From the NCBI RefSeq assembly GCF_040838345.1, contig NZ_JBAKFF010000001.1, positions 744,001 through 808,000 of the forward strand: a stretch of 64,000 nt of DNA, written 5' to 3'. The translations under genes and the position numbers were made by a program. This document shows, piece by piece, positions 1-64,000 of this stretch. Every line of letters starts with the position of its first letter. Within the stretch, counting starts at the first letter, position 1. Under the pieces are notes generated by a model. It was given only the letters and a program-made list of their open reading frames with translations. It did no database searches and was not told where the DNA came from. The stretch is from Spiribacter sp. 1M189 (GTDB lineage Bacteria; Pseudomonadota; Gammaproteobacteria; Nitrococcales; Nitrococcaceae).

Positions 1-386
1 CGCGCGAACCCCTGAGCGGGCCGGTGGCATGGCAATGGCCGTCCGAGGGCCGGCTGGTCCGTCAGTATGATCCAGGGGCGCTCGGCAAACGGGGGATCGG
101 TATCGCAGCGCCACCCGGCAGTCCCGTGAAGGCAGCCGGTGCGGGCGATGTCGTCTACAGCGGAGACGGTCTACCCGGTTATGGCAACCTCGTCATCATC
201 AAGCACAACGAGCGGTTCCTGACCGCCTACGGCTACAATCGCGAGCTGCTGGTAGGAGAGGGTGATCGGGTTCGCGCCGGACAGACCATTGCGCGGATGG
301 GTGCGAGCGGCCAGCGCGCGGGCGAGTTGCATTTCGAGGTGAGGGAACGCGGCGAGCCGGTCAATCCGGTCAGCTATCTGCCTTAG
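1..386 (+). CDS. nlpD: NlpD-like murein hydrolase activator, C-terminal LytM domain (5' partial)
   Basis: The reading frame is open from the window edge (frame starting at base 3) to the TAG at 384-386, so the start and any LysM part lie outside. The visible part is one LytM/M23 domain with the NlpD-type ending (GELHFEVRERG, then NPVSYLP). The metal ligands of active M23 peptidases are degenerate: the first His/Asp site reads GKRGIGIAA and only one His of the final HxH remains. This is the state known for NlpD/EnvC-type activators, which switch on periplasmic amidases (AmiC for NlpD) rather than cut murein themselves. It converges on the next gene with a 9-bp gap; rpoS, the usual neighbour after nlpD, is not there. 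A degenerate M23 protein of another subfamily is the alternative. Confidence 0.75.
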   Translation, partial: REPLSGPVAWQWPSEGRLVRQYDPGALGKRGIGIAAPPGSPVKAAGAGDVVYSGDGLPGYGNLVIIKHNERFLTAYGYNRELLVGEGDRVRAGQTIARMGASGQRAGELHFEVRERGEPVNPVSYLP

Positions 387-395
387 CGCCGGGTT

Positions 396-836
396 TCATC
401 GATCGATGATCAGCGCAGCGACGACGCGCCGACCCTCCGACATCAGCACGTTGTAGGTGCGGCAGGCCGAGGCGGTATCCATGATCTCCAGCCCGATGCC
501 GGCCTGCAGCAGGCCGAGTATCAACTCGCGATCCGGAAACGTCTGCTGGGCGCCGGTCCCCAGCAGAACGACCTCGGGCTCCAGCTCGTGGACTGAGGTC
601 AGATGCGCTTCATTGAGCGCCTGCAGCGAATCAGGTCCCCACTCGGTGACGAGCGTGTCGAGTGTCACCAACAGGCTCTCCGTGTGGCGGACGTCATTGA
701 TGCGGATCTCACCGTCCGCATAGCCCTGGATGTGATAGGCGCCCTCGGCGCCGTCTAGGCTCATCTTCATGCGCGCACGATAGCGAGCCGCAAGGGTCTC
801 GGGCAAGTCAGGCCAGAACGCGTCGTTATTTGACAC
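396..836 (-). CDS. Mth938-like domain protein (DUF498 family)
   Basis: A 146-residue protein of the small Mth938/DUF498 family (related to the mitochondrial assembly factor NDUFAF3); the bacterial members have no established reaction. Family features seen are the GYADGEIRINDVRH segment, the central PEVVLLGTGAQQTFP strand-turn typical of the fold, and the late TASACRTYNVL motif. No signal peptide or membrane segment is seen. The start given is GTG at 836; ATG codons at residues 23 and 25 would give a product closer to the family core, and none of the three has a convincing Shine-Dalgarno sequence. It stands alone on the reverse strand between nlpD and alaC. Confidence 0.75.
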   Translation of the reverse strand: MSNNDAFWPDLPETLAARYRARMKMSLDGAEGAYHIQGYADGEIRINDVRHTESLLVTLDTLVTEWGPDSLQALNEAHLTSVHELEPEVVLLGTGAQQTFPDRELILGLLQAGIGLEIMDTASACRTYNVLMSEGRRVVAALIIDR

Positions 837-895
837 TGGCAGGGGGCAATTTTAGCGTTCACCGTTTATCATGATGGGGAGCGGAGGTGTTCCGC

Positions 896-2119
896 ATGCA
901 CACTCAACCATTGGCCCGGGGTACTGCCTTGAACGAGGAATTCCAGCGCATCAAGCGCCTCCCGCCCTACGTGTTCAATATCGTCAATGAACTCAAGGCC
1001 CAGGCCCGCGCCCGCGGCGAGGATATCGTCGACTTTGGCATGGGTAATCCGGACCTCCCGACCCCGCGGCATATTGTCGACAAGCTGACGGAGGCCGCCC
1101 AGCGGCCGGATACCCACCGCTATTCGATGTCCCGCGGCATACCGCGTCTGCGCCGAGCCATCACGCGCTGGTATCACAGCCGCTATAACGTGGCGCTCGA
1201 CCCCGAAACCGAGGCGATTGTGACCATCGGTTCAAAGGAGGGGCTCGCCCATCTGGCCCTCGCCACGCTGGGCCCCGGTGATGCAGTCCTCGTCCCCAAT
1301 CCGGCCTATCCGATCCACCCCTATGGTGTGGTCATTGCCGGTGCGGATATCCGCCATGTGCCACTGGTCGAGGGCGGCGACTTCTTCACCGAGCTGGAGA
1401 AGGCCATCAAGGACACCTGGCCGAAGCCGAAGATGCTGATCATCAACTTCCCGGCGAACCCGACCGCGCAATGTGTCGATCTGGGCTTTTTCGAGCGTGT
1501 GGTCGAGATCTGCCGCGAGCATGGTATCTGGGTGGTCCACGATCTGGCTTACGCGGATCTGGTCTACGATGGCTATGAGGCGCCCTCGATCCTTCAGGTG
1601 CCGGGGGCCCGTGAGGTGGCGGTGGAGTCCTTCTCGCTGTCCAAGAGCTACAACATGCCGGGTTGGCGCGTGGGTTTTCTCTGCGGCAACGACAAACTGA
1701 TCGCTGCGCTGGCGCGGATGAAGTCATACCTCGACTACGGCATGTTCACACCGATTCAGGTGGCGGCGATTCATGCGCTGGAAGGGCCGCAGGAGTGCGT
1801 GAGCGAAATTCGGGATACCTACCAGGGCCGGCGCGATGTGCTCTGTGACGGTCTCGAGGCGGCGGGTTGGCCGGTATCTCGGCCGAAGGCAACGATGTTC
1901 GTCTGGGCGCGTATCCCGGAACCCTACCGCGACATGGGCTCACTGGAGTTTTCCAAGAAGCTCCTGCGTGATGCCGGCGTGGCGGTATCGCCCGGTATCG
2001 GCTTTGGCGAATACGGTGACGAATACGTCCGGTTCGGTCTCATCGAGAACCAGCATCGGACACGGCAGGCCGTGCGTGGCATCAAGCAGATGCTGCGGCG
2101 GGATGGTCATGGGCAGTAA
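896..2119 (+). CDS. alaC: Alanine-forming PLP aminotransferase, AlaC type
   Basis: A class I/II fold-type I aminotransferase of the AlaC (YfdZ) group, which makes alanine from pyruvate with glutamate as amino donor. The N-terminus [17 protein letters not shown] and [13 protein letters not shown] match that group. The PLP-binding lysine is in [14 protein letters not shown] (about residue 250), preceded by the cofactor-contact stretch [11 protein letters not shown] 896 is preferred over GTG 887 because GGAGG lies at 883-887, eight bases before it. Length is 407 residues, normal for the family. The next gene, hom, begins about 20 bp after its stop, so it probably heads an alaC-hom-thrC amino-acid operon. 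Confidence 0.88.
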
Positions 2120-2138
2120 CGAAAAGGGAGACAACCTC

Positions 2139-3449
2139 TTGGATCCGGTAAAGGTCGGGGTGCTTGGACTGGGGACGGTTGGCGGTGGCACCGTCAATCT
2201 GCTGGAACGCAATCGCGACGAGATCACCCGTCGCGCGGGCCGGCCCATCGACGTGGTGCGGGCGGCGGCCCGTCATCCCGATCGTCCGCGGACCTGCAGC
2301 ACCGAGAATATCCATCTCGACTACGATGCCTATGCGGTGGTGGATGACCCCTCCATCGAGATCGTGGTGGAGCTCATCGGTGGCGAGACCCTGGCCAAGG
2401 AACTCATCCTGCGGGCCATCGACAATGGCAAGCATGTGGTCACCGCCAACAAGGCGCTGATCGCCCTGCATGGCAACGAGATCTTCGCCCGGGCGCGGGA
2501 GAAGGGCGTGACCATCGGTTTCGAGGCGGCTGTCGCCGGCGGCATCCCGATCATCAAGGCAGTGAGAGAGGGCCTGGTCGGTAACCGGATCGAGTGGCTC
2601 GCCGGCATCATCAACGGCACCAGCAATTTCATCCTCACCGAAATGCTCTACGCCGGCCGCGCCTTCGGCGACGTCCTGGCCGAAGCGCAGCGGCTTGGGT
2701 ACGCGGAAGCTGACCCCACGTTTGACGTCGAGGGAGTCGACGCAGCGCACAAGCTCACGATCCTGGCCTCCATCGCCTTCGGCATCCCGCTGCAGTTCGA
2801 TAAGGTTTTCATGGAGGGCATCGGTCAGATCAGCACCGATGACGTGGCCTATGCCTCGGAGCTGGGTTTCCGTATCAAGCATCTGGGTATCTGCCGGCGG
2901 GAGGGCGACGGCATCGGCCTGCGGGTCCACCCGACGCTGCTGCCGGAACGCCAGCTGCTGGCCAACGTCGATGGCGTGATGAACGCGGTCATGGTCAACG
3001 CCGATCCGCTCGGGCCCACCCTCTATTATGGGGCCGGTGCCGGTGCCGAGCCGACGGCCTCGGCGGTCGTGGCCGATCTGGTGGACGTCGTTCGGGAATT
3101 CACGCTCGAGCCGGAGAACCGGGTTCCCTACCTTGCGTTCCAGTCGCATTCGCTCTCGGACGAGCCGGTGGTGGGAATGGAAGCGGTGGAGACGGCCTAT
3201 TATCTGCGTGTGGAAGCGCAGGACGAGCCGGGTGTCCTGGCCGACATCACCGGAATTCTCAGCAACGCCGGCATCAGTATCGAGGCGGTGATCCAGAAAC
3301 AGCCGGCCCCGGGTGCCGAGACAGTCCCGGTCATTCTTCTCACCCATCGGGTTCGGGAGGCACGCATGAACGAGGCCTGCGAGCGCATCGAAGCGCTGGA
3401 GGCGATCCATGGCAATATCACGCGGATCCGTGTGGAGACACTGCTGTGA
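2139..3449 (+). CDS. hom: Homoserine dehydrogenase
   Basis: Reduces aspartate semialdehyde to homoserine, the branch-point step toward threonine and methionine. Visible parts are the N-terminal NAD(P) Rossmann motif [13 protein letters not shown], the catalytic domain with [11 protein letters not shown] and the signature [17 protein letters not shown], and a C-terminal ACT domain ([20 protein letters not shown]) expected to sense an end product such as threonine. TTG 2139 is chosen as start: GGGAG at 2126-2130 is eight bases upstream and the 436-residue product matches the usual length. An ATG at 2109 in the same frame would add ten residues. The stop overlaps the thrC start by 4 bp (GTGA). 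Confidence 0.92.
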
Positions 3450-4585
3450 GCGGCGAGACTCGCTATACCGGCCTGATCGGCGCCTACGGCGACCGCCTGC
3501 CGCTGGCTGACAGCGCACGTCCCATCAGCCTGGGGGAGGGTAATACGCCGTTGATCCGGCTCGAGAACCTGCCGACCGCGCTGAGCCACGATGTCGAACT
3601 CTATGTGAAGTACGAGGGGCTCAATCCCACCGGTTCGTTCAAGGACCGCGGCATGACCGTGGCGGTGACCCAGGCGGTGGCCGAGGGCAGCGAGGCCATC
3701 ATCTGTGCCTCCACCGGCAACACCTCGGCGTCAGCCGCGGCCTATGCCGCGCGTGCGGGGATCAAGGCCTTCGTGCTCATCCCGGATGGCAAGATCGCCA
3801 TGGGCAAGCTCGCCCAGGCCATCATGCACGGGGCCGAAGTGCTGCAGATCCGCGGCAACTTCGATGACGGCATGCGCATCGTCAAGGAAATGGCGGAGCA
3901 GGCGCCAGTCAGCCTCGTCAACTCGGTCAATCCCTATCGCCTGCAGGGCCAGAAAACCGCTGCATTCGAGATCTGCGAAGCGCTCGACGGCGCTCCGGAC
4001 TATCACTGTCTGCCGGTGGGCAACGCCGGAAACATCACCGCCTACTGGATGGGCTACAGCGAAATGGCGCTCACCCCCGGCCAGCAGGGAACAACGGCCT
4101 GCGGTTTCTGTGGCGGCGACTGCGCCTACCACCAGGGGCGGGTGGACAGCCGCCCGGTCATGGTCGGCTACCAGGCAAGCGGTTCGGCACCCTTCCTGCG
4201 TGGTGGGCCGGTGGCTCATCCCGAAACGGTGGCCACCGCCATCCGCATCGGTGCACCGCAGAGCTGGGACTATGCGCTCACGGCATCGCGCGAGTCCGGC
4301 GGCTGGTTCGATGAATTCACCGACGAGGCCATTCTCGAGGCCCAGTGGTTGCTGGCGAGCCGCGAGGGCATCTTCTGCGAGCCCGCCTCGGCGGTCTCGG
4401 TCGCCGGCGCCCTGCGGGATATCGAAAACGGCCGCATTCCGGCAGGAAGCCGCGTCGTCTGCACGCTGACCGGTCATGGGCTCAAGGATCCGGATGTCGC
4501 CCAGCGCCATGCCGAAGCGGCAGTGACCACGGTGGACGCGGACTCCTCGGCGGTTCGGCAGGCGATCCTCGGCAAGATGGCCTGA
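3446..4585 (+). CDS. thrC: Threonine synthase with Cys-rich insertion
   Basis: PLP enzyme converting O-phosphohomoserine to threonine. Seen are [14 protein letters not shown], the PLP lysine in [11 protein letters not shown] (K66), the [18 protein letters not shown] phosphate-binding loop and [16 protein letters not shown] 3446 overlaps the hom stop, indicating translational coupling. Oddity: between GYSEM and the conserved GYQASGSAP stretch, where the short ThrC family normally has a linker of about a dozen residues, there is a longer loop containing C219-x2-C222-x3-C226-x2-H229, which looks like a metal-binding knuckle. The rest of the protein is normal, so activity is expected to be kept. 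The insertion size is judged from memory of the family, not from an alignment. Confidence 0.92.
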
Positions 4586-4589
4586 GGCC

Positions 4590-5606
4590 ATGGCGAGGCG
4601 TGGTGAGCTGATCTGCCTGGCCCCGGGACTGCTCGGTCCCGTGCCGGCCACGTTGGCGGATGCCCTGCCGTCGGCCGGTCCGTTTCCGGTGCTGGAGGCA
4701 CTGCTCGGCCGGGCTGGGCGGCGTCCAGCGGCTCGGGCGGATGGCGAGGGACTGCTCTGCGCGCTGGCGGAGCCTCCGCCCTCCGTGGGCGCGCTGCTGG
4801 CGCTTGGATTCGGCGTCGAAGGAGAGCGCGTCTGCTACCGGGCAGCCCCGACACATCTACGGCCGGATCGGGATCGGCTGCTCCTGTTCGCCGGTGACGC
4901 ACTCAACCCGTCTGCCGACGAGGCCGCGCAGATTGCTCGCGATTTCAATCGCCTCTTCTCGGAAGATGGCCTGGAACTTCAAGCCGAAGACGGGAAATGG
5001 CTGCTTATTGCCGATGCAGCGCCTGGCCCGGATCTGCCGCCACTCTCGGCGGTTGCCGGGCGCTATCTCGATACCGTTATCCCGAACGAGGCCGCGGCGA
5101 GGCCCTGGCGCAAGCTGCTCAATGAAGTGCAGATGTTTCTGCACGACCATCCCGTCAATGCGGCCCGACAGGCGAGCGGGGAGTTGCCGGTGAACGGGCT
5201 CTGGTTCTGGGGCGGTGGGCGGCGTAATGATCTCGGCGTGGATCTGTCCATCCGTCGCATCCATGGCCACGATCCCCTAGTGCGCGGGTTGACCCGTGGC
5301 AGCAGCGGCGTGGAGCACGCGCCAAGCCTGCCGGCCCCCCGCTCACTGGCGGAAAGCGGGGCGGCGGTTTTCGTCTGGCCTGATGCGGAACGCGCCCTTC
5401 TGGGCGGAGACGCCGAGGCCTGGCTGGGTGCCCTGCAGCGGTTTGAGCATGAATACGCGGGAATCCTTCGTGATGTCGTCTTCCAGTATGGGGGGCGCGT
5501 GGAGTTGCGCACGGGGAATGGTTGGACCCACCTCATCGGCCCCGGCGACCGCTGGCGATTCTGGCGCCGCCCGCGCTCGCTGCGGGACTGGCTGGTGGTG
5601 GAATGA
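4590..5606 (+). CDS. Conserved RpfE/COG4255-like protein, function unknown
   Basis: A 338-residue soluble protein without signal peptide or membrane helices. Sequence and position (directly before recJ) resemble the proteobacterial group that includes Xanthomonas RpfE, sometimes annotated as a phosphoglycerate-mutase relative; no biochemical role is established and no mutase active-site motif is apparent. Visible conserved-looking stretches are LNEVQMFLHDHPVN and NGLWFWGGG near residues 170-208, and a Trp/Arg-rich C-terminus. It starts 4 bp after thrC and its stop overlaps the recJ start (ATGA), so it is co-transcribed and probably coupled with recJ. The family assignment is moderate. Confidence 0.6.
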   Translation: MARRGELICLAPGLLGPVPATLADALPSAGPFPVLEALLGRAGRRPAARADGEGLLCALAEPPPSVGALLALGFGVEGERVCYRAAPTHLRPDRDRLLLFAGDALNPSADEAAQIARDFNRLFSEDGLELQAEDGKWLLIADAAPGPDLPPLSAVAGRYLDTVIPNEAAARPWRKLLNEVQMFLHDHPVNAARQASGELPVNGLWFWGGGRRNDLGVDLSIRRIHGHDPLVRGLTRGSSGVEHAPSLPAPRSLAESGAAVFVWPDAERALLGGDAEAWLGALQRFEHEYAGILRDVVFQYGGRVELRTGNGWTHLIGPGDRWRFWRRPRSLRDWLVVE

Positions 5607-7348
5607 GCCAGACCCATGCGGTGGAAATCCGCGAGCGCGCCATCCCGACCGGTGGCGATGCGCTGCCGGCCACGCTCTCGCCGCTTCTGCGACGAATCTA
5701 CCTTGGCCGGGGCGTAACAAGAGCCGATGAGCTCGACTATCGGCTGAATCAGCTTCCTCGCCCCGATTCGCTGAAAGATGTCGGGGCTGCGGGGTCGGTC
5801 CTCGCCGATGCCATCACCGGCGGTCAGCGGATCCTGGTGGTCGGCGACTTCGATGCTGACGGGGCGACCAGCACGGCACTTGCGGTTCGGGCCCTGCGTG
5901 CGATGGGCGCGGTCCATGTCGACTATCTGGTGCCCAATCGTTTTCGGTTTGGTTATGGCCTGACGCCGGAACTGGTGGAAGTCGCCCGGGATCACGCCCC
6001 GGATCTGATATTGACCGTGGATAATGGGGTCAGTGCACACGCCGGAGTCGCGGCCGCGCGGGCATTGGGTATCGATGTGGTGATCACGGATCATCACCTG
6101 CCGGGTGAGTCGGTTCCCGAGGCGCTCGCCATCGTCAATCCACATATCGGTTCCGCGGATTTCGACGGTCGTCACCTGGCGGGCGTGGGGGTGTGTTTCT
6201 ATACCATGCTCGCCCTGCGTGCGGCCCTACGCGAGCGTGGCTGGTTCGGAGCGGAGCGTCCGGAGCCCGGACTGGTGGATAACCTCGATCTGGTCGCGCT
6301 GGGAACGGTCGCCGACGTCGTGCCGCTGGATCGTGTCAACCGCCTCCTCGTTGAACAGGGCCTGCGTCGGATCCGGGCTGGTCAGGCAACGCCGGGGGTG
6401 CTGGCGCTGCTCAATGCCGCCGACCGCGATCCGGAACGGATCAGCGCCATAGACCTAGGCTTTGGCGCCGCTCCCCGGCTCAATGCCGCCGGTCGCCTGG
6501 ATGACATGAGTCGCGGCATCGAAACATTGCTGGCCCGCGGGCAGGATGAGGCCAACGCGCACGCCACGAGCCTGGAGGCGCTCAATCGGGAGCGTCGCAT
6601 GCTGGAGCGCGAGATGCGGGAGACCGCCCTTGCCGATATCGAGGCCCATGTCAACGCGGCGGCCGGGGAGATGGCACCGATCCTCTGTCTGGTGGCAGAC
6701 GATTGGCATCAGGGCGTGGTCGGTATTGTCGCGTCACGGCTCAAGGAGCGTTTCAGGCGGCCGGTGGTGGCCTTTGCACCCGCCGACAATGGCGAGTTGA
6801 AAGGCTCGGCCCGTTCCGTGCCGGGGTTGCATATGCGCGATCTTTTCGAGGCCCTGGATACGCGCAGCCGGGGCGAGCTGATCCTGCGTTTTGGAGGTCA
6901 TGCAATGGCCGCCGGCCTGACGCTGCGGTCAGAGGATTTCGCCGCTTTCAAGGCAGGCCTGACCGAGCTCGCGCGGGAATGGCTGGGAGATGAGCCAGTG
7001 GGGGAAGCCCTCTGGACCGACGGCATCCCGGCACCGCAGGACTATTGCCTGGAGACGGCCTCGATGCTGCGCTATGCGGGTCCCTGGGGGGCAGGGTTTC
7101 CCGAGCCCGTCTTCCACGACCGTTTTCTGGTGCGCGGGCAGCGTATCGTCGGCGCGGATCACCTGAAGCTGCGTCTGAGCCCTCTCGGCGCAGCGGAGCG
7201 CGAGGTTGAGGCGATCGCATTCAACGCCGTAGACAATGGCTTTTCACAAGTACCCGGTGAGATCGAGGCGGTTTTCCGCCTCGACGTGAATCGCTACCGC
7301 GGGGTCGATCGGCTTCAGCTGGTCATCGACTACCTGGCCGCTGCCTGA
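5603..7348 (+). CDS. recJ: Single-stranded-DNA-specific 5'-3' exonuclease RecJ
   Basis: RecJ degrades single-stranded DNA 5' to 3' in RecF-pathway recombination, mismatch repair and base-excision repair. The DHH phosphoesterase motifs are present in order: VVGDFDADGATS, LTVDNGVSAH, and VITDHHLPGE (the DHH itself); the DHHA1 half carries LRFGGHAMAAGL. A C-terminal OB-fold region follows. The start is ATG 5603, which overlaps the stop of the preceding gene; the product is 581 residues, close to E. coli RecJ. Its last 19 bases overlap the 3' end of prc on the other strand. Confidence 0.95.
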   Translation: MSQTHAVEIRERAIPTGGDALPATLSPLLRRIYLGRGVTRADELDYRLNQLPRPDSLKDVGAAGSVLADAITGGQRILVVGDFDADGATSTALAVRALRAMGAVHVDYLVPNRFRFGYGLTPELVEVARDHAPDLILTVDNGVSAHAGVAAARALGIDVVITDHHLPGESVPEALAIVNPHIGSADFDGRHLAGVGVCFYTMLALRAALRERGWFGAERPEPGLVDNLDLVALGTVADVVPLDRVNRLLVEQGLRRIRAGQATPGVLALLNAADRDPERISAIDLGFGAAPRLNAAGRLDDMSRGIETLLARGQDEANAHATSLEALNRERRMLEREMRETALADIEAHVNAAAGEMAPILCLVADDWHQGVVGIVASRLKERFRRPVVAFAPADNGELKGSARSVPGLHMRDLFEALDTRSRGELILRFGGHAMAAGLTLRSEDFAAFKAGLTELAREWLGDEPVGEALWTDGIPAPQDYCLETASMLRYAGPWGAGFPEPVFHDRFLVRGQRIVGADHLKLRLSPLGAAEREVEAIAFNAVDNGFSQVPGEIEAVFRLDVNRYRGVDRLQLVIDYLAAA

Positions 7349-9426
7349 ACCGGCGACAGTCGGCCTGCCATCCGCGGACTGCCTCCGGCCTGAAGCTCGG
7401 CCAGGTCGGCAACCACTTCCACCGCTTCGTCCAGCAGAACATCCGGCAGCGCGTCCGGCTCCAGCGCGTCCAGACTCTCCAGCGGTTCGCGCCCATACGC
7501 CGTCAGCTGAGCGTTGACGGCATCGAGGCGAGCCGCCTCCGCCGCGTCGATTTCCGCACGGCGCTCGGCTTCATTGAGGGATACTGTCGTCCTTTCACGC
7601 TCCGACTCGAGCCGGGAGGCTTCCTTGGCCACCGCCTGGAGTGCAGGATCGAGCCGTAGCCGCCGCTGATGGTGGCGACGAAGGGTACTGACCATTCCAT
7701 CCAGTTCGCTGAGCCGGTCATAGTCGGCGGAGCGGATCGTGTCCCAGGGCAGGGCGTTGTCCGCGGCGCGCTCACCCATTCCATCGCTGGCATGGGGGAA
7801 TGGCATCTCCAGATCGGGTGTTACGCCCTCCAGCTGAGTGCTCTCGCCATTGATGCGGTAGAACTTTGCGATCGTCAGCTTGAGCCGGCCGCTCGGTGTC
7901 TGATCGTCACCCACGCCGAACCGCTCAAGCCCGACCAGGGTCTGTACCGTGCCCTTGCCAAAGGTCTGGTCGCCCATGACCACCCCGCGCCCGTAATCCT
8001 GCATGGCCGCTGCGAATATCTCCGAGGCGGAGGCGCTGCGACCGTCAACCATGACGCCGAGGGGGCCATCATAGACGGCGGGCTCGCCGGCCGGATCGGT
8101 CAGGACTTCGCGCCGGCCGTTACTGCGGTTAACCTGAACCACCGGGCCCTGGTTGATGAAGAGCCCGGTCATGCGTACCGCTTCTTCCAGCGAGCCGCCC
8201 GCATTACCGCGTAGATCGATGACGAGGCCGTCGATATCCGCCAGCGTTTCGCTCGCGAGTAGCTCACGGACATCGCGCGTCGTGCTGCGATAATCCTCGT
8301 CGCCGGCGTTCGCCGCACCAAAATCCGCATAGAAGGCGGGGACCTCGATGACGCCGATGCGCTGAAGGCCATTGTCCCGCTCCACTTCGCGGACTTCCGC
8401 CCGGGCCGCCTGCTCCTCAAGCTCAATCGTATTCCGGGTAAGCGTGATGACTCGCTCGCGGGAGTCACTGCCGCGCGTGCCGGGGAGTATGCGCAGATAG
8501 ACCTCCGAACCCTTGGGGCCTCGGATCAGGTCCACGACATCGGCGAGCCGCCAGCCGACAACGTCCTGGATATCATCCGAGGCCTGGCCAACGCCGACGA
8601 TGCGATCACCGGCCTTGAGCTGACCACTGGTCTCCGCCGGGCCGCCGGCGATGAGCTCGACGATCTCGACGAATTCGCCCTCGCTACTGAGCAGCGCGCC
8701 GATTCCCTCCAGGGAGAGCCGCATGTTGATATCGAAGTTCTCGGAGGTACGCGGTGACATGTAGCTGCTATGCGGATCGAACTCTCCGGCCCAGGCCGTC
8801 ATGAAGACTTGGAAGACATCTTCCGCGGTGTACTGCGAGAGCGTTCTCGACAGACGCTTGTAGCGACCCTCCAGGGATTCCTGCACCTCGCTGAGGGGGC
8901 GGCCATTGAGCTTCTGCGTGAGGGCGTCGTTAACCACCCGCTTGCGCCAGAGTTCGTCCAGCGCTTTGGGTGAGTCCGCCCATTCGGCATTAGAGCGGTC
9001 GAGCTCGAGCGCTTCTGAGCCGTCGAAATCGAGACCGGAGCCGAGCACTTCGAGCGCGTAGTCGCTGCGCTCGTTCACGCGCTGCCGGTAACGCTCGAAT
9101 ATCGCGTAGGCGGTATCCAGGCGTCCGCTGTTGATTTCATCGTCAAGTTGATCGCTGCGCTCGGCGAAGGCCTCCAGATCGGCCTGGGTGAAGTAAAAGC
9201 GTTGCGGGTCGAGGGCATCGAAATAGGCCCGATACACCTTTCCCGAGAGCTGATCGTTGGTTTGCAGGTCGTTGTAGTGATACCGCGACAGCAGTTCGCC
9301 AACCACCTGCCCCGCGCGCTCCTGCAGGGGCGTCGGTTCAATCGCATCGGCGGCGAGTGAAAGGGCGGGCTGCGTCAACAGCAGCGTCGTCGCCAGCAGG
9401 GCGGATGTGAGTATGGCTCGGATCAA
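7330..9426 (-). CDS. prc: Tail-specific periplasmic protease Prc (Tsp, S41 family)
   Basis: Periplasmic protease that processes or degrades proteins at their C-termini, including murein-synthesis and hydrolase partners in other species. Parts in order: signal peptide (hydrophobic stretch ending near QPALSLA), N-terminal helical domain, PDZ domain around residues 230-315, the S41 protease core and a C-terminal DUF3340-like domain. The Ser/Lys dyad is visible in DGRSASASEIF and GDQTFGKGTVQ. I place the start at TTG 9426, which has GAGGA seven bases upstream; a TTG at 9450 in the same frame lacks a ribosome-binding site. Product 698 residues. Monocistronic, with a short 3' overlap with recJ. Confidence 0.93.
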   Translation of the reverse strand: MIRAILTSALLATTLLLTQPALSLAADAIEPTPLQERAGQVVGELLSRYHYNDLQTNDQLSGKVYRAYFDALDPQRFYFTQADLEAFAERSDQLDDEINSGRLDTAYAIFERYRQRVNERSDYALEVLGSGLDFDGSEALELDRSNAEWADSPKALDELWRKRVVNDALTQKLNGRPLSEVQESLEGRYKRLSRTLSQYTAEDVFQVFMTAWAGEFDPHSSYMSPRTSENFDINMRLSLEGIGALLSSEGEFVEIVELIAGGPAETSGQLKAGDRIVGVGQASDDIQDVVGWRLADVVDLIRGPKGSEVYLRILPGTRGSDSRERVITLTRNTIELEEQAARAEVREVERDNGLQRIGVIEVPAFYADFGAANAGDEDYRSTTRDVRELLASETLADIDGLVIDLRGNAGGSLEEAVRMTGLFINQGPVVQVNRSNGRREVLTDPAGEPAVYDGPLGVMVDGRSASASEIFAAAMQDYGRGVVMGDQTFGKGTVQTLVGLERFGVGDDQTPSGRLKLTIAKFYRINGESTQLEGVTPDLEMPFPHASDGMGERAADNALPWDTIRSADYDRLSELDGMVSTLRRHHQRRLRLDPALQAVAKEASRLESERERTTVSLNEAERRAEIDAAEAARLDAVNAQLTAYGREPLESLDALEPDALPDVLLDEAVEVVADLAELQAGGSPRMAGRLSPVQAAAR

Positions 9427-9535
9427 TGGTGTTCCTCGTGCCTTCAGCAACTGTTACCAGTCTGACATCGTGCCGTGCAGGAAAATCCCCCGACAGATCT
9501 GCTAGCGTAGCCGCATCGCAACACTAGGGGAACCA

Positions 9536-10387
9536 ATGTTCGTTGATTTTCGTTGGCCGAACTGGCAACGCGAAGCCACACCGGAGCTCGAAATCCTCAG
9601 CGCCGCCCCCGCGGATGAGGGCGTTGCCCGCGCGACACCGATCGTGTTCGTGCATGGCGCGTTCGTGGGCGGCTGGTGCTGGCAGGCGCATTTTCTGGAT
9701 TACTTCGCCTCCTGCGGGTTCCATGCAATCGCCCCAAGCCTGCGTGGGCATGGGGAGAGCGGTGGGCACGAAAGGCTGGATACCTACGGGATTCGGGAGT
9801 ACGTCGGCGATCTCGAGCGAGTCGTCGCCGATCTCGAAGGCCCGCCGCCCATCCTCGTCGGCCACTCCATGGGGGCGCTGGTCGTCCAGCGCTATCTGGA
9901 GCAGCACCCGGCATCCGCCGCGGTGCTGATGGCGCCGGTCCCACCACAGGGGCTATGGCCATCGACGCTGCGTATGGCCGTCGGCGATCCGTTGCTCTAC
10001 GCGCAGTACGGGCTCATGCAGGCGTTTGGCTCGGGGGTGATCGACACCGATGTGGCACAGCGGGCCATTTTCTCGGAGCAGATGCCGGATGAAGCGCTCA
10101 CGAATTATGCCCGGCGGGTTCAGCGCGAGTCCCAGCGGGCGCTTTGGGACATGAACGTGAATGCCGCGGGCCGTCCATGGCTGGCCTCAAAATCCGTCCC
10201 TATGCGGGTCCTCGCCGCGGGGGATGATGCCCTGTTCAACCTCGAGGAGACGCGCGCGGTGGCCAGCCTGTGGGGCTGCGAGTGGCGATCGCTACCGGGC
10301 ATGGGCCATGCCATGATGCTCGAGTCGGGCTGGCAGCAGGCGGCCGACACCATCATCCGCTGGATCTGGGAGGCGGGTCTGCGCTAG
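9536..10387 (+). CDS. Alpha/beta hydrolase
   Basis: A 283-residue alpha/beta-hydrolase-fold enzyme of unknown substrate. The oxyanion-hole HG motif (VFVHGAFVGGWCW), the nucleophile elbow GHSMGAL, a candidate acid in AAGDDALFN and the catalytic His in GMGHAMML appear in the usual order, so an active esterase or lipase-like hydrolase is expected. The nearest relatives are probably the lysophospholipase-like hydrolases. AGGGGA ends about six bases before the ATG. No signal peptide, so cytoplasmic. It stands alone, divergent from prc and convergent with the next gene, whose stop is 6 bp away. Confidence 0.8.
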   Translation: MFVDFRWPNWQREATPELEILSAAPADEGVARATPIVFVHGAFVGGWCWQAHFLDYFASCGFHAIAPSLRGHGESGGHERLDTYGIREYVGDLERVVADLEGPPPILVGHSMGALVVQRYLEQHPASAAVLMAPVPPQGLWPSTLRMAVGDPLLYAQYGLMQAFGSGVIDTDVAQRAIFSEQMPDEALTNYARRVQRESQRALWDMNVNAAGRPWLASKSVPMRVLAAGDDALFNLEETRAVASLWGCEWRSLPGMGHAMMLESGWQQAADTIIRWIWEAGLR

Positions 10388-10393
10388 CCGGGG

Positions 10394-10876
10394 CTACCAG
10401 CGGTATTTGTCCCAGAGCTCCGGATTGGCCCAATGGCGAGCGTTGAGCCAGTCCGGGGTGACCTTATAGTGGGCGATATCGAACTCATACCAGCGTCGAC
10501 GGCCATCCCGATCCTGGCTGCTGGCCCATCGCTGGAAGCCCAGACCAATCAGTTCCTGCCGCCCAAGCTGCCCGTCAGCCTCCGCGCTGGCGATGACAAG
10601 GACACGGTCGGCATGCAGGTCACGCAGCCGACCCACCAGCTGGACCGCCGCTGTCGCCGATGGAAAAGCGGCAGCGCCGTCGATCACGGCCAGCGCGGCG
10701 CGAGGCAGCTTGTCGAATGACGCCTCCGCCACATCGGGATCGAGGAACATGACTCCCTGCCCGCCGAGCGCCGATCGAACGGCCGCGGCATCCGTAACGA
10801 CCAGTGATGTGCCTTCACCGGCGGAGTCGATTGCGGTCTCCAGCAGCTCGAGCGTTTTCGGTATCTCTTTACTCAC
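10394..10876 (-). CDS. DUF6231-like conserved protein
   Basis: A 160-residue acidic, soluble protein with an alternating beta/alpha pattern (SLVVTDAAAV, LAVIDGAAAFP, DRVLVIAS) resembling a small Rossmann-like or methyltransferase-like core, but without a recognisable cofactor motif. The ending, rich in Trp and Tyr (TPDWLNARHWANPELWDKYRW), is distinctive and resembles the gammaproteobacterial DUF6231 family. The start overlaps the parA stop by 4 bp, so it is translated together with that ATPase and may act with it. No function can be assigned from sequence. Confidence 0.55.
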   Translation of the reverse strand: MSKEIPKTLELLETAIDSAGEGTSLVVTDAAAVRSALGGQGVMFLDPDVAEASFDKLPRAALAVIDGAAAFPSATAAVQLVGRLRDLHADRVLVIASAEADGQLGRQELIGLGFQRWASSQDRDGRRRWYEFDIAHYKVTPDWLNARHWANPELWDKYRW

Positions 10877-11640
10877 GCCGATTCCAGCGCATCGTGCAGG
10901 GCAACGAATGCCTCGGTGAGCTTGTGCCGCGGGGCCAGATCGATCAGTGGGCGAGCCGCCTGATGGGATTCGCGGACCTTGACCGATGCCGGCAGGAAGG
11001 GCTCGGCGACCGGGTTGCCGCGCTCGCGCAGCTCGTCGGTGAGTTCACGAGGAAGGCGGGCACGTGACTGGAACTGATTGACCACAATGGCCTCGATGTC
11101 GAGATCCGGATTGTGGTCGAGCCGTAATTCCTCGACGGCCGCGATGAGCTCGTCGAGCGCCTGCCGGGCGAAGGCATCGCAGTCGAAGGGCACGAGGCAT
11201 CGATCCGCGGCGATCAGCGCCGAGCGGGTGTAGAAATTCAGCGCGGGCGGCGTATCGATATAGACCCGATCGAAATCTTCCAGCGCCGCGAGGGATTCGC
11301 GGAGTTTGTAGATCTTGTATCGGGACTCCAGCCGGCCCTGAAGGGTCTCGAGTTCGGGATGGGCGGCAACCACGGCCAGATTCGCGTACTGGCTTGGACG
11401 TGAAATATCCGCCAAATCGCGGGGATAGATACGAAAGCTCAGTGTATCTTCGAAGTAACCGGCAACTGTCTCCGCGGGGTCTTCCACGGGTTCGCCGAGC
11501 AGATAGTGCGTCGCGTTGGCCTGCGCATCGAGATCGATCACCAGGGTACGCAGGCCACGGTGGGCGGCGATCGCTGCCAGATTGCAGGTTATGGTCGATT
11601 TGCCGACGCCGCCCTTCTGATTGAATATTACCCGGCGCAT
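10873..11640 (-). CDS. ParA/MinD-family ATPase (orphan)
   Basis: A 255-residue deviant-Walker ATPase. The P-loop is at residues 9-16 (KGGVGKST, signature lysine K9 present), followed by VIDLDAQANATHY and YIDTPPALNF, all standard for ParA proteins that position cargo by dynamic DNA or membrane binding. There is no N-terminal DNA-binding domain and no parB partner next to it; the downstream partner is the DUF6231-like gene. ATG 11640 is chosen because AGGAG lies about eight bases upstream and the P-loop then starts where it should; an upstream extension adds 16 unlikely residues. It is divergent from pyrD. The cargo is unknown. Confidence 0.8.
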   Translation of the reverse strand: MRRVIFNQKGGVGKSTITCNLAAIAAHRGLRTLVIDLDAQANATHYLLGEPVEDPAETVAGYFEDTLSFRIYPRDLADISRPSQYANLAVVAAHPELETLQGRLESRYKIYKLRESLAALEDFDRVYIDTPPALNFYTRSALIAADRCLVPFDCDAFARQALDELIAAVEELRLDHNPDLDIEAIVVNQFQSRARLPRELTDELRERGNPVAEPFLPASVKVRESHQAARPLIDLAPRHKLTEAFVALHDALESA

Positions 11641-11714
11641 ATCGTCACTCCTGATAGACTGCCCCCGCCTGACCGTCAGTCTAGGCACGTCGTGTATCTG
11701 GGTCGAGAGTTCCT

Positions 11715-12758
11715 ATGTTCAGCGTACTAAGACGCCTGCTCTTCATGATGCCACCTGAGCGCGCCCATGATCTGGCGCTGGGGTCGATGGATGGCCTCGC
11801 GCGGATTGGTGCGAAGGGGGTCATGCCGCCGCGCGTGGAGGACGAGAGGCGCGTGATGGGGCTGCCTTTCCGCAATGCCGTTGGCCTCTCGGCGGGGCTC
11901 GACAAGGATGGCGATCATATCCGCGGACTCGCGGCCATGGGGTTCGGTTTTGTCGAGTTGGGTACCGTGACGCCCCGTGGGCAGCCGGGAAACCCGACAC
12001 CGCGTCTCTTCCGCCTGCCGGAGCGCGAGGCCCTCATCAATCGTCTGGGATTCAATAATCAGGGCGTCGATCACCTGTGTCAGGCGGTGAGGGCCGTCCG
12101 GGACCACGTCGACATCCCGATTGGGATCAATATCGGCAAGAACCGCGACACGCCGCTGGAGCGGGCATCAGAGGATTACTGTCACTGTCTACGGGCCGTA
12201 CACGGCATCGCCGATTATGTGGTCGTAAACCTGTCCTCGCCGAACACCCCGGGACTGCGCTCGCTGCAGGCGGGGAATGAGCTGATCGGGCTCGTCCAGC
12301 GCCTGCAGGATGAACAGCGCGCTCTGCAAGCGGACGGCGCGCGTCACGTCCCGCTCGTGGTCAAGATCGCGCCGGACCTGACCGATGATGAACTGCGAGC
12401 GCTTGTCGACGCGTTGCTGGACTGTGGCATCGACGGCATTACCGCAACGAATACCACCATCGACCACAGTGCAGTCTCCGGCAGCCGCCATGCTGAAGAG
12501 ACCGGCGGCCTGAGCGGTGCACCGCTTCGGGCTCGAGCCACGGAAGTCGTTCGACAGGTCCGCCGGCAGGCCGGCCCGGATCTACCGATCATCGCCGTCG
12601 GTGGGATCATGACGGCGGCGGATGCGGTGGAGAAAATGGAGGCCGGTGCCGATCTCGTCCAAATCTACACGGGTCTCATCTACAAGGGCCCGAGCCTGGT
12701 CCGCGAGGCTGCCGCCAACATCCGCGACCACTGCCCGGCGTCCCGGGACTTGTCCTGA
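11715..12758 (+). CDS. pyrD: Dihydroorotate dehydrogenase (quinone), class 2
   Basis: Membrane-associated flavoprotein that oxidises dihydroorotate to orotate in pyrimidine synthesis and passes electrons to quinone. The N-terminal amphipathic segment MFSVLRRLLFMMPPE is typical of class 2 enzymes. Also seen: GLSAGLDKDGD, NRLGFNNQGVDH, the active-site serine region VVNLSSPNTPGLRSLQ, VVKIAPDLTDDEL and the FMN-binding end AVGGIMTAADAVEKMEAGADLVQIYTGLIY. Length 347 is slightly above the E. coli enzyme. tRNA-Ser starts 30 bp after its stop with no clear promoter between, so the tRNA may be partly transcribed from here. Confidence 0.95.
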   Translation: MFSVLRRLLFMMPPERAHDLALGSMDGLARIGAKGVMPPRVEDERRVMGLPFRNAVGLSAGLDKDGDHIRGLAAMGFGFVELGTVTPRGQPGNPTPRLFRLPEREALINRLGFNNQGVDHLCQAVRAVRDHVDIPIGINIGKNRDTPLERASEDYCHCLRAVHGIADYVVVNLSSPNTPGLRSLQAGNELIGLVQRLQDEQRALQADGARHVPLVVKIAPDLTDDELRALVDALLDCGIDGITATNTTIDHSAVSGSRHAEETGGLSGAPLRARATEVVRQVRRQAGPDLPIIAVGGIMTAADAVEKMEAGADLVQIYTGLIYKGPSLVREAAANIRDHCPASRDLS

Positions 12759-12788
12759 CGCCTCGCCCAATGGACAATCACCCCCGCT

Positions 12789-12878
12789 GGAGAGGTGGCA
12801 GAGTGGTCGAATGCGGCGGACTTGAAATCCGTTGAGTCCTCACGGGCTCCGGGGGTTCGAATCCCTCCCTCTCCGCCA
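12789..12878 (+). tRNA. tRNA-Ser (anticodon UGA)
   Basis: A 90-base class II tRNA. The acceptor strands GGAGAGG (12789-12795) and CCTCTCC (12868-12874) pair, followed by discriminator G and an encoded CCA (12876-12878). The anticodon loop CTTGAAA at 12821-12827 gives anticodon TGA (12823-12825), reading UCA/UCG. The long variable arm expected for serine lies between about 12832 and 12851, and the T-arm GGGGGTTCGAATCCC follows. Its last 19 bases are repeated twice downstream as the start of a 180-bp tandem repeat. Confidence 0.96.
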
Positions 12879-13331
12879 GGCAAAGAAAGAGGGGCCTTGC
12901 GCCCCTTTTTCTTTGCCTGATGAAAGCCGGGGTTCGAACCCCCGGAGCAGGCAAAGGATGGTTCGACCAACTGCCGACAGGCAGTTGGGACGCCGAGCGT
13001 GGCGAGGCGCCCGAAGGGTGAGGCTCGAAGGGCCGAATCAATCCCTCCCTCTCCGCCAGGCAAAGAAAGAGGGGCCGTGCGCCCCTTTTTCTTTGCCTGA
13101 TGAAAGCCGGGGTTCGAACCCCCGGAGCAGGCAAAGGATGGTTCGACCAACTGCCGACAGGCAGTTGGGACGCCGAGCGTGGCGAGGCGCCCGAAGGGTG
13201 AGGCCCGAAGGGCCGAATCAATCCCTCCCTCTCCGCCAGGCAAAGAAAGAGGGGCCGTGCGCCCCTTTTTCTTTGCCTGATGAAAGCCGGGGTTCGAACC
13301 CCCGGAGCATGCAAAGGATGGGTTCGACCAA
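12860..13331 (+). repeat. Tandem 180-bp repeat array beginning with the tRNA-Ser 3' end (rtT-like)
   Basis: Exact period of 180 bp: copy 1 is 12860-13039, copy 2 is 13040-13219 and a partial copy 3 is 13220 to about 13331. Each starts with the same 19 bases that end the tRNA (AATCCCTCCCTCTCCGCCA). Copies 1 and 2 differ at two positions I can find (12897/13077 and 13025/13205). Each full unit then holds a long hairpin with a T-rich arm, an inverted copy of the tRNA T-arm, a 9-bp hairpin (CCAACTGCC/GGCAGTTGG) and a GC-rich stretch of GGCGAGGCGCCCGAAGGG type. The layout parallels the E. coli tyrT locus, where about 178-bp repeats carrying 19 bases of the tRNA 3' end give rtT RNA. This fills the gene-free stretch between tRNA-Ser and the barrel gene; reading frames inside it look like by-products. 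Confidence 0.9.
12878..12918 (+). terminator. Terminator hairpin after tRNA-Ser (also at 13058-13098 and 13238-13278)
   Basis: Near-perfect inverted repeat: AGGCAAAGAAAGAGGGGC pairs with GCCCC-TTTTT-CTTTGCCT, one mismatch, with a short loop. The inner GGGGC/GCCCC stem followed by TTTTTCTTT works as an intrinsic terminator. The same structure recurs in every 180-bp repeat copy, so read-through of the first site would meet two more and yield transcripts of about 180 and 360 extra bases. Confidence 0.75.
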
Positions 13332-13338
13332 TCCCGGT

Positions 13339-13917
13339 CTAGAAGCGGTACTCGACACCGGCAGAGAAGCTGGGCGTATAGCGGAAACTCTCGAAGGTAT
13401 CGCCGAGCATGCTGCTGCTGGCCGCCGTGCCCGACGTGGAGCGATCGGAATCGAGGGTGTCGGCAACCCCTTCAAAGGTGAGTCCCATGTCCAGTGACAG
13501 GCCGAGACGCCCCTGTGTGCCGAGGTCATTGTCCCAACCGACGCCAAGGTAGGTCCGCATATCCTCGGTGTCGAAGCCGGGCATGCTGAACGAGTTGGTC
13601 TCCAGGGGCTCTTCACCGTATAGCGCGCCACCCGTCATTCGCAGCCCGCTGTCGTGTATCGACCAGTCCACCAGCGCGGAAAACTGCATGGACTCATCCA
13701 CCAAGGAAAACGCCGGGCGCCGAGTCTGACCGATATCCGACGAGTCGCGATTGACTCCGAAGCGGATGTCGAGGCGATCGCTCAGGTGAGAGGTGAGCTC
13801 GAGCTCAGGCTGAACCCCCAGTCGCCAGTCGGGCGACTGACCGTACACCACAGGAGCACTCGCCAGCGTTATGGCGACTGCCGTCAAAACCTTTCCTGTC
13901 ATGCACTTAACGATCAT
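13339..13917 (-). CDS. Predicted outer-membrane beta-barrel protein
   Basis: A protein of about 192 residues with a signal peptide (hydrophobic AVAITLASAPVVYG) and no further hydrophobic helix. Alternating short strands rich in aromatic and small residues (LDIRFGVNRDS, MQFSALVDWSIHD, LRMTGGALYG, GRLGLSLDMGLTF, FSAGVEYRF) and a terminal Phe are typical of outer-membrane barrels inserted by the Bam complex; eight strands would fit this size. A specific family is not recognised. The start is uncertain: ATG 13917 gives the best signal peptide, ATG 13902 is possible, and neither has a well-placed Shine-Dalgarno. It ends just after the 180-bp repeats. Confidence 0.65.
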   Translation of the reverse strand: MIVKCMTGKVLTAVAITLASAPVVYGQSPDWRLGVQPELELTSHLSDRLDIRFGVNRDSSDIGQTRRPAFSLVDESMQFSALVDWSIHDSGLRMTGGALYGEEPLETNSFSMPGFDTEDMRTYLGVGWDNDLGTQGRLGLSLDMGLTFEGVADTLDSDRSTSGTAASSSMLGDTFESFRYTPSFSAGVEYRF

Positions 13918-13968
13918 GCCTCTATTATTGCGCAAACCGTTGGGAAAACGAACCCCTTTCAGCCCGAT

Positions 13969-14214
13969 TTATGCCTGATACCGTGCTTTCCACTCAGCGT
14001 AGGGCATGCCGTGGATGAGTGCGCGCGCGGTTTCTTTGTCCAGCTCGATGCCGCGCTCGGCCGCGGCCTCCCCGTACCAACGCGCCAGGCAGTTGCGGCA
14101 GAACCCGGCGAGGTTCATGAGGTCGATATTCTGTACATCCGTGCGCTCTTGCAGGTGCGCGACAAGCGCGCGGAAAGCGGCGGCCTCGATCTCGGTGCGC
14201 TGCAGGTCATCCAT
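13969..14214 (-). CDS. DUF1244 family protein
   Basis: An 81-residue helical protein of the widespread proteobacterial DUF1244 family; function unknown. The family core NIDLMNLAGFCRNCLARWY, with its Cys-x2-Cys pair, and the ending HGMPYAEWKARYQA are both present, so the gene looks intact. ATG 14214 is the start. It is divergent from the L,D-transpeptidase gene, with a 108-bp gap holding both promoters. Confidence 0.85.
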   Translation of the reverse strand: MDDLQRTEIEAAAFRALVAHLQERTDVQNIDLMNLAGFCRNCLARWYGEAAAERGIELDKETARALIHGMPYAEWKARYQA

Positions 14215-14322
14215 CGCTTATATCCTCGGCAGACTGGTCCAATGCTTTTCGCGTTACATTATGGCAGGACACGAAGCAGTGTTTGGCGGAATCGGCTTCC
14301 TAAACATGAAAAGGGCAGGGTG

Positions 14323-15330
14323 ATGCGAACGGCGGGAATAATCGGTGTGGCGCGAGTCTGCGCGCTGGCATGCTGTATGGCGATCCCTTCGCTCGTCATG
14401 GGTCTGAGCTACCCGCTGCCTCCGCCCAACGTGGATGTGGTCGGGCATGTGCAGAGGATCACGGCTGACCGTGAGGACACGCTGCTCGCGCTGGGGCGCG
14501 AATACGGTATCGGTTACGAAGAGATGCGTCGGGCCAATCCGGATGTGGATGTCTGGTTACCGGGGGAGGGGACGGAAGTCCTCATTCCGAGCCGGTTCAT
14601 TCTGCCGGCGGCGCGGCGGGATGGCGTGGTCATCAATCTCGCCGAGATGCGGCTCTATTATTATCCGCCGGCCGATGCAGGGGAGACTCGCCGCGTCGAG
14701 ACCTACCCTATCAGCGTCGGGCGCATGGACTGGGGAACACCGCTGGGCGAGACCCGAATCACCCAGAAGACCGAGGATCCGTATTGGTTCCCGCCAGAGT
14801 CCATCCTGACCGAGCGTGCCGCTCAGGGCCGGCCGCTACCAAGCGCCGTGCCACCAGGGCCGGATAATCCGCTTGGACGGCATAAATTGCGGCTCGATAT
14901 TCCCGGCGGGGCTTACCTGATCCACGGCACCAACGAGCCGCGTGGTATCGGCATGCGCGTCACCCACGGCTGCATCCGGATGTTCCCGGAAGACGTGGAG
15001 TCACTGTTCGAGCGCCTCCCGGTCGGGGCGAACATTCAGATCGTCAATCAGCCCGTCAAGGCCGGCTGGATGGCCGGCGAGCTACTGATCGAGGCGCATC
15101 CCGTGCTGCCGGCAGACGCGGAGAATGCCTATGATCCGCTCAAACCACCGCCTATCCGGGATGCCGTACGCGCGGTCGCCGGCGTAATGGATGAGGGGCC
15201 GGCGCGCGTGGATCATGACCAGCTCGCCCGCACGGTCAACGCGGCGAGTGGCATTCCCGGCGTCATCTCGAGGCGGCCCGATGTCAGCCCGGAGGATACC
15301 GGTCACTGGTCGTCGGTGGTAAGGCAATAA
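14323..15330 (+). CDS. Periplasmic L,D-transpeptidase with LysM-like domain (ErfK/YbiS type)
   Basis: A 335-residue exported YkuD-fold enzyme. After a signal peptide (residues 1-25) comes a LysM-like murein-binding segment (DTLLALGREYGIGYEEMRR and on, about residues 45-90), then the YkuD catalytic domain with LIHGTNEPRGIG and the nucleophile in THGCIRMFPEDV (C217). Enzymes of this group link the C-terminal lysine of Lpp-type lipoproteins to murein or form 3-3 crosslinks. The immediately convergent gene encodes an Lpp-like lipoprotein ending in lysine, which supports the first role. ATG 14323 follows GGGCAGGG and gives a proper signal peptide; a longer upstream frame is not plausible. Transcription ends at the shared hairpin 15333-15352. 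Confidence 0.88.
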   Translation: MRTAGIIGVARVCALACCMAIPSLVMGLSYPLPPPNVDVVGHVQRITADREDTLLALGREYGIGYEEMRRANPDVDVWLPGEGTEVLIPSRFILPAARRDGVVINLAEMRLYYYPPADAGETRRVETYPISVGRMDWGTPLGETRITQKTEDPYWFPPESILTERAAQGRPLPSAVPPGPDNPLGRHKLRLDIPGGAYLIHGTNEPRGIGMRVTHGCIRMFPEDVESLFERLPVGANIQIVNQPVKAGWMAGELLIEAHPVLPADAENAYDPLKPPPIRDAVRAVAGVMDEGPARVDHDQLARTVNAASGIPGVISRRPDVSPEDTGHWSSVVRQ

Positions 15331-15332
15331 AA

Positions 15333-15352
15333 AACCCCGCCGTGGCGGGGTT
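15333..15352. terminator. Bidirectional terminator between L,D-transpeptidase and lpp-like gene
   Basis: Perfect inverted repeat AACCCCGCC-GT-GGCGGGGTT. An A-run (15328-15334) precedes it and TT follows, so it can terminate the reverse-strand lipoprotein transcript with a U-tract and also stop the forward transpeptidase transcript. Confidence 0.8.
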
Positions 15353-15377
15353 CTCGTGGGATCTACCGGAATAGATC

Positions 15378-15647
15378 CTACTTGTACATCGACTCTTCGA
15401 ACATGCGATCGATCTTCTCGCTGTTCTCGTTAGCCGTGTCCTGAGCGGCGTTGGCGACCGTATCGGCACCCTCCGCGGTCACCATGGCCATGCTCGCTTC
15501 ATCCATCGCGGCCTCGGACATGGCCCGGACCTCGTCGACCTGAGCCTGCAGATCATCGACGGAAGCCTGCGTGGCGCAGCCCACCAGCAGTCCCATGGAA
15601 GCGGTGGCAGCGCTCAGCTTGAGCAGCGTTTTGAGCGACTGGGTCAT
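15378..15647 (-). CDS. Lpp/OprI-like murein lipoprotein
   Basis: An 89-residue lipoprotein. The signal peptide ends in the lipobox LVGC (C24), so the mature chain is about 66 residues. The mature part is Ala-rich with a heptad pattern (VDDLQAQVDEVRAMSEAAM...), as in the trimeric coiled coil of Lpp, and it ends in MFEESMYK. The terminal lysine is the residue by which L,D-transpeptidases fix Lpp to murein. ATG 15647 has AGGAG seven bases upstream. It faces an L,D-transpeptidase across a shared terminator. Sequence identity to Lpp is limited, so the role rests on architecture and context. Confidence 0.8.
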   Translation of the reverse strand: MTQSLKTLLKLSAATASMGLLVGCATQASVDDLQAQVDEVRAMSEAAMDEASMAMVTAEGADTVANAAQDTANENSEKIDRMFEESMYK

Positions 15648-15766
15648 ATAAAACTCCTTCGTATTGTCCTGACGTTTCAATCCGACGGACATCAGCGGCG
15701 GTCATTCGCCGTGATCGTCTGCGGCATGATTGCGCGCCGGCCGACGACTTTCAACCCCCGGAAAGG

Positions 15767-16336
15767 CTATTCAATCACCACCGGCGTGCCTATCTTGACA
15801 ACGGAATGCAACGTTTCGATCTGCTCATTGGTCAGGGCGATGCAGCCCTCGGTCCAATGAAAGTCGCGATGAATGGCCGGGTTGCCGTTACCGATGCCGT
15901 GAAATCCAATATGGCCGCCCAGCGTCCCATCCTGCGGGAACTCTCCGTATTCGAGACCGATCTGGAGGGCATCGCTGTATTCGGCCTCTGTCATCGCGCC
16001 CCGCTGACGGGCATCGTCGAGATGGGCGAGGGTGGGATAGTTAATACCGATGAAAATATGAAAGCGGCTTTCCTGATTGAACCGGGTAATTCTGAATTCT
16101 CCTCTCGGTGTCGTCTGATCGCCCCTGAAATGCAAATCGGAAATCCCGCCCCGGCCGAAGGCGACATCGTCAAGGCGCATCAGCCGTTGGTCGCCACGCC
16201 AGACCTCGGTCACCGCCGCATCGGTATCGACACGAACCCAGACTTTGTCTTGACCGGGGGACGCGATTGCGGCGCTTGGGGTTATCAGCATCCATACGCC
16301 GGATATGGCGAGCAGCACCGCCGCCAGACGACTCAT
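15767..16336 (-). CDS. L,D-transpeptidase family protein (YkuD domain)
   Basis: A 189-residue exported YkuD-domain protein. The N-terminal signal or anchor segment is RLAAVLLAISGVWMLITPSA. The domain opens with VWVRVDTDAAVTEVWRGDQ, has GDQTTPRGEFRITRF, and carries the catalytic pair in HIGFHGIGNGNP and EGCIALTNEQ (C165). This layout is closer to the YafK-like subgroup than to ErfK, so murein crosslink editing or removal of Lpp is possible; no LysM domain is present. ATG 16336 overlaps the stop of the upstream glutaredoxin-like gene (ATGA), showing translational coupling. Confidence 0.82.
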   Translation of the reverse strand: MSRLAAVLLAISGVWMLITPSAAIASPGQDKVWVRVDTDAAVTEVWRGDQRLMRLDDVAFGRGGISDLHFRGDQTTPRGEFRITRFNQESRFHIFIGINYPTLAHLDDARQRGAMTEAEYSDALQIGLEYGEFPQDGTLGGHIGFHGIGNGNPAIHRDFHWTEGCIALTNEQIETLHSVVKIGTPVVIE

Positions 16337-16569
16337 GGGAGATACCGGTAGAGATCGGCCATGCCGAATGGCCAATAGAGCGGCCGCGGCCGCTGCGGGC
16401 ATTCGATGACGGGGATGAACTCGGCATAGGCGGCCTCAGCATCCGTATCGTCCATGATCTCGACGCACTCGACCGTCAGGCCGCGCCGCTGCACCACCGG
16501 CTCGAGTAGCTGCCAGGCCTCATCGCAGAGGTGGCACCCTGCTGTCGTGTAGAATCGAATGGATCCCAT
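16333..16569 (-). CDS. Glutaredoxin-like protein (DUF836 type)
   Basis: A 78-residue thioredoxin-fold protein with the redox motif GCHLCDEA (C12, C15) at the first helix and a cis-Pro site in EFIPVIECP, as expected for small glutaredoxin-like DUF836 proteins. The C-terminus is short. The partner is unknown. It is translationally coupled to the downstream L,D-transpeptidase gene, so a link to envelope thiol chemistry is conceivable, but the protein has no signal peptide. It is divergent from dusA with a gap of about 54 bp. Confidence 0.8.
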   Translation of the reverse strand: MGSIRFYTTAGCHLCDEAWQLLEPVVQRRGLTVECVEIMDDTDAEAAYAEFIPVIECPQRPRPLYWPFGMADLYRYLP

Positions 16570-16623
16570 GTTCTGAACGTCTCATCAACACTTAGCCGAA
16601 AGCATAACGCGACTGCATCGCCA

Positions 16624-17649
16624 ATGAGTATTACTGCGGATCTGCGCCTCAGCGTCGCCCCCATGATGGACTGGACCGATCCGGCGTGCCGGTATCTCCT
16701 GCGCCTGATCAGCCGGCATACGCGCCTGTATACCGAAATGGTTCCGGTCCAGGCACTCTGGCATGGCAGGGCCGAACGCTTTCTGGCCGGGCATCCCGCC
16801 GAGGCGCCCGTAGCGGTGCAACTGGGTGGCAGCGACCCGACGCAACTCGCCCATGCGACAGCGCTCGCCGAACAATGGGGTTACGATGAGGTCAACCTCA
16901 ACGTCGGCTGCCCCAGCAGCCGGGTTCAGTCCGGGCGCTTTGGAGCCTGCCTCATGCGCGAACCGGAATTGGTCCGGGAACTGGTGGCTGCCATGCGCGA
17001 AGCGACGAAGCTGCCGGTGACCGTGAAATCGCGCATTGGAGTGGATGACGATGACCGTTTTGACCAGCTCTGCCGATTTACCGAGCAGATCATTGTCGGC
17101 GGGGCGGATGCGCTGATCGTGCATGCGCGGAAGGCTTGGCTTCATGGGCTCTCACCGAAACAAAATCGCGATGTGCCGCCGCTGCGCTACGAGACTGTCG
17201 CGGCGCTCAAGCACGACTTTGCCGATCTGCCGATCGTGCTCAATGGCGGAATCCGCAGCCTGGATCGCGCAGCGGAATGGCTGGGCCCGCTCGACGGTGT
17301 GATGATTGGTCGTGAGGCCTACCACAATCCCTGGCTGCTTGCCGAAGCCGATGCCCGCATTTTCGGTGATCGCGAACGGCCGTTGCCGGATCGCAAAACG
17401 GTGGCGCTTGCCTACCGGGATTACGTCGCCGCGCATTGGCATGCGCGAATCCCGGTGACGCGCTTCACGCGGCATCTGGCCGGACTCTTTCAGGGCCTCC
17501 CGGGCGCCCGTGTCTGGCGGCGGACACTCAGCGAGGCGGCCGGTCGCAAGGGCGCCGGGCCCGAGGTGATCGATGCCGCGCTCGCTGCGCGGGAAAGCGT
17601 GATCTCGACCGCCGACGACGTGGCGGGCATGGCCGTTTCGGTACGATAG
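16624..17649 (+). CDS. dusA: tRNA-dihydrouridine(20/20a) synthase DusA
   Basis: FMN-dependent enzyme reducing uridines 20 and 20a in the tRNA D-loop. Seen are the N-terminal SVAPMMDWTDPACR, VNLNVGCPSSRVQ, the catalytic Cys in FGACLM (C109), and the DusA-specific HARKAWLHGLSPKQNRD and VLNGGI blocks, which separate it from DusB and DusC. ATG 16624 is used; the product of 341 residues fits the family. It converges on tatD with a 7-bp gap. A dusB copy starts at 63893. Confidence 0.93.
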   Translation: MSITADLRLSVAPMMDWTDPACRYLLRLISRHTRLYTEMVPVQALWHGRAERFLAGHPAEAPVAVQLGGSDPTQLAHATALAEQWGYDEVNLNVGCPSSRVQSGRFGACLMREPELVRELVAAMREATKLPVTVKSRIGVDDDDRFDQLCRFTEQIIVGGADALIVHARKAWLHGLSPKQNRDVPPLRYETVAALKHDFADLPIVLNGGIRSLDRAAEWLGPLDGVMIGREAYHNPWLLAEADARIFGDRERPLPDRKTVALAYRDYVAAHWHARIPVTRFTRHLAGLFQGLPGARVWRRTLSEAAGRKGAGPEVIDAALAARESVISTADDVAGMAVSVR

Positions 17650-17656
17650 ACCGGCA

Positions 17657-18457
17657 CTACTGAGGCAGGCCAAAAAATTTCCGGCTGGTGGATGCGGTCA
17701 TTCTGCCGAGCGCGTCGGGATCGCCCCCCCTGAGCCTGGCGACGGCCTCGAGGACATGCGGCAGAAACGCGGGCTCGTTGCGTCGGTTTGCCGGTTTCGC
17801 AGGTAAACCACGGGGCAGAAGAAAGGGCGCATCGGTCTCGATCATTAAACGGCCGTCCGGGATATTGGGTAGGCATTCCCGTAGCGCGCCGCCGCGCCGT
17901 TGATCGGTCACCCATCCGGTGACACCGATATGCAGGTCAAGCTCAAGGCAGCCCTCGAGCAGGGCTTGGTCCCCGGTGAAACAATGCAGCACGGCTGCTG
18001 GGACATGCGGCCGATACTCTTTCATGATGGCGAGGAAATCGGCCTCGGCATCGCGCTGGTGAAGAAAGGCGGGACATCCCAGTCGGGCGGCGAGTTCGAG
18101 CTGTGCCGCGAAGGCGTGACGCTGAACGGGACGGGGCGAGAAGTCACGGAAATAATCCAGGCCCGTTTCCCCGATGGCAGCCGCCGCGGGCGCCTCGGAC
18201 AGGGCCTCAAGCAACGGGACGCTGTCCTCTGACCATTCATCGGCATGATGCGGATGCACCCCGACGGTGGCGCGCATGGCGTCAGGATGTTCTGCCGCCA
18301 TGGCAACCGCGGCGCGCGACTCCTCAAGACTGACGCCGGTGAGGATCATCGACGTGACCCCGGCGGCCGCGGCTCGCTCGATAGCGGCCGCACGATCTTC
18401 GTCAAAGCGCCGGTGGGTAAGGTTGACACCGATATCGACAAGGCCGTTGTACTTCAT
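17657..18457 (-). CDS. tatD: TatD family deoxyribonuclease
   Basis: A 266-residue TIM-barrel metal-dependent hydrolase. Closer to TatD proper than to YcfH, judged by the N-terminus LVDIGVNLTHRRFDED, where metal-binding His residues of the usual DxHxH site are replaced as in TatD. Other landmarks are VGVHPHHADEW, AIGETGLDYFRDF, FLHQRDAEADF, LHCFTGD and IETDAPFLLPR. E. coli TatD is a 3'-5' exonuclease active on damaged DNA. ATG 18457 fits the family N-terminus; the frame continues upstream but that part is antisense to the neighbouring ligase gene. Confidence 0.88.
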   Translation of the reverse strand: MKYNGLVDIGVNLTHRRFDEDRAAAIERAAAAGVTSMILTGVSLEESRAAVAMAAEHPDAMRATVGVHPHHADEWSEDSVPLLEALSEAPAAAAIGETGLDYFRDFSPRPVQRHAFAAQLELAARLGCPAFLHQRDAEADFLAIMKEYRPHVPAAVLHCFTGDQALLEGCLELDLHIGVTGWVTDQRRGGALRECLPNIPDGRLMIETDAPFLLPRGLPAKPANRRNEPAFLPHVLEAVARLRGGDPDALGRMTASTSRKFFGLPQ

Positions 18458-18481
18458 GCGGTCATTCTGCTGGAATTCCTG

Positions 18482-20065
18482 ATGACGATGAATACCGAAT
18501 ACTGCGCTGACCAACGCCCGATGAACTGGGTGGGCGACTGGGCCGGACGACGCCGGTGCCTGACCCCCGAGCGTACTGCGCTGATTGATCCGGCGCGTGA
18601 CCGGCGGCTGACGTATCGCGATCTCGATGACCGGGCGCGCCGCTGGGCGACCTGGATGGTCGACTCCGCGGGAATTGGGCAGGGCGACGTCATCGCGCTG
18701 CTGAGTCGCAATCGGCTGGAAGCCATCGAGATTTTCATGGCGGCGGGCAAGACCGGCGCTATCGTCGCGCCGGTCAGCCATCGCCTGAGTCCGGCGGAGG
18801 CCTCGGAGATTCTGTGTCGGCTCGATCCTGAGTGGCTGCTGGTGGATACCGACCTGATCGAGTATGCCGACAGTCTGGACGGGTCGGTTGCCGGCTTGCC
18901 AAGGCTCGTATTCGGTGGCACCGGGTGCAGCGCGGAAGTGGCGCTCGAAGCGGTCGTGCCGCGGCCCGTGAATCGCGCCCTGGCGCTGGCCGACCCGTGT
19001 CTGCTGGTGCATACGGGGGGCAGCACCGGACTCCCGAAGATCTGTCGCATCAGCCATCGACAGATGGTCTGGAATGCCATGGAGCTGCTGGTTGCGGCGC
19101 CGGACGGGCTTGCGGGCCGCCGCGAGCTGGTGCTCTTCCCGCTCTTCCACATCGGTGGCTGGAACACGATCCTGCCGATTCTATACGCCGGTGGATGCGC
19201 CGTGGTTCCGGCGGTATTCGATCCGGCGTCGGCCCTGAGCGCCATCGATGACTACGGGGTGAATCACCTCGGTGCCGTCGAGGCGATGCTCCAGGCCATG
19301 GCGGCGGCCCCGGCATTCGCGGCGGCATCACTGGACTCGCTGGAGGCCATTACCACCGCCGGTGCGCCCTGTGCCGAAGCCAGTATGCAACCCTTTCTGG
19401 CCCGTGGGATCACAGTCCGTCAGTCATACGGTCTCACCGAAGCGGGGCCGTCGAATTTCATCAACGCCCGGTCCGCGGCCGACCCAGAGAGCGCGGTCAC
19501 TGAGCGGGCCAGCGTCGGCACGAGTTTCTTCCATTGCGATTACCGGATCGTCGACCCCGCCGACAACACGGTCATGGAAGGCGGCGAGTCCGGTGAACTG
19601 CAGCTGCGCAGCCCGCATGACTTCGACGGCTATCTGGATGATGCCGAGCAGGACCGGGCACGATGGACCGACGATGGCTGGATCCGGAGCGGTGACCTCG
19701 CCCGCGAGGACTCCGAGGGGCGCGTCTTCATCGTCGGTCGCATCGACAACGTGATTGTCAGCGGCGGGGAGAATATCGCCGCGGAGGAGCTCGAGGGGCT
19801 GCTCAGGCAGCACCCTGATGTTGAGGGCGTGATGGTCTTCGGAGTACCGGATACGCGCTGGGGGGAACGCCCCGTTGCCTGGTTGACCGGCCCGGCGCAG
19901 GATGCCCTTGCAGGCATTCGGTCATGGCTCGATGATCGGCTGGCGCGATTCAAGCATCCGACGACCCTGCAGGTCGTCGAGGCACTACCGTTGACCGGCG
20001 CGGGGAAACCCGACCGCCGTCGGGCCAGGGCGCATTACATGCAGACGAAAGGGGAGGGATGCTGA
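18482..20065 (+). CDS. AMP-binding acyl-CoA synthetase/ligase
   Basis: A 527-residue adenylate-forming enzyme of the acyl-CoA synthetase type, activating a carboxylic acid through an acyl-AMP to the CoA ester. Seen are the phosphate-binding loop VHTGGSTGLPK, the aromatic motif SYGLTEAGPS, the GDLAREDSEGRVFIVGR hinge region and IDNVIVSGGENI; the C-terminal catalytic lysine is in LTGAGKPDRR. The substrate cannot be fixed from sequence; medium or long-chain acids are likely. The start may be ATG 18482, 18488 or 18521; the last matches the usual family start but lacks a ribosome-binding site. It overlaps thiD. Confidence 0.82.
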   Translation: MTMNTEYCADQRPMNWVGDWAGRRRCLTPERTALIDPARDRRLTYRDLDDRARRWATWMVDSAGIGQGDVIALLSRNRLEAIEIFMAAGKTGAIVAPVSHRLSPAEASEILCRLDPEWLLVDTDLIEYADSLDGSVAGLPRLVFGGTGCSAEVALEAVVPRPVNRALALADPCLLVHTGGSTGLPKICRISHRQMVWNAMELLVAAPDGLAGRRELVLFPLFHIGGWNTILPILYAGGCAVVPAVFDPASALSAIDDYGVNHLGAVEAMLQAMAAAPAFAAASLDSLEAITTAGAPCAEASMQPFLARGITVRQSYGLTEAGPSNFINARSAADPESAVTERASVGTSFFHCDYRIVDPADNTVMEGGESGELQLRSPHDFDGYLDDAEQDRARWTDDGWIRSGDLAREDSEGRVFIVGRIDNVIVSGGENIAAEELEGLLRQHPDVEGVMVFGVPDTRWGERPVAWLTGPAQDALAGIRSWLDDRLARFKHPTTLQVVEALPLTGAGKPDRRRARAHYMQTKGEGC

Positions 20066-20886
20066 TGACACCGGCGCGCATTCTGATCATCGCCGGATCC
20101 GATGCGGGCGGCGGCGCGGGCATTCAGGCCGACATCAAGGCGGTCACCGCGCTCGGTGGCTATGCAATGACGGCGGTCACGGCGCTGACGGCACAGAACA
20201 CGCTCGGTGTGCAGGGCGTTCGCGGCGTTGAGCCGGCATTCATTCGTGAACAGATCCGGTCGGTACTGGACGATCTGGGCGCAGACTGTATCAAGACCGG
20301 CATGCTCCACGATGCCGCCGTGATTGATGCCGTGGTGGCGGAACTCGATGCCCGGGCCAACACTGTAACCGTGGTGGTTGATCCGGTCATGGTGGCCCAG
20401 AGCGGCGATCGGCTGGTGGCGGATGAAGCCATGGCGCATCTCCGCGATGTGCTCATACCGCAGGCCCGGCTCATCACGCCCAATATTCCCGAGGCGGAGG
20501 CCCTGCTGGGGCGGCCCATTGATGGCGTTGCGGCGATGCCGGCGGCGGCCGAGGCACTGCTCGACCTCGGTTGCCAGGCGGTGCTGCTCAAAGGCGGGCA
20601 TCTGGCGGAAGAAGTCCTCGAGGATGTGCTGGCGACGCGGCAGGGCATCACCCACCTTCGCCATGGACGACTGACGACCACCAGTGATCACGGCACCGGC
20701 TGTACGCTGGCCTCCGCGATTGCCGAGGGGATCGGCCGGGGGCTCGACCTCGAGGTGGCGGTCCGGCGTGGACGCGACTATCTGCAGCGCGCCCTTGAGA
20801 CCGCGGTTCCGCTGGGGCACGGCCATGGCCCGGTGAATCACGGTCATACGGTCATGCCATTCGGGCTGACGCCTGAGCCGCAATGA
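20065..20886 (+). CDS. thiD: Hydroxymethylpyrimidine (phosphate) kinase
   Basis: Ribokinase-fold enzyme that phosphorylates HMP and HMP-phosphate in thiamine synthesis. Seen are the N-terminal IAGSDAGGGAGIQADIK, TALTAQNTLGVQ, the VVDPVMVAQSGDRL active-site block, LITPNIPEAEALLG and the anion-hole motif SDHGTGCTLASAIA with the catalytic Asp/Gly-Cys pattern. ATG 20065 is preferred because GGGAGGG (20052-20058) is then six bases upstream; ATG 20059 sits on top of the site. It overlaps the ligase stop by one base, and the Rrf2 gene follows 16 bp later. Confidence 0.93.
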   Translation: MTPARILIIAGSDAGGGAGIQADIKAVTALGGYAMTAVTALTAQNTLGVQGVRGVEPAFIREQIRSVLDDLGADCIKTGMLHDAAVIDAVVAELDARANTVTVVVDPVMVAQSGDRLVADEAMAHLRDVLIPQARLITPNIPEAEALLGRPIDGVAAMPAAAEALLDLGCQAVLLKGGHLAEEVLEDVLATRQGITHLRHGRLTTTSDHGTGCTLASAIAEGIGRGLDLEVAVRRGRDYLQRALETAVPLGHGHGPVNHGHTVMPFGLTPEPQ

Positions 20887-20902
20887 TTGGCATAATGGGA
20901 CG

Positions 20903-21388
20903 ATGATTCGACTGTCCGCGAAAAGCCGATATGCGGTGAGCGCACTGATGCACCTCGCCATCCATAACGATGCCGGCGCGGTGCCCCTGTCGGAGGTGTC
21001 GGTCTGCCAGGGTATATCGATGTCCTACATCGATCAGATCTTCTGGAAACTGCGCCGCGCCGGGCTGGTCCGGGGCACACCGGGACCCGGCGGCGGCTAT
21101 CGACTGGGACGGCCGGCCGAGGCGATTTCCATCGGTGAGGTGATCACGCTGATGGATGGCCAGGGGGGACCAAGGCGCGCGAATTCTCCGCTCGACGAGA
21201 CACTCTGGTCAGGACTGGCGGAGCAGATCGAGAGGTTCCTGCGCGGCATCACCCTGGCCGATTTCGCCACCCGTCCGGAAATCCGCGAGGCCATGCGGCG
21301 TCAGTATGGTCGGGGGCCATGGCGGTGCGATGTCTGCGGGGCCCTGTCCAACCGTCGTCAGCTTCCCGGCGGAGCCAGTCGACCGTGA
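20903..21388 (+). CDS. Rrf2-family transcriptional regulator without IscR-type cluster ligands
   Basis: A 161-residue winged-helix regulator. The N-terminal domain [13 protein letters not shown], the recognition region [19 protein letters not shown] and the wing GPGGGYRLG match Rrf2/IscR. The three cysteines that bind the 2Fe-2S cluster in IscR, expected just after EVITLMDG, are missing: that loop reads [11 protein letters not shown]. Instead there is one Cys near residue 34 and a C-terminal Cys-x2-Cys (WRCDVCGAL), unusual for the family. Its stop overlaps the fdxA start (GTGA), so a thiol- or iron-sulfur-responsive role tied to that ferredoxin is plausible but unproven. Confidence 0.82.
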
Positions 21389-21708
21389 CGTACGTAGTGA
21401 CCGAACCCTGTATCCGGTGTCGTTACACCGACTGTGTCGAGGTCTGTCCAGTGGACTGCTTCCACGGCGGGCCGAATTTCCTCGTCATTGACCCGGTCGA
21501 GTGCATCGACTGTGCCGTCTGCGTGCCGGAATGCCCGGTGGATGCGATCTATCCCGACGACGAGGTGCCGGCGGATCAGCAGGAATATATTGCCCTCAAT
21601 GAACGGCTGGCTCAGCAGTGGCCGGTGATCAAAGACCGCGAGGATCCTCCGCCGGACGCCGAGGAGTGGGAGAACGTCAGGGGCAAGCGCCACCGGCTCG
21701 AGGAATAG
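21385..21708 (+). CDS. fdxA: Seven-iron ferredoxin (3Fe-4S/4Fe-4S)
   Basis: A 107-residue FdxA-type ferredoxin. The first cysteine set is C9, C17, C21 (with extra C12, C25) and the second is C40-x2-C43-x2-C46-x3-CP, the pattern of a 3Fe-4S plus 4Fe-4S electron carrier; the long acidic tail after residue 60 is typical of this family. Start GTG 21385 overlaps the Rrf2 stop; [11 protein letters not shown] is the normal family N-terminus. A GGCGGAG about ten bases upstream can serve as ribosome-binding site. It converges on ispG with a 17-bp gap. Confidence 0.92.
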
Positions 21709-21725
21709 TCCGGGAGCGGCATCGT

Positions 21726-22967
21726 CTAGGCGGAGGCGGCCCCCTGACCGTAACGCCGCTCGACGTAGCGCTCGACAATCACCTTGAAGTCATCGGCGAT
21801 GGTATCGCCCTTCAGGGTGACCGTCTTCTCGCCATCCTCGTAGACCGGCGCCACGGGTTTCTCACCGGTACCCGGCAGACTGATGCCGATATCCGCCTGC
21901 CGGCTCTCGCCGGGGCCGTTCACCACACAGCCCATCACCGCAAGGCTCATGGACTCCACCCCCGGATACTGTTCGCGCCACTCGGGCATCCGCTCCCGAA
22001 CGTGGGTCTGGATCTCGTCGGCCAGCTCCTGGAAGAAGGTGCTCGTGGTCCGACCGCAGCCCGGACAGGCGGCCACCAGAGGAGTGAAATTCCGCAGGCC
22101 CATGGTCTGCAGGATTTCCTGGGCGACCACCACTTCCTGGGTTCGATCCCCGCCAGGCTCGGGGGTCAATGAGATTCGGATGGTATCGCCAATGCCCTGT
22201 TGCAGGAGCACTGAGAGCGCGGCCGTGGAGGCGACGATGCCCTTCGAGCCCATTCCCGCCTCGGTGAGGCCCAGGTGCAGGGGGTACTCACAGCGCGCGG
22301 CGAGATCCTGATAGACGCTGATGAGGTCCTGCACGCGGCTCATCTTGCAGGAGATGATGATCCGGTCGTGGGGGAGGCCCAGGGCCTCGGCACGCTCGGC
22401 GCTCTCCAGCGACGACACCACCACCGCCTCGCGCATGACCGCTTCCGGCGGCTGCGGATCGGCGCGTCGGGCATTCTCATCCATCAACCGTGAGAGCAGG
22501 TCCTGGTCAAGGCTGCCCCAGTTGACCCCGATGCGCACGGGGCGATCGAAGTCACGCGCGATTTCGATGATCTCGGCGAACTGCGGATCGCGGCGGCTGC
22601 CCTTGCCGACGTTGCCAGGGTTGATGCGTAGTTTCGCCAGTGCCTCGCCACACTCTGGGACCGCCTTGAGCAGGCGATGGCCATTGAAGTGGAAGTCACC
22701 CACCAATGGCACGTCGACGCCCATGTCATCCAGGCGGCGGCGGATGGCCGGGACGGCGCGGGCCGCCTCTTCGTTGTTGACGGTGATCCGCACCAGCTCC
22801 GACCCCGCCCGGGCGAGATCGGCCACCTGGATGGCGGTGCGGATCTCGTCGACGGTATCGGTGTTGGTCATGGACTGCACGACCACCGGTGCGTCGCCGC
22901 CCACCGTGACGTGGCCGACCTTCACCGGCACACTATGGCGTCTCTGATAACCGGGAATCTCATTCAT
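21726..22967 (-). CDS. ispG: 4-hydroxy-3-methylbut-2-en-1-yl diphosphate synthase IspG
   Basis: Iron-sulfur enzyme of the MEP isoprenoid pathway, converting MEcPP to HMBPP. Seen are [11 protein letters not shown], the ILVRITVN-like stretch [30 protein letters not shown], and the cluster cysteines in ACPGCGRTT and [13 protein letters not shown] 22967 ([12 protein letters not shown]) is chosen as start; codons at 22979 and 22997 are possible and none has a strong ribosome-binding site. 413 residues, normal for the bacterial enzyme. Electrons may come from ferredoxin such as the adjacent FdxA. Divergent from the GST gene. Confidence 0.95.
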
Positions 22968-22995
22968 ACCCGCAATCATAAAGGATGGAAGCCGC

Positions 22996-23688
22996 ATGAT
23001 CGACGTCTACAGCTGGCCGACACCGAATGGTCATAAAGTCCACATCGCCCTTGAGGAGCTGGGCCTCGAGTACAATGTCCACGGCATTAACATCGGACAG
23101 GGCGACCAGTTCGGCGAGGACTTCCTGCGCATCAGTCCGAACAACAAGATTCCCGCCATCATCGATAGCGAAGGCCCGGACGGCGAGCCGATATCGCTGT
23201 TCGAATCCGGCGCCATCCTTCTGTATCTCGCCGAGAAAACCGGTCGACTGATACCGCAGGATGTCCGCGCCCGCTACGAGACCCTCGAGTGGCTGATGTT
23301 CCAGATGGGTGGCCTCGGGCCCATGCTGGGTCAGGCCCATCACTTCCGGCAGTACGCACCGGAGTCCATCGACTACGCGATCAAGCGCTACACCAACGAG
23401 GCTAGCCGACTTTATGGTGTGATGGATCGCAGACTCGCGGATCGCGACTGGCTGGCGGGCGGTGAATACACCATCGCCGATATCGCCTGTTATCCCTGGA
23501 TCCGGCCGCATGAGAATCAGGGTCAGTCGCTGGACGATTACCCGAATCTCAAGCGCTGGTACGACGCCATCTCTGAGCGTGCCGCCGTTCAGCGTGGGGT
23601 TGCCGTCCTTGCCGATGCGCGTCCGCCGAAACTGGATGATGCGGCCAAGGAACAGCTCTTCGGCGCGACCCAGTACCAGAAGCGATGA
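22996..23688 (+). CDS. Glutathione S-transferase, YfcG/YghU type
   Basis: A 230-residue nu-class GST-fold protein. The N-terminal thioredoxin domain has [20 protein letters not shown] and [17 protein letters not shown]; the helical domain has [13 protein letters not shown] and [11 protein letters not shown]. These blocks match E. coli YfcG, which has glutathione-dependent disulfide-bond reductase activity. An AAGGATGGAAG stretch precedes ATG 22996. The stop overlaps the mazG start (ATGA). Confidence 0.88.
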
Positions 23689-24488
23689 AGGCGCTGGAAG
23701 AACTGCTTGGGGTGATGGCCACGCTCCGCGATCCGGAGCGCGGCTGCCCCTGGGACCGCGAACAGGATTTCCGCAGCATCGTGCCGCACACGCTGGAGGA
23801 GGCCTATGAGGTGGCCGATGCCATGGAGCGCGGCGATCGGGCGGCCATGCGCGACGAGCTGGGTGATCTCCTGTTCCAGGTCGTGTTCTATGCGCAGATC
23901 GCCCGCGAGGAGGGCAGCTTCGATTTCGACGCGGTCGCGCGCGGGGTGGTGGACAAGCTCATCCGGCGCCATCCGCATGTCTTCGGCGAACGCCGCGAGA
24001 CAACGGCGGCGTCGCAGAAGGCCACCTGGGAGGCGATCAAGGCCGAGGAGCGTGCCGCCCGGACAGGTGGTGATCAGCCGCCCAGCGCGCTGGACGATGT
24101 GCCGCTCGGCCTGCCTGCGCTCACGCGCAGTCGCAAACTGCAGTCCCGAGCGGCGAGGGTGGGCTTCGACTGGCCTGAGCCCCACCAGGTGGCGGACAAG
24201 GTGCGCGAGGAGCTTGCCGAACTCGAAGAAGCGATGATGCACGCGCCGCGGGACCAGACCCATGTCCACGAGGAGATGGGCGACCTGCTTCTGGCCTGCG
24301 TCAACCTGGCCCGGCAGTTGGGCGTCGATCCCGAGCAGGCCCTGCGCGATGGCAACGTGAAATTCGAGCGGCGCTTCCGCGGGCTGGAGGGCATCCTGGC
24401 AGATGCGGGCGAGGCGCCGGAATCGGTTGACTTCGAGCGGCTGGAGGCGGCCTATCAGCAGGCCAAGGCGCGCGACGTAGGCAGCTGA
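23685..24488 (+). CDS. mazG: Nucleoside triphosphate pyrophosphohydrolase MazG
   Basis: Hydrolyses NTPs and dNTPs to monophosphates and pyrophosphate; in E. coli it also affects (p)ppGpp levels. Two tandem all-alpha MazG domains are visible: the first with LRDPERGCPWDREQ, EEAYEVADAME and DELGDLLFQVVFYA, the second with REELAELEEAM and EEMGDLLLACVNLAR. The E-x2-E...E-x2-D metal motifs are complete in both. 267 residues, close to the E. coli protein. Coupled to the GST gene by a 4-bp overlap. Confidence 0.93.
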   Translation: MKALEELLGVMATLRDPERGCPWDREQDFRSIVPHTLEEAYEVADAMERGDRAAMRDELGDLLFQVVFYAQIAREEGSFDFDAVARGVVDKLIRRHPHVFGERRETTAASQKATWEAIKAEERAARTGGDQPPSALDDVPLGLPALTRSRKLQSRAARVGFDWPEPHQVADKVREELAELEEAMMHAPRDQTHVHEEMGDLLLACVNLARQLGVDPEQALRDGNVKFERRFRGLEGILADAGEAPESVDFERLEAAYQQAKARDVGS

Positions 24489-24616
24489 CCCGATTGTGGC
24501 GGCCGAACACCGAGGTCGATCATTGCAGAGGGCCCGGGTGAAATGATTAGGTGAGAGCTCTTACGTCATTGGACGCGATTCCCGGTAGAACGGCCGGTTC
24601 AAATGAAGGAGCGAGC

Positions 24617-24949
24617 ATGAGTCTGACGGAAAAGCACTGCACCCCTTGCCAGGGCGGTATCGACCCGATGCCCCGGGGAGAGGCCGAACGCTACCTCGCC
24701 GATATTCCCGGCTGGGAACTCAATGAGGACGCCACGCGCATCAGTCGCCATTTCAAGACGAAGGACTTTGCCGAGGCGCAGGCGGTGGCCAACCGCGCGG
24801 GGGACGTCGCCGAGCAGGAGGACCACCATCCGGACATCCGTTTCGGCTATGGCTGGTGTGAGGTGGAGATCCACACTCATGCCATCGGTGGGCTGCATGA
24901 GAACGACTTCATCTATGCGGCCAAGGTCAACGAAGCCGTCGGCGGCTAG
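24617..24949 (+). CDS. phhB: Pterin-4a-carbinolamine dehydratase
   Basis: A 110-residue PCD/DCoH-fold enzyme that dehydrates 4a-hydroxytetrahydropterin, recycling the cofactor of aromatic-amino-acid hydroxylases or serving a pterin/molybdopterin role. The active-site block EQEDHHPDIRFGYGWCEVEIHTH contains the conserved His-His-Pro and second His, given here in positions 75-97. ATG 24617 has AAGGAG five bases upstream. No phenylalanine hydroxylase gene is next to it; the neighbour moaC, convergent with no gap, is also a pterin enzyme. Confidence 0.88.
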   Translation: MSLTEKHCTPCQGGIDPMPRGEAERYLADIPGWELNEDATRISRHFKTKDFAEAQAVANRAGDVAEQEDHHPDIRFGYGWCEVEIHTHAIGGLHENDFIYAAKVNEAVGG

Positions 24950-25423
24950 TCAGCGATTCCATTCCCCGGAGCGTCCGCCCCGTTTGTGATTGAGGCGGAC
25001 GCCTTCAATGCACATACCCCGGTCCAGTGCCTTGCACATGTCATAGACAGTCAGCAGGGCGACCTGGACCGCGGTGAGTGCCTCCATCTCGACACCGGTG
25101 CTTCCCCTGGTTGCCGCCGTGACCTCGCAATGCACGGCGAGGTCGTCGGGATTCGGTGTCAGGCGCACGTCGATGTGGGTCAGGGATAGCGGATGGCAGA
25201 GCGGCACCAGGTCCGCCGTGCGTTTGGCGGCCATCACGCCGGCGACCCGCGCGGTGCCGAGCGCATCGCCCTTCTCCAGGTTGCCCTGTTGCAGCGCTTC
25301 GATGGCCTCCGCGCTCATGCGGATACGGCCCTCGGCCACGGCCACGCGGTGGCTGTCGGTCTTCCCACCAATGTCCACCATATGCGCCTCGCCACGCGCA
25401 TTGAGATGGGGGAGTTCGCTCAA
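24950..25423 (-). CDS. moaC: Cyclic pyranopterin monophosphate synthase MoaC
   Basis: Converts 3',8-cyclo-GTP to cyclic pyranopterin monophosphate in molybdenum-cofactor synthesis. Seen are [35 protein letters not shown], and [29 protein letters not shown] (residues 104-132), then the catalytic RLNHKRGG end. The start codon is TTG 25423, which overlaps the gpmA stop (TTGA), so translation depends on gpmA; the family N-terminus begins exactly there. Other moa genes are not in the window. Confidence 0.93.
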
Positions 25424-26118
25424 CGGCCGTCCCTCAGCGAATACTTGGCGTCAACCGCCAGCTCATCATCGAGTTCATAAACCAGCGGATCACCGGTCGC
25501 GATCTCAACGCCGGTGATGGCCTCGTCGGAGAGTCCCTCCAGGTGCTTGACCAGGGCACGCAGACTGTTGCCGTGGGCCGCGATCAGCAGGGTGGGATAG
25601 TGGTTGAGGGCCGGCGCGATGTCGCTTTCCCAGTACGGCAGCACCCGGGCGAGCGTATCCTTGAGTGATTCGGTGGCGGGCAGCAGGCCAGGATCCAGCG
25701 CGGCATAGCGGGGATCATGCCGCGGGTGGCGCTCGTCGTCATCGGCCAGCGCCGGTGGTGGGGTGGCAAAACTCCGGCGCCATACATGAACCTGCTCGTC
25801 ACCGTACTCCGCGGCGGTTTCGGCCTTGTCCAGGCCGGTGAGCGCCCCGTAGTGACGTTCGTTGAGACGCCAGTCCTTGATCATGGGAATCCAGAGCCGG
25901 CTGAGCACATCGAGGCTCATGAAGCCGGTGCGGATGGCCCGGGTCAGCACCGAGGTGTAAACGGCATCGGGCGCCAGCCCGGCCGACGCCATCAGACGGC
26001 CCGCCTCGGTCGCCTCCTCGCGGCCCTTCTCGCTCAGATCGACGTCATGCCAGCCGGTAAAGCGGTTCTCCAGATTCCAGATACTCTGTCCATGACGCAG
26101 CAGGATCAGACGTTTCAT
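25420..26118 (-). CDS. gpmA: 2,3-bisphosphoglycerate-dependent phosphoglycerate mutase
   Basis: Interconverts 3- and 2-phosphoglycerate in glycolysis. The phosphohistidine motif [18 protein letters not shown] (H9), the [14 protein letters not shown] block and the second His in [16 protein letters not shown] are intact. 232 residues, typical. ATG 26118. It precedes and is coupled with moaC on the reverse strand and is divergent from the L,D-transpeptidase gene with a 56-bp gap. Confidence 0.94.
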
Positions 26119-26174
26119 GCGCAGTGCGCCCCCTTCGTCGTTATCAGTCGAGCGGCTAGGATATCATCGCAGCC

Positions 26175-26684
26175 ATGATCGATGAGGGGCAGGGCGTGCA
26201 GGACTGGCTGGCTATCTCGATTCCACGGCAACAGTTGTGGCTATGCCGGGGCGCGAAGCAGATCGCCGTATGGCCGGTATCCACGGCAGTTGCCGGTACC
26301 GGCGAGCGCCAGGGCAGTGGTGCCACGCCCAGGGGCTGGCATCGCATCCGGGCAATGATCGGCGCCTCGCTGCCGAAGGGCACGGTGTTCGTTGGCCGTC
26401 GTCCTACTGGCGAGATCTACCGTCCCGAACTGGCTGCGCGGGAGCCAGAGCGCGACTGGATCCTCTCGCGGATCCTGTGGCTGACCGGAACCGAGACGGG
26501 ACGCAACCGCGGTGGGGCGGTGGATACCCTCCGCCGCTTCATCTACATCCATGGCACGCCGGAGACTGAACCCATGGGCGAACCGCGCTCCCATGGCTGC
26601 ATCAGGATGCGCAGCGAGGATGTGGTTGCGCTGTTCGATCGCTGCCACCCCGGCATGCCGGTCCTGCTCGAGGATGGCGACTGA
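26175..26684 (+). CDS. Cytoplasmic-looking L,D-transpeptidase family protein (YkuD domain)
   Basis: A 169-residue single YkuD domain with LAISIPRQQLWLCRG at the start, the substrate-side FIYIHGTPE and the nucleophile motif SHGCIRMRSEDV (C142). Unlike the two other YkuD proteins in this window it lacks any signal peptide or membrane segment: the N-terminus MIDEGQGVQDW is hydrophilic and runs straight into the domain. Its stop overlaps the nagZ start (TGATG), pairing it with a cytosolic murein-recycling enzyme. A role on muropeptides inside the cell is an inference; an unrecognised upstream start that adds a signal is not apparent. Confidence 0.8.
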   Translation: MIDEGQGVQDWLAISIPRQQLWLCRGAKQIAVWPVSTAVAGTGERQGSGATPRGWHRIRAMIGASLPKGTVFVGRRPTGEIYRPELAAREPERDWILSRILWLTGTETGRNRGGAVDTLRRFIYIHGTPETEPMGEPRSHGCIRMRSEDVVALFDRCHPGMPVLLEDGD

Positions 26685-27691
26685 TGCTCGGTCCACTCAT
26701 GCTCGGCGTGGCGGGCACACGGCTCACCGGCGAGGAGCGGGATCGTCTCGCCCATCCCGCGGTGGGTGGCGTCCTGCTATTCGCTCGCAACTATGAAACA
26801 CCGGAGCAGCTGCTCGAGCTGACCCGCTCGATCAAGGCGCTGCGCAACCCGCCGCTGCTGATCGCCGTTGACCAGGAAGGAGGGCGCGTGCAGCGCTTCC
26901 GGGATGGCCTCACGGCGTTGCCGGCGTTGGGCCGACTCGGGCAGGCAGCGTTGGAAGCACCGGCGCTGGCGCAGGAGGCCGCCCGGTCCGCCGGATGGAT
27001 GATGGCATCGGAGCTGCGGGCACTGGGCGTGGACTTCAGCTTCGCGCCGGTCCTTGATCTGGATCGGGGCATCAGTCGCGTGATCGGCGATCGGGCCTTC
27101 TCGGGCTCCCCTGAGACGGTCGCGGCGCTCGCGCTTGCCTGGCAACGCGGGGCGCGCTCGGCCGGCATGAGCTGTGTCGGCAAGCATTTCCCGGGGCATG
27201 GCGGGACGGCACCGGACTCGCATGAGGCCAGCGCGGTGGATGATCGCGCGCTGGCCGATCTGGTACATACCGACCTGCTGCCCTTCCGCCGGCTCATCGA
27301 CAACGGCCTCGCCGCGGTCATGATGGCGCATGTCGTATTCCCCGCGGTGGATCCGAGGCCTGCCGGATTCGCCCAGGCCTGGACCGGATATCTGCGCCGG
27401 ACGCTGGGTTTCGAAGGGGCGATCTTCACCGATGACCTTGAGATGGCGGCCGCGGCGGTAGCGGGTGACCCGGCGGGTCGCCTGGCAGCCGCAATGGCCG
27501 CCGGATGTGACATGGCGATTTTCGGCAACGCAGGCCGCCGGGCCGACGCATTGCTGGATCGCTGCACTCACCCCAATCCGCTCTCGGCGCTACGACTCGC
27601 CCGTCTGCATGGTCGCGGCGGCGAGTCACTGGCCACGCTTCATGCAAGCCCGGCCTATCGGGAAGCCCGGAGGCAACTGGCTGGTCTCTGA
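26684..27691 (+). CDS. nagZ: Beta-N-acetylhexosaminidase NagZ
   Basis: Family 3 glycosidase of the cytosol that removes GlcNAc from 1,6-anhydro muropeptides during murein recycling. Seen are GGVLLFARNYE, AVDQEGGRVQRF, FAPVLDLDRG, the catalytic His/Asp loop VGKHFPGHGGTAPDSH and the nucleophile region IFTDDLEMAA. 335 residues, typical for Gram-negative NagZ. It begins on the stop of the L,D-transpeptidase gene and is followed after 45 bp by a phosphoribosyltransferase gene, an order also known in pseudomonads. Confidence 0.94.
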   Translation: MLGPLMLGVAGTRLTGEERDRLAHPAVGGVLLFARNYETPEQLLELTRSIKALRNPPLLIAVDQEGGRVQRFRDGLTALPALGRLGQAALEAPALAQEAARSAGWMMASELRALGVDFSFAPVLDLDRGISRVIGDRAFSGSPETVAALALAWQRGARSAGMSCVGKHFPGHGGTAPDSHEASAVDDRALADLVHTDLLPFRRLIDNGLAAVMMAHVVFPAVDPRPAGFAQAWTGYLRRTLGFEGAIFTDDLEMAAAAVAGDPAGRLAAAMAAGCDMAIFGNAGRRADALLDRCTHPNPLSALRLARLHGRGGESLATLHASPAYREARRQLAGL

Positions 27692-27708
27692 ACCCGACGC
27701 TATACTGA

Positions 27709-27728
27709 CCGGTTAGGAAACCAACCGG
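27709..27728 (+). other. Small hairpin in the nagZ-phosphoribosyltransferase gap
   Basis: CCGGTT (27709-27714) and AACCGG (27723-27728) form a perfect 6-bp stem with an 8-base loop. The 3' arm abuts the GGGAG ribosome-binding site of the next gene, so the hairpin could influence its translation. There is no T-run, so it is not an obvious terminator. Confidence 0.4.
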
Positions 27729-27736
27729 GAGTCACA

Positions 27737-28312
27737 ATGACGCAGGGTGTGGAACTCACCGCCTCGGAACTGGCCGGGGTAATGGAGCGGGCCGAGTGCC
27801 TGCATGACGCTAAGGCCATCGACGCCGCGCTGGACCGCCTCGCCGAACAGATCACCGAGCGGCTGACGGGATCCCGTCCGCTGGTGCTGGGCGTGATGAC
27901 CGGCGCCATCGTGGCGATGGGGCGGTTGCTCAATCGGCTGGATTTTCCGCTCGAGATCGATTATGTCCACGCCACCCGATATCACAAGACCACAACCGGC
28001 CGCGAGCTGGTCTGGCTCGCCCGTCCGCAGACCCCTTTGCGGGATCGCCATGTGCTACTGGTCGACGATATTCTCGACGAGGGCCATACCTTCCGGGGAT
28101 TGATCGCATCCTGCCGGGAAGAAGGGGCTGCGACGGTGCATACCGCCGTTCTTGCTGACAAGCCTAATCCCGGGCGGGTCCCCGGGCTGTCCGCCGACTT
28201 CGTTGGCCTGACCGTCCCGGAGCGTTATGTGTTCGGCTCCGGGATGGATTACAAGGGCTATCTGCGCAATATTGATGCCATTTACGCCGCCCACCCGGAT
28301 GATGAGGACTGA
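27737..28312 (+). CDS. Hypoxanthine-guanine phosphoribosyltransferase
   Basis: A 191-residue type I phosphoribosyltransferase for purine salvage. Seen are LVLGVMTGAIVAMGRLL, the central IDYVHATRYHKTTTGREL block, the PRPP-binding loop VLLVDDILDEGHTFRG (about residues 103-118) and the base-side FGSGMDYKGYLRN. The GMDYxGxxRN ending marks a hypoxanthine-guanine enzyme, as found beside nagZ in pseudomonads. GGGAG is six bases before ATG 27737. It converges on the csiV-like gene with a 2-bp gap. Confidence 0.87.
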   Translation: MTQGVELTASELAGVMERAECLHDAKAIDAALDRLAEQITERLTGSRPLVLGVMTGAIVAMGRLLNRLDFPLEIDYVHATRYHKTTTGRELVWLARPQTPLRDRHVLLVDDILDEGHTFRGLIASCREEGAATVHTAVLADKPNPGRVPGLSADFVGLTVPERYVFGSGMDYKGYLRNIDAIYAAHPDDED

Positions 28313-28314
28313 GA

Positions 28315-28914
28315 TCAGGCCCCGTCGGGTGTGATCTCATTGACGCGCACGAGAATGCCCAGCACTGGGTGATCGAGGTAGTGCTGCTGGTCGCTCCGCA
28401 TCCGCCGGCTGGTACTCACGGCCCAGTGACGGTCCTCGGCCTCGGTGTAACGCAGCTCGGCCTCAACATGCAGAAAGCGCTGGCGATAAACCCGGATAAA
28501 ACCGCTGATGCCCTCCGCCCGGAGCTGCATCGGCAGCGCGACTGGCTGGGCCTGGGCCGGGCCAACTCCCGGCTGTTCCCATGCGGCATGCCATAGTACG
28601 TCGAATCCTGCGCGACCACTGATCCGCCGTGCCGCGCGGCCGAGTGAATGCTCCGCTGCGGGGAGTTGCCGGTATCCGAGCGTGCCATTGTCATCGCGAC
28701 GCAGCGGCCAGGCCATGGTCTCGGCCATGGCTTTCGCCTGAGGGCTGGGCCGCTCGGGACGTTCCGGATCAATGGGAGGTTGGGTGAAGAGCACCACCTC
28801 CACTCGATAGCGATCCGGGCCATCCGGCCCCTCGGCCGCCTGTCCCATGACAACGCCGGTACCCGTCAGCATCAACATCCCGAACAACGCGGCGAACAAG
28901 GGGCATTTCATCAA
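28315..28914 (-). CDS. csiV: CsiV-family periplasmic protein
   Basis: A 199-residue exported protein with a signal peptide (LFGMLMLTGTGVVMGQ) and the CsiV-family pattern YRVEVVLFTQ near the start, LHVEAELRYTE in the middle and SDQQHYLDHPVLGILVRV at the end. CsiV of Vibrio cholerae helps a periplasmic amidase/D-amino-acid response act on murein; here the role is inferred. It follows mfd with a 4-bp overlap, an arrangement common in gammaproteobacteria. Confidence 0.8.
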   Translation of the reverse strand: MMKCPLFAALFGMLMLTGTGVVMGQAAEGPDGPDRYRVEVVLFTQPPIDPERPERPSPQAKAMAETMAWPLRRDDNGTLGYRQLPAAEHSLGRAARRISGRAGFDVLWHAAWEQPGVGPAQAQPVALPMQLRAEGISGFIRVYRQRFLHVEAELRYTEAEDRHWAVSTSRRMRSDQQHYLDHPVLGILVRVNEITPDGA

Positions 28915-31900
28915 GCGGCCTCACGCAATGCCATGGAAGCGAGGAGCTGCTCGACAAGATCGATCCGCTCCTGCGCGGATTCGGTCTCACGCTGGAATCG
29001 CAGCCGCTCCTGTCCTTCCAGACGATACACCCCCGGCTGTTCCTGGACCATGCGGACAAGGGCGCCGGCATCCACCTGGGGCGCCTCGCCGAACTGAACG
29101 ATCCCGCCACCGGGGCCAACCTCGAGGCGTTGAATACCCATGGCCTGAGCCTGCTGCCGCAGTCGCGCGACCTCCAGAAGGTTGCGCGCGGGCTCGGGGA
29201 TGAGCCCGAAGCGATCGATCATCTCCACCTGCAGCTCGCGCAGTGCCTCAGCGCCCGTGGCGCTGGCGATGCGCTTGTAGAGCACCAGCCGGGTATGGAC
29301 ATCGGGCAGATAGTCCTCGGGAAGGAGCGCGGGGATATGCAGATCGACATCCGTACTCTGCTCGAGGGGTTGCTCCAGTGCGGGTTCCTTCCCGGATTTC
29401 AGTGACTGCACGGCACGGTCGAGGAGATCGTTGTAGAGGTTGAATCCCACCTCGTGGATCTGCCCGCTCTGACCTTCGCCCAGCAGCTCGCCGGCACCGC
29501 GGATCTCGAGATCGTGACTGGCCAGCGCGAACCCGATCCCCAGGTCCTCCAATGAGGCGATGGCGTCGAGGCGCTTGACGGCATCGGCCGTCTGGCTCCG
29601 TCGGGGTGGCGCGATCAGGTAGGCGTAGGCGCGATGATGAGAGCGACCCACCCGACCGCGTAGCTGATGCAGCTGGGCCAACCCCAGGCGGTCGGCCCGG
29701 TTGATGACGATGGTGTTGGCCGTGGGAACGTCGATGCCGCTCTCGATGATGGTCGTGCAGACCAGGATGTTGAAGCGCTGATGGTAGAAATCCAGCATCA
29801 CCCGCTCGAGTTCCCGCTCGGGCATCTGCCCATGGGCGGTGCGCACGCGCGCCTCGGGCAGCAGCGTCGCCAGCTCCTCGGCGACGCGCTGGATGCTCTG
29901 GACATCGTTGTGGAGGAAGTAGACCTGGCCGCCACGATGCAGCTCCCGCAGGCAGGCCTCGCGGATCGTGGCATCGTCCCACTCGTTGACGAAGGTCTTC
30001 ACCGCCAGACGCCGCGCCGGTGGCGTCGCAATGATCGACAGATCCCGCAGGCCGGCGAGGGACATGTTCAGTGTCCGCGGGATCGGTGTCGCCGTGAGCG
30101 TCAGCACATCGACATTGGCGCGCAGTCGCTTGAGCGCCTCCTTCTGACGGACGCCGAAGCGATGCTCCTCGTCGATGATCATCAGCCCCAGTCGCTTGAA
30201 ACGCACCGATTTCTGCAGGAGCTTGTGCGTGCCGATGATGATATCCACCTTGCCGTCCGCGAGCGCGTCGAGGGTCCGGGCCTGCGCCTGTGACGACTGA
30301 AAGCGCGAGATCTGCTCGATGCGAACCGGCCAGTCGGCGAAACGGTCGGTGAAGTTCTGGAAATGCTGCTGGCAGAGCAGGGTGGTGGGCACCAGCACCG
30401 CCACCTGGCGGCCGGACTGCACGCCGGCGAAGGCCGCCCGCATGGCGACTTCTGTCTTGCCGAATCCGACGTCGCCGCAGACCACGCGATCCATCGGCCG
30501 TGTCTGCTGCAGATCCTGCAGCACGGCGTGAATCGCTGTCTGCTGATCGGGTGTTTCCTCAAACGGAAATTGCGCGGCGAAACGCCCGTAGTCGTCCTCC
30601 GGCACTTCGTGCGCCTCGCCCTGCTGCGCCTCCCGCCGGGCATAGATATCCAGCAGCTCCGCCGCCACGTCGCGCGCCTTCTCGGCCGCGCGACGTTTCG
30701 CCTTCTCCCACTGGCCGCTGCCAAGCCGGTGAAGCGGTGCGCCCTCATCCTCGGCGCCGGTATAGCGACTGATCAGATGCAGCGATGCGACCGGCACGTA
30801 GAGCTTATCCCCGCCGGCGTACTCCAGGGTGAGGAATTCAGTCGCCACGCCATCGACGTCGAGCGTCTGGAGCCCGTGGTAACGGCCGATGCCATGCTGT
30901 TCATGGACCACCGGCGCGCCGGCGCGCAGATCCGTTAAATCGCGGATGATCGCATCAGGGTCACGCTCCGGTGCCGACTTCCGGCGCCGCCGCTGTTCCG
31001 CACGCTCGCCGAAGAGCGCGGATTCCGGCACCACGGCAAGGCCCGCCTCCGGCAGTCGGAAGCCGACATCCAGCGGGGCCACGGTCAGGCCCAGCGGCGA
31101 GGGATTGGCGAGGAATGAGGGCCAGTCGTTGATCTCCCGAACCGAAAGTCCACCGGCCTGGAGCCGCTCGCGAAGCGCCTCCCGCCGGCCCGCGGTCTCC
31201 GCCGTCAGCAGCACGGAGCCATCGAATTCCTCGATGAAGCGCCGCAGCGGGGAAAGCCCGGATTCATCACCTGGCGCCACCGTCAGATCCGGCAGCGGAC
31301 GCGCACCAAGGAGACGGTCGCGACTCCGCGCCACCTCGCGCGTGGGATCCGCCGGGATATCGATCCGGCCACCCTGGCGCAGGCCCTGCCGGACGGCATC
31401 GGGATCCAGGTAGAGCGATGCCGGCGCCAGGACCGGACGTTCGCGGTCGTGACGACGCTGTTCGTAACGCTCGTTGATCTGCGCCCATTCCGCATCGAGC
31501 TGGTCATCAACGGCGCCGACGCGCAGCGCCAGGGTCCCCGCCGGGAGGTAGTCGAACAGCGTCGCGGTTTCCTCGAAGAACAGAGGCAGGTATGACTCGA
31601 TCCCGTTCGGGATGTGGCCGTCGCTGATCGCCTGGTAGACCGGACTGGCCGTGGGGTCGCCCTCAAAGCGCGCCCGATACTGCCTGCGGAATCGCTTGAT
31701 GCCCTCATCGTCGGTGGGGAATTCATGTGCCGGGAGCAGCTCGACGGCGTCCAGTCGCTCGAGGCTACGCTGGGTCTCCGGGTCGAAGGTGCGGATGGTG
31801 TCGATTTCGTCGTCGAATAAATCGAGCCGGAATGGCGCCTCCGCCCCCATGGGATAGAGATCGAGAATGGCGCCCCGGACCGCGAATTCGCCGTGTTCCA

Positions 31901-32381
31901 GGACCTCGGACACACAGCGGTAGCCGCTCGCCTGCAGGGTACTGCGCATGGCTTCCAGTGCCAGGCGCTGGCCCCGCGCCAGGCGGACCACGGTCGCGTC
32001 GAGAAACGACGGTGGCGCAATGCGTTGCATGAGCGTGGCGGTTGGCACGATCACCACACCGGACTCCTTCCTTGGCAGACGGTGCAGGGCGCGCAGCCGC
32101 TCGGAGGTAATGTCCTGATGGGGCGAGAAGACGTCATAGGGGAGCACTTCCCAATCGGGCATGAGCTCGATGTCGTCGACGCCGAAAAACCGCAGCCCGC
32201 GGCGCAGCTGCTCGGCCTCTGCCGTCCCGGTGGTGATCAGGATCATCGGCCCGTCGTGTTGCCGGGCGGTTTCGGCGATGGCGAGGGCCGTGGCGTCACC
32301 CACGAGTCCCAGCCAGTCCTGCCGGTCGCCGGCGCCAGCGGGGAGGTCTTCGGTTATGAGCAGCGGTTTTGCGTTCGGCAT
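28911..32381 (-). CDS. mfd: Transcription-repair coupling factor Mfd
   Basis: DNA translocase that removes stalled RNA polymerase at lesions and recruits UvrA. 1156 residues with all parts: UvrB-like N-terminal region (to about 340), an RNA-polymerase-interacting domain around 480-540 (PVVHEQHGIGRYHGL, LTLEYAGGDKLYVPV), the RecG-like motor with Walker A GDVGFGKTEVA near 637 and the DEEH box IIDEEHRFGV near 736, motif VI HQLRGRVGRS, and the C-terminal UvrA-binding-cleft cover from about 1000. ATG 32381. It is followed by the overlapping csiV gene and is divergent from sfsA. Confidence 0.97.
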   Translation of the reverse strand: MPNAKPLLITEDLPAGAGDRQDWLGLVGDATALAIAETARQHDGPMILITTGTAEAEQLRRGLRFFGVDDIELMPDWEVLPYDVFSPHQDITSERLRALHRLPRKESGVVIVPTATLMQRIAPPSFLDATVVRLARGQRLALEAMRSTLQASGYRCVSEVLEHGEFAVRGAILDLYPMGAEAPFRLDLFDDEIDTIRTFDPETQRSLERLDAVELLPAHEFPTDDEGIKRFRRQYRARFEGDPTASPVYQAISDGHIPNGIESYLPLFFEETATLFDYLPAGTLALRVGAVDDQLDAEWAQINERYEQRRHDRERPVLAPASLYLDPDAVRQGLRQGGRIDIPADPTREVARSRDRLLGARPLPDLTVAPGDESGLSPLRRFIEEFDGSVLLTAETAGRREALRERLQAGGLSVREINDWPSFLANPSPLGLTVAPLDVGFRLPEAGLAVVPESALFGERAEQRRRRKSAPERDPDAIIRDLTDLRAGAPVVHEQHGIGRYHGLQTLDVDGVATEFLTLEYAGGDKLYVPVASLHLISRYTGAEDEGAPLHRLGSGQWEKAKRRAAEKARDVAAELLDIYARREAQQGEAHEVPEDDYGRFAAQFPFEETPDQQTAIHAVLQDLQQTRPMDRVVCGDVGFGKTEVAMRAAFAGVQSGRQVAVLVPTTLLCQQHFQNFTDRFADWPVRIEQISRFQSSQAQARTLDALADGKVDIIIGTHKLLQKSVRFKRLGLMIIDEEHRFGVRQKEALKRLRANVDVLTLTATPIPRTLNMSLAGLRDLSIIATPPARRLAVKTFVNEWDDATIREACLRELHRGGQVYFLHNDVQSIQRVAEELATLLPEARVRTAHGQMPERELERVMLDFYHQRFNILVCTTIIESGIDVPTANTIVINRADRLGLAQLHQLRGRVGRSHHRAYAYLIAPPRRSQTADAVKRLDAIASLEDLGIGFALASHDLEIRGAGELLGEGQSGQIHEVGFNLYNDLLDRAVQSLKSGKEPALEQPLEQSTDVDLHIPALLPEDYLPDVHTRLVLYKRIASATGAEALRELQVEMIDRFGLIPEPARNLLEVARLRQQAQAMGIQRLEVGPGGGIVQFGEAPQVDAGALVRMVQEQPGVYRLEGQERLRFQRETESAQERIDLVEQLLASMALREAA

Positions 32382-32479
32382 TAGGATGCAGTCATGGATC
32401 AGGGGCAGGGAAGTCTACCCAAAGCGATGACGGTGCGAAACGGGATGAATGGCCGCGCTGCGCCCGGTAGACTGCGTTC

Positions 32480-33181
32480 ATGGATTATGACGCACCGCTG
32501 GCTGCTGGCACCCTCGAGAGGCGCTATAAACGGTTTCTTGCCGATGTCACGCTTGCCGATGGCAGCCGGATCACTGCGCACTGTCCGAATACCGGATCGA
32601 TGCTCGGTTGCGCCGAGCGCGGCATGCGCGTGTGGCTGTCGCGCAGCGACCGGCCCGGGCGCAAGTACGCCCACACCTGGGAGCAGGTGGAAGCGGTCGA
32701 TGGCGTGCGCGTGGGGATACATACCGGCCGTACCAATCGGCTGGTCGCGGAGGCGCTTGAGGATGCGGCCCTCATGCCGGAAGTGGCCGGCGCCGGTCCG
32801 GTGCGCGCCGAGGTCAATGTTCCCGATGAGCCGATGCGCGCGGATTTCCGGCTTGAGGGCGACGGCCGATTCGTCGAGGTGAAAAACGTCACCGCGGCGG
32901 TCGAGGCCGGCATCGCGGTCTTCCCTGATGCGCCGAGCACGCGGGGCGTCCGCCATCTGGAGGTGCTCCAGCGGCTTGCCGAGCGCGGGGTCGGGGCGAT
33001 GCTCATCTTCTGTGCCCAGCGCCCGGACGTCGACGAGATCCGGCCCGCTGATGTCATCGATCCGGCTTATGGCCGCGCCCTGCGCTCGGCCATCGCCGCC
33101 GGGGTGATGGTGCTGGGCGTCGGGGCAACGCCCACCGAGACGGGGATCCATGTGGACCGGCGGGTTTCGGTGGCCACATGA
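32480..33181 (+). CDS. sfsA: SfsA family DNA/sugar-fermentation stimulation protein
   Basis: A 233-residue protein of the SfsA family: an N-terminal OB-like nucleic-acid-binding fold and a C-terminal nuclease-like fold. Seen are RYKRFLADVTLADG, AHCPNTGSMLGC, SDRPGRKYAHTWE, ADFRLEGDGRFVEVKNVT and PDAPSTRGVRHL, all family marks. The E. coli protein affects maltose metabolism when overproduced; its real reaction is unsettled. ATG 32480; its stop overlaps the lolC start (ATGA). Confidence 0.93.
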   Translation: MDYDAPLAAGTLERRYKRFLADVTLADGSRITAHCPNTGSMLGCAERGMRVWLSRSDRPGRKYAHTWEQVEAVDGVRVGIHTGRTNRLVAEALEDAALMPEVAGAGPVRAEVNVPDEPMRADFRLEGDGRFVEVKNVTAAVEAGIAVFPDAPSTRGVRHLEVLQRLAERGVGAMLIFCAQRPDVDEIRPADVIDPAYGRALRSAIAAGVMVLGVGATPTETGIHVDRRVSVAT

Positions 33182-34425
33182 TCAGACCGCTCCCGCTCTT
33201 CATCGGGCTGCGCTACACCCGTGCCCGCCGGCGTAACCGCTTCGTCTCCTTTATCTCGGCAAGCTCCATGCTCGGAATCGCCGTGGGTGTCATGGCCCTG
33301 ATTACCGTTCTGTCGGTGATGAACGGCTTTGAGAAGGAACTCCGCGAGCGCATCCTGGGCATGGTCTCCCATGCAACCGTGCAGGGCCATGAAGGCGGGC
33401 TGAGCGACTGGCAGGCGCTGCTGCCACGCCTCGATGAGCGCAGTGACGTGATCGCTGCAGCCCCCTTCATCAATGGAGAGGTCATGCTGACCCGGGGCGC
33501 CGACGTCACCGGGGCACTGGTGCGGGGCATTGATCCGGCCCGTGAGACGGCGGTCTCGCGGGTGGCCAACAATCTGATTGAGGGAGACCTCGATACCCTT
33601 GCGGATGGCGAATACCGGATCATCCTGGGTAGCCGGCTGGCCGCGGAGCTGGGTGTGGGCACCGGTGATGCGGTCAGTCTCATCACGCCGGAGGTGCGCG
33701 CCTCGGCGGCTGGTATCCTGCCACGGCTTCGGCGCTTCGAGGTGGGTGGCATCTTTGAGGTGGACATGGCGCAGTACGACGGCTCACTGGCGCTGATCCA
33801 TCTGGCGGATGCCCAGCGGCTGTTCCGCATGGCGGACACGGTGAGTGGAATCCGGCTCGAGTTCGACGATCTGATGTCGGCGCCGGCAAGGGTCCGCGAG
33901 ATCGCCCGGGCACTGCCGGGCAACTACCTGGTCAGTGACTGGACCATGCAGCATCGGAACTTCTTCCGCGCCGTGGCGATGGAGAAGACCGTGATGTTCA
34001 TCATTCTGATGCTGATTGTCGGGGTCGCTGCCTTCAACATCGTCTCCACGCTGGTCATGGCCGTGCAGGACAAGCAGTCGGATATCGCCATCCTGCGCAC
34101 ACTGGGAGCGCGACCGTTGACGGTCATGGGGATCTTCGTTGTCCAGGGCAGTCTGCTCGGCGTGGTCGGTACACTGTTCGGCACCGGCGCGGGCATTGCC
34201 CTGGCGATGAACGTCGAGACCATCGTCCCGGCGATCGAGCGGCTGTTCAGCGTGGAGTTCATCTCCGGCGATGTCTACCTGATCAGCGAACTGCCCTCGG
34301 ATCTGCGCATGCCCGATGTCTGGCGGATCAGTCTCTCTGCCATCGCCCTGAGCCTGCTCGCCACGCTCTACCCGGCATGGCGGGCGGCGCGCACCGCCCC
34401 AGCGGAGGCCCTCCGCCATGAGTAG
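33178..34425 (+). CDS. lolC: Lipoprotein-releasing system permease LolC/LolE type
   Basis: Inner-membrane part of the ABC machine that extracts outer-membrane lipoproteins and passes them to LolA. 415 residues with one TM helix near the start ([21 protein letters not shown]), a periplasmic domain (about 50-265) and three TM helices at the end ([29 protein letters not shown] and [13 protein letters not shown]). The N-terminus [17 protein letters not shown] is family-typical. Only one such permease gene is present beside lolD, where E. coli has lolC and lolE, so a LolF-like homodimer is possible. lolD overlaps it by 8 bp. Confidence 0.92.
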
Positions 34426-35104
34426 CCGTGAACCGGTGATCGACTGCCGCCACGTGGATAAGGCCTTCCGAGAGGGCGGGCTGGCTGTTGACGTCCTGCG
34501 CGGGCTGGAATTCCGTGTCGAGCCGGGGGAGCAGGTCGCAATCCTGGGCCGCTCCGGCTCAGGCAAGAGCACCCTGCTGCATCTGCTGGGTGGTCTCGAG
34601 GATCCCGATGCCGGGGAGATCCACGTGCAGGGACAGGCACTCTCGGGGCTCGGCCCGGCGGCGCGGGGCCGGCTTCGCAATCGTGCCCTGGGCTTCGTTT
34701 ACCAGTTCCATCATCTCCTCGGTGAGTTTACGGCTGTAGAGAACGTTGCCATGCCGCTGCTGATTCGCGGCGATGCCATCCGGCCGGCCCGGGAGCAGGC
34801 GACGCGCATGCTCAAGGACGTCGGACTGGAAAAGCGCCTTCGTCATAAACCCGGAGAACTCTCCGGCGGCGAGCGCCAGCGGGTCGCCATCGCCAGGGCA
34901 CTGGTCACCCGACCCGCCTGCCTGCTGGCCGACGAGCCCACCGGCAACCTGGACGGGCAGACCGCCGAATCCGTGCTCGCGCTCTTCCAGGATCTCAATC
35001 GTGCCAACGAAACCAGCGTCGTCCTGGTCACCCACGACCTGGAGGTCGCTGGGCGAATGGATCGACGGCTGAATCTCGCCGACGGGGTGCTGCAACCGGT
35101 CTGA
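34418..35104 (+). CDS. lolD: Lipoprotein-releasing system ATPase LolD
   Basis: ATP-binding subunit powering lipoprotein release. 228 residues with Walker [19 protein letters not shown] (from about residue 43), the family [16 protein letters not shown]-loop, signature [15 protein letters not shown] (about 147) and Walker [15 protein letters not shown] 34418 lies inside the 3' end of lolC, with GGAGG about ten bases upstream. About 43 bp separate it from comEC. Confidence 0.95.
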
Positions 35105-35147
35105 GCCCCGTTGTTAGCCTGCCCTCCGGTCATTCCAGGGGGCGTGC

Positions 35148-37508
35148 ATGGCAAGGGACGCGGGCGGGGTGCTGATCGCGCTGGCAACGGGACTGCTGCT
35201 GGCTGTGCTCCTACCCGCGCGCCTGACACCGGGCCTGCTGGTGATCGCGCCGCTCCTTCCCGCGCTCGCCCTCCACGACCGCCGAGCGCTTGCCGGATGG
35301 CTCGCCGCCGGCGTGATATATGGCCTGGTCTGGCAGGGGTGGGCCTATAGTCTCCGGCCGCCGGTGGATGCCGGGGATGCGGTCACGGTCGTCGGGCGAG
35401 TGGTCACCCTGCCCGAGGAAGATCACGGCCGGCAGCGTTTTCTGCTGCGCCCGGAAGCGATCGACAGCGAACAACGCGGCTTGCCTCGCCGTATCCGAGT
35501 GAGCATCTACGCGCCGTCGCCTCGTGTCAGCGCCGGCGAGCGCTGGCGGATGCAACTGCGACTGCGTCGCCCCCGCGGATTCATGAACCCGGTACGTTTC
35601 GACTACGAGCAATGGCTTGCGAGTCGGCATATCGATGCAACCGCCTATCTGCTCGTGCCGCATACGGCACAGCGGCTTGCTCCGGCCGCCGGGCTTATTC
35701 ACTGGCGCAGCGAGCTCTCGGATCGGATCGGCGCCCTGAGCAGGACCACGGGGCCCGGCCGCGCGCTCCTGCAGGGACTCGTGACAGGCGACCGACGGGC
35801 ATTCACCAACGAGATATGGGATGTGTTGCGCGCCACCGGGACGAGCCATTTGATGGCGATCTCGGGGCTGCATATCGGGTTGATGGCCGCCTTCGGCTAT
35901 GGGTTGGGTGGACGCCTCTGGGCGTGGCTTCGCGTGCCGGGTCGGCGCCGGTTCACCGCGACATTGGCGGCGTTCTCGGCGGCCGGCGCCTACGCGGCGC
36001 TGGCGGGTTTTGCGCTGCCGACCGCCCGGGCCCTGGTGATGTTCACCGTCCTGGCCTTCGCCGCCCTTGCCGGGCGGCGTGTCGCGCCGTTTCGGATGCT
36101 TCTGCTGGCCGCTGTCATCCTGCTGCTGCTCGATCCGGCATCGGTGCTGGCCGCCGGCTTCTGGCTTTCCTTCCTGGCAGTCGCGGTCATTATTATGGTG
36201 GCAAGGGGACGGCGCCTGGGCGCCCTGAGCGGCCTGTGGAAAATCCAGATCGGGCTGCTGTTCGGGCTTGCCCCGATTTCCGGGCTTTTCTTCGGTAGCT
36301 GGAGCCCGCTCGGATTGATCGCCAACTTCATCCTGTTGCCGATTTTCTCCCTGGTCATCGTCCCCGGGGCGTTGCTCGGCAGCGCGTTGGGCGTCGTCTG
36401 GCCGTGGAGCGGGGAGACGTTGCTGAGCGCCCTTGCTCGCCTGCTCAATGGGCTTATGGCCGCAGGGAGCTGGCTGCACTCGATCGGCTTGACCGAGTGG
36501 CCGCTCAGCCCAGCCGGTGTCTGGCCCCTGTTGTGCATGGCCGCCGCGCTGATGCTGTTGCTTGCGCCGTCGGGCACACCCCTGCGCCTGCTGGCACTGC
36601 TCATGGCCGCCACGTTTTTTCTCGCCGAGCCAAAGGGCCTCCCCAGCGGCGCGGTCGAGGTGACGTGGCTCGAGGTGGGGCAGGGCAATAGTGCGGTGAT
36701 CCGGACGGCGAATCATCTCCTCGTGATCGATACCGGACCGGCATGGTCCGGCGGTGGCAACGCGGCGGCCTTTACCCTGCTGCCGTTTCTTGCCGATCGC
36801 GGCATTCAGTCCATCGACCGGCTGATCGTCACCCATGCGGATCGGGATCACCGGGGTGGGCTCCCAGCGCTGGCCGAGGCGGTGGACATCGCGGCGGTCG
36901 ATGCCGGAGAGCCGCTCCCGGCGTTTCCGGACGCGCGGGCCTGTCATGCCGGCATGCACTGGCAGGTCGATGGCATCCGCTTTGAATACCTGTGGCCGGA
37001 ACAGGCCCGAAGCCGTGATGGAAACGCGGCCTCCTGTGTTCTGCTCATGGACGCGCCGGGCGGGCGGGTCCTGTTTACCGGAGATATCGATGCCGCCATC
37101 GAGCAGCGGATCGCGCGAGAGATCGAGGCGCCCGTGGCCGTCGTCGAGGCGCCCCACCACGGCAGTCGAACCGGCAGTAGCGGCGCGTTCCTTGATGCCG
37201 TCCGCCCGGCACACGCGGTCATCTCGGCGGGTTTCCGCAATCCCTATGGTATGCCTCACCCCGAGACGATCGAGCGGCTGCGCTGCCGACGCATTCAGGT
37301 GCACGATCTCGGTCGGACGGGCGCTCTGCGGCTGCGACTTCTTCCTGGCGAGGCACCGATCCTCCGGAGCATGCGCCTGCACTATGCTCGCCTGTCACAT
37401 GAGTCGCCACGGCTGCGCCGCTTTCGGCAAGGCGGTCAAATCCATTATGATCGCCGTCACTATGCGGTTTCGGACGGGGAGATAGACCAGCCAACGTGTG
37501 GGAACTGA
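35148..37508 (+). CDS. comEC: ComEC/Rec2 DNA uptake channel protein
   Basis: Inner-membrane protein forming the channel that brings single-stranded DNA into the cytoplasm during natural transformation. 786 residues: N-terminal membrane and DUF4131 region, the Competence transmembrane domain (GTSHLMAISGLHIGLMAAF from about 240, many helices to about 490), and a C-terminal metallo-beta-lactamase domain beginning at EVGQGNSAVIRTANH (about 507) with the metal motif THADRDHRGG (about 562) and APHHGSRTGS. All parts appear intact, so uptake competence is plausible if pilus genes exist elsewhere. Its stop overlaps the exbB start. Confidence 0.94.
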   Translation: MARDAGGVLIALATGLLLAVLLPARLTPGLLVIAPLLPALALHDRRALAGWLAAGVIYGLVWQGWAYSLRPPVDAGDAVTVVGRVVTLPEEDHGRQRFLLRPEAIDSEQRGLPRRIRVSIYAPSPRVSAGERWRMQLRLRRPRGFMNPVRFDYEQWLASRHIDATAYLLVPHTAQRLAPAAGLIHWRSELSDRIGALSRTTGPGRALLQGLVTGDRRAFTNEIWDVLRATGTSHLMAISGLHIGLMAAFGYGLGGRLWAWLRVPGRRRFTATLAAFSAAGAYAALAGFALPTARALVMFTVLAFAALAGRRVAPFRMLLLAAVILLLLDPASVLAAGFWLSFLAVAVIIMVARGRRLGALSGLWKIQIGLLFGLAPISGLFFGSWSPLGLIANFILLPIFSLVIVPGALLGSALGVVWPWSGETLLSALARLLNGLMAAGSWLHSIGLTEWPLSPAGVWPLLCMAAALMLLLAPSGTPLRLLALLMAATFFLAEPKGLPSGAVEVTWLEVGQGNSAVIRTANHLLVIDTGPAWSGGGNAAAFTLLPFLADRGIQSIDRLIVTHADRDHRGGLPALAEAVDIAAVDAGEPLPAFPDARACHAGMHWQVDGIRFEYLWPEQARSRDGNAASCVLLMDAPGGRVLFTGDIDAAIEQRIAREIEAPVAVVEAPHHGSRTGSSGAFLDAVRPAHAVISAGFRNPYGMPHPETIERLRCRRIQVHDLGRTGALRLRLLPGEAPILRSMRLHYARLSHESPRLRRFRQGGQIHYDRRHYAVSDGEIDQPTCGN

Positions 37509-38119
37509 TCAGCGCCGGCGGTTGGGTGATGGCCCCGATCATCGCCTGCTCCATTCTGGCGGTCGCCATCATCGCCGAGCGTCTCTGGGTTCTGCGCGGG
37601 TCGCGGGTCGCGCCGGCCCATCTGGTCCCCGAGGTCTGGCGCCTGCATACGGTCAGCGGGCTGGATTCGGTAGCGCTGCGTCGCCTGCGTGCCGGCTCTC
37701 CCCTGGGGCGGGTCATCGCCGCCGGAATCAGCCATGCCCACCAGCCTCGTGGCGAAATGCTGGAGCGCATCGAGGAAGTCGGCCGAATCGAAGCGCTGGG
37801 ACTTGAGCGATACCTGAATACGCTGGGTACGATCGCGGCCATCACACCGTTGCTTGGACTGCTGGGCACAGTGATCGGCATGATTGATGTCTTCAGCACC
37901 ATTGATGCGACTGGCCTTGGCGACAATCGTGCCCTCGCCGGAGGGATCGGCGAGGCGCTTGTCACCACCGGTGCGGGTCTGACGGTGGCCATCCCGACGG
38001 TGGTTGCCCATCGCTATCTCAGGGGGCGCGTCAACCGCCTGATCGTTGCCATCGAGCGCGAGGCGCTCAAGCTCGCCGAGGTCGTCAGCCGCAACGCAAC
38101 CGCCGGAGGCAAGGCTTGA
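37496..38119 (+). CDS. exbB: ExbB/TolQ-family proton channel subunit
   Basis: A 207-residue membrane protein of the MotA/TolQ/ExbB family, which with ExbD converts proton flow into motion for outer-membrane transport. Three TM segments are visible (residues 10-32, 110-135 and 150-175); the conserved channel block TLGTIAAITPLLGLLGTVIGMIDVF and GGIGEALVTTGAGLTVAIP are intact. The GTG start at 37496 lies inside the end of comEC. Together with exbD and no tonB or tolA nearby, the cargo partner is unknown; the same placement between comEC and LPS genes occurs in pseudomonads. Confidence 0.9.
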   Translation: MWELISAGGWVMAPIIACSILAVAIIAERLWVLRGSRVAPAHLVPEVWRLHTVSGLDSVALRRLRAGSPLGRVIAAGISHAHQPRGEMLERIEEVGRIEALGLERYLNTLGTIAAITPLLGLLGTVIGMIDVFSTIDATGLGDNRALAGGIGEALVTTGAGLTVAIPTVVAHRYLRGRVNRLIVAIEREALKLAEVVSRNATAGGKA

Positions 38120-38538
38120 GACTGCCCACACGCGAACCGGATACGCCGGATATCAACCTGACCCCATTGATCGATGTCGTCTTCCTGATGCTGGTGTTCT
38201 TTGTCGTGAGCACGACATTCATCGAGGATCAGGCCCTGCAAGTCACGCTGCCGGTCGCCGATGCCACGGGAGAAGTCAAGCGGACGCCGGTGGTTGTGAG
38301 CATCGCCGCGGATGGCCGCATCCAGATCAATGGCGCGCCAGTGCCGGAGACGTCGGCGGGTCTGAGCCAGGCGCTTGAAGCGGTCCTCGCCGGCCGGACG
38401 GGCCGCGATGCCGTGCTGCTGATCCGGGCCGATCGCCGCGTTCCGCACGGCGAGGTGACACGCATCATGAGTAAGGCCGGGCGGCTCGGCTTCAGTACCG
38501 TCAGCATCGCCACGGCAAGGGAATCCACAGCCCCATGA
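38116..38538 (+). CDS. exbD: ExbD/TolR-family proton channel subunit
   Basis: A 140-residue partner of ExbB with one TM helix (LIDVVFLMLVFFVVSTTFI, residues about 18-36) carrying the conserved proton-path Asp in TPLIDVVF, then a periplasmic domain ending in GRLGFSTVSIAT. The start is TTG 38116, overlapping the exbB stop (TTGA). Its stop overlaps the msbA start (ATGA), so energy-channel and LPS-export genes are translated as one unit. Confidence 0.9.
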   Translation: MRLPTREPDTPDINLTPLIDVVFLMLVFFVVSTTFIEDQALQVTLPVADATGEVKRTPVVVSIAADGRIQINGAPVPETSAGLSQALEAVLAGRTGRDAVLLIRADRRVPHGEVTRIMSKAGRLGFSTVSIATARESTAP

Positions 38539-40319
38539 CCACGGCGCCAAAGACCGCGGAGACCCCGTCTTCACTACAGATCTACCGCCGGCTTCTGGGC
38601 TATGTCCTGGTTCACTGGCGCATCGCCATGATTGCCGTGGCCGGCATGATCGTCACCGGCGGCAGCGAGGCCGGGTTTGCATGGCTGGTCAAGCCAATGC
38701 TCGACTCTGGCTTCGTCGAGCGCGATCCGGCGGTGCTTCGGCTCATTCCGCTCGGCGTGCTCGGCATCTTTCTGATCCGCGGCCTGAGCAGCTTTGCCGC
38801 CCAGTACGGGACGGCCTGGATCAGTCGCCGCGTTATCGCCCAGCTCCGTGCCGAGGTATTCGACCGGCTGCTCACGCTCCCGCGGCGGTATTTCGACGAT
38901 GCCTCCTCGGGCATGCTCCTGTCGCGCCTGACCTACAACGTCGAGCAGGTTGCCCAGGCGGGCACCAACGCCATGGTGATCATCATCCGTGACAGCGCCA
39001 CGGTGATCTTCCTGCTTGGCTACATGGCCTGGCTGAGCTGGCAGCTCACGCTTACCTTCATGCTGCTGGGGCCGGTGGTCATCGGGGTCGTGTTGTATGT
39101 CAGCAAGCGCTTCCGCCGGCTGAGCCACAAGATCCAGCATTCGGTGGGGAGCATCGCCTATGTGGCCGAGGAGGCCATCGAGGGCAGTGACGAGGTTCGT
39201 ATATTCGGCGCCCAGGATCAGGAGCGGGCGCGATTCGACGAGGCCAACCAGCGCAATACCCGTCAGTTCATGAAATTCGCCGGCACTCAGGCGCTCAGTA
39301 CGCCGGTGGTGCAGTTCTGCGCCGCGCTCGCCCTGTCCATCGTGGTCTGGCTTGCCACCCTGGAAGGCAGCGTGACCACCGTCAGTGTGGGGACCTTCGT
39401 GTCGTTCATCACGGCGATGATGCTGCTCCTCCAGCCGCTCAAGCGCCTGACCAAGGTGCATGCGGAAATCCAGCGCGGCATTGCGGCCGGGGAGAGCATT
39501 TTCGAGATCATCGACGAAAACCCGGAACACGACCAGGGCAGTCATGCGCCGACGCGTGTCGAAGGCCGTATCCGCTTCGAGGGCGTGAATTTTGCCTATG
39601 AATCCGCCGGCGAGCGGGTCCTGCACGGGATTGATCTGGACATCCGCGCCGGCGAGACCGTGGCATTGGTGGGCAGGTCCGGAAGCGGCAAGACCACACT
39701 GGTCAACCTCCTGCCTCGGTTCTATGAACCCAGCAACGGCGCCATCCGGCTCGATGATGTCCCCCTGGCGGATTATCGACTCTCCGCGCTCCGTCGCCAG
39801 CTCGCCCTGGTTGGCCAGCAGGTAGTCCTCTTCAACGCCAGCATCGCCGAGAACATCGCTTACGGACAGGATCCCATGCCCTCGCGTGATGCGATCGTTG
39901 CGGCCGCTGAGGCGGCCAATGCGCGGGCCTTCATCGAGGCGCTGCCGAACGGCTTTGACACGGCGATCGGAGAGAATGGCGTCCTGCTCTCGGGCGGGCA
40001 GCGCCAACGCCTGGCCATTGCCCGGGCGCTCCTTAAGGATGCCCCCATCCTGATCCTCGACGAAGCAACCTCGGCGCTCGATTCAGAATCCGAACAGCAC
40101 ATCCAGTCGGCGCTGGCGCACTTGATCGAAGGGCGCACCACACTGGTGATCGCCCATCGTCTGTCCACCATCGAGCGGGCTGATCGCATTGTCGTGCTGG
40201 ATGGCGGCCGTATCGTGGAGCAGGGCAGTCACGCCGAGCTGCTAGGGCGAAAGGGTGCTTACGCGGCGCTCCACCGGCTGCAGTTCCGGCAGCGCCCCGA
40301 GAGGGCACATGGCGATTGA
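38535..40319 (+). CDS. msbA: Lipid A flippase MsbA
   Basis: ABC exporter that flips lipid A-core across the inner membrane. 594 residues: six-helix transmembrane domain (residues about 25-320), then an ATPase domain with Walker A LVGRSGSGKTTLVNLL (about 376), Q-loop VGQQVVLFNASIAENI, signature LSGGQRQRLAIARALL (about 483) and Walker B ILILDEATSALDSESE. The MsbA assignment over other ABC exporters rests on the overlap with lpxK, its usual partner. lpxK starts 11 bp before this stop. Confidence 0.94.
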   Translation: MTTAPKTAETPSSLQIYRRLLGYVLVHWRIAMIAVAGMIVTGGSEAGFAWLVKPMLDSGFVERDPAVLRLIPLGVLGIFLIRGLSSFAAQYGTAWISRRVIAQLRAEVFDRLLTLPRRYFDDASSGMLLSRLTYNVEQVAQAGTNAMVIIIRDSATVIFLLGYMAWLSWQLTLTFMLLGPVVIGVVLYVSKRFRRLSHKIQHSVGSIAYVAEEAIEGSDEVRIFGAQDQERARFDEANQRNTRQFMKFAGTQALSTPVVQFCAALALSIVVWLATLEGSVTTVSVGTFVSFITAMMLLLQPLKRLTKVHAEIQRGIAAGESIFEIIDENPEHDQGSHAPTRVEGRIRFEGVNFAYESAGERVLHGIDLDIRAGETVALVGRSGSGKTTLVNLLPRFYEPSNGAIRLDDVPLADYRLSALRRQLALVGQQVVLFNASIAENIAYGQDPMPSRDAIVAAAEAANARAFIEALPNGFDTAIGENGVLLSGGQRQRLAIARALLKDAPILILDEATSALDSESEQHIQSALAHLIEGRTTLVIAHRLSTIERADRIVVLDGGRIVEQGSHAELLGRKGAYAALHRLQFRQRPERAHGD

Positions 40320-41310
40320 TCGCTATCCGGCGTTCTGGGACCGCAATGGTGTCAGCGCGGCAATGCTCAGCCCCCTCGAATGGGTGTTCCGGCGGGCGGT
40401 CGCCCGCCGTCGCGCCCGTGCCGACGCCGTGGCGCAGTGGATTGATGCGCCGGTGGTCGTGGTCGGCAATGCCAGCGTCGGCGGGACTGGGAAAACGCCA
40501 CTGGTGCTCTGGCTTGTCGAGGCCGCCATGGCCTTGGGGTTCCGGCCCGGCATTGTTCTACGGGGCCATCGCAGCAGCGCCCGCGGCGTTGTGCCGGTAA
40601 CGGCCGACAGCGATCCAACCATGGTGGGCGATGAAGCCGTGCTCCTCGCCCGGCGGACGTTCCGCCCGGTGGTGATCGGCGCGGACCGTGTCGCTGCCGG
40701 GCGGATGCTGCTTGAGACCGCCGCGGTGGATCTGGTCATCAGCGATGACGGGTTGCAGCATTATCCCCTCGGCCGCGATGTGGAGATCGCCGTCGTCGAT
40801 GCCGACCGCGGGCACGGCAACGGCCGCTGTCTGCCCGCCGGGCCGTTGCGCGAGCCACTGGACCGGTTGAACGAGGTCGACCTGGTGCTCGGCAACGGGC
40901 GGCGGATGACCGAGGATGGCGGGATGTTCGAGATCGTGCCCGGATCGCTGCAGGCGCTGGCGTCATCCGGCGGGGTCGGCGAGCCGCCGGCACCCGGCCA
41001 AGCGGTTCATGCCGTTGCCGGCATCGGCCATCCGGAGCGTTTCTTTGCCACGCTGAGTGCGATGGGGTTTGTCATCCATGCCCACCCACTCGGCGATCAT
41101 CACCATTTCCGGCCCGAGGATCTGCGTTTCGATGACGGGGCGCCGGTCATCGTCACCGAAAAGGACGCGGTAAAATGCAGGGCGTTGGCCCCGGTCAATA
41201 GCTGGTATTTACCCGTGGAGGCCCGGCCGGACGAGGCGACTGCGAGGCGTCTCAAGGACTTGCTGGAACTCGCTCAAGCGCGTTCTAAAAACCGCGAGGC
41301 AGGCTCATGA
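40309..41310 (+). CDS. lpxK: Tetraacyldisaccharide 4'-kinase LpxK
   Basis: Membrane-associated kinase adding the 4'-phosphate to lipid IVA precursor. The P-loop is VVGNASVGGTGKTPLVLWL (about residues 50-68), followed by GIVLRGHRSS, VGDEAVLLARR, the DDGLQHYPLGRDVEI block and the late HPLGDHHHF, VIVTEKDAVKC motifs. ATG 40309 (MAIDRYPAFW) is chosen: GAGAGGG is just upstream and the N-terminus fits the family. 333 residues. It overlaps msbA and kdsB. Confidence 0.94.
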   Translation: MAIDRYPAFWDRNGVSAAMLSPLEWVFRRAVARRRARADAVAQWIDAPVVVVGNASVGGTGKTPLVLWLVEAAMALGFRPGIVLRGHRSSARGVVPVTADSDPTMVGDEAVLLARRTFRPVVIGADRVAAGRMLLETAAVDLVISDDGLQHYPLGRDVEIAVVDADRGHGNGRCLPAGPLREPLDRLNEVDLVLGNGRRMTEDGGMFEIVPGSLQALASSGGVGEPPAPGQAVHAVAGIGHPERFFATLSAMGFVIHAHPLGDHHHFRPEDLRFDDGAPVIVTEKDAVKCRALAPVNSWYLPVEARPDEATARRLKDLLELAQARSKNREAGS

Positions 41311-42059
41311 CCGCGTTCACCGTTATCATCCCGGCCCGTCATGCCTCGACCAGGCTTCCCGGTAAACCGCTGCTACCGCTGGGCGGTCGGCCGATCATCG
41401 AACATGTCTGGAATGCCGCCGTGTCGAGCGGTGCCGATCGGGTGATCATCGCCACGGACCATACCGGCATTCGTGACTGTGCGACGGCCTTTGGGGCTGA
41501 AGTCTGCATGACCGGGACAGCGCACCGAAGCGGCACCGAGCGGATTGCCGAAGTTGTGCATACCGCTGGGCTTGATGATGAGTCCATTATCGTCAATCTG
41601 CAGGGCGACGAGCCGCTGATGCCGGGCTATCTCCTGGCCTTGGTCGCGGAGACACTTGCCGGCGCGCCCGAATCGGTGATGGCCACCCTCGCGACGCCGC
41701 TTATCGACGCCGACGAGTTGCATGACCCTCATGCAGTCAAGCTCGTGACCGGGCACGATGGCCGGGCGCTTTATTTCAGTCGCGCCCCCATCCCCTGGGA
41801 CCGGGAAGGCCACCCGGCCTGGCAGATGTCGGTAGCCCGGCGTCATCTGGGGCTATATGCCTATCGGGCCGGTTTTCTCAAGCGCTATCCGATGCTGCCG
41901 AAAAGCCCCCTGGAAGAGCTGGAGCAACTGGAGCAGCTTCGCGTTCTACAGACAGGGGAGCGAATCCAGGTGGCGGAGGTCGTCGATCGCCCCGGGCATG
42001 GCATTGATACGGAGCGGGATCTAGCCGCGGCGGAGGCGGCGCTCATCCACCGCTCGTAA
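41307..42059 (+). CDS. kdsB: CMP-KDO synthetase
   Basis: Activates KDO with CTP for LPS inner-core assembly. 250 residues with the N-terminal nucleotide-binding motif IIPARHASTRLPGKPL, VIIATDHTGI, TGTAHRSGTERIAEV, NLQGDEPLM and YFSRAPIPWDR, then the C-terminal HLGLYAYRAGFL and LEELEQLEQLRVL. ATG 41307 overlaps the lpxK stop. It ends the envelope cluster; a hairpin at 42087-42112 follows before rne. Confidence 0.95.
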   Translation: MTAFTVIIPARHASTRLPGKPLLPLGGRPIIEHVWNAAVSSGADRVIIATDHTGIRDCATAFGAEVCMTGTAHRSGTERIAEVVHTAGLDDESIIVNLQGDEPLMPGYLLALVAETLAGAPESVMATLATPLIDADELHDPHAVKLVTGHDGRALYFSRAPIPWDREGHPAWQMSVARRHLGLYAYRAGFLKRYPMLPKSPLEELEQLEQLRVLQTGERIQVAEVVDRPGHGIDTERDLAAAEAALIHRS

Positions 42060-42086
42060 TGGGTCAGCGTCACCCGCGCCCGCCTA

Positions 42087-42112
42087 GCGGACGGGGAAAA
42101 TCCCTCGTCCGC
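42087..42112. terminator. Hairpin between convergent kdsB and rne
   Basis: GCGGACG-GGGA-AAA-TCCC-T-CGTCCGC folds into a stable stem with one bulge. It sits in the 67-bp gap between the two converging genes and could end both transcripts, although neither side has a clear T-run. Confidence 0.5.
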
Positions 42113-42126
42113 TGTGCGAGACGCCA

Positions 42127-44664
42127 TCAGTCGGCGTTGGGCTGGTCCGAGGTGTCACCATCCGCCGATGCCGCTGGCAGGCGAGGCCTCCCAGGCCAGC
42201 GCCGTGGATCGTCAGCCTGGGCAGATCGGGTCTGTGTGCATTCACTGCGGGCTGCCGTCTCCGAGTTGCCGCTACCGCCATTCGATCGGCGCCGTGTCCG
42301 GCTGCGGGGCTTCTGCTCCCCTTTACCCTCAGCCGCCGCCTTGCTCGCTTCGGCTGCCTCTGGCTCGGTTTTCTCCACCGGCTCGGCGTCTACCTTCTCG
42401 ACCGGGCCGGCATCCTGTTCCTTCGCCTTCGCCTCATCAGGCGTTGCCGAGGTGCCTGCTTCGCTGCCCTGGCCGTTCCCACTGCGACGACGCCGGCGGC
42501 CGCCGCGCCGGCCACGCCGGCTACGTGAACCGCTTCCGGCGGCTCCAGCGGTCGCGGATTGACGGGCCTCGGCGCTCTCGGACGAGGTCTTTTCCGTGCT
42601 CTCGGTGGTTGACTCGACCGTCTCGGCGTCAGCAGGCTTTTGGTTACCCTCCGCAGTGGCCCGGGTTTTCTCGCTCTCCGCGCGTGGGCCAGCGGCCTTG
42701 CCATTGCCGCTGGTCGAGGCGCGCGAACGACGCTGGCCACTGCGTCGGCCGCCCTGACTGCTGCCCCCGCTGCTACCCCCACTGCTCCGACGTCGGCGGT
42801 CGCCGCTGCTGCGGCCGCGCTCACGCGGTGTACCGTCGCTGGCAGACGCCTCCGCCTCACCACTGGCGGTGGTGGCATGAGCGTCCGCGGATGCATCGCC
42901 GGCGGTTTCGGATTCGCCACTCACCAGGCGCTTGAGCCAGCCGATCAGGCCCGGCCCCCGTCCTGATTCGTCGGCGGCGCCGTTTCCCGTCGGCGTTGAT
43001 GCGCTCGCGGCCGGTGCGCGCTCGGCAGGGGCGCTCTCCGCCTTGCGGGTTGGCGTTGGCGCCGGCGTGGCCGGACTGACACCACTCACCACTGGCTTCT
43101 CCGCCCGTGGACGTTCGGCCGTGAGCAATTCCTCGGCACGACTGGGCTGGATGTCTTCACCCGCCATCTGGTAACTCGTTTCGGCTTCCGTCTCCTCATC
43201 GGTACGCACCCGCTGCAGCTCGTAGTGGGGCGTTTCCAGACCGCGATTGGGAATGAGGATGACGTCGATGCCGTTCCGGGTCTCGATGGTATCGAGGATT
43301 CCCCGCTTTTCGTTGAGCAGGAATGTGGCCACGTCAACCGGCAGCTGCGCGACGACCTTGCCGGTTTTATCCTTCATGGCTTCTTCTTCGATGATCCGCA
43401 GCACCGAGAGGGCGAGGGATTCCACGCTGCGTACCGTCCCCTGGCCACTGCATCGGCTGCAGAGCTCAAGAGAGGACTCTCCGAGAGAGGAGCGCAGGCG
43501 CTGTCGGGACATCTCCAGTAGACCAAACCGGGAGATCCGACCGACCTGGACGCGCGCCCGATCCTGTTTGACCGCGTCACGGAGCCGGTTTTCGACCTCC
43601 CGCTGATTGCGGTTGGGGCCCATGTCGATGAAATCGATCACGATCAGACCGCCAAGATCGCGCAGGCGCAGCTGGCGCGCGATTTCCTCCGCGGCCTCCA
43701 CATTGGTCTTGAGGGCGGTCTCTTCGATATCGGCGCCCTTGGTGGCGCGGGCGGAGTTGATATCGATCGAGATCAGCGCCTCGGTATGGTCAATGACGAT
43801 CACGCCACCGCTGGGTAGCCGAACCTCGCGCTGGAAGGCCGATTCAATCTGGCTCTCGATCTGATAGCGGCTGAACAGTGGCACCTTGTCGTCGTAGAAC
43901 TTGAGCTTCTGCAGGTTATGGGGCATCACCTGCTGGACGAACTCCCGGGCACGCTCATAGACATCGCGGTCATCGATGAGGATTTCGCCGATATCCGAGC
44001 GCAGGTAATCGCGCAGTGCCCGGATGATGACGTTGCTCTCCTGGTAGATCAGGAAGGGGGCGGACTTCGTCTCGGCCGCTTTCCCGACCGCGCTCCAGAG
44101 GTTGCGCAGGTAATCCAGATCCCACTGCAGCTCTTCGGCATTACGGCCGACGCCGGCGGTGCGCACGATCAGCCCCATGCCCTCCGGTACGTCGAGTTCC
44201 CTGAGGGCATCGCGGATTTCGTTGCGCTCAGGCCCCTCGATGCGGCGCGAGACACCGCCGGCCCGCGGGTTGTTGGGCATCAGGACAAGGTAGCGACCGG
44301 CGAGACTGATGAAGGTGGTCAGCGCAGCCCCCTTGTTGCCGCGCTCCTCCTTCTCGACCTGTACCACAACCTCGAGGCCTTCCTTGATGACGTCGGCAAT
44401 GGAGGCCCTGGCGGGATCGGCGTCGCCGCTGAAGTACTCGCGGGCGATTTCCTTGAAGGGCAGGAAGCCGTGACGCTCGGCACCGTACTGAACGAACGCG
44501 GCCTCGAGGCTCGGCTCGACCCGCGTAATCCGCCCCTTGTAGATATTGGCCTTTTTACGCTCCCGTGCCGGTGTTTCGATATCCAGGTCGTAGAGTGACT
44601 GGCCGTCGACCAGTGCAACGCGCAGCTCTTCGGGCTGGGTTGCATTGACGAGCATTCTTTTCAT
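42127..44664 (-). CDS. rne: Ribonuclease E
   Basis: Central endoribonuclease of mRNA decay and rRNA/tRNA processing. 845 residues. The catalytic half has the S1 domain (about 38-120, [19 protein letters not shown]), the 5'-sensor region, the DNase I-like active site ([21 protein letters not shown]) and the zinc-link CSRCSGQG near 403-410. The C-terminal half from about 510 is low-complexity and disordered, rich in Ser, Glu and Arg, with a short amphipathic [13 protein letters not shown] segment near 570 that resembles the membrane-targeting helix of E. coli RNase E and two Arg-rich RNA-binding stretches. A conserved degradosome-enolase site was not recognised. Start [10 protein letters not shown] is the normal one. 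Confidence 0.96.
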
Positions 44665-44975
44665 GCCGAAATGATCTCCGGCGTCTGCCCCGTGTGTCCG
44701 CGCATGCGTCAGGCTGGCCGGCGCAGCACCAGTGGAGACTGGCGAGCGTCAACGGCAGGAGCGCCTCTTCAGAGGGCTCGGGGAGGCAACTGATTCGCAG
44801 AATCGCAAGACCCGTCATGGGGTATCCAATTGCGGGCGCCAGGGCAGGCGCATTGTCAGGTTGAATTTTGTCATCGTACCGGGCGACGGCCCCACGCCGC
44901 CGCCCGTGCAGCATTCTTTCCCGTCCGGAAGGGAGCGCACTCACACGCGTCTCTCTCACCCGCCAAACCGACGGA
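44665..44975 (-). other. Long rne 5' leader
   Basis: About 300 bases between the rne start and a candidate promoter hold no gene. Several stems are visible, including GGCGC/GCGCC around 44836-44851 and GATTC/GAATC at 44792-44804. Length and position match the structured leader by which E. coli RNase E controls its own mRNA; autoregulation here is inference. Confidence 0.5.
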
Positions 44976-45005
44976 AGTGTAGCAATTTGCCGTTAATGCG
45001 TCCAA
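44976..45005 (-). promoter_or_regulatory. Candidate rne promoter
   Basis: On the reverse strand TTGGAC (45005-45000) and TACACT (44981-44976) are separated by 18 bases, a fair sigma-70 match. It would start transcription about 305 bases before the rne ATG. Confidence 0.4.
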
Positions 45006-45062
45006 AAATAGCGCGAACTTGTGGCAGTCTTGCGCCTTGTCATCGAGCGGGAGCGTATATCA

Positions 45063-45995
45063 GTGGCAGGCGTGCGGACCGAGACCGTCCCTGAGGAACT
45101 CGCGGGGCAACGCATTGACAACTATCTGCTCCGCGTACTCAAGGGCGTGCCGAAGACCCGGATCTATCGACTCTTGCGGCGGGGAGAGGTGAGAGTGAAT
45201 GGCGGACGGGCTCGACCGGCGACGCGTTTGAGCGCCGGTGATCGTGTCCGCATCCCGCCCGTGCGAGAGGCCACCGGCGGAGAACCGATGAAGCCCTCCG
45301 CACAGATCATGCGCCGACTCGAGGCCGCCATCATCCACGAGGACGAACGTATCCTTGTCGTTGACAAGCCATCCGGGCTCGCCGTGCATGGCGGCTCGGG
45401 CATCGCCTATGGCGTTGTGGAAGCGCTGCGACTGATGAGGCCTCAGGCCCGTTTCCTTGATCTGGCCCACCGCCTCGATCGGGAAACCAGTGGCTGCCTG
45501 GTGCTTGCCAAGCGTCGCTCCAGCCTGCGTGCTCTGCATGCCGAGTTTCGGGAGGGGCGGGTCGATAAACGCTACCTCGCACTCGTGCATGGCCGCTTCA
45601 GTGACGGCACCCGACGTGTCGAAGCTCCCCTGCGGCCCGAGGCCGGAAAGGGCGGTGAGCGCTTAATGCGGGTGCATCCGGAGGGGGTCAGCGCACGAAC
45701 CGATTTCCGTTGTCTGCGGTCATACGGATCGTGGAGTCTGGTGGAGGCAATTCTGCACACCGGGCGAATGCACCAGATCCGCGCGCATGCGGCGTCCATT
45801 GGCCATCCGGTGGCCATGGATCATCGTTACGGCAGTCGTGTCGCCGACCAGGAGATTCGGCCCCTGGGGCTCCGTCGCCTGTTTCTGCATGCGTCGAGCC
45901 TTGGTTTCGAGGCGCCGCACTGTGGGCGCATCGAGGTCGAGACCCCTTTGCCGGATGAACTTGCCAAGCTGCTTGAGCGCCTTGCCGATGACTGA
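45063..45995 (+). CDS. rluC: Ribosomal large subunit pseudouridine synthase RluC
   Basis: Makes pseudouridines at 23S rRNA positions 955, 2504 and 2580 in E. coli. 310 residues: an N-terminal S4 domain (RIDNYLLRVLKGVPKTRIYRLL region, about 15-75) and the catalytic domain with the Asp motif LAHRLDRETSGCLVLAKR, RYLALVHG and TGRMHQIRAH. GTG 45063 is chosen because GGGAG lies about nine bases upstream; GTG 45021 has no site. RluC rather than RluD is supported by the N-terminus and by the divergent position next to rne, which is common in gammaproteobacteria. Confidence 0.92.
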   Translation: MAGVRTETVPEELAGQRIDNYLLRVLKGVPKTRIYRLLRRGEVRVNGGRARPATRLSAGDRVRIPPVREATGGEPMKPSAQIMRRLEAAIIHEDERILVVDKPSGLAVHGGSGIAYGVVEALRLMRPQARFLDLAHRLDRETSGCLVLAKRRSSLRALHAEFREGRVDKRYLALVHGRFSDGTRRVEAPLRPEAGKGGERLMRVHPEGVSARTDFRCLRSYGSWSLVEAILHTGRMHQIRAHAASIGHPVAMDHRYGSRVADQEIRPLGLRRLFLHASSLGFEAPHCGRIEVETPLPDELAKLLERLADD

Positions 45996-46031
45996 TCAAT
46001 AACATGGATCCAGCAGTTAGGAGTGGACCTG

Positions 46032-46976
46032 ATGGGTGATGAGGAGAAATGGGCCAGAGAGAGCCTGCGCGAAATCGCCCTCGAGGGCATACGCGAGCGG
46101 CGCCGAGCCCGACGCTGGGCGATCTTCATGCGATTGCTCTTCCTGGCCGTCATCGTCACGTTGTTTTTCTTCACGCTGCGTCCCAGCCTGCAGATGGGCG
46201 AGAGCGCGGTCACCGGCCCGCATACAGCGGTCGTGCAAATCAACGGGCCGATCATGGCCGGCCGTCCCGCCAATGCGGACCGCATCATTCAGGGGCTGGA
46301 GGCGGCGTTCGAGGCCGCCGGCGCGCGGGGTGTGCTGCTGGAAATCAATAGCCCCGGTGGCTCGCCGGTTGCCTCAAGCCGGATCTATCAGGCCATCGAC
46401 CGACTGCGCGAGGCCCACCCCGGGAAGCCGGTGCACGCCGTGGCCGGTGACATGATGGCCTCCGGGGCCTATTACGTTGCCGCCGCCGCCGATCAGATCC
46501 ATGTCGACGGCGCCTCAATCATCGGCTCCATTGGCGTCGTGAGTCGGGGTTTCGGGTTCAGTGATGCCATCCAGCGGCTTGGTATCGAGCGACGCGTCTA
46601 CACGGCCGGCGACGAGAAGGCCGGTATGGACCCGTTCACTCCACCCGAGCCAGGCCAGGTGGAGAGACTCCGGGGCATGCTTGACGGGATCCACGACCAA
46701 TTCATTGCGGCCGTCCGCGAGGGGCGCGGCGACCGACTGACCGGCAATCCAGAGACGCTTTTCTCGGGTCGGGTCTGGACCGGAAGCCAGGGCATTGAGC
46801 AGGGGCTCGCGGACGGTTTTGGCAGCCCCGAGAGCGTCGCCCGCGAAGTGATCGGCGCACCCGATCGGGTGAACTACATGCCACGGCGCGGGCTGCTGGA
46901 TCGGGCGCTGGAGCAGATCGGCAGCGCCGCGGTGGCCGCCTGGGTGGAGTTGCAAAGCCCGCTCAACCTGCGCTGA
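46032..46976 (+). CDS. sppA: Signal peptide peptidase SppA, short form (S49)
   Basis: Membrane-anchored protease degrading cleaved signal peptides. 314 residues with one TM anchor (about 33-52, FMRLLFLAVIVTLFFFTL) and a single S49 domain, i.e. the 36K type as in Bacillus rather than the double-length E. coli protein. The Ser/Lys dyad is visible at S144 in MMASGAYYVAA and K196 in AGDEKAGMD, the same 52-residue spacing as in Bacillus SppA. ATG 46032 has AGGAG eight bases upstream; GTG 46023 lies inside that site. It converges on maf with no gap. Confidence 0.92.
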   Translation: MGDEEKWARESLREIALEGIRERRRARRWAIFMRLLFLAVIVTLFFFTLRPSLQMGESAVTGPHTAVVQINGPIMAGRPANADRIIQGLEAAFEAAGARGVLLEINSPGGSPVASSRIYQAIDRLREAHPGKPVHAVAGDMMASGAYYVAAAADQIHVDGASIIGSIGVVSRGFGFSDAIQRLGIERRVYTAGDEKAGMDPFTPPEPGQVERLRGMLDGIHDQFIAAVREGRGDRLTGNPETLFSGRVWTGSQGIEQGLADGFGSPESVAREVIGAPDRVNYMPRRGLLDRALEQIGSAAVAAWVELQSPLNLR

Positions 46977-47555
46977 TCAAGGGCGGACAATGCCGATGCG
47001 GGCAAGGAGCCTGGTGAGGGCAATCAGCGGCAGGCCGATGATCGCGTTTGGATCATCGCTCTGAATGCGCTCGAACAAGGCGATGCCCAGTCCCTCGGCG
47101 CGAAAGGCGCCGGCACAGTCGAGCGGCTTCTCAAGGTTGACGTAGCGCTCGATTGCGCTGCGGTTCAGTCGCCGGAAGTGTACGTGGGTCGGCACCAGCG
47201 CTACTTCGACATGCGCCGTATCGGGATCATAGACGGCGACAGCGGTGGACAGGGTGACCCGCTGACCGGAGGCATTCGTTAATTGCTCGATGGCCCGATC
47301 GATGCGCCCGGGTTTGCCAAGGATCTGCCCGCGGCATTCACTGCACTGATCCGAGCCGATCACGATTCGGTCGGGGTGTCGCTCGGCGACCGCCAGCGCC
47401 TTTTCTCGGGCCAGGCGACAGACATACTGGTCGGCCGTTTCGCCCGAAGCGATCGATTCATCGATCTCCGGGGCGATCTGTTCGAAATCCAGTTGCAGAC
47501 GACCGAGCAGCTCGGCTCGATAGGGTGAGCTGGAGGCCAGTACGATTTCGGTCAT
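46977..47555 (-). CDS. Maf/YceF nucleotide pyrophosphatase
   Basis: Maf-fold house-cleaning enzyme; the YceF subgroup acts on 7-methyl-GTP. 192 residues with LASSSPYRAELLGRL, EIDES, the active-site Asp block VIGSDQ, ILGKPG and CAGAFRAEGLGIALFE. ATG 47555 has AAGGA seven bases upstream; an in-frame extension upstream lacks support. Divergent from yceD, as in E. coli, where yceF lies beside yceD-rpmF. Confidence 0.9.
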   Translation of the reverse strand: MTEIVLASSSPYRAELLGRLQLDFEQIAPEIDESIASGETADQYVCRLAREKALAVAERHPDRIVIGSDQCSECRGQILGKPGRIDRAIEQLTNASGQRVTLSTAVAVYDPDTAHVEVALVPTHVHFRRLNRSAIERYVNLEKPLDCAGAFRAEGLGIALFERIQSDDPNAIIGLPLIALTRLLARIGIVRP

Positions 47556-47679
47556 TGACGTATCCTTCCGCAGCAGTTGGTTGATGGTCGACACTTTCAA
47601 CGCGGGACGCAATGGAGTCATTGGCGCCGCACCGCGGGGCTTTGACAGGCATCGGCTCGCGGCCTACCATTCGACGGTT

Positions 47680-48207
47680 ATGCAAGTGACTGAACTGCCG
47701 GCGCGAATCGAGCTCGATCGGCTCTCCCGCGGCCACCACGAATGGGCGGGATCCCTGCCGGCGGGGGCGACACCACGGCTCGCCGAGCTGGGTGCGTCAC
47801 TGGGTAGTGCCGAGGCAGCGTTCTCGGTGGAGATTGGCGAGGACCGGCCCCGTGTCGAGGGCACATGCCTTGGCCGGGTCACGGTTCGGTGCGAGCGCTG
47901 CCTGGAGCCGATGGAAGTGACGGTTGCGGGCGAATTCGCGCTGGTGACGGTCGATCGAATCGAGGAAGCCGACGACCTGGGGCCGGATGAACCCGTCGTC
48001 GTCGCCTCCAGAGGGCAGCTCGACGTGTTGCCCATGATTGAGGACGAGCTCATTCTGGGGCTGCCGGTGGTATCGCGACATGAGCGCGCGGACTGCGACG
48101 GGGGTCAGCGGCACTTCGGGCCGCCGGGTGAATCGGCGCCCGCCAGAGACAATCCGTTCAACGTGCTCGAATCGCTCCGCAAGGGCGAAACGGGCGAAGA
48201 TCACTAA
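47680..48207 (+). CDS. yceD: YceD/DUF177 23S rRNA accumulation protein
   Basis: A 175-residue DUF177 protein linked in E. coli to 23S rRNA accumulation; mechanism unknown. Core features are [19 protein letters not shown] with a Cys-x2-Cys pair, the acidic [21 protein letters not shown] block and the NPFNVLESL ending. ATG 47680 gives a typical N-terminus, although no strong ribosome-binding site is seen and the frame is open further upstream. It is followed by rpmF after 28 bp, the classic order. Confidence 0.9.
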
Positions 48208-48235
48208 TCGAGTCAGATACAACGCAGGATCCATC

Positions 48236-48415
48236 ATGGCCGTACAGAAATCGAAGAAGACCCCCTCCCGTCGCGGCATGCGTCGCAGCCACGACGCGCT
48301 CCAGGGGCCGACGCTGAGCGTGGACAGCGCTACTGGGGAGACCCATCGCCGTCACCACATCTCGGCGGATGGCTACTACCGCGGGCGGAAAGTGACCGCG
48401 GGCCGCGACGAGTAA
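48236..48415 (+). CDS. rpmF: 50S ribosomal protein L32
   Basis: A 59-residue basic ribosomal protein starting [21 protein letters not shown], which is the family signature, and ending GYYRGRKV. The zinc-binding cysteines of some L32 proteins are absent, i.e. the zinc-free form usual in gammaproteobacteria. It sits between yceD and plsX, a conserved link between ribosome and lipid synthesis. Confidence 0.96.
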
Positions 48416-48437
48416 GCCGTTGGCCAGACGGCCTAGA

Positions 48438-48466
48438 GGCCGCATCGGCTCCGCGCCGGTGCGGCC
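48438..48466 (+). terminator. Hairpin between rpmF and plsX
   Basis: GGCCGCATCGG pairs with CCGGTGCGGCC (one G-U pair) around a 7-base loop and is followed by GTTGTTT. It would be a partial terminator or an mRNA-stability element setting rpmF above plsX expression. Confidence 0.6.
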
Positions 48467-48496
48467 GTTGTTTATGGGCGGCACAAAGCGGCGTCT

Positions 48497-49525
48497 ATGA
48501 CTCAATCCTGTACGCTCGCGATCGATGCGATGGGTGGCGACTACGGTCCGTCGGTCACGGTGCCGGCGGCGCGGAAAGTCCTGCAGCGCCACCCCGAGCT
48601 CAGGCTGATCCTGGTGGGCGAACAGGCCGCTCTCGAGGCCGCTCTGGCGGGAACCAGTGAAGCGGATCGGCGACGTCTGACGATTCATCCCGCTTCCCAG
48701 ATCGTGGGCATGGACGAGTCACCGTCCCAGGCGCTTCGCTACAAGCGCGACTCGTCGATGCGGGTGGCCATCAACCTGGTCAAAAGCGGTGAGGCCAACG
48801 CCTGCGTCAGCGCCGGCAATACCGGCGCCCTCATGGCCACGGCACGCTATGTCCTGAAAACACTCCCTGGAATCGACCGGCCCGCGATCTGCACCACCAT
48901 TCCTTGTCGAGGCGGGCGCTTCCGCATGCTGGATCTGGGGGCCAACGTCGACTGCACCGCCGAGCATCTGTTTCAGTTTGCCGTCATGGGTGCGGTACTC
49001 GTCGAGGCCGCCGGTGACAGCGCCGACCCGCGCGTCGGCCTGCTCAACCTCGGCGAGGAAGAGATCAAGGGCAACGACCAGGTAAAGCAGGCCGCCCAGC
49101 TGTTACAGGACAGTGACCTTCAGTATGTTGGCTACGTTGAGGGAGACAACATGTTTCGGAACGTAGCTGATCTGGTGGTGTGCGACGGCTTCACCGGCAA
49201 CGTGGCGCTGAAAAGCAGTGAGGGCGTTGCCGCGATGATCTCGCAGTACCTCCGCGAGGAATTCCAGCGCAACCTGCTCACTCGCATGGCGGGTCTGGTG
49301 GCTTTGCCGGTTCTCCGGGCACTGCGTCGAAGGCTCGACCCGAGGCACTATAACGGCGCCAGCCTGCTGGGGCTGCGCGGCGTGGTGGTGAAAAGCCATG
49401 GTGGCGCGGATGAGGTTGCCTTCGAGCAGGCCATTGAGACGGGACGCGTCGAAGCCATGGAGGCCATACCCACCCGCATCGACGCCCGCCTGGGCGAGCT
49501 GTTTGCCCGGGGGGCTGTTGAATGA
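48497..49525 (+). CDS. plsX: Phosphate acyltransferase PlsX
   Basis: Converts acyl-ACP and phosphate to acyl-phosphate, the first step of PlsY-dependent phospholipid synthesis. 342 residues with [47 protein letters not shown] (positions 87-114), [13 protein letters not shown] and [23 protein letters not shown] blocks. Normal length. Its stop overlaps the fabH start (ATGA). Confidence 0.96.
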
Positions 49526-50493
49526 ACCGTTCACGCGTTGCGGGCACGGGGGGTTATCTGCCCGAGCGGATAATGACCAATGCCGAACTCGAGTCACTCG
49601 TCGACACCTCGGACGAATGGATCCGTGAGCGCACCGGCATCGCCCAGCGTCATATCGCCGCCCCCGAGCAGACCTGCTCCGATCTCGCCGAGGCCGCCTC
49701 GCTCAAGGCACTGGCCCAGGCCGGGCTGAACGCCGACGAGATTGATCTGATCATCGTCGCCACCTCGACGCCGGATCATGTCTTCCCGAGTACGGCTTGC
49801 CGCCTCGTCGAGCGCCTGGGCATGCCCTCCGGCGTGGTTGCATTCGATGTCGCCGCGGCCTGCTCAGGGTTTGTCTACGCGCTCGACGTTGCCGATCGAT
49901 TCATTCGCACCGGCGGCGCGTCCCGAGCGCTGGTCATTGGCGCCGAGGTCTTCTCGCGGATCCTCGACTGGCAGGATCGCGGCACCTGCGTGTTGTTTGG
50001 TGATGGTGCCGGCGCCATCGTCCTGGAGGCGTCGGAGAAACCCGGTGTGCTCTCCACGCATCTCCACGCCGACGGGCGCCAGACACCGCTCCTCAATGTC
50101 CCCTGGGGGGTCTCGCAGGGCTATGAGCGCCTCGAGGATGAGCGCGGCAAGGTCAGCATGCGGGGTAACGAGGTCTTCCGAGTCGCCGTGCGCACACTTG
50201 GGGCACTGGTGGATGAGACCCTCGAGGCCAACGGCCTGGAGCGCGGCGATGTCGACTGGCTGGTGCCCCATCAGGCGAACATCCGCATCATGACCGCCAC
50301 GGCGCGCAAACTCGGCCTGCCGCCCTCGCGAATGGTCAGCACGGTGGCCGAGCATGGCAATACCTCCGCGGCGTCCATACCGCTCGCCCTGGACCAGGCC
50401 GTTGGTGACGGCCGGATTCAGCGGGGTGATCTTCTGCTCCTGGAGGCATTCGGGGCCGGGTTCACCTGGGGCTCGGCACTGATTCGGTACTGA
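49522..50493 (+). CDS. fabH: Beta-ketoacyl-ACP synthase III
   Basis: Starts fatty-acid chains by condensing acetyl-CoA with malonyl-ACP. 323 residues with the catalytic triad: C114 in [13 protein letters not shown]250 in [11 protein letters not shown] and N280 in [11 protein letters not shown]. The GGTGGYLPE start and [11 protein letters not shown] stretch are standard. Coupled to plsX by overlap; fabD follows 12 bp later. Confidence 0.96.
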
Positions 50494-50505
50494 ACGGAAC
50501 CGGTA

Positions 50506-51456
50506 ATGAAACAACGCTTAGATCTCGCCTTCCTTTTCCCCGGTCAGGGCTCGCAGTCCATTGGCATGCTCAGTGAACTGGCCGAACGCCATGCCGTCGT
50601 GCAGAAAACCTTTATAGAGGCCTCCTCGGCGCTCGGCGAGGATCTCTGGGCACTCGCCAGCACCGGCCCGGAGTCGTTGATCAACCGCACCGATCACACC
50701 CAACCACTGATGCTGACTGCCGGCATCGCGGTCTGGCGTGCCTGGCGCGAGGGTGGCGGCCCGCTGCCGGCACGTATGGCAGGGCACAGCCTAGGCGAGT
50801 ACACCGCACTGGTGGCCGCCGGTGCCCTGGATTTCCCGGTGGCCGTGGAGCTGGTCCGCGACCGGGGCCGGTACATGCAGGCGGCCGTCCCGGAGGGGGA
50901 GGGTGCCATCGCCGCGGTCCTGGGCATCGACGATGCCAGTCTGGCGGTCATCTGCGAGGCCAACGCCGGTACGGAAGTCGTCGAGCCCGTGAATTACAAC
51001 GCACCCGGTCAGACTGTGATCGCCGGCCATCGGGCGGCGGTCGAACGCACGCTCGAGGCCGCCCGCGAGGCGGGTGCGAAGCGGGCGGTCATGCTGCCCA
51101 TGAGTGTTCCCGCGCATTGTTCGCTGATGACACCGGCGGCGGATCAGCTGGCGGCCCGGCTGGCGGATGTGCCGCTGCGTGCCCCCGATATTCCGGTCAT
51201 CCATAACGTGGATGTCACGCTCAGCGCCGATCCGTCCGCGATTCGCCAACGGCTGGTCGCCCAGGTGCGCTCGCCGGTGCGCTGGACTGAGTGTATCCAG
51301 GCGCTGGCGGCGGGTGGCATCGAGCAGGCGGTGGAGTGCGGGCCGGGGCGCGTGCTGGCGGGTCTCAACCGCCGCATTGAACGGCGCATGAATATCCAGC
51401 CGATCCATGACCCGGACTCGCTGGCCAACGCTTTGAATACTCTGGAGGTCGAATGA
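50506..51456 (+). CDS. fabD: Malonyl-CoA:ACP transacylase
   Basis: Loads malonate on ACP for chain elongation. 316 residues with LFPGQGSQSIGML, nucleophile S95 in GHSLGEYTALVAAG, the NYNAPGQTVIAG stretch and H204 in MSVPAHCSLM. Stop overlaps the fabG start (ATGA). Confidence 0.96.
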   Translation: MKQRLDLAFLFPGQGSQSIGMLSELAERHAVVQKTFIEASSALGEDLWALASTGPESLINRTDHTQPLMLTAGIAVWRAWREGGGPLPARMAGHSLGEYTALVAAGALDFPVAVELVRDRGRYMQAAVPEGEGAIAAVLGIDDASLAVICEANAGTEVVEPVNYNAPGQTVIAGHRAAVERTLEAAREAGAKRAVMLPMSVPAHCSLMTPAADQLAARLADVPLRAPDIPVIHNVDVTLSADPSAIRQRLVAQVRSPVRWTECIQALAAGGIEQAVECGPGRVLAGLNRRIERRMNIQPIHDPDSLANALNTLEVE

Positions 51457-52202
51457 ATCTGCAGCTCAATGGCGAGGTCGCCCTGGTGACCGGCGCAAGT
51501 CGCGGGATCGGCGCCGCGATCGCAAAGCGGCTCGGGCGCAGCGGTGCGACGGTCATCGGCACGGCGACAAGTGACAGCGGTGCCGAAGGTATTACCGAGT
51601 CACTGACGGGTGCCGGCATTACCGGACGCGGCATGCGGCTGGATGTCCGTGACGCCGAACAGATTCCGGCGCTGGTGGCCGACATCGCGGGCAGCGAAGG
51701 TACGCCGTCCATCCTGGTCAACAACGCCGGCATCACCCGGGACAACCTGGCGATGCGGATGGGCGACGATGACTGGGACAGCGTAATCGAGACCAATCTT
51801 AACGCCGTATTTCGAGTTTCCCGCGCGGTACTCCGGGGCATGATGAAGGCGCGGCATGGCCGCATCATCAACATCGGCTCGGTGGTCGGGCTCATGGGCA
51901 ATGCAGGGCAGACGAACTATTCCGCCGCCAAGGCCGGCCTGCTGGGTCTGACACGGTCGCTGGCCCGGGAAGTGGGCAGCCGCAACATCACGGTCAACGC
52001 CATCGCCCCGGGATTCATCGAAACCGACATGACCGATTCGCTGAACGACGGGCAACGCGCCGCGCTCACCGATCAGACACCGCTGCAGCGCCTGGGCCAA
52101 CCGGACGACATCGCCGCCGCGGCCTGCTTCCTTGCATCATCGGCGGGCAGGTACATTACGGGTGAGACCATCAACGTCAACGGTGGGCTTTTGATGCCCT
52201 GA
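51453..52202 (+). CDS. fabG: 3-oxoacyl-ACP reductase
   Basis: NADPH-dependent reductase of the elongation cycle. 249-residue SDR with TGASRGIG at the N-terminus, NNAGITRDNL, and the catalytic S143, Y156 and K160 (IGSVVGLMGN, TNYSAAKAG). The ending ETINVNGGLLM is typical of FabG. About 100 bp separate it from acpP. Confidence 0.96.
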   Translation: MNLQLNGEVALVTGASRGIGAAIAKRLGRSGATVIGTATSDSGAEGITESLTGAGITGRGMRLDVRDAEQIPALVADIAGSEGTPSILVNNAGITRDNLAMRMGDDDWDSVIETNLNAVFRVSRAVLRGMMKARHGRIINIGSVVGLMGNAGQTNYSAAKAGLLGLTRSLAREVGSRNITVNAIAPGFIETDMTDSLNDGQRAALTDQTPLQRLGQPDDIAAAACFLASSAGRYITGETINVNGGLLMP

Positions 52203-52303
52203 CGGGTCGCTGAAGGGTCGCTGGCGGATTGCTGGCGGATTCCATAGAATACGGCGCGTTCGGGCACTGGCCCCAATTCCGCAATCCGAGAGGTAGGAGC
52301 GAG

Positions 52304-52543
52304 ATGAGCAGTATCGAGGAAAGAGTCAAGAAGATCGTCGTTGAACAGCTGGGGGTGAAAGAGGACGAGGTGAACGCCGAAGCCTCCTTTGTCGACGATC
52401 TGGGCGCCGACTCGCTGGACACGGTGGAGCTGGTGATGGCCCTCGAGGAGGAGTTCGAATGTGAAATCCCCGACGAGGAGGCTGAGAAGATCACCACCGT
52501 CCAGCAGGCGATCGATTACATCAATCGCCATCTCGAGGAATAA
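52304..52543 (+). CDS. acpP: Acyl carrier protein
   Basis: A 79-residue acidic four-helix carrier for growing acyl chains. The 4'-phosphopantetheine site is S37 in [12 protein letters not shown]. Start ATG 52304 with TAGGAG six bases upstream, a strong site fitting an abundant protein. A terminator-like hairpin follows before fabF. Confidence 0.98.
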
Positions 52544-52589
52544 TCTCGGGCCTGGACCAGGGCTCGGACAACCCCAGGGTGAGCGGACG

Positions 52590-52609
52590 GGGCCGGCTTT
52601 GACCGGCCC
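52590..52609 (+). terminator. Terminator-like hairpin between acpP and fabF
   Basis: GGGCCGG and CCGGCCC form a perfect 7-bp stem with a 6-base loop, followed by TGTTTGC. It probably lets acpP accumulate above fabF, by partial termination or by protecting the acpP mRNA end. Confidence 0.7.
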
Positions 52610-52648
52610 TGTTTGCATGCCCGGAACACTGAGCGGGAGATTACGCGG

Positions 52649-53893
52649 GTGAACGGAAGAAGGGTCGTCGTCACGGGACTCGGCATTGTCTCCCCGGTGG
52701 GGAACGGGATCGAGCTTGCGTGGGACCGAATTAAAAGCGGCGAGAGTGGCATCGCACCGATCGCGCGTTTCGATACCGAACAGTTTGCAGTGCGTTTCGG
52801 TGGCGAGATCCGGGACTTTGATGTCACCGCGTATATCAGTCGCAAGGACGCCCGCAAGATGGATCCGTTCATCCATTACGGCATCGCCGCCGCCGTGGAT
52901 GCGCTCGGCGACTCCGGGCTGGAGATCACCGAAGCCAACGCCGAACGCATCGGGATTTCGGTGGGCTCCGGCATCGGTGGCATCCACTCGATCGAGGAAG
53001 GCCATAAAAGCTATCTCGAGTCGGGGCCTCGCCGGATCACTCCCTTTTTCATCCCCAGCGCGATCATCAACATGGTCTCGGGCAACCTGTCCATCCTGCT
53101 GGGCGCCAAGGGTCCGAATGTCGCGACAGTAACGGCCTGCACCACGGCCACGCACAATATCGGCATGAGCGCCCGCATGATCGCCTATGGCGATGCCGAT
53201 GCCATGATCGCCGGCGGCGCCGAATTCGCTACCACACCCACCGGGCTCGGCGGCTTCGCCGCGGCCCGGGCACTCTCTACCCGCAATGACGATCCCGAGG
53301 GGGCAAGCCGGCCCTGGGATCGCGACCGTGACGGCTTCGTCCTCGGCGATGGAGCCGGCATCCTCGTGCTGGAGGAGTATGAACACGCCCGGCAGCGGGG
53401 TGCCCCCATTTACGCCGAGGTTGCCGGCTTTGGCATGAGCGGCGATGCCCATCATATGACCTTGCCTGCTGACAGCGGGGAAGGGGCTCAGCGCTGCATG
53501 GACCTGGCATTGAAGGATGCCGGAATGAACCCTGATCAAATCGATTACATCAATGCCCACGGCACCTCCACCCCTGCCGGCGACCGCGCTGAGGTGCAGG
53601 CGGTGATGGGCAGCTTCGGGGAGCGCGCGAGACGGCTGCCGGTCAGCTCGACCAAGTCCATGACCGGGCATCTGCTGGGTGCCGCCGGCGGCGTGGAAGC
53701 CGTATTCACCCTCCTTGCCATGCGCGACGGAGTGCTACCGCCCACCATCAATCTGGATGCGCCGGACGAGGACCTCGATATGGACTTCGTGCCGCACGAG
53801 GCCCGCGACCAGAAGATAAGCGCGGCGCTCTCCAATTCGTTCGGCTTTGGTGGGACCAACGGCACCGTGATCTTCCGCGCCCTGGACGCGTGA
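52649..53893 (+). CDS. fabF: Beta-ketoacyl-ACP synthase II
   Basis: Elongating condensing enzyme. 414 residues with the Cys-His-His set: C164 in [14 protein letters not shown]304 in [11 protein letters not shown] and H341 in [19 protein letters not shown] is near the end. GTG 52649 ([12 protein letters not shown]) is taken as start, with GGGAG about nine bases upstream; an ATG at 52613 adds 12 residues unlike the family. Stop overlaps pabC (GTGA). Confidence 0.95.
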
Positions 53894-54744
53894 GCCGGCG
53901 CGACATCGACTGCCTGGTGGATGGCCGTCCGGCGGCCAGCATTGCCGTGGCGGATCGTGGCCTCGCCTATGGTGACGGTCTCTTCGAGACCATTGCGGTG
54001 GTCGATGGGCAGCCCCGGCTGCTCCCGGCGCATCTCCAGCGTCTGCAACGGGGTTGTCAGCGCCTCGGCCTCCCTCCGTCGGACCAGGACGAGTGGCAGT
54101 CCGATCTCGATCAAATCGACCTGCCGTGCTACGGCGTACTGCGCCTCAGTGTCACTCGGGGTGTGGGTGGCCAGGGTTACGCACCACCGACATCGCTCCG
54201 CTGCACGCGGATCGCCCGTATCCTGCCCGCGCCGCGACGGCCGAGCGAGTGGTGGCGGGACGGCATCGACGTGCGCTGGTGCGACACCCGGCTCGCCATC
54301 CAGCCGGCGCTCGCGGGCATCAAGCATCTCAACCGCCTGGAACAGGTCCTCGCCCGCGCGGAGTGGCAGGACTCGACCATCGCTGAGGGACTGATGCGCT
54401 CGACCCGCGAAGAGGTCATCGAAGCGACCTCATGCAATATTATCGTTGACGCGGGTGACCGACTGCTGATCCCGGATACGCGGGCATGCGGCGTGGATGG
54501 CATCATGCAGCAGTGGCTCATCTCCCGCGCGCAGTCGAGCGGCATCGCCGTCGAGCGCGCAGCGTTGAATGCGGAGGCTTTGATGACATCTGACGGCGTC
54601 ATGCTTACCAACAGCCTCATCGGGCTCTGGTCCGTCCGTCGCATCGAGCGCAGTCCTCTGCGGCGCTCGGCGCGGGCTCAGTGGCTCCAGGCGCTTATTG
54701 CCGACCATCGACTCGCCCTGATGCCCGGAGTGATGGCGCAGTGA
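53890..54744 (+). CDS. pabC: Aminodeoxychorismate lyase
   Basis: Fold-type IV PLP enzyme releasing p-aminobenzoate and pyruvate for folate synthesis. 284 residues with [13 protein letters not shown], the PLP lysine in [14 protein letters not shown], and [16 protein letters not shown] 53890 overlaps the fabF stop and the gene ends over the mltG start. The fabF-pabC-mltG order is conserved in gammaproteobacteria, which supports PabC over branched-chain aminotransferase relatives. Confidence 0.92.
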
Positions 54745-55760
54745 CCCGGCGGCGCGGCACCATCGCGGCCGGCGTGATGCTGCTGGCGCTGTCGGTCCTC
54801 GCAGCGCTTGCCTTCGCGCTCGCCGTCGAGCGGATCGAGGGGACGCCGCTGGAGACAGACGAGTCCGCGGTGATCGAAGTCCCCGCCGGGAGCAGTTTCG
54901 CCGCGGTTGCCGGGCAGCTCTCGGATCGCGGGCTGATTGACCACCCTTGGCTACTGCGTCTCTATGCGCGATGGAACGGTATGGCGAACCGCATACAGGC
55001 CGGTGAGTATGCAATTGAGCCCGGCACGACCGCGGCCGATCTGGTTCGGCGCATGGTCAATGGCGAGGTCGTTCAGTATTCGCTCACCCTCATCGAGGGC
55101 TGGCGTTTTGATGAGCTGCTCGCCGCCGTGCATGCGCATCCGGCCGTCAGGCGCACCCTCGAGGCCGATGCCACCGAGTCGCAGATCATGGCCGCGATTG
55201 ACCGCGGCTCGATCCCCGCGGAAGGGCGTTTCCTTCCGGAGACCTATCACTTCCCGCGCGGGATATCCGATATCGATATCCTGCGAAGGGCGAATCGCGC
55301 GCTGGAGGCGACGTTGGACGACGCCTGGCAGAACCGGGCCGACGGGCTACCCATCGAAAGCGCGGATGAGGCGCTGATCCTCGCCTCCATCATCGAAAAG
55401 GAGACGGGCTTGGCCGAGGAGCGGCGCCGGATCGCCGGTGTCTTCAGCCGTCGGCTTGAGCGCGGCATGCGACTGCAGACCGATCCGACGGTCATCTACG
55501 GCCTGGGCGAGGCATTTGACGGCGATCTGCGGCGCATCCATCTGCGAACCGATACGCCATACAACACCTATACCCGCCACGGACTCCCACCCACGCCGAT
55601 CGCGCTACCCGGGGCCGCAGCGATCCGGGCCGCCGTCGATCCAGCCGAGGGTGACAGTCTCTACTTTGTCTCCCGCGGCGATGGGAGCCATGTCTTCTCA
55701 GCCACGCTGGATGAACATAACGCAGCCGTGCGTCGCTACCAGCTGGGACAGGGAGGCTAG
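54741..55760 (+). CDS. mltG: Endolytic murein transglycosylase MltG
   Basis: Inner-membrane lytic transglycosylase that cuts nascent glycan strands. 339 residues: a TM helix (about 9-31, IAAGVMLLALSVLAALAFAL), a LysM-like region (about 45-110, VIEVPAGSSFAAVAGQL) and the YceG domain with the catalytic Glu in ILASIIEKETGL and RLQTDPTVIYGLG, PYNTYTRHGLPPTPI. GTG 54741 overlaps the pabC stop. tmk follows 4 bp later. Confidence 0.94.
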   Translation: MTRRRGTIAAGVMLLALSVLAALAFALAVERIEGTPLETDESAVIEVPAGSSFAAVAGQLSDRGLIDHPWLLRLYARWNGMANRIQAGEYAIEPGTTAADLVRRMVNGEVVQYSLTLIEGWRFDELLAAVHAHPAVRRTLEADATESQIMAAIDRGSIPAEGRFLPETYHFPRGISDIDILRRANRALEATLDDAWQNRADGLPIESADEALILASIIEKETGLAEERRRIAGVFSRRLERGMRLQTDPTVIYGLGEAFDGDLRRIHLRTDTPYNTYTRHGLPPTPIALPGAAAIRAAVDPAEGDSLYFVSRGDGSHVFSATLDEHNAAVRRYQLGQGG

Positions 55761-55764
55761 GCCC

Positions 55765-56391
55765 ATGGGAGACGGGCGTTTCATCACTGTGGAGGGCATC
55801 GAAGGCGCCGGCAAGACGACGGCGATCGACATCATCCGCGACTGGGTGAAGGGGCAGGGGGGCGACCCGCGGCTCACCCGCGAGCCCGGCGGGACAGACC
55901 TCGGTGAGGAGCTCCGCGAGGTCCTGCTGCGACATCGGGATGGGGGCATGTCGGCCGAGGCCGAGGTGCTGCTCATGTTCGCCGCCCGCGCCGAGCACCT
56001 CGAGCGGGTCATCCGGCCCGCCCTGGCAGCCGGCCAATGGGTGATCTGCGACCGCTTCACCGACGCCAGCGTCGCCTACCAGGGCATGGGCCGGGGGCTT
56101 GGCATAGACCGCGTGCGGTCGCTTGGCGAATGGACCCACGCGGACCTCGCCCCGGACCTGACCCTGTGGCTGGATCTGCCAGTGGCACTCGGCCTTGAGA
56201 GGGCGGCGGGGCGCAGCCTGCCCGATCGCTTCGAATCCGAGCGAGCCGGTTTTTTCAAGGCAGTGCGTCGTGGCTACGCCGCCATCGCGGCGGATGAACC
56301 CGACCGGGTGCGGCGCGTTGACTCCAGTGGCCCGCCGGCTGAGGTCAGAGACGGCATTATCGCCGCACTGGAGGCCCGATTTGGTGGATGA
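55765..56391 (+). CDS. tmk: Thymidylate kinase
   Basis: Phosphorylates dTMP to dTDP. 208 residues with P-loop EGIEGAGKTT (about residues 9-18), the TREPGGTDLGEELR loop, CDRFTDASVAYQG and the ESERAGFF lid region. ATG 55765. holB begins inside its last codons. Confidence 0.95.
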   Translation: MGDGRFITVEGIEGAGKTTAIDIIRDWVKGQGGDPRLTREPGGTDLGEELREVLLRHRDGGMSAEAEVLLMFAARAEHLERVIRPALAAGQWVICDRFTDASVAYQGMGRGLGIDRVRSLGEWTHADLAPDLTLWLDLPVALGLERAAGRSLPDRFESERAGFFKAVRRGYAAIAADEPDRVRRVDSSGPPAEVRDGIIAALEARFGG

Positions 56392-57358
56392 CGTCCGCGA
56401 GGTCGAGGCACCGCTGCCATGGCAGGCCGAGGCCTGGCGGCGCTTCCTGAGCGCGGTCGAGTCAGGACGCCTCGCACATGCCATCCTGCTCGGCGGTGCC
56501 GCCGGCACAGGCAAACGGCAATTAGCGCTCGCCATGATGGCCCGGCTGCTCTGCGAGGCACCCGGAGCCGACGCGGCCTGCGGCACCTGCCGCGGCTGCC
56601 GCCTGCGCATCGCCGGCAGCCATCCGGATCAGATGCTGATCGAGCCGGAGGCCGATGGCAGCGGCATCCTCAAGATCGAATCAGCCCGCGCACTGACCGA
56701 GTTCAGCCATCGCACGAGCCAGTACGACGGCTATCGCGTGGCGCTGGTGATGCCCGCCGAGGCGATGAACCGAAACACCGCCAACGCCCTGCTCAAGACC
56801 CTGGAGGAACCGCCGACCGGCATGGTGATCATCCTCGTCAGCCACGAACCGGGACGATTGAGCGCAACGATCCGCAGCCGCTGCCAGCACTACCGGCTTG
56901 GCACGCCGGCCCCGGCGCTGGCGATTGATTGGTTGCGGGCGCAGGGCGTTGCGGAGGCCGGCCAGATGCTGGAGTTGGCGGGCGGCAGTCCGTTGACCGC
57001 ACTGGTGCTCGCCGGTGAGACGGGGACCCAGCGGCTGGACAGCCTGGTGACCGCCATCGACGATGTCGTATCCGGTCGCCGCGGCGTGGTGGAGGCAGCC
57101 GCGGAATGGCAGGCCGTGGGCGCTCTGGAGACGACACGGCTGATGCAGAGGCTCAGCGTTCAGCTGATGCGCGCCCAGGCCGACCCGGCTTCCGGCGTTG
57201 TCGGCCTCGCCGATGCGCCGGCGCTGCAGGCAAGGCTCGATCTGAAACGGATCAGCCGTATCTCCGATCGTCTGCTGGCGCTGCGCGCGGCCGCTGGGCA
57301 GAGTCTCAGCCGGGAGCTGTCCATGGAAGCGCTTTTTCTCGTCTGGAGTGAAGGATGA
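56384..57358 (+). CDS. holB: DNA polymerase III delta' subunit
   Basis: Clamp-loader subunit. 324 residues with WQAEAWRRFLSAVESGRLAHAILL (positions 13-36), a P-loop variant GGAAGTGKRQLA, the zinc cysteines in CGTCRGCRLR, NALLKTLEEPP and sensor-like SATIRSRCQ. GTG 56384 or TTG 56381 may be the start; GGAGG at 56370-56374 serves either. The pilZ gene that lies between holB and ycfH in pseudomonads is absent. Its stop overlaps the next gene (ATGA). Confidence 0.93.
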   Translation: MDDVREVEAPLPWQAEAWRRFLSAVESGRLAHAILLGGAAGTGKRQLALAMMARLLCEAPGADAACGTCRGCRLRIAGSHPDQMLIEPEADGSGILKIESARALTEFSHRTSQYDGYRVALVMPAEAMNRNTANALLKTLEEPPTGMVIILVSHEPGRLSATIRSRCQHYRLGTPAPALAIDWLRAQGVAEAGQMLELAGGSPLTALVLAGETGTQRLDSLVTAIDDVVSGRRGVVEAAAEWQAVGALETTRLMQRLSVQLMRAQADPASGVVGLADAPALQARLDLKRISRISDRLLALRAAAGQSLSRELSMEALFLVWSEG

Positions 57359-58137
57359 TTGTTGACTCTCATTGTCATTTCCACCTCCTCGAACGCCCGG
57401 AGAGCGCTGATGTGGCGCTCGACGAGGCAAAACGGGCGGGTGTGGATGCCTTCCTGAACGTGGCCGTCGCTGCCGAGGAAAGGGATGTCCTGATCGCCTT
57501 CAGCGAACGTCACCCGGAGGTATTCACCTCGGTCGGGGTCCACCCCTGTGGCGAGGGTGCCGACCCATCAGCGGAGACGCTGGCGGCCATGGCGGATCAC
57601 CCGGATGTTGTCGCCATTGGCGAGACGGGTCTCGACTATGGCGCCGGTCCGGGGGACTACGGCTGGCAACAGGCGCGTTTTCGCCGCCATATCGAGGCGG
57701 CACGACAGGCTTGTCGCCCGATCATCGTTCACAGCCGCATGGCGCCGGCGGACACGCTTCGTATTCTCCAGGAGGAGGGCGCCGAGGAGGTCGGCGGCGT
57801 TATCCATTGCTTTGTCGAGGATGCCGGGATCGCCCGGGGCATGCTCGATCTGGGCTTCTACCTGTCGTTGTCCGGCATCCTCACCTTCCGGCGCGCCGGG
57901 GCGTTGCGTGAGACCGCACGGGACCTGCCGATGGACCGACTGCTGGTGGAAACCGACTGCCCCTACCTGGCGCCCGTCCCGCACCGCGGACAGGAGAACC
58001 GACCGGCCTGGGTGCAGGAGGTCATCGAATGCCTGGCCGACCTGAAGAAAATGCCGGCGGTGCAGGTGGCCGATCGCACGGCGGAGAACTTTTTTGCCTG
58101 CTTCCCGCGGGCTCAAGCCGCGGTGGTCTCCGGCTAG
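57355..58137 (+). CDS. ycfH: TatD-family hydrolase YcfH
   Basis: A 260-residue metal-dependent hydrolase of the TatD superfamily, YcfH type: the N-terminal metal site reads VDSHCHFHLL (D-x-H-x-H), with VGVHPCGEG, IGETGLDYGAG, IVHSR, HCF and VETDCPYLAPVPHRG completing the site. It may act as a DNase or on D-aminoacyl-type substrates; the reaction is not settled. Last gene of the fab-holB cluster, convergent with the TraB gene by a 4-bp overlap. Confidence 0.92.
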   Translation: MIVDSHCHFHLLERPESADVALDEAKRAGVDAFLNVAVAAEERDVLIAFSERHPEVFTSVGVHPCGEGADPSAETLAAMADHPDVVAIGETGLDYGAGPGDYGWQQARFRRHIEAARQACRPIIVHSRMAPADTLRILQEEGAEEVGGVIHCFVEDAGIARGMLDLGFYLSLSGILTFRRAGALRETARDLPMDRLLVETDCPYLAPVPHRGQENRPAWVQEVIECLADLKKMPAVQVADRTAENFFACFPRAQAAVVSG

Positions 58138-59336
58138 ACGAGCTGCTCGATGATGCGGAAGCCGGCCAGGTAGGTCCCCACGGCAGAGCCGATGGTGGCA
58201 AACAGGAATACCAACAGGGTCCTTGCAACCCGGTTCCGCCACCAGCCACGCCAGTCGGCGACCGCCTCACGGAGACTCCGGAAGTCCTCCACCCGCGGGC
58301 GACGGCTGAACAACTCAATCGCCGCCGCCACGAAGCCCGCACCAATCGTTGGATTGAGCGAGGTCAGGGGGGCCGCCAGAAAAGAACCGATGACGGTAAA
58401 GGGATGACCGCGGGCGAGAGCGGCGCCCAGTGCGCAGAGCCCGCCGTTGATCAGGACCCAGTCCGTGACCAGCTGCCAACCCAGATCGCTGCTGCGGCTG
58501 AAGCCAATACCGAAACCGGCCAGTATGACGGCCACGACCACCCATGGTATGACTTTCGGCCAGCGTGCCGGCGGCGGGATGGTCTCAAGCGCCTGGCGAA
58601 CCGGCGTTGGCTCGGCGATCCCCTCGCTCAGCGCCGCCTCGAGTCCCGCCAGATGACCGGCGCCCACCACCGCCAGCACCCGGCGCGGCGGCGTCTCGGC
58701 CTCCTCGATCGATTCCAGCAGACGGGCGGCCATGTAACGGTCACGCTCGGCGATCAGCGGCTCGAACAGGGTGGATGAGCCGGCGGCGAATTCGCTGAAC
58801 GTCGCCTCAAGCATGTCGCCCTGTTTGAGCTTCTCGATATCCGCGGCACTGACTTCATCCCGCGAGAACAGGCTTCCGAAAAGGCCCATGAAAAGGGACG
58901 GCCGCTGCCACCAGGGCACCCCCCGGTAGATGCGCTTGAGCGTGGTGCCGATATCGCGGTCGATCAACAGAAGGGGGAGGCGACGCCGCCTGGCGCCCCG
59001 CGCCGCCGCCTCGAGTTCGGCGCCGGGGCGGATATCGAACTGATCCGCAAGGCGCTGCTGATAGGCACCTAGCGCCAGACTGGCGATGACCATTCCAGCC
59101 CGGCCGCTGCGCAGCACCTGGAACAGATCCAGTTTCTCCAGGGCGGCGGGGTCGATCAGGCTCTGATAGCGGCTCTCGCAGAGCTCCACCGCCACCGCGT
59201 CATAGTCTTCGCGATCAATCTCCCGGCGCACGTCGACCACGCTCTGCGCCGAGACATGCGCGGTGCCAAGCAGCACGATTGTCGTATTACCGACGGTGAC
59301 CTCGCGGATGAGATGGGTGTCCTCGGCCGGATGCAT
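58134..59336 (-). CDS. TraB family membrane protein
   Basis: A 400-residue TraB/PrgY-type protein. The N-terminal TraB domain (about 1-235) carries the conserved VLLGTAHVSAQSV, the VAVELCESRYQSL Glu block and VVGAGHLAGLE, which suggest a metal-dependent hydrolase related to tiki/TraB proteins. The C-terminal part has four or so hydrophobic segments (VIPWVVVAVILAGFGIGF, NGGLCALGAALA, LNPTIGAGFVAAAIELF, LLVFLFATIGSAVGTYLAG). Enterococcal relatives lower pheromone activity; the role in gammaproteobacteria is unknown. It lies downstream of polX on the same strand. Confidence 0.85.
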   Translation of the reverse strand: MHPAEDTHLIREVTVGNTTIVLLGTAHVSAQSVVDVRREIDREDYDAVAVELCESRYQSLIDPAALEKLDLFQVLRSGRAGMVIASLALGAYQQRLADQFDIRPGAELEAAARGARRRRLPLLLIDRDIGTTLKRIYRGVPWWQRPSLFMGLFGSLFSRDEVSAADIEKLKQGDMLEATFSEFAAGSSTLFEPLIAERDRYMAARLLESIEEAETPPRRVLAVVGAGHLAGLEAALSEGIAEPTPVRQALETIPPPARWPKVIPWVVVAVILAGFGIGFSRSSDLGWQLVTDWVLINGGLCALGAALARGHPFTVIGSFLAAPLTSLNPTIGAGFVAAAIELFSRRPRVEDFRSLREAVADWRGWWRNRVARTLLVFLFATIGSAVGTYLAGFRIIEQLV

Positions 59337-59365
59337 GTCTTCGCCTGCTGCTTGCCAGCCCGCGA

Positions 59366-61105
59366 TTATCCACCAGCCGACCGCCCGGGTGCCAGCAGCT
59401 TGCGCAAATCGCCGACGGGCCGCGTATTGAGTACGTCACTGGCCGAGAGCCAGGCCCGTCGGGCCTGATCCACGCCGTGTCGCATGAAATCCAACTGCGC
59501 CGGGCTGTGCGCATCGGTCCCGATGACCAGCATGACACCGGCATCCCGGGCCGCCCGGGCATCCTGATCATTGAGATCAAGACGTTTCGGTTGGGCATTG
59601 ATTTCAAGCGCAATATGGTTGTCAATGGCCGCCTCGAACACGCGGTCCAGATCCAGCGCAATCGGACCCCGCTGACCGATCAGCCGCCCGGTGGGGTGGG
59701 CGATGATGCGCATGAGCGGATGGGCCATGGCCTCAAGCAGGCGCTCCGTCTGCGCCCGGCGCGCCAGCGCCAGATCGCTGTGTATGGCACCGATGACGTA
59801 GTCTAGACGCTCGAGAATGGCATCGGGCAGGTCCAGCGCGCCATCGCTCAGGATATCGACCTCGCAGGACTTGAGGATGACCAGATCATCGAATCGCTCA
59901 TTGAGGGCATCGATTTCATCGATCTGTCGGGCCAGCCGATCGGAATCCAGTCCGTGGGCCACTCGAACGGCCCGGGAGTGGTCGCTGATCCCGAGATACC
60001 CCCATCCGCGATCCTGCGCGGCCTCGGCCATTTCCGCCAGATCCGCCTTGCCATCGGATGCCGTGGTATGGGTATGCAGATTGCCGCGGATGTCCTGCCG
60101 TTCAATCAGCCCTGGCAGTGCATCGTTTTCAGCGGCCTCAATCTCGCCGCGATTCTCGCGCAGTTCCGGCGCAATCCAGGGCAGCGAGAGCGATTTGTAG
60201 ACTGATTCTTCGGTATCACCAGCAACCGTTTGTTCATCCTTGAAAAGCCCATACTCATTAAGCTTGAATCCACGCGCCTGGGCCCGCCGGCGCAGGGCAA
60301 TGTTGTGATCCCGCGACCCGGTGAAATAGTGCATCGCGGCCCCATAGGCGCCATCCGGCACGACCCGAATATCGACCTGCAGGCCACCCCGTAGACGCAG
60401 CGTCGTACGCGTCTCGCCGCTGGAGATGACCTCCGCGACATCGTCGTAGTGGGTGACGGCGCGCGAGACCGTCGCCGGATCGCCTGCCGTGACCACCACG
60501 TCGAGATCGCCCACAGTCTCCCGGCGACGTCGGTAGCTGCCTGCAATGGCCGCCTGATCGACGCCGGAGCGCTGTCGGATCCAGTCCAACAGCGGTTCCG
60601 CCATTTCCTCCGCGTCCGCCAGCAGGGTACGCGCCGGCGAATGACGGGCCTGGCGGTCGATCTCGTAGAGGATCCGCTGCTCGGTTTTCTCGCCAAACCC
60701 CGGCAGTGTCCGAATGCGCTGGTCGCGGGCCGCCTTGGCGAGCGCTTCAACGCTGGTGATGCCGAGGCCTTCATAGAGCGCATGGGCACGCTTGGGGCCG
60801 ATTCCATTGATATCCAGCAATGCGGTCAGGCCGGCCGGCAGCCGGTCGGTGGCGGCATCGAGTCCGGCCAGATGACCGGTTTCGACGTAGCGTTCGATCT
60901 GGCCGGCAAGGTCATCACCGATACCGGGCAGTTCGCTGAGATCCTCGCCGGCGGCCAGCATGTCACGGATCGGGCGCGACTGATCGCGGACGGTGGACGC
61001 GGCGTTGCGGTAGGCGCGCAGCCGGAAGGGATTAGCCTCACCAATCTCCAGCAGGTCCGCGAGAGTCTCGAAGGCGTTGGCGATATCGCGATTACGCACG
61101 GGCAT
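59366..61105 (-). CDS. polX: DNA polymerase X with PHP domain
   Basis: A family X polymerase of bacterial PolX type for gap-filling repair. 579 residues: 8-kDa-like and helix-hairpin-helix region (ELPGIGDDLAGQIERY, DINGIGPKRAHALYEGLG), polymerase palm with GSYRRRRETVGDLDVVV and its Asp pair (about residues 185-202), and a C-terminal PHP domain from about 335 with NLHTHTTASDG, ISDHSRA, GAIHSDL and IGTDAHSPAQ, which supplies 3'-5' exonuclease or phosphatase activity in other PolX. Both active sites look intact. ATG 61105 is the likely start; no good ribosome-binding site is visible. Confidence 0.93.
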   Translation of the reverse strand: MPVRNRDIANAFETLADLLEIGEANPFRLRAYRNAASTVRDQSRPIRDMLAAGEDLSELPGIGDDLAGQIERYVETGHLAGLDAATDRLPAGLTALLDINGIGPKRAHALYEGLGITSVEALAKAARDQRIRTLPGFGEKTEQRILYEIDRQARHSPARTLLADAEEMAEPLLDWIRQRSGVDQAAIAGSYRRRRETVGDLDVVVTAGDPATVSRAVTHYDDVAEVISSGETRTTLRLRGGLQVDIRVVPDGAYGAAMHYFTGSRDHNIALRRRAQARGFKLNEYGLFKDEQTVAGDTEESVYKSLSLPWIAPELRENRGEIEAAENDALPGLIERQDIRGNLHTHTTASDGKADLAEMAEAAQDRGWGYLGISDHSRAVRVAHGLDSDRLARQIDEIDALNERFDDLVILKSCEVDILSDGALDLPDAILERLDYVIGAIHSDLALARRAQTERLLEAMAHPLMRIIAHPTGRLIGQRGPIALDLDRVFEAAIDNHIALEINAQPKRLDLNDQDARAARDAGVMLVIGTDAHSPAQLDFMRHGVDQARRAWLSASDVLNTRPVGDLRKLLAPGRSAGG

Positions 61106-61243
61106 AGGGAATATGAAGTCCCGCCTGGACCCACCGTTCACTGCGTATAATATATATTATGTTAAATAATAGATTAATGGCGAAACGCCGATGAGACGGA
61201 GACCTGCTCCGGAACCTCAGGTACCCACTGCCCTCGAATAGCC
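61106..61243. promoter_or_regulatory. AT-rich divergent promoter region of polX and phosphoribosyltransferase
   Basis: A sharp AT-rich pocket in GC-rich DNA, about 61145-61180. It includes a perfect TATAAT at 61146-61151 and a 14-bp palindrome ATAATATATATTAT at 61147-61160, so -10 elements can be read on both strands. No good -35 partner was found. A shared operator or melting region is possible. Confidence 0.45.
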
Positions 61244-61867
61244 ATGGCCGCTGTTCACTACCGCAATCGTATCGAAGCCGCCAATCGGCTGGCCGACATC
61301 CTCTCCGACCAGAGCTGGACGGATCCGGTGGTGCTCGGCATCCCCCGCGGTGGTGTACCAATGGCAGACATTGTGGCAAGGCGCCTGGGCGCCGCGCTGG
61401 ACGTCGTCCTCGTGCACAAGATCCGCGCCCCGGGCAATCCCGAATATGCCATCGGTTCGGTCGACGAGACCGGTCAGGTGACGCTTTCCGACGGAGTTGA
61501 TGCGTCGGTGGATGATGATGCCGTCCACCAGGAGATCGAAGAGGAAAAGGCCGTTCTTATCGCCCGCCGTCGACGTTATGGCAAGCCCCGCCAGCGGCTT
61601 TCGAGCCGCGATGTCATCGTCGTCGACGACGGCGCGGCGACGGGCGCCACGGTCGTCGCCGCCGTGAATGCGGTGCGTAGGGATCAGGCGGCCAGCGTCA
61701 CCATTGCACTCGGTGTCGCCGCGCCGGAGGTCATCCGGCAACTGAAGGAAGTCGCCGATGGCGTGATCTGCCCGAGTCAGCCAGCGGGGTTCATGGCGGT
61801 CAGCCAGGCCTTTGGCGAGTTCCCGCAGGTCAGCGACGAGGAAGTGGAAAGGATCCTCCCCGACTAG
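61244..61867 (+). CDS. Phosphoribosyltransferase-fold protein (COG1926 type)
   Basis: A 207-residue predicted phosphoribosyltransferase. The N-terminal VLGIPRGGVPMADIVARRL and the HKIRAPGNPEYAIGSVDE segment are family marks, and the PRPP loop is VIVVDDGAATGATV (about residues 125-138). The acceptor base or group is unknown; such proteins are often found apart from purine pathways. The ATG at 61244 follows an AT-rich promoter region. It converges on the SDR gene (4-bp overlap). Confidence 0.82.
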   Translation: MAAVHYRNRIEAANRLADILSDQSWTDPVVLGIPRGGVPMADIVARRLGAALDVVLVHKIRAPGNPEYAIGSVDETGQVTLSDGVDASVDDDAVHQEIEEEKAVLIARRRRYGKPRQRLSSRDVIVVDDGAATGATVVAAVNAVRRDQAASVTIALGVAAPEVIRQLKEVADGVICPSQPAGFMAVSQAFGEFPQVSDEEVERILPD

Positions 61868-62613
61868 CCTGGGATAACGGCATCCCAGTGTTCGCGGATA
61901 TCCCACTCCGCCGCGCTGAATCGCTCTGCCGGCACCTCAAGGACCGCGTCAATGAAGCGGGCCACCGCTTCCGGGCTGGTCAGCCCGCCCATCTCCTTGA
62001 GTGCGCGGAAGCGCTCCACGGCTGGGAAATCGGACGCATCCTGGGCCCGGATCAACGACTGCATGGGGGTATCCACCACCCCCGGGCGCAGACTGCCGAT
62101 GGCGACGCCACTACCGGCAAGCTCCTGCTTGAGGACTTCGTAGACCATATAGAGCGCCGCCTTACTGGTGCAGTAGGCGCCCCATCCCGGTAGCGCACGA
62201 TGGGCGGCGCCAGAGGAGATATTCAGGATACGGCCGCCCTCCTCCATCTGCGGGCTCATCAGGCGGGTCAGTGCAATCGGCGCCTCGAGATTGATCGCGA
62301 GGCTTCGGCGAATGGCCTGGGCTGACTGTGAGAGAAGCGGTCCGACCGGATCAATAACCCCGGCATTGTGAACGAGAAAGCGCACTGGCCGCTCGCCGAC
62401 CGCCGCCCGCAGGGCCGCCTGGCCATCCTCCGTACTGATATCCGCCTGACAGGGCTCAACGCCCGTCTGCAGCGCTGCCAGCTCATCCAGGGGGCCGCGA
62501 CGACGTCCCGCCACCACAACGATATGCCCCCGTCCCGCCAGTCGCAGGGCGAGCGCACGGCCAATACCGGTGCCGCCACCGGTGATGACCGAAACAGTCT
62601 GCGTCATTTTCAT
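61864..62613 (-). CDS. Short-chain dehydrogenase/reductase
   Basis: A 249-residue classical SDR: nucleotide motif TGGGTGIGRALA near the N-terminus, HNAGVIDPVG, and the catalytic Ser/Tyr/Lys in NISSGAAHRALPGWGAYCTSK. The substrate is unknown; the sequence resembles sepiapterin-reductase-like or benzil-reductase-like SDRs that use NADPH. It lies 6 bp downstream of the 2-hydroxyacid dehydrogenase gene, so the two reductases are co-transcribed. Confidence 0.85.
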   Translation of the reverse strand: MKMTQTVSVITGGGTGIGRALALRLAGRGHIVVVAGRRRGPLDELAALQTGVEPCQADISTEDGQAALRAAVGERPVRFLVHNAGVIDPVGPLLSQSAQAIRRSLAINLEAPIALTRLMSPQMEEGGRILNISSGAAHRALPGWGAYCTSKAALYMVYEVLKQELAGSGVAIGSLRPGVVDTPMQSLIRAQDASDFPAVERFRALKEMGGLTSPEAVARFIDAVLEVPAERFSAAEWDIREHWDAVIPG

Positions 62614-62619
62614 CCGCCC

Positions 62620-63579
62620 TCAATCCACACGCCGTACCGGCTCGCCGTCGAGCCAGCCACGGATATTCTCGACACTCTGATCCACGATCCGCTGTCGTGC
62701 GCGCTGGCTGCCCCACGCACTGTGCGGCGTGATCAAGAAATTCGGCAGCCCCGCCGCCAGCAGCGGATTGCCCGCCACCGGCGGCTCCTTAGATAGCCCA
62801 TCCAGCCCTGCCCCGGCGATCTCGCCGGTGCGCAGCGCCTCGACCAGCGCCTTCTCGTCCAGCAGCGCGCCCCGGGCGGTGTTGATCAGCAAGGCACTGG
62901 ATTTCATCCGCCTCAGCACCGCCGCATCAATCATCTCCCGGGTGGTTTCCGTCAGCGGACAATGCAGCGTCACGATATCCGCCTCGGTGATGCCGTCCTC
63001 AAAGCGAACGCGCCCTTCCCGTGGCGTCGTCACCCCGGGACGCTCCGCGATGATCACGCGCATACCGAGGGCCTCGGCCTTTCGCGCAACCGCCGCGCCC
63101 AGCGTCCCGTAACCGACCACGAGCAGCGTCTGCCCAGCCAGCTCCCTGATCGGATAGTCGAGGAAGCAGAAATCCGGTGACTGTTCCCAGCGCCCACGAC
63201 CGACCGCATCGACGTAGTCCACCAGTCGTGTACACAGCGCCAGCATGAGCCCAATGGCGTGCTGACTGACCGCCTCGGTGCCGTAGCCGCGGCAATGGGT
63301 CACCGTTATCCCGCGAGCCCGGGCCGCCGCGACATCGATGTTGTCGACACCGGTCGCCACCACATTGATCAGACCAAGCGATGGGCAGGCGTCCAGCGTT
63401 GCCGCGTCAATCACCACCTTGTTGGTGATGATGATCTCCGCGCCGTCGATATGCTCGACACGCTGATCCGGCGACGTTCGGCCATGGCTGACCCAGTCGG
63501 GGCACAGTGCATCCAGCGCCCGGAAATCCAGATCGCCATGTTCCAGGGTATCTCGATCGAGGAAAACCGCCCGTGCCAT
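62620..63579 (-). CDS. D-2-hydroxyacid dehydrogenase (glycerate/hydroxypyruvate type)
   Basis: A 319-residue NAD(P)-dependent dehydrogenase. The N-terminal substrate domain has ITNKVVIDAATLD and VATGVDNIDVAAARARG; the nucleotide motif is VVGYGTLGAAVA; the catalytic Arg (NTARGALLDE), Glu (LSKEPPV) and His (ITPHSAWGS) are present. The LSKEPP ending resembles HprA-type hydroxypyruvate reductases. ATG 63579 (MARAVFLDRDTLEHG) is preferred over an upstream TTG at 63612. The SDR gene follows. Confidence 0.87.
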   Translation of the reverse strand: MARAVFLDRDTLEHGDLDFRALDALCPDWVSHGRTSPDQRVEHIDGAEIIITNKVVIDAATLDACPSLGLINVVATGVDNIDVAAARARGITVTHCRGYGTEAVSQHAIGLMLALCTRLVDYVDAVGRGRWEQSPDFCFLDYPIRELAGQTLLVVGYGTLGAAVARKAEALGMRVIIAERPGVTTPREGRVRFEDGITEADIVTLHCPLTETTREMIDAAVLRRMKSSALLINTARGALLDEKALVEALRTGEIAGAGLDGLSKEPPVAGNPLLAAGLPNFLITPHSAWGSQRARQRIVDQSVENIRGWLDGEPVRRVD

Positions 63580-63892
63580 GTTCTGCCCATATGCTGCCAA
63601 TGCCTGTCCCAAAGCTTACCGAAGGCACCGGGTTATGCACAGTTGCGGTGCGATGGCGCTTTGCTGCGACGCGCGATGACGGGATAAGGCATTTGGGCGA
63701 ATGTGACAAAGCATATTCTAATTTATAACCTGCAAGCTATTGTTATTATTGGATAAGTAAGATCTGGCGAAGATTCATCCAATTTGACGAGACCCCGCAT
63801 GTTACAAGGGCTTTGGGCCGATCATCGGTAAAGCATCCACAATCTTATCCACAGGTTTTGTGGACAAGATTCGCAACCGCTATGCTGCTCGA
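63580..63892. promoter_or_regulatory. AT-rich intergenic region with DnaA-box-like sites
   Basis: A gene-free 313-bp stretch between divergent genes. It holds two full matches to the DnaA box TTATNCACA: TTATGCACA at 63633-63641 and TTATCCACA at 63845-63853. Near matches are TTGTCCACA on the reverse strand at 63859-63867, GCATCCACA at 63833-63841 and TTATCCAAT on the reverse strand at 63748-63756. An AT-rich block (about 63706-63790) lies between them. The rightmost sites overlap a possible dusB promoter (TTGTGG at 63858-63863, TATGCT at 63881-63886). DnaA-controlled expression or an origin-like element are both possible. Confidence 0.55.
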
Positions 63893-64000
63893 ATGCAGAT
63901 CGGCCCGCACAAAATCGAAGGTGTCGTCTTCCTCGCCCCCATGGCGGGCGTCACCGACCGGCCCTTCCGCGTGCTCTGCCGCCGGCTCGGCGCCGCGCTC
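63893..64000 (+). CDS. dusB: tRNA-dihydrouridine synthase DusB (3' partial)
   Basis: The first 36 codons of a Dus enzyme run to the window edge. The N-terminus [20 protein letters not shown] followed by [12 protein letters not shown] is the DusB start, with FMN-contact [10 protein letters not shown]. In gammaproteobacteria dusB is usually followed by fis, which would lie outside the window. ATG 63893; no strong ribosome-binding site is visible, so a short or leaderless mRNA is possible. Confidence 0.9.

Follow-up and report, generated by a model that had tools for sequence, protein, structure and literature searches.

rtT has so far mostly been seen as a curiosity of one Escherichia coli operon, tyrT-tyrV. 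In the E. coli genome rttR is annotated at 1287066–1287236 beside tyrV (1287244–1287328), and since the first unit measures 178 nt from CCA to copied CCA, the final base of the copy is also where the annotated RttR stops. A stringent-response effect of E. coli rtT is cited, second-hand, in a passage of PMC4986893. A table in PMC2658671 gives a 175-bp difference in 'rtT RNA' repeat number for two Salmonella serovars, and part of a preprint (PMC11623569) reports an antisense sRNA at the tRNA-Tyr adjoining the rttR region. Northern signals are described for Actinobacillus pleuropneumoniae Arrc20 and Arrc21 in the relevant passage of PMC4986893; the authors of that paper assigned them to Rfam RtT, and like the array studied here they lie near tRNA genes (in their case Asn and Lys). 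In contrast to our array they are described as upstream of the tRNAs, and the comparison with them is one of published description (PMC4986893). The literature covered by our search, represented partly by excerpts and with the 1991 rtT paper outside its scope, contained no description of a host-tail rule, host-matched antisense or loop insertions.

Here we analysed such an array in a 64-kb window (the whole stretch of DNA under study). A sequence-only reading of the window had likened it to E. coli rtT, and this likeness held: in both, tandem units of 178–180 nt (178 nt for the tyrV/rttR unit) stand behind a tRNA and copy the same tRNA positions 58–76 (our own numbering throughout). The two also share an antisense piece, the motif GGTTCGA, a core with GCCCGAAGGGYGA and the junction GA(A/G)T-AATCC. 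The array differs from RtT/RttR in its tRNA-Ser host, in an intrinsic-terminator-like hairpin in each unit, in an Rfam score below the cut-off, and in an antisense piece that covers the variable arm together with the 5' strand of the T-arm instead of the acceptor side. The family looks wider, and odder, than the E. coli operon would suggest.

The array behind tRNA-Ser(UGA)

ARAGORN called a single tRNA in the window, a tRNA-Ser(UGA) with encoded CCA at 12789–12878 on the + strand. The array lies on the same strand at 12860–13331. The 2.6 copies with an exact 180-bp period, each opening with the tRNA 3' end, that the sequence-only reading had described were confirmed as unit 1 (12860–13039), unit 2 (13040–13219) and a truncated third copy (13220–13331). 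Units 1 and 2 had been called nearly identical, and 2 of their 180 positions differ (12897, T to G in unit 2; 13025, T to C in unit 2). The 19-nt tail AATCCCTCCCTCTCCGCCA, equal to tRNA positions 58–76, occurs exactly at 12860–12878, at 13040–13058, where it closes unit 1, and again at 13220–13238. By analogy with the annotated RttR, an RNA 3' end is predicted at 13058, the last base of the tail copy, and again at 13238.

A long terminator-like hairpin, not assigned to either strand, occupies 12877–12919 in unit 1 and recurs at 13057–13099 and 13237–13279. It may act in both directions because it is a near-palindrome with A- and T-runs; a terminator scan flagged 12877–12919 on the − strand only. 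On the + strand there follows an antisense copy of the tRNA variable arm and T-arm (12929–12948; again 13109–13128 and 13289–13308), a 20-nt inverted copy 95% complementary to tRNA bases 12846–12865. Next comes GGTTCGAC, the 5' half of a split T-arm (12960–12967; again 13140–13147 and 13321–13328), and with it the structured core. As an independent test of family identity we built R1, a covariance model of 39 cores (2 from E. coli) from non-serine hosts outside the genus, cut after AATCC. In the window R1 matched 13138–13224 (unit 2, E 6.5e-12) and 12958–13044 (unit 1, E 2.6e-11), both on the + strand, with a next best E of 0.51. The core contains, also on the + strand, the hairpins H1 (12967–12988; again 13147–13168), H3, GCCCGAAGGGTGAGG (13009–13023; again 13189–13203), and H4 (13022–13034; again 13202–13214). 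From GGTTCGA to AATCC the unit corresponds to a split T-arm with an insert of about 85 nt, composed of H1, GAAC, H2, H3 (GCCCGAAGGGYGAG), H4 and GA(A/G)T. Sequence comparison shows that in each full unit this structured core splits a T-arm, with the 3' strand and CCA of the host tRNA itself after it and an antisense copy of that tRNA's T-arm before it.

The truncated third copy (+ strand) retains tail, hairpin, antisense and GGGTTCGAC and lacks the core (R1 only E 1.2 there), with 97% identity over 111 query nt. Within it, 13320–13337 reads GGGTTCGACCAATCCC, which is T-arm-like without a core; this reflects either core loss here or chance.

The consensus energy of 96 cores was −32.9, whereas 60 column shuffles averaged −8.3 (sd 2.6, lowest −14.4), a weak null because shuffling destroys local order as well. 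Of 12 pairs in A1, 10 are kept via two-sided changes in at least one sequence, and an extra covarying pair in Rfam RtT is mentioned in part of a method paper (PMC7657543). Single-sequence folding of the window cores is unremarkable: isolated cores gave z −1.4 for unit 1 (19 of 200 shuffles as stable) and z −2.2 for unit 2, or z −2.7 with the antisense included. The tRNA together with unit 1 gave z −5.7, none of 200 shuffles being equally stable. As to the closing stem that RtT forms between upstream antisense and copied tail, most of the antisense in the window corresponds to the opposite side of the T-arm, and still the predicted fold closes by a bulged stem to the tail.

A scan found no sigma-70-like promoter within 12600–13500, and a strong hairpin precedes each unit; the units may therefore be little transcribed. 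Open frames of the 180-bp unit overlap on both strands and continue through the repeat. A coding role was rejected, as unit lengths show no preference for multiples of three (45, 49 and 58 of 152 elements, gathered as described below, in classes 0, 1 and 2 modulo 3), and we take the open frames across the array as by-products. The 180-bp unit contains no integrase gene.

Searched with the Rfam RtT model (RF00391), as the sequence-only reading had proposed, the units aligned over the full length of the model, ending at the copied CCA. Their scores of 24.1 and 23.8 bits stayed below the cut-off of 45, which places them outside formal Rfam membership by score. The Gln element of the same genome scored 41.9 bits and that of the same-genus genome G001 45.7, over the cut-off. 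Across 95 genomes (own and 94 relatives), 45 matched RtT at E ≤ 1 and 9 exceeded the cut-off; at E ≤ 0.01 the matches numbered 61 of 276 genomes in a draw from the class (18 over cut-off) and 28 of 199 in a draw from the phylum (14 over cut-off), own genome included in both. Among 14 named control genomes, E. coli alone matched. R1 found nine matches genome-wide at E ≤ 1, all on six tRNA loci (four Ser, Arg-ACG and Gln-CUG), and in the class it matched 61 of 140 genomes at E ≤ 0.001, with a patchy spread. These sequence matches make it very probable that the array represents a diverged branch within the RtT family, and by analogy it likely works like rtT.

The sequence-only reading had left open either an RtT relative or an independent origin; the first survives and the second does not, given the full-length RtT alignment, the R1 matches and the RtT matches in related genomes. 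A chance duplication merely resembling rtT would suit the sub-threshold Rfam score. It is opposed by a series of intermediate loci and, above all, by R1 matches at E about 1e-11, which we take as ruling it out, its likelihood being close to nil. As for other sub-threshold Rfam matches, sX4 and Plastid-psbl-rps4 overlie the tRNA itself, and those remaining besides RtT were taken as chance.

Host-matched tails and antisense T-arms

A search of the own genome with the unit returned four arrays at E ≤ 0.001, on tRNA-Ser UGA, CGA, GGA and GCU. Inspection downstream of all 43 tRNAs (RF00005 matches) revealed the element at six, the additional two being tRNA-Arg(ACG) and tRNA-Gln(CUG). At each of the six, the last 18–19 nt of the own tRNA are repeated downstream, and an 11–16-nt exact inverted piece of the own T-arm lies between the tRNA and the tail copy; none of the other 37 tRNAs has both together. 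These numbers bear on the proposal that the array is a local device of the tRNA gene, supplying spare tails for repair and a terminator that works in both directions and shields it from the convergent gene at 13339–13935. The near-palindromic hairpin with A- and T-runs would suit such a device, as would the convergent ORF adjoining the array. Neither a conserved core nor antisense would be needed for it, however, and 37 of the 43 tRNAs do without an element, so we consider this explanation very improbable.

The cross-genome comparison suggested by the sequence-only reading gave a match past the tRNA part in 13 of 13 same-genus genomes: searched with tRNA plus unit 1, every one of them has a match that extends over core sequence (the core part only in G008). 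A single random recent duplication lacking conservation, which that reading had named as its possible undoing, is contradicted by these matches, by the six loci in the genome and by the arrays across the genus. Whole first units in the genus averaged 76% identity for the same Ser locus in another genome (34 pairs), 79% for another Ser locus in the same genome (10 pairs, 68–99%) and 74% for another Ser locus in another genome (109 pairs). Units 1 and 2 are 97–100% alike in 7 of 18 genus arrays; what follows unit 1 in the remaining 11 has decayed or is no unit. Homogenisation is clear within arrays, and between loci only single pairs show it (G001 UGA/CGA, 98.7%).

Beyond the genus, 124 of 161 loci fetched via RtT matches show a tRNA and then a copy of its own last 19 nt (at least 16 matching), and 37 are without a tRNA or without an own-tail copy; L180, a weak own-genome RtT match (E 0.2) with no tRNA seen, was left out of the 161. 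Together with loci fetched by DNA similarity, these gave 152 distinct elements in 88 genomes, related genomes being counted separately and elements failing both searches being missed because the set was gathered with these two. Their hosts are tRNAs for Ser (78), Gln (23), Tyr (18), Arg (16), Lys (7), Pro (4), Glu (3) and Asp, Val and Ala (1 each), counts that retain one wrong tRNA-Arg assignment (L144, a neighbouring tRNA) and the doubtful tRNA-Ala (L153). The tail is identical at 19 of 19 positions in 112 elements and at 18 in 31 (22 of which differ at position 58 alone), with fewer in 9, and there are 51 distinct tails among the 152. Identity to the host by position holds in 147–152 of 152 elements for positions 59–76, in 129 for position 58, in 3 for 57 and in 4 for 56. 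In nine amino-acid families and a doubtful tenth, the copied tail is thus that of the host tRNA itself, and the copy has a sharp boundary in the T-loop at position 58/59. Directly before the tail copy stands GAGT in 55 elements and GAAT in 33.

tRNA-targeting integrative elements leave an attachment-site direct repeat of the tRNA 3' end that starts in the T-loop, and the array carries a direct repeat of this kind. The tail copies could accordingly be read as attachment-site duplications made by a T-loop integrase, and the array as a tandem minimal element. The copy edge in the T-loop speaks for this, as do several arrays behind tRNA remnants with foreign sequence and the similarity that often runs on past CCA into the hairpin that follows (in 131 of 152 elements at +1 and in about 100 at +10), the latter being also what tandem repetition would give. 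Unlike attachment sites, however, the unit is gene-less and has no integrase, its structured core is conserved while the tail varies with the host, which one integrase specificity would not give, and the inverted T-arm is left unexplained. We hold this origin to be improbable.

In ungapped comparisons, the spacer scored a mean best antisense match of 12.7 against its own tRNA, 7.8 against tRNAs for other amino acids and 6.4 when shuffled; scores of at least 10 were reached in 120 of 152, 237 of 1520 and 8 of 760 cases, respectively. With one element per distinct tRNA 45-mer (n = 114), the antisense sum was 1444, against a maximum of 1044 in 2000 permutations. The acceptor side alone (n = 50) gave 360 versus at most 303 in permutations, and the variable-arm side alone (n = 108) gave 711 versus at most 635. 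The own tRNA ranked within the top 5% for only 43 of 114, so that much of the signal reflects the common T-arm, with a host-specific part on top. The stretch between tRNA and core usually holds an antisense copy of the T-arm of the host itself. The sequence-only reading had noted neither this host-matched antisense nor the split T-arm, nor that the element extends to many tRNAs.

Other lodgings of the core

Sequence comparison shows that the same core recurs behind many different tRNAs, each time with the tail of the tRNA in question. Core nearest neighbours (n = 137) were the same tRNA in another genome in 44 cases, another amino acid in another genome in 35, the same amino acid with another tRNA in another genome in 22, and the same genome in 36. 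Across amino acids, cores within the genus share a mean identity of 0.37, less than the 0.47 found for the same tRNA species between the genus and outside. The mixed neighbours and this difference argue against a simple recent Ser to Arg/Gln spread within the genus. One array of G001 (L067 and L068) has apparently been split by rearrangement: about 635 kb separate the near half of a unit of tRNA-Ser(GCU) from a core with matching tail.

Some genomes hold more complete tRNA copies upstream of the intact gene, and in these the core sits within the T-loop or the D-loop. Among 345 unique tRNAs, 23 rows had an upstream copy of the first 20 nt, the copy itself being no called tRNA. In nine rows, at seven tRNAs, the copy reaches the T-loop and is broken there by core sequence (L097, L170, L178, L201 twice, L207, L215 twice, one of them masked, and L257), with R1 cores at all seven. 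Four rows are D-loop insertions (L121, L188, L268 and L269), all with R1 matches, partial in L269; in L121 the D-loop core is followed by a T-loop that again enters core-like sequence. The remaining 10 rows are of neither kind or unclear. Where flanks were read, the upstream tRNA copies lose the last acceptor bases and CCA.

In eight other complete genomes, 42 of 67 R1 matches had a same-strand tRNA within 900 nt of the sequence examined and 25 had none, compared with 0 of 9 lacking one in the window genome. Seven of the 25, all in G161, share MITE-like flanks (five read): they form a MITE-like dispersed repeat, about 290 bp long, whose inverted ends read TAGCCCGGATATTGCACCAAGG ... CCTTGGTGCAATATCCGGGCTA and which carries an RtT core without tail (L250–L254, L255, G161:C1:2524542). 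Four share one gene-like context in G164 and G175; the one ORF opened per genome (L262:679–1359 and L291:1402–1815; G175/G164) reads through an RtT-like core, and a Pfam search of these two ORFs found no family. In one case, L107, a group II intron reverse transcriptase stands between the tRNA and the unit: L107:35–1435 matches Pfam RVT_1 and GIIM directly before the RtT unit with its tRNA-Arg tail, as if the intron had entered between tRNA and unit. Two lie behind a cut tRNA-Arg (L315), and eleven fall outside these groups. RtT-like elements also stand behind tmRNA genes, called by ARAGORN, in genomes outside the window's class (L151, L156). The units of L091, L130, L159 and L315 follow a mere remnant of a tRNA that is preceded by foreign sequence, which looks as though integrative elements had inserted into the host tRNA. 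Plasmid records matched in 61 cases, none over more than 80% of the query, and the best 20 of the 61 stop at or shortly past the tRNA.

Rickettsia palindromic elements are short, hairpin-rich and can sit in frame within genes; the cores inside the ORFs of G175 and G164 resemble them by description, whereas the window copies differ in being tRNA-linked and carrying host tail copies. Such lodgings raise a serious alternative, in which the cassette is mobile, selfish or neutral, and has no function for the cell. It would be a short hairpin element that uses its folds to move at the DNA level, and it would persist at tRNAs because the intact tRNA end stays or gets copied beside it. The dispersed MITE-like copies, the cores inside ORFs, the T-loop and D-loop insertions, the patchy spread over the class genomes and the decayed second units in 11 of 18 genus arrays all fit it. 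It accounts less readily for the antisense adapted to each host, the presence of the element in 13 of 13 genus relatives and the annotation of RttR as an sRNA, or for the Northern signals of RtT relatives in Actinobacillus given in a passage of PMC4986893. We see an appreciable chance that this alternative is right, short of an even one.

Proposed movement and possible products of the cassette

Overall, we lean slightly towards a structured, probably mobile cassette of an RtT branch that is lodged in tRNA loops; from its downstream form a small RNA could arise that ends at the copied CCA. Under this reading, the most economical one, the core would be a cassette that lodges in tRNA loops, here the T-loop of a partial tRNA copy, and units beside the intact tRNA would be multiplied and kept alike by recombination. 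Polymerase passing the terminator-like hairpin would copy the units, and tRNA 3'-end enzymes would trim the unit RNA at the copied CCA, giving an RNA of roughly 160–180 nt. Small RNAs from the locus had also been proposed by the sequence-only reading; the chances of an RNA product from the units, judged by analogy, seem to us evenly balanced. Its end would mimic the acceptor/T-arm end of the host tRNA, as that of the annotated E. coli RttR does. In the weakest step, the RNA might serve as a decoy or competitor for acceptor-end-binding proteins (end-processing enzymes or RelA), which would fit the reported stringent-response effect of rtT; from the analogy we rate such a decoy role as unlikely. 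The role of the RtT family is testable in E. coli.

More tentatively, RtT may be just one lodging of a mobile, conserved RNA cassette of about 85 nt that inserts in tRNA elbow loops (T-loop GGTTCGA^A and D-loop GGCTGA^A), as well as within ORFs and MITE-like repeats and downstream of tmRNA. Own-tail copies and host-matched antisense would hold it beside the intact gene and give each tRNA a tailored tRNA-mimic RNA; we regard this broader proposal as possible, though rather doubtful. If many tRNAs do carry own-tail, own-antisense units round one core, they would form a widespread tRNA-linked RNA layer, be it a mobile family that favours tRNA loops, a set of RNAs each tailored to its tRNA, or the two at once.

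The sharp T-loop edge, the D- and T-loop insertions and the antisense offer handles on how the cassette moves. The exon-like 3' piece (58/59–76) and the antisense might be traces of an RNA-copying step into the tRNA. At L096, L098, L124 and L196, upstream copies of the tRNA 5' half stop within or close to the anticodon arm and continue as hairpin-rich sequence of another kind, which may be a further element with similar habits.
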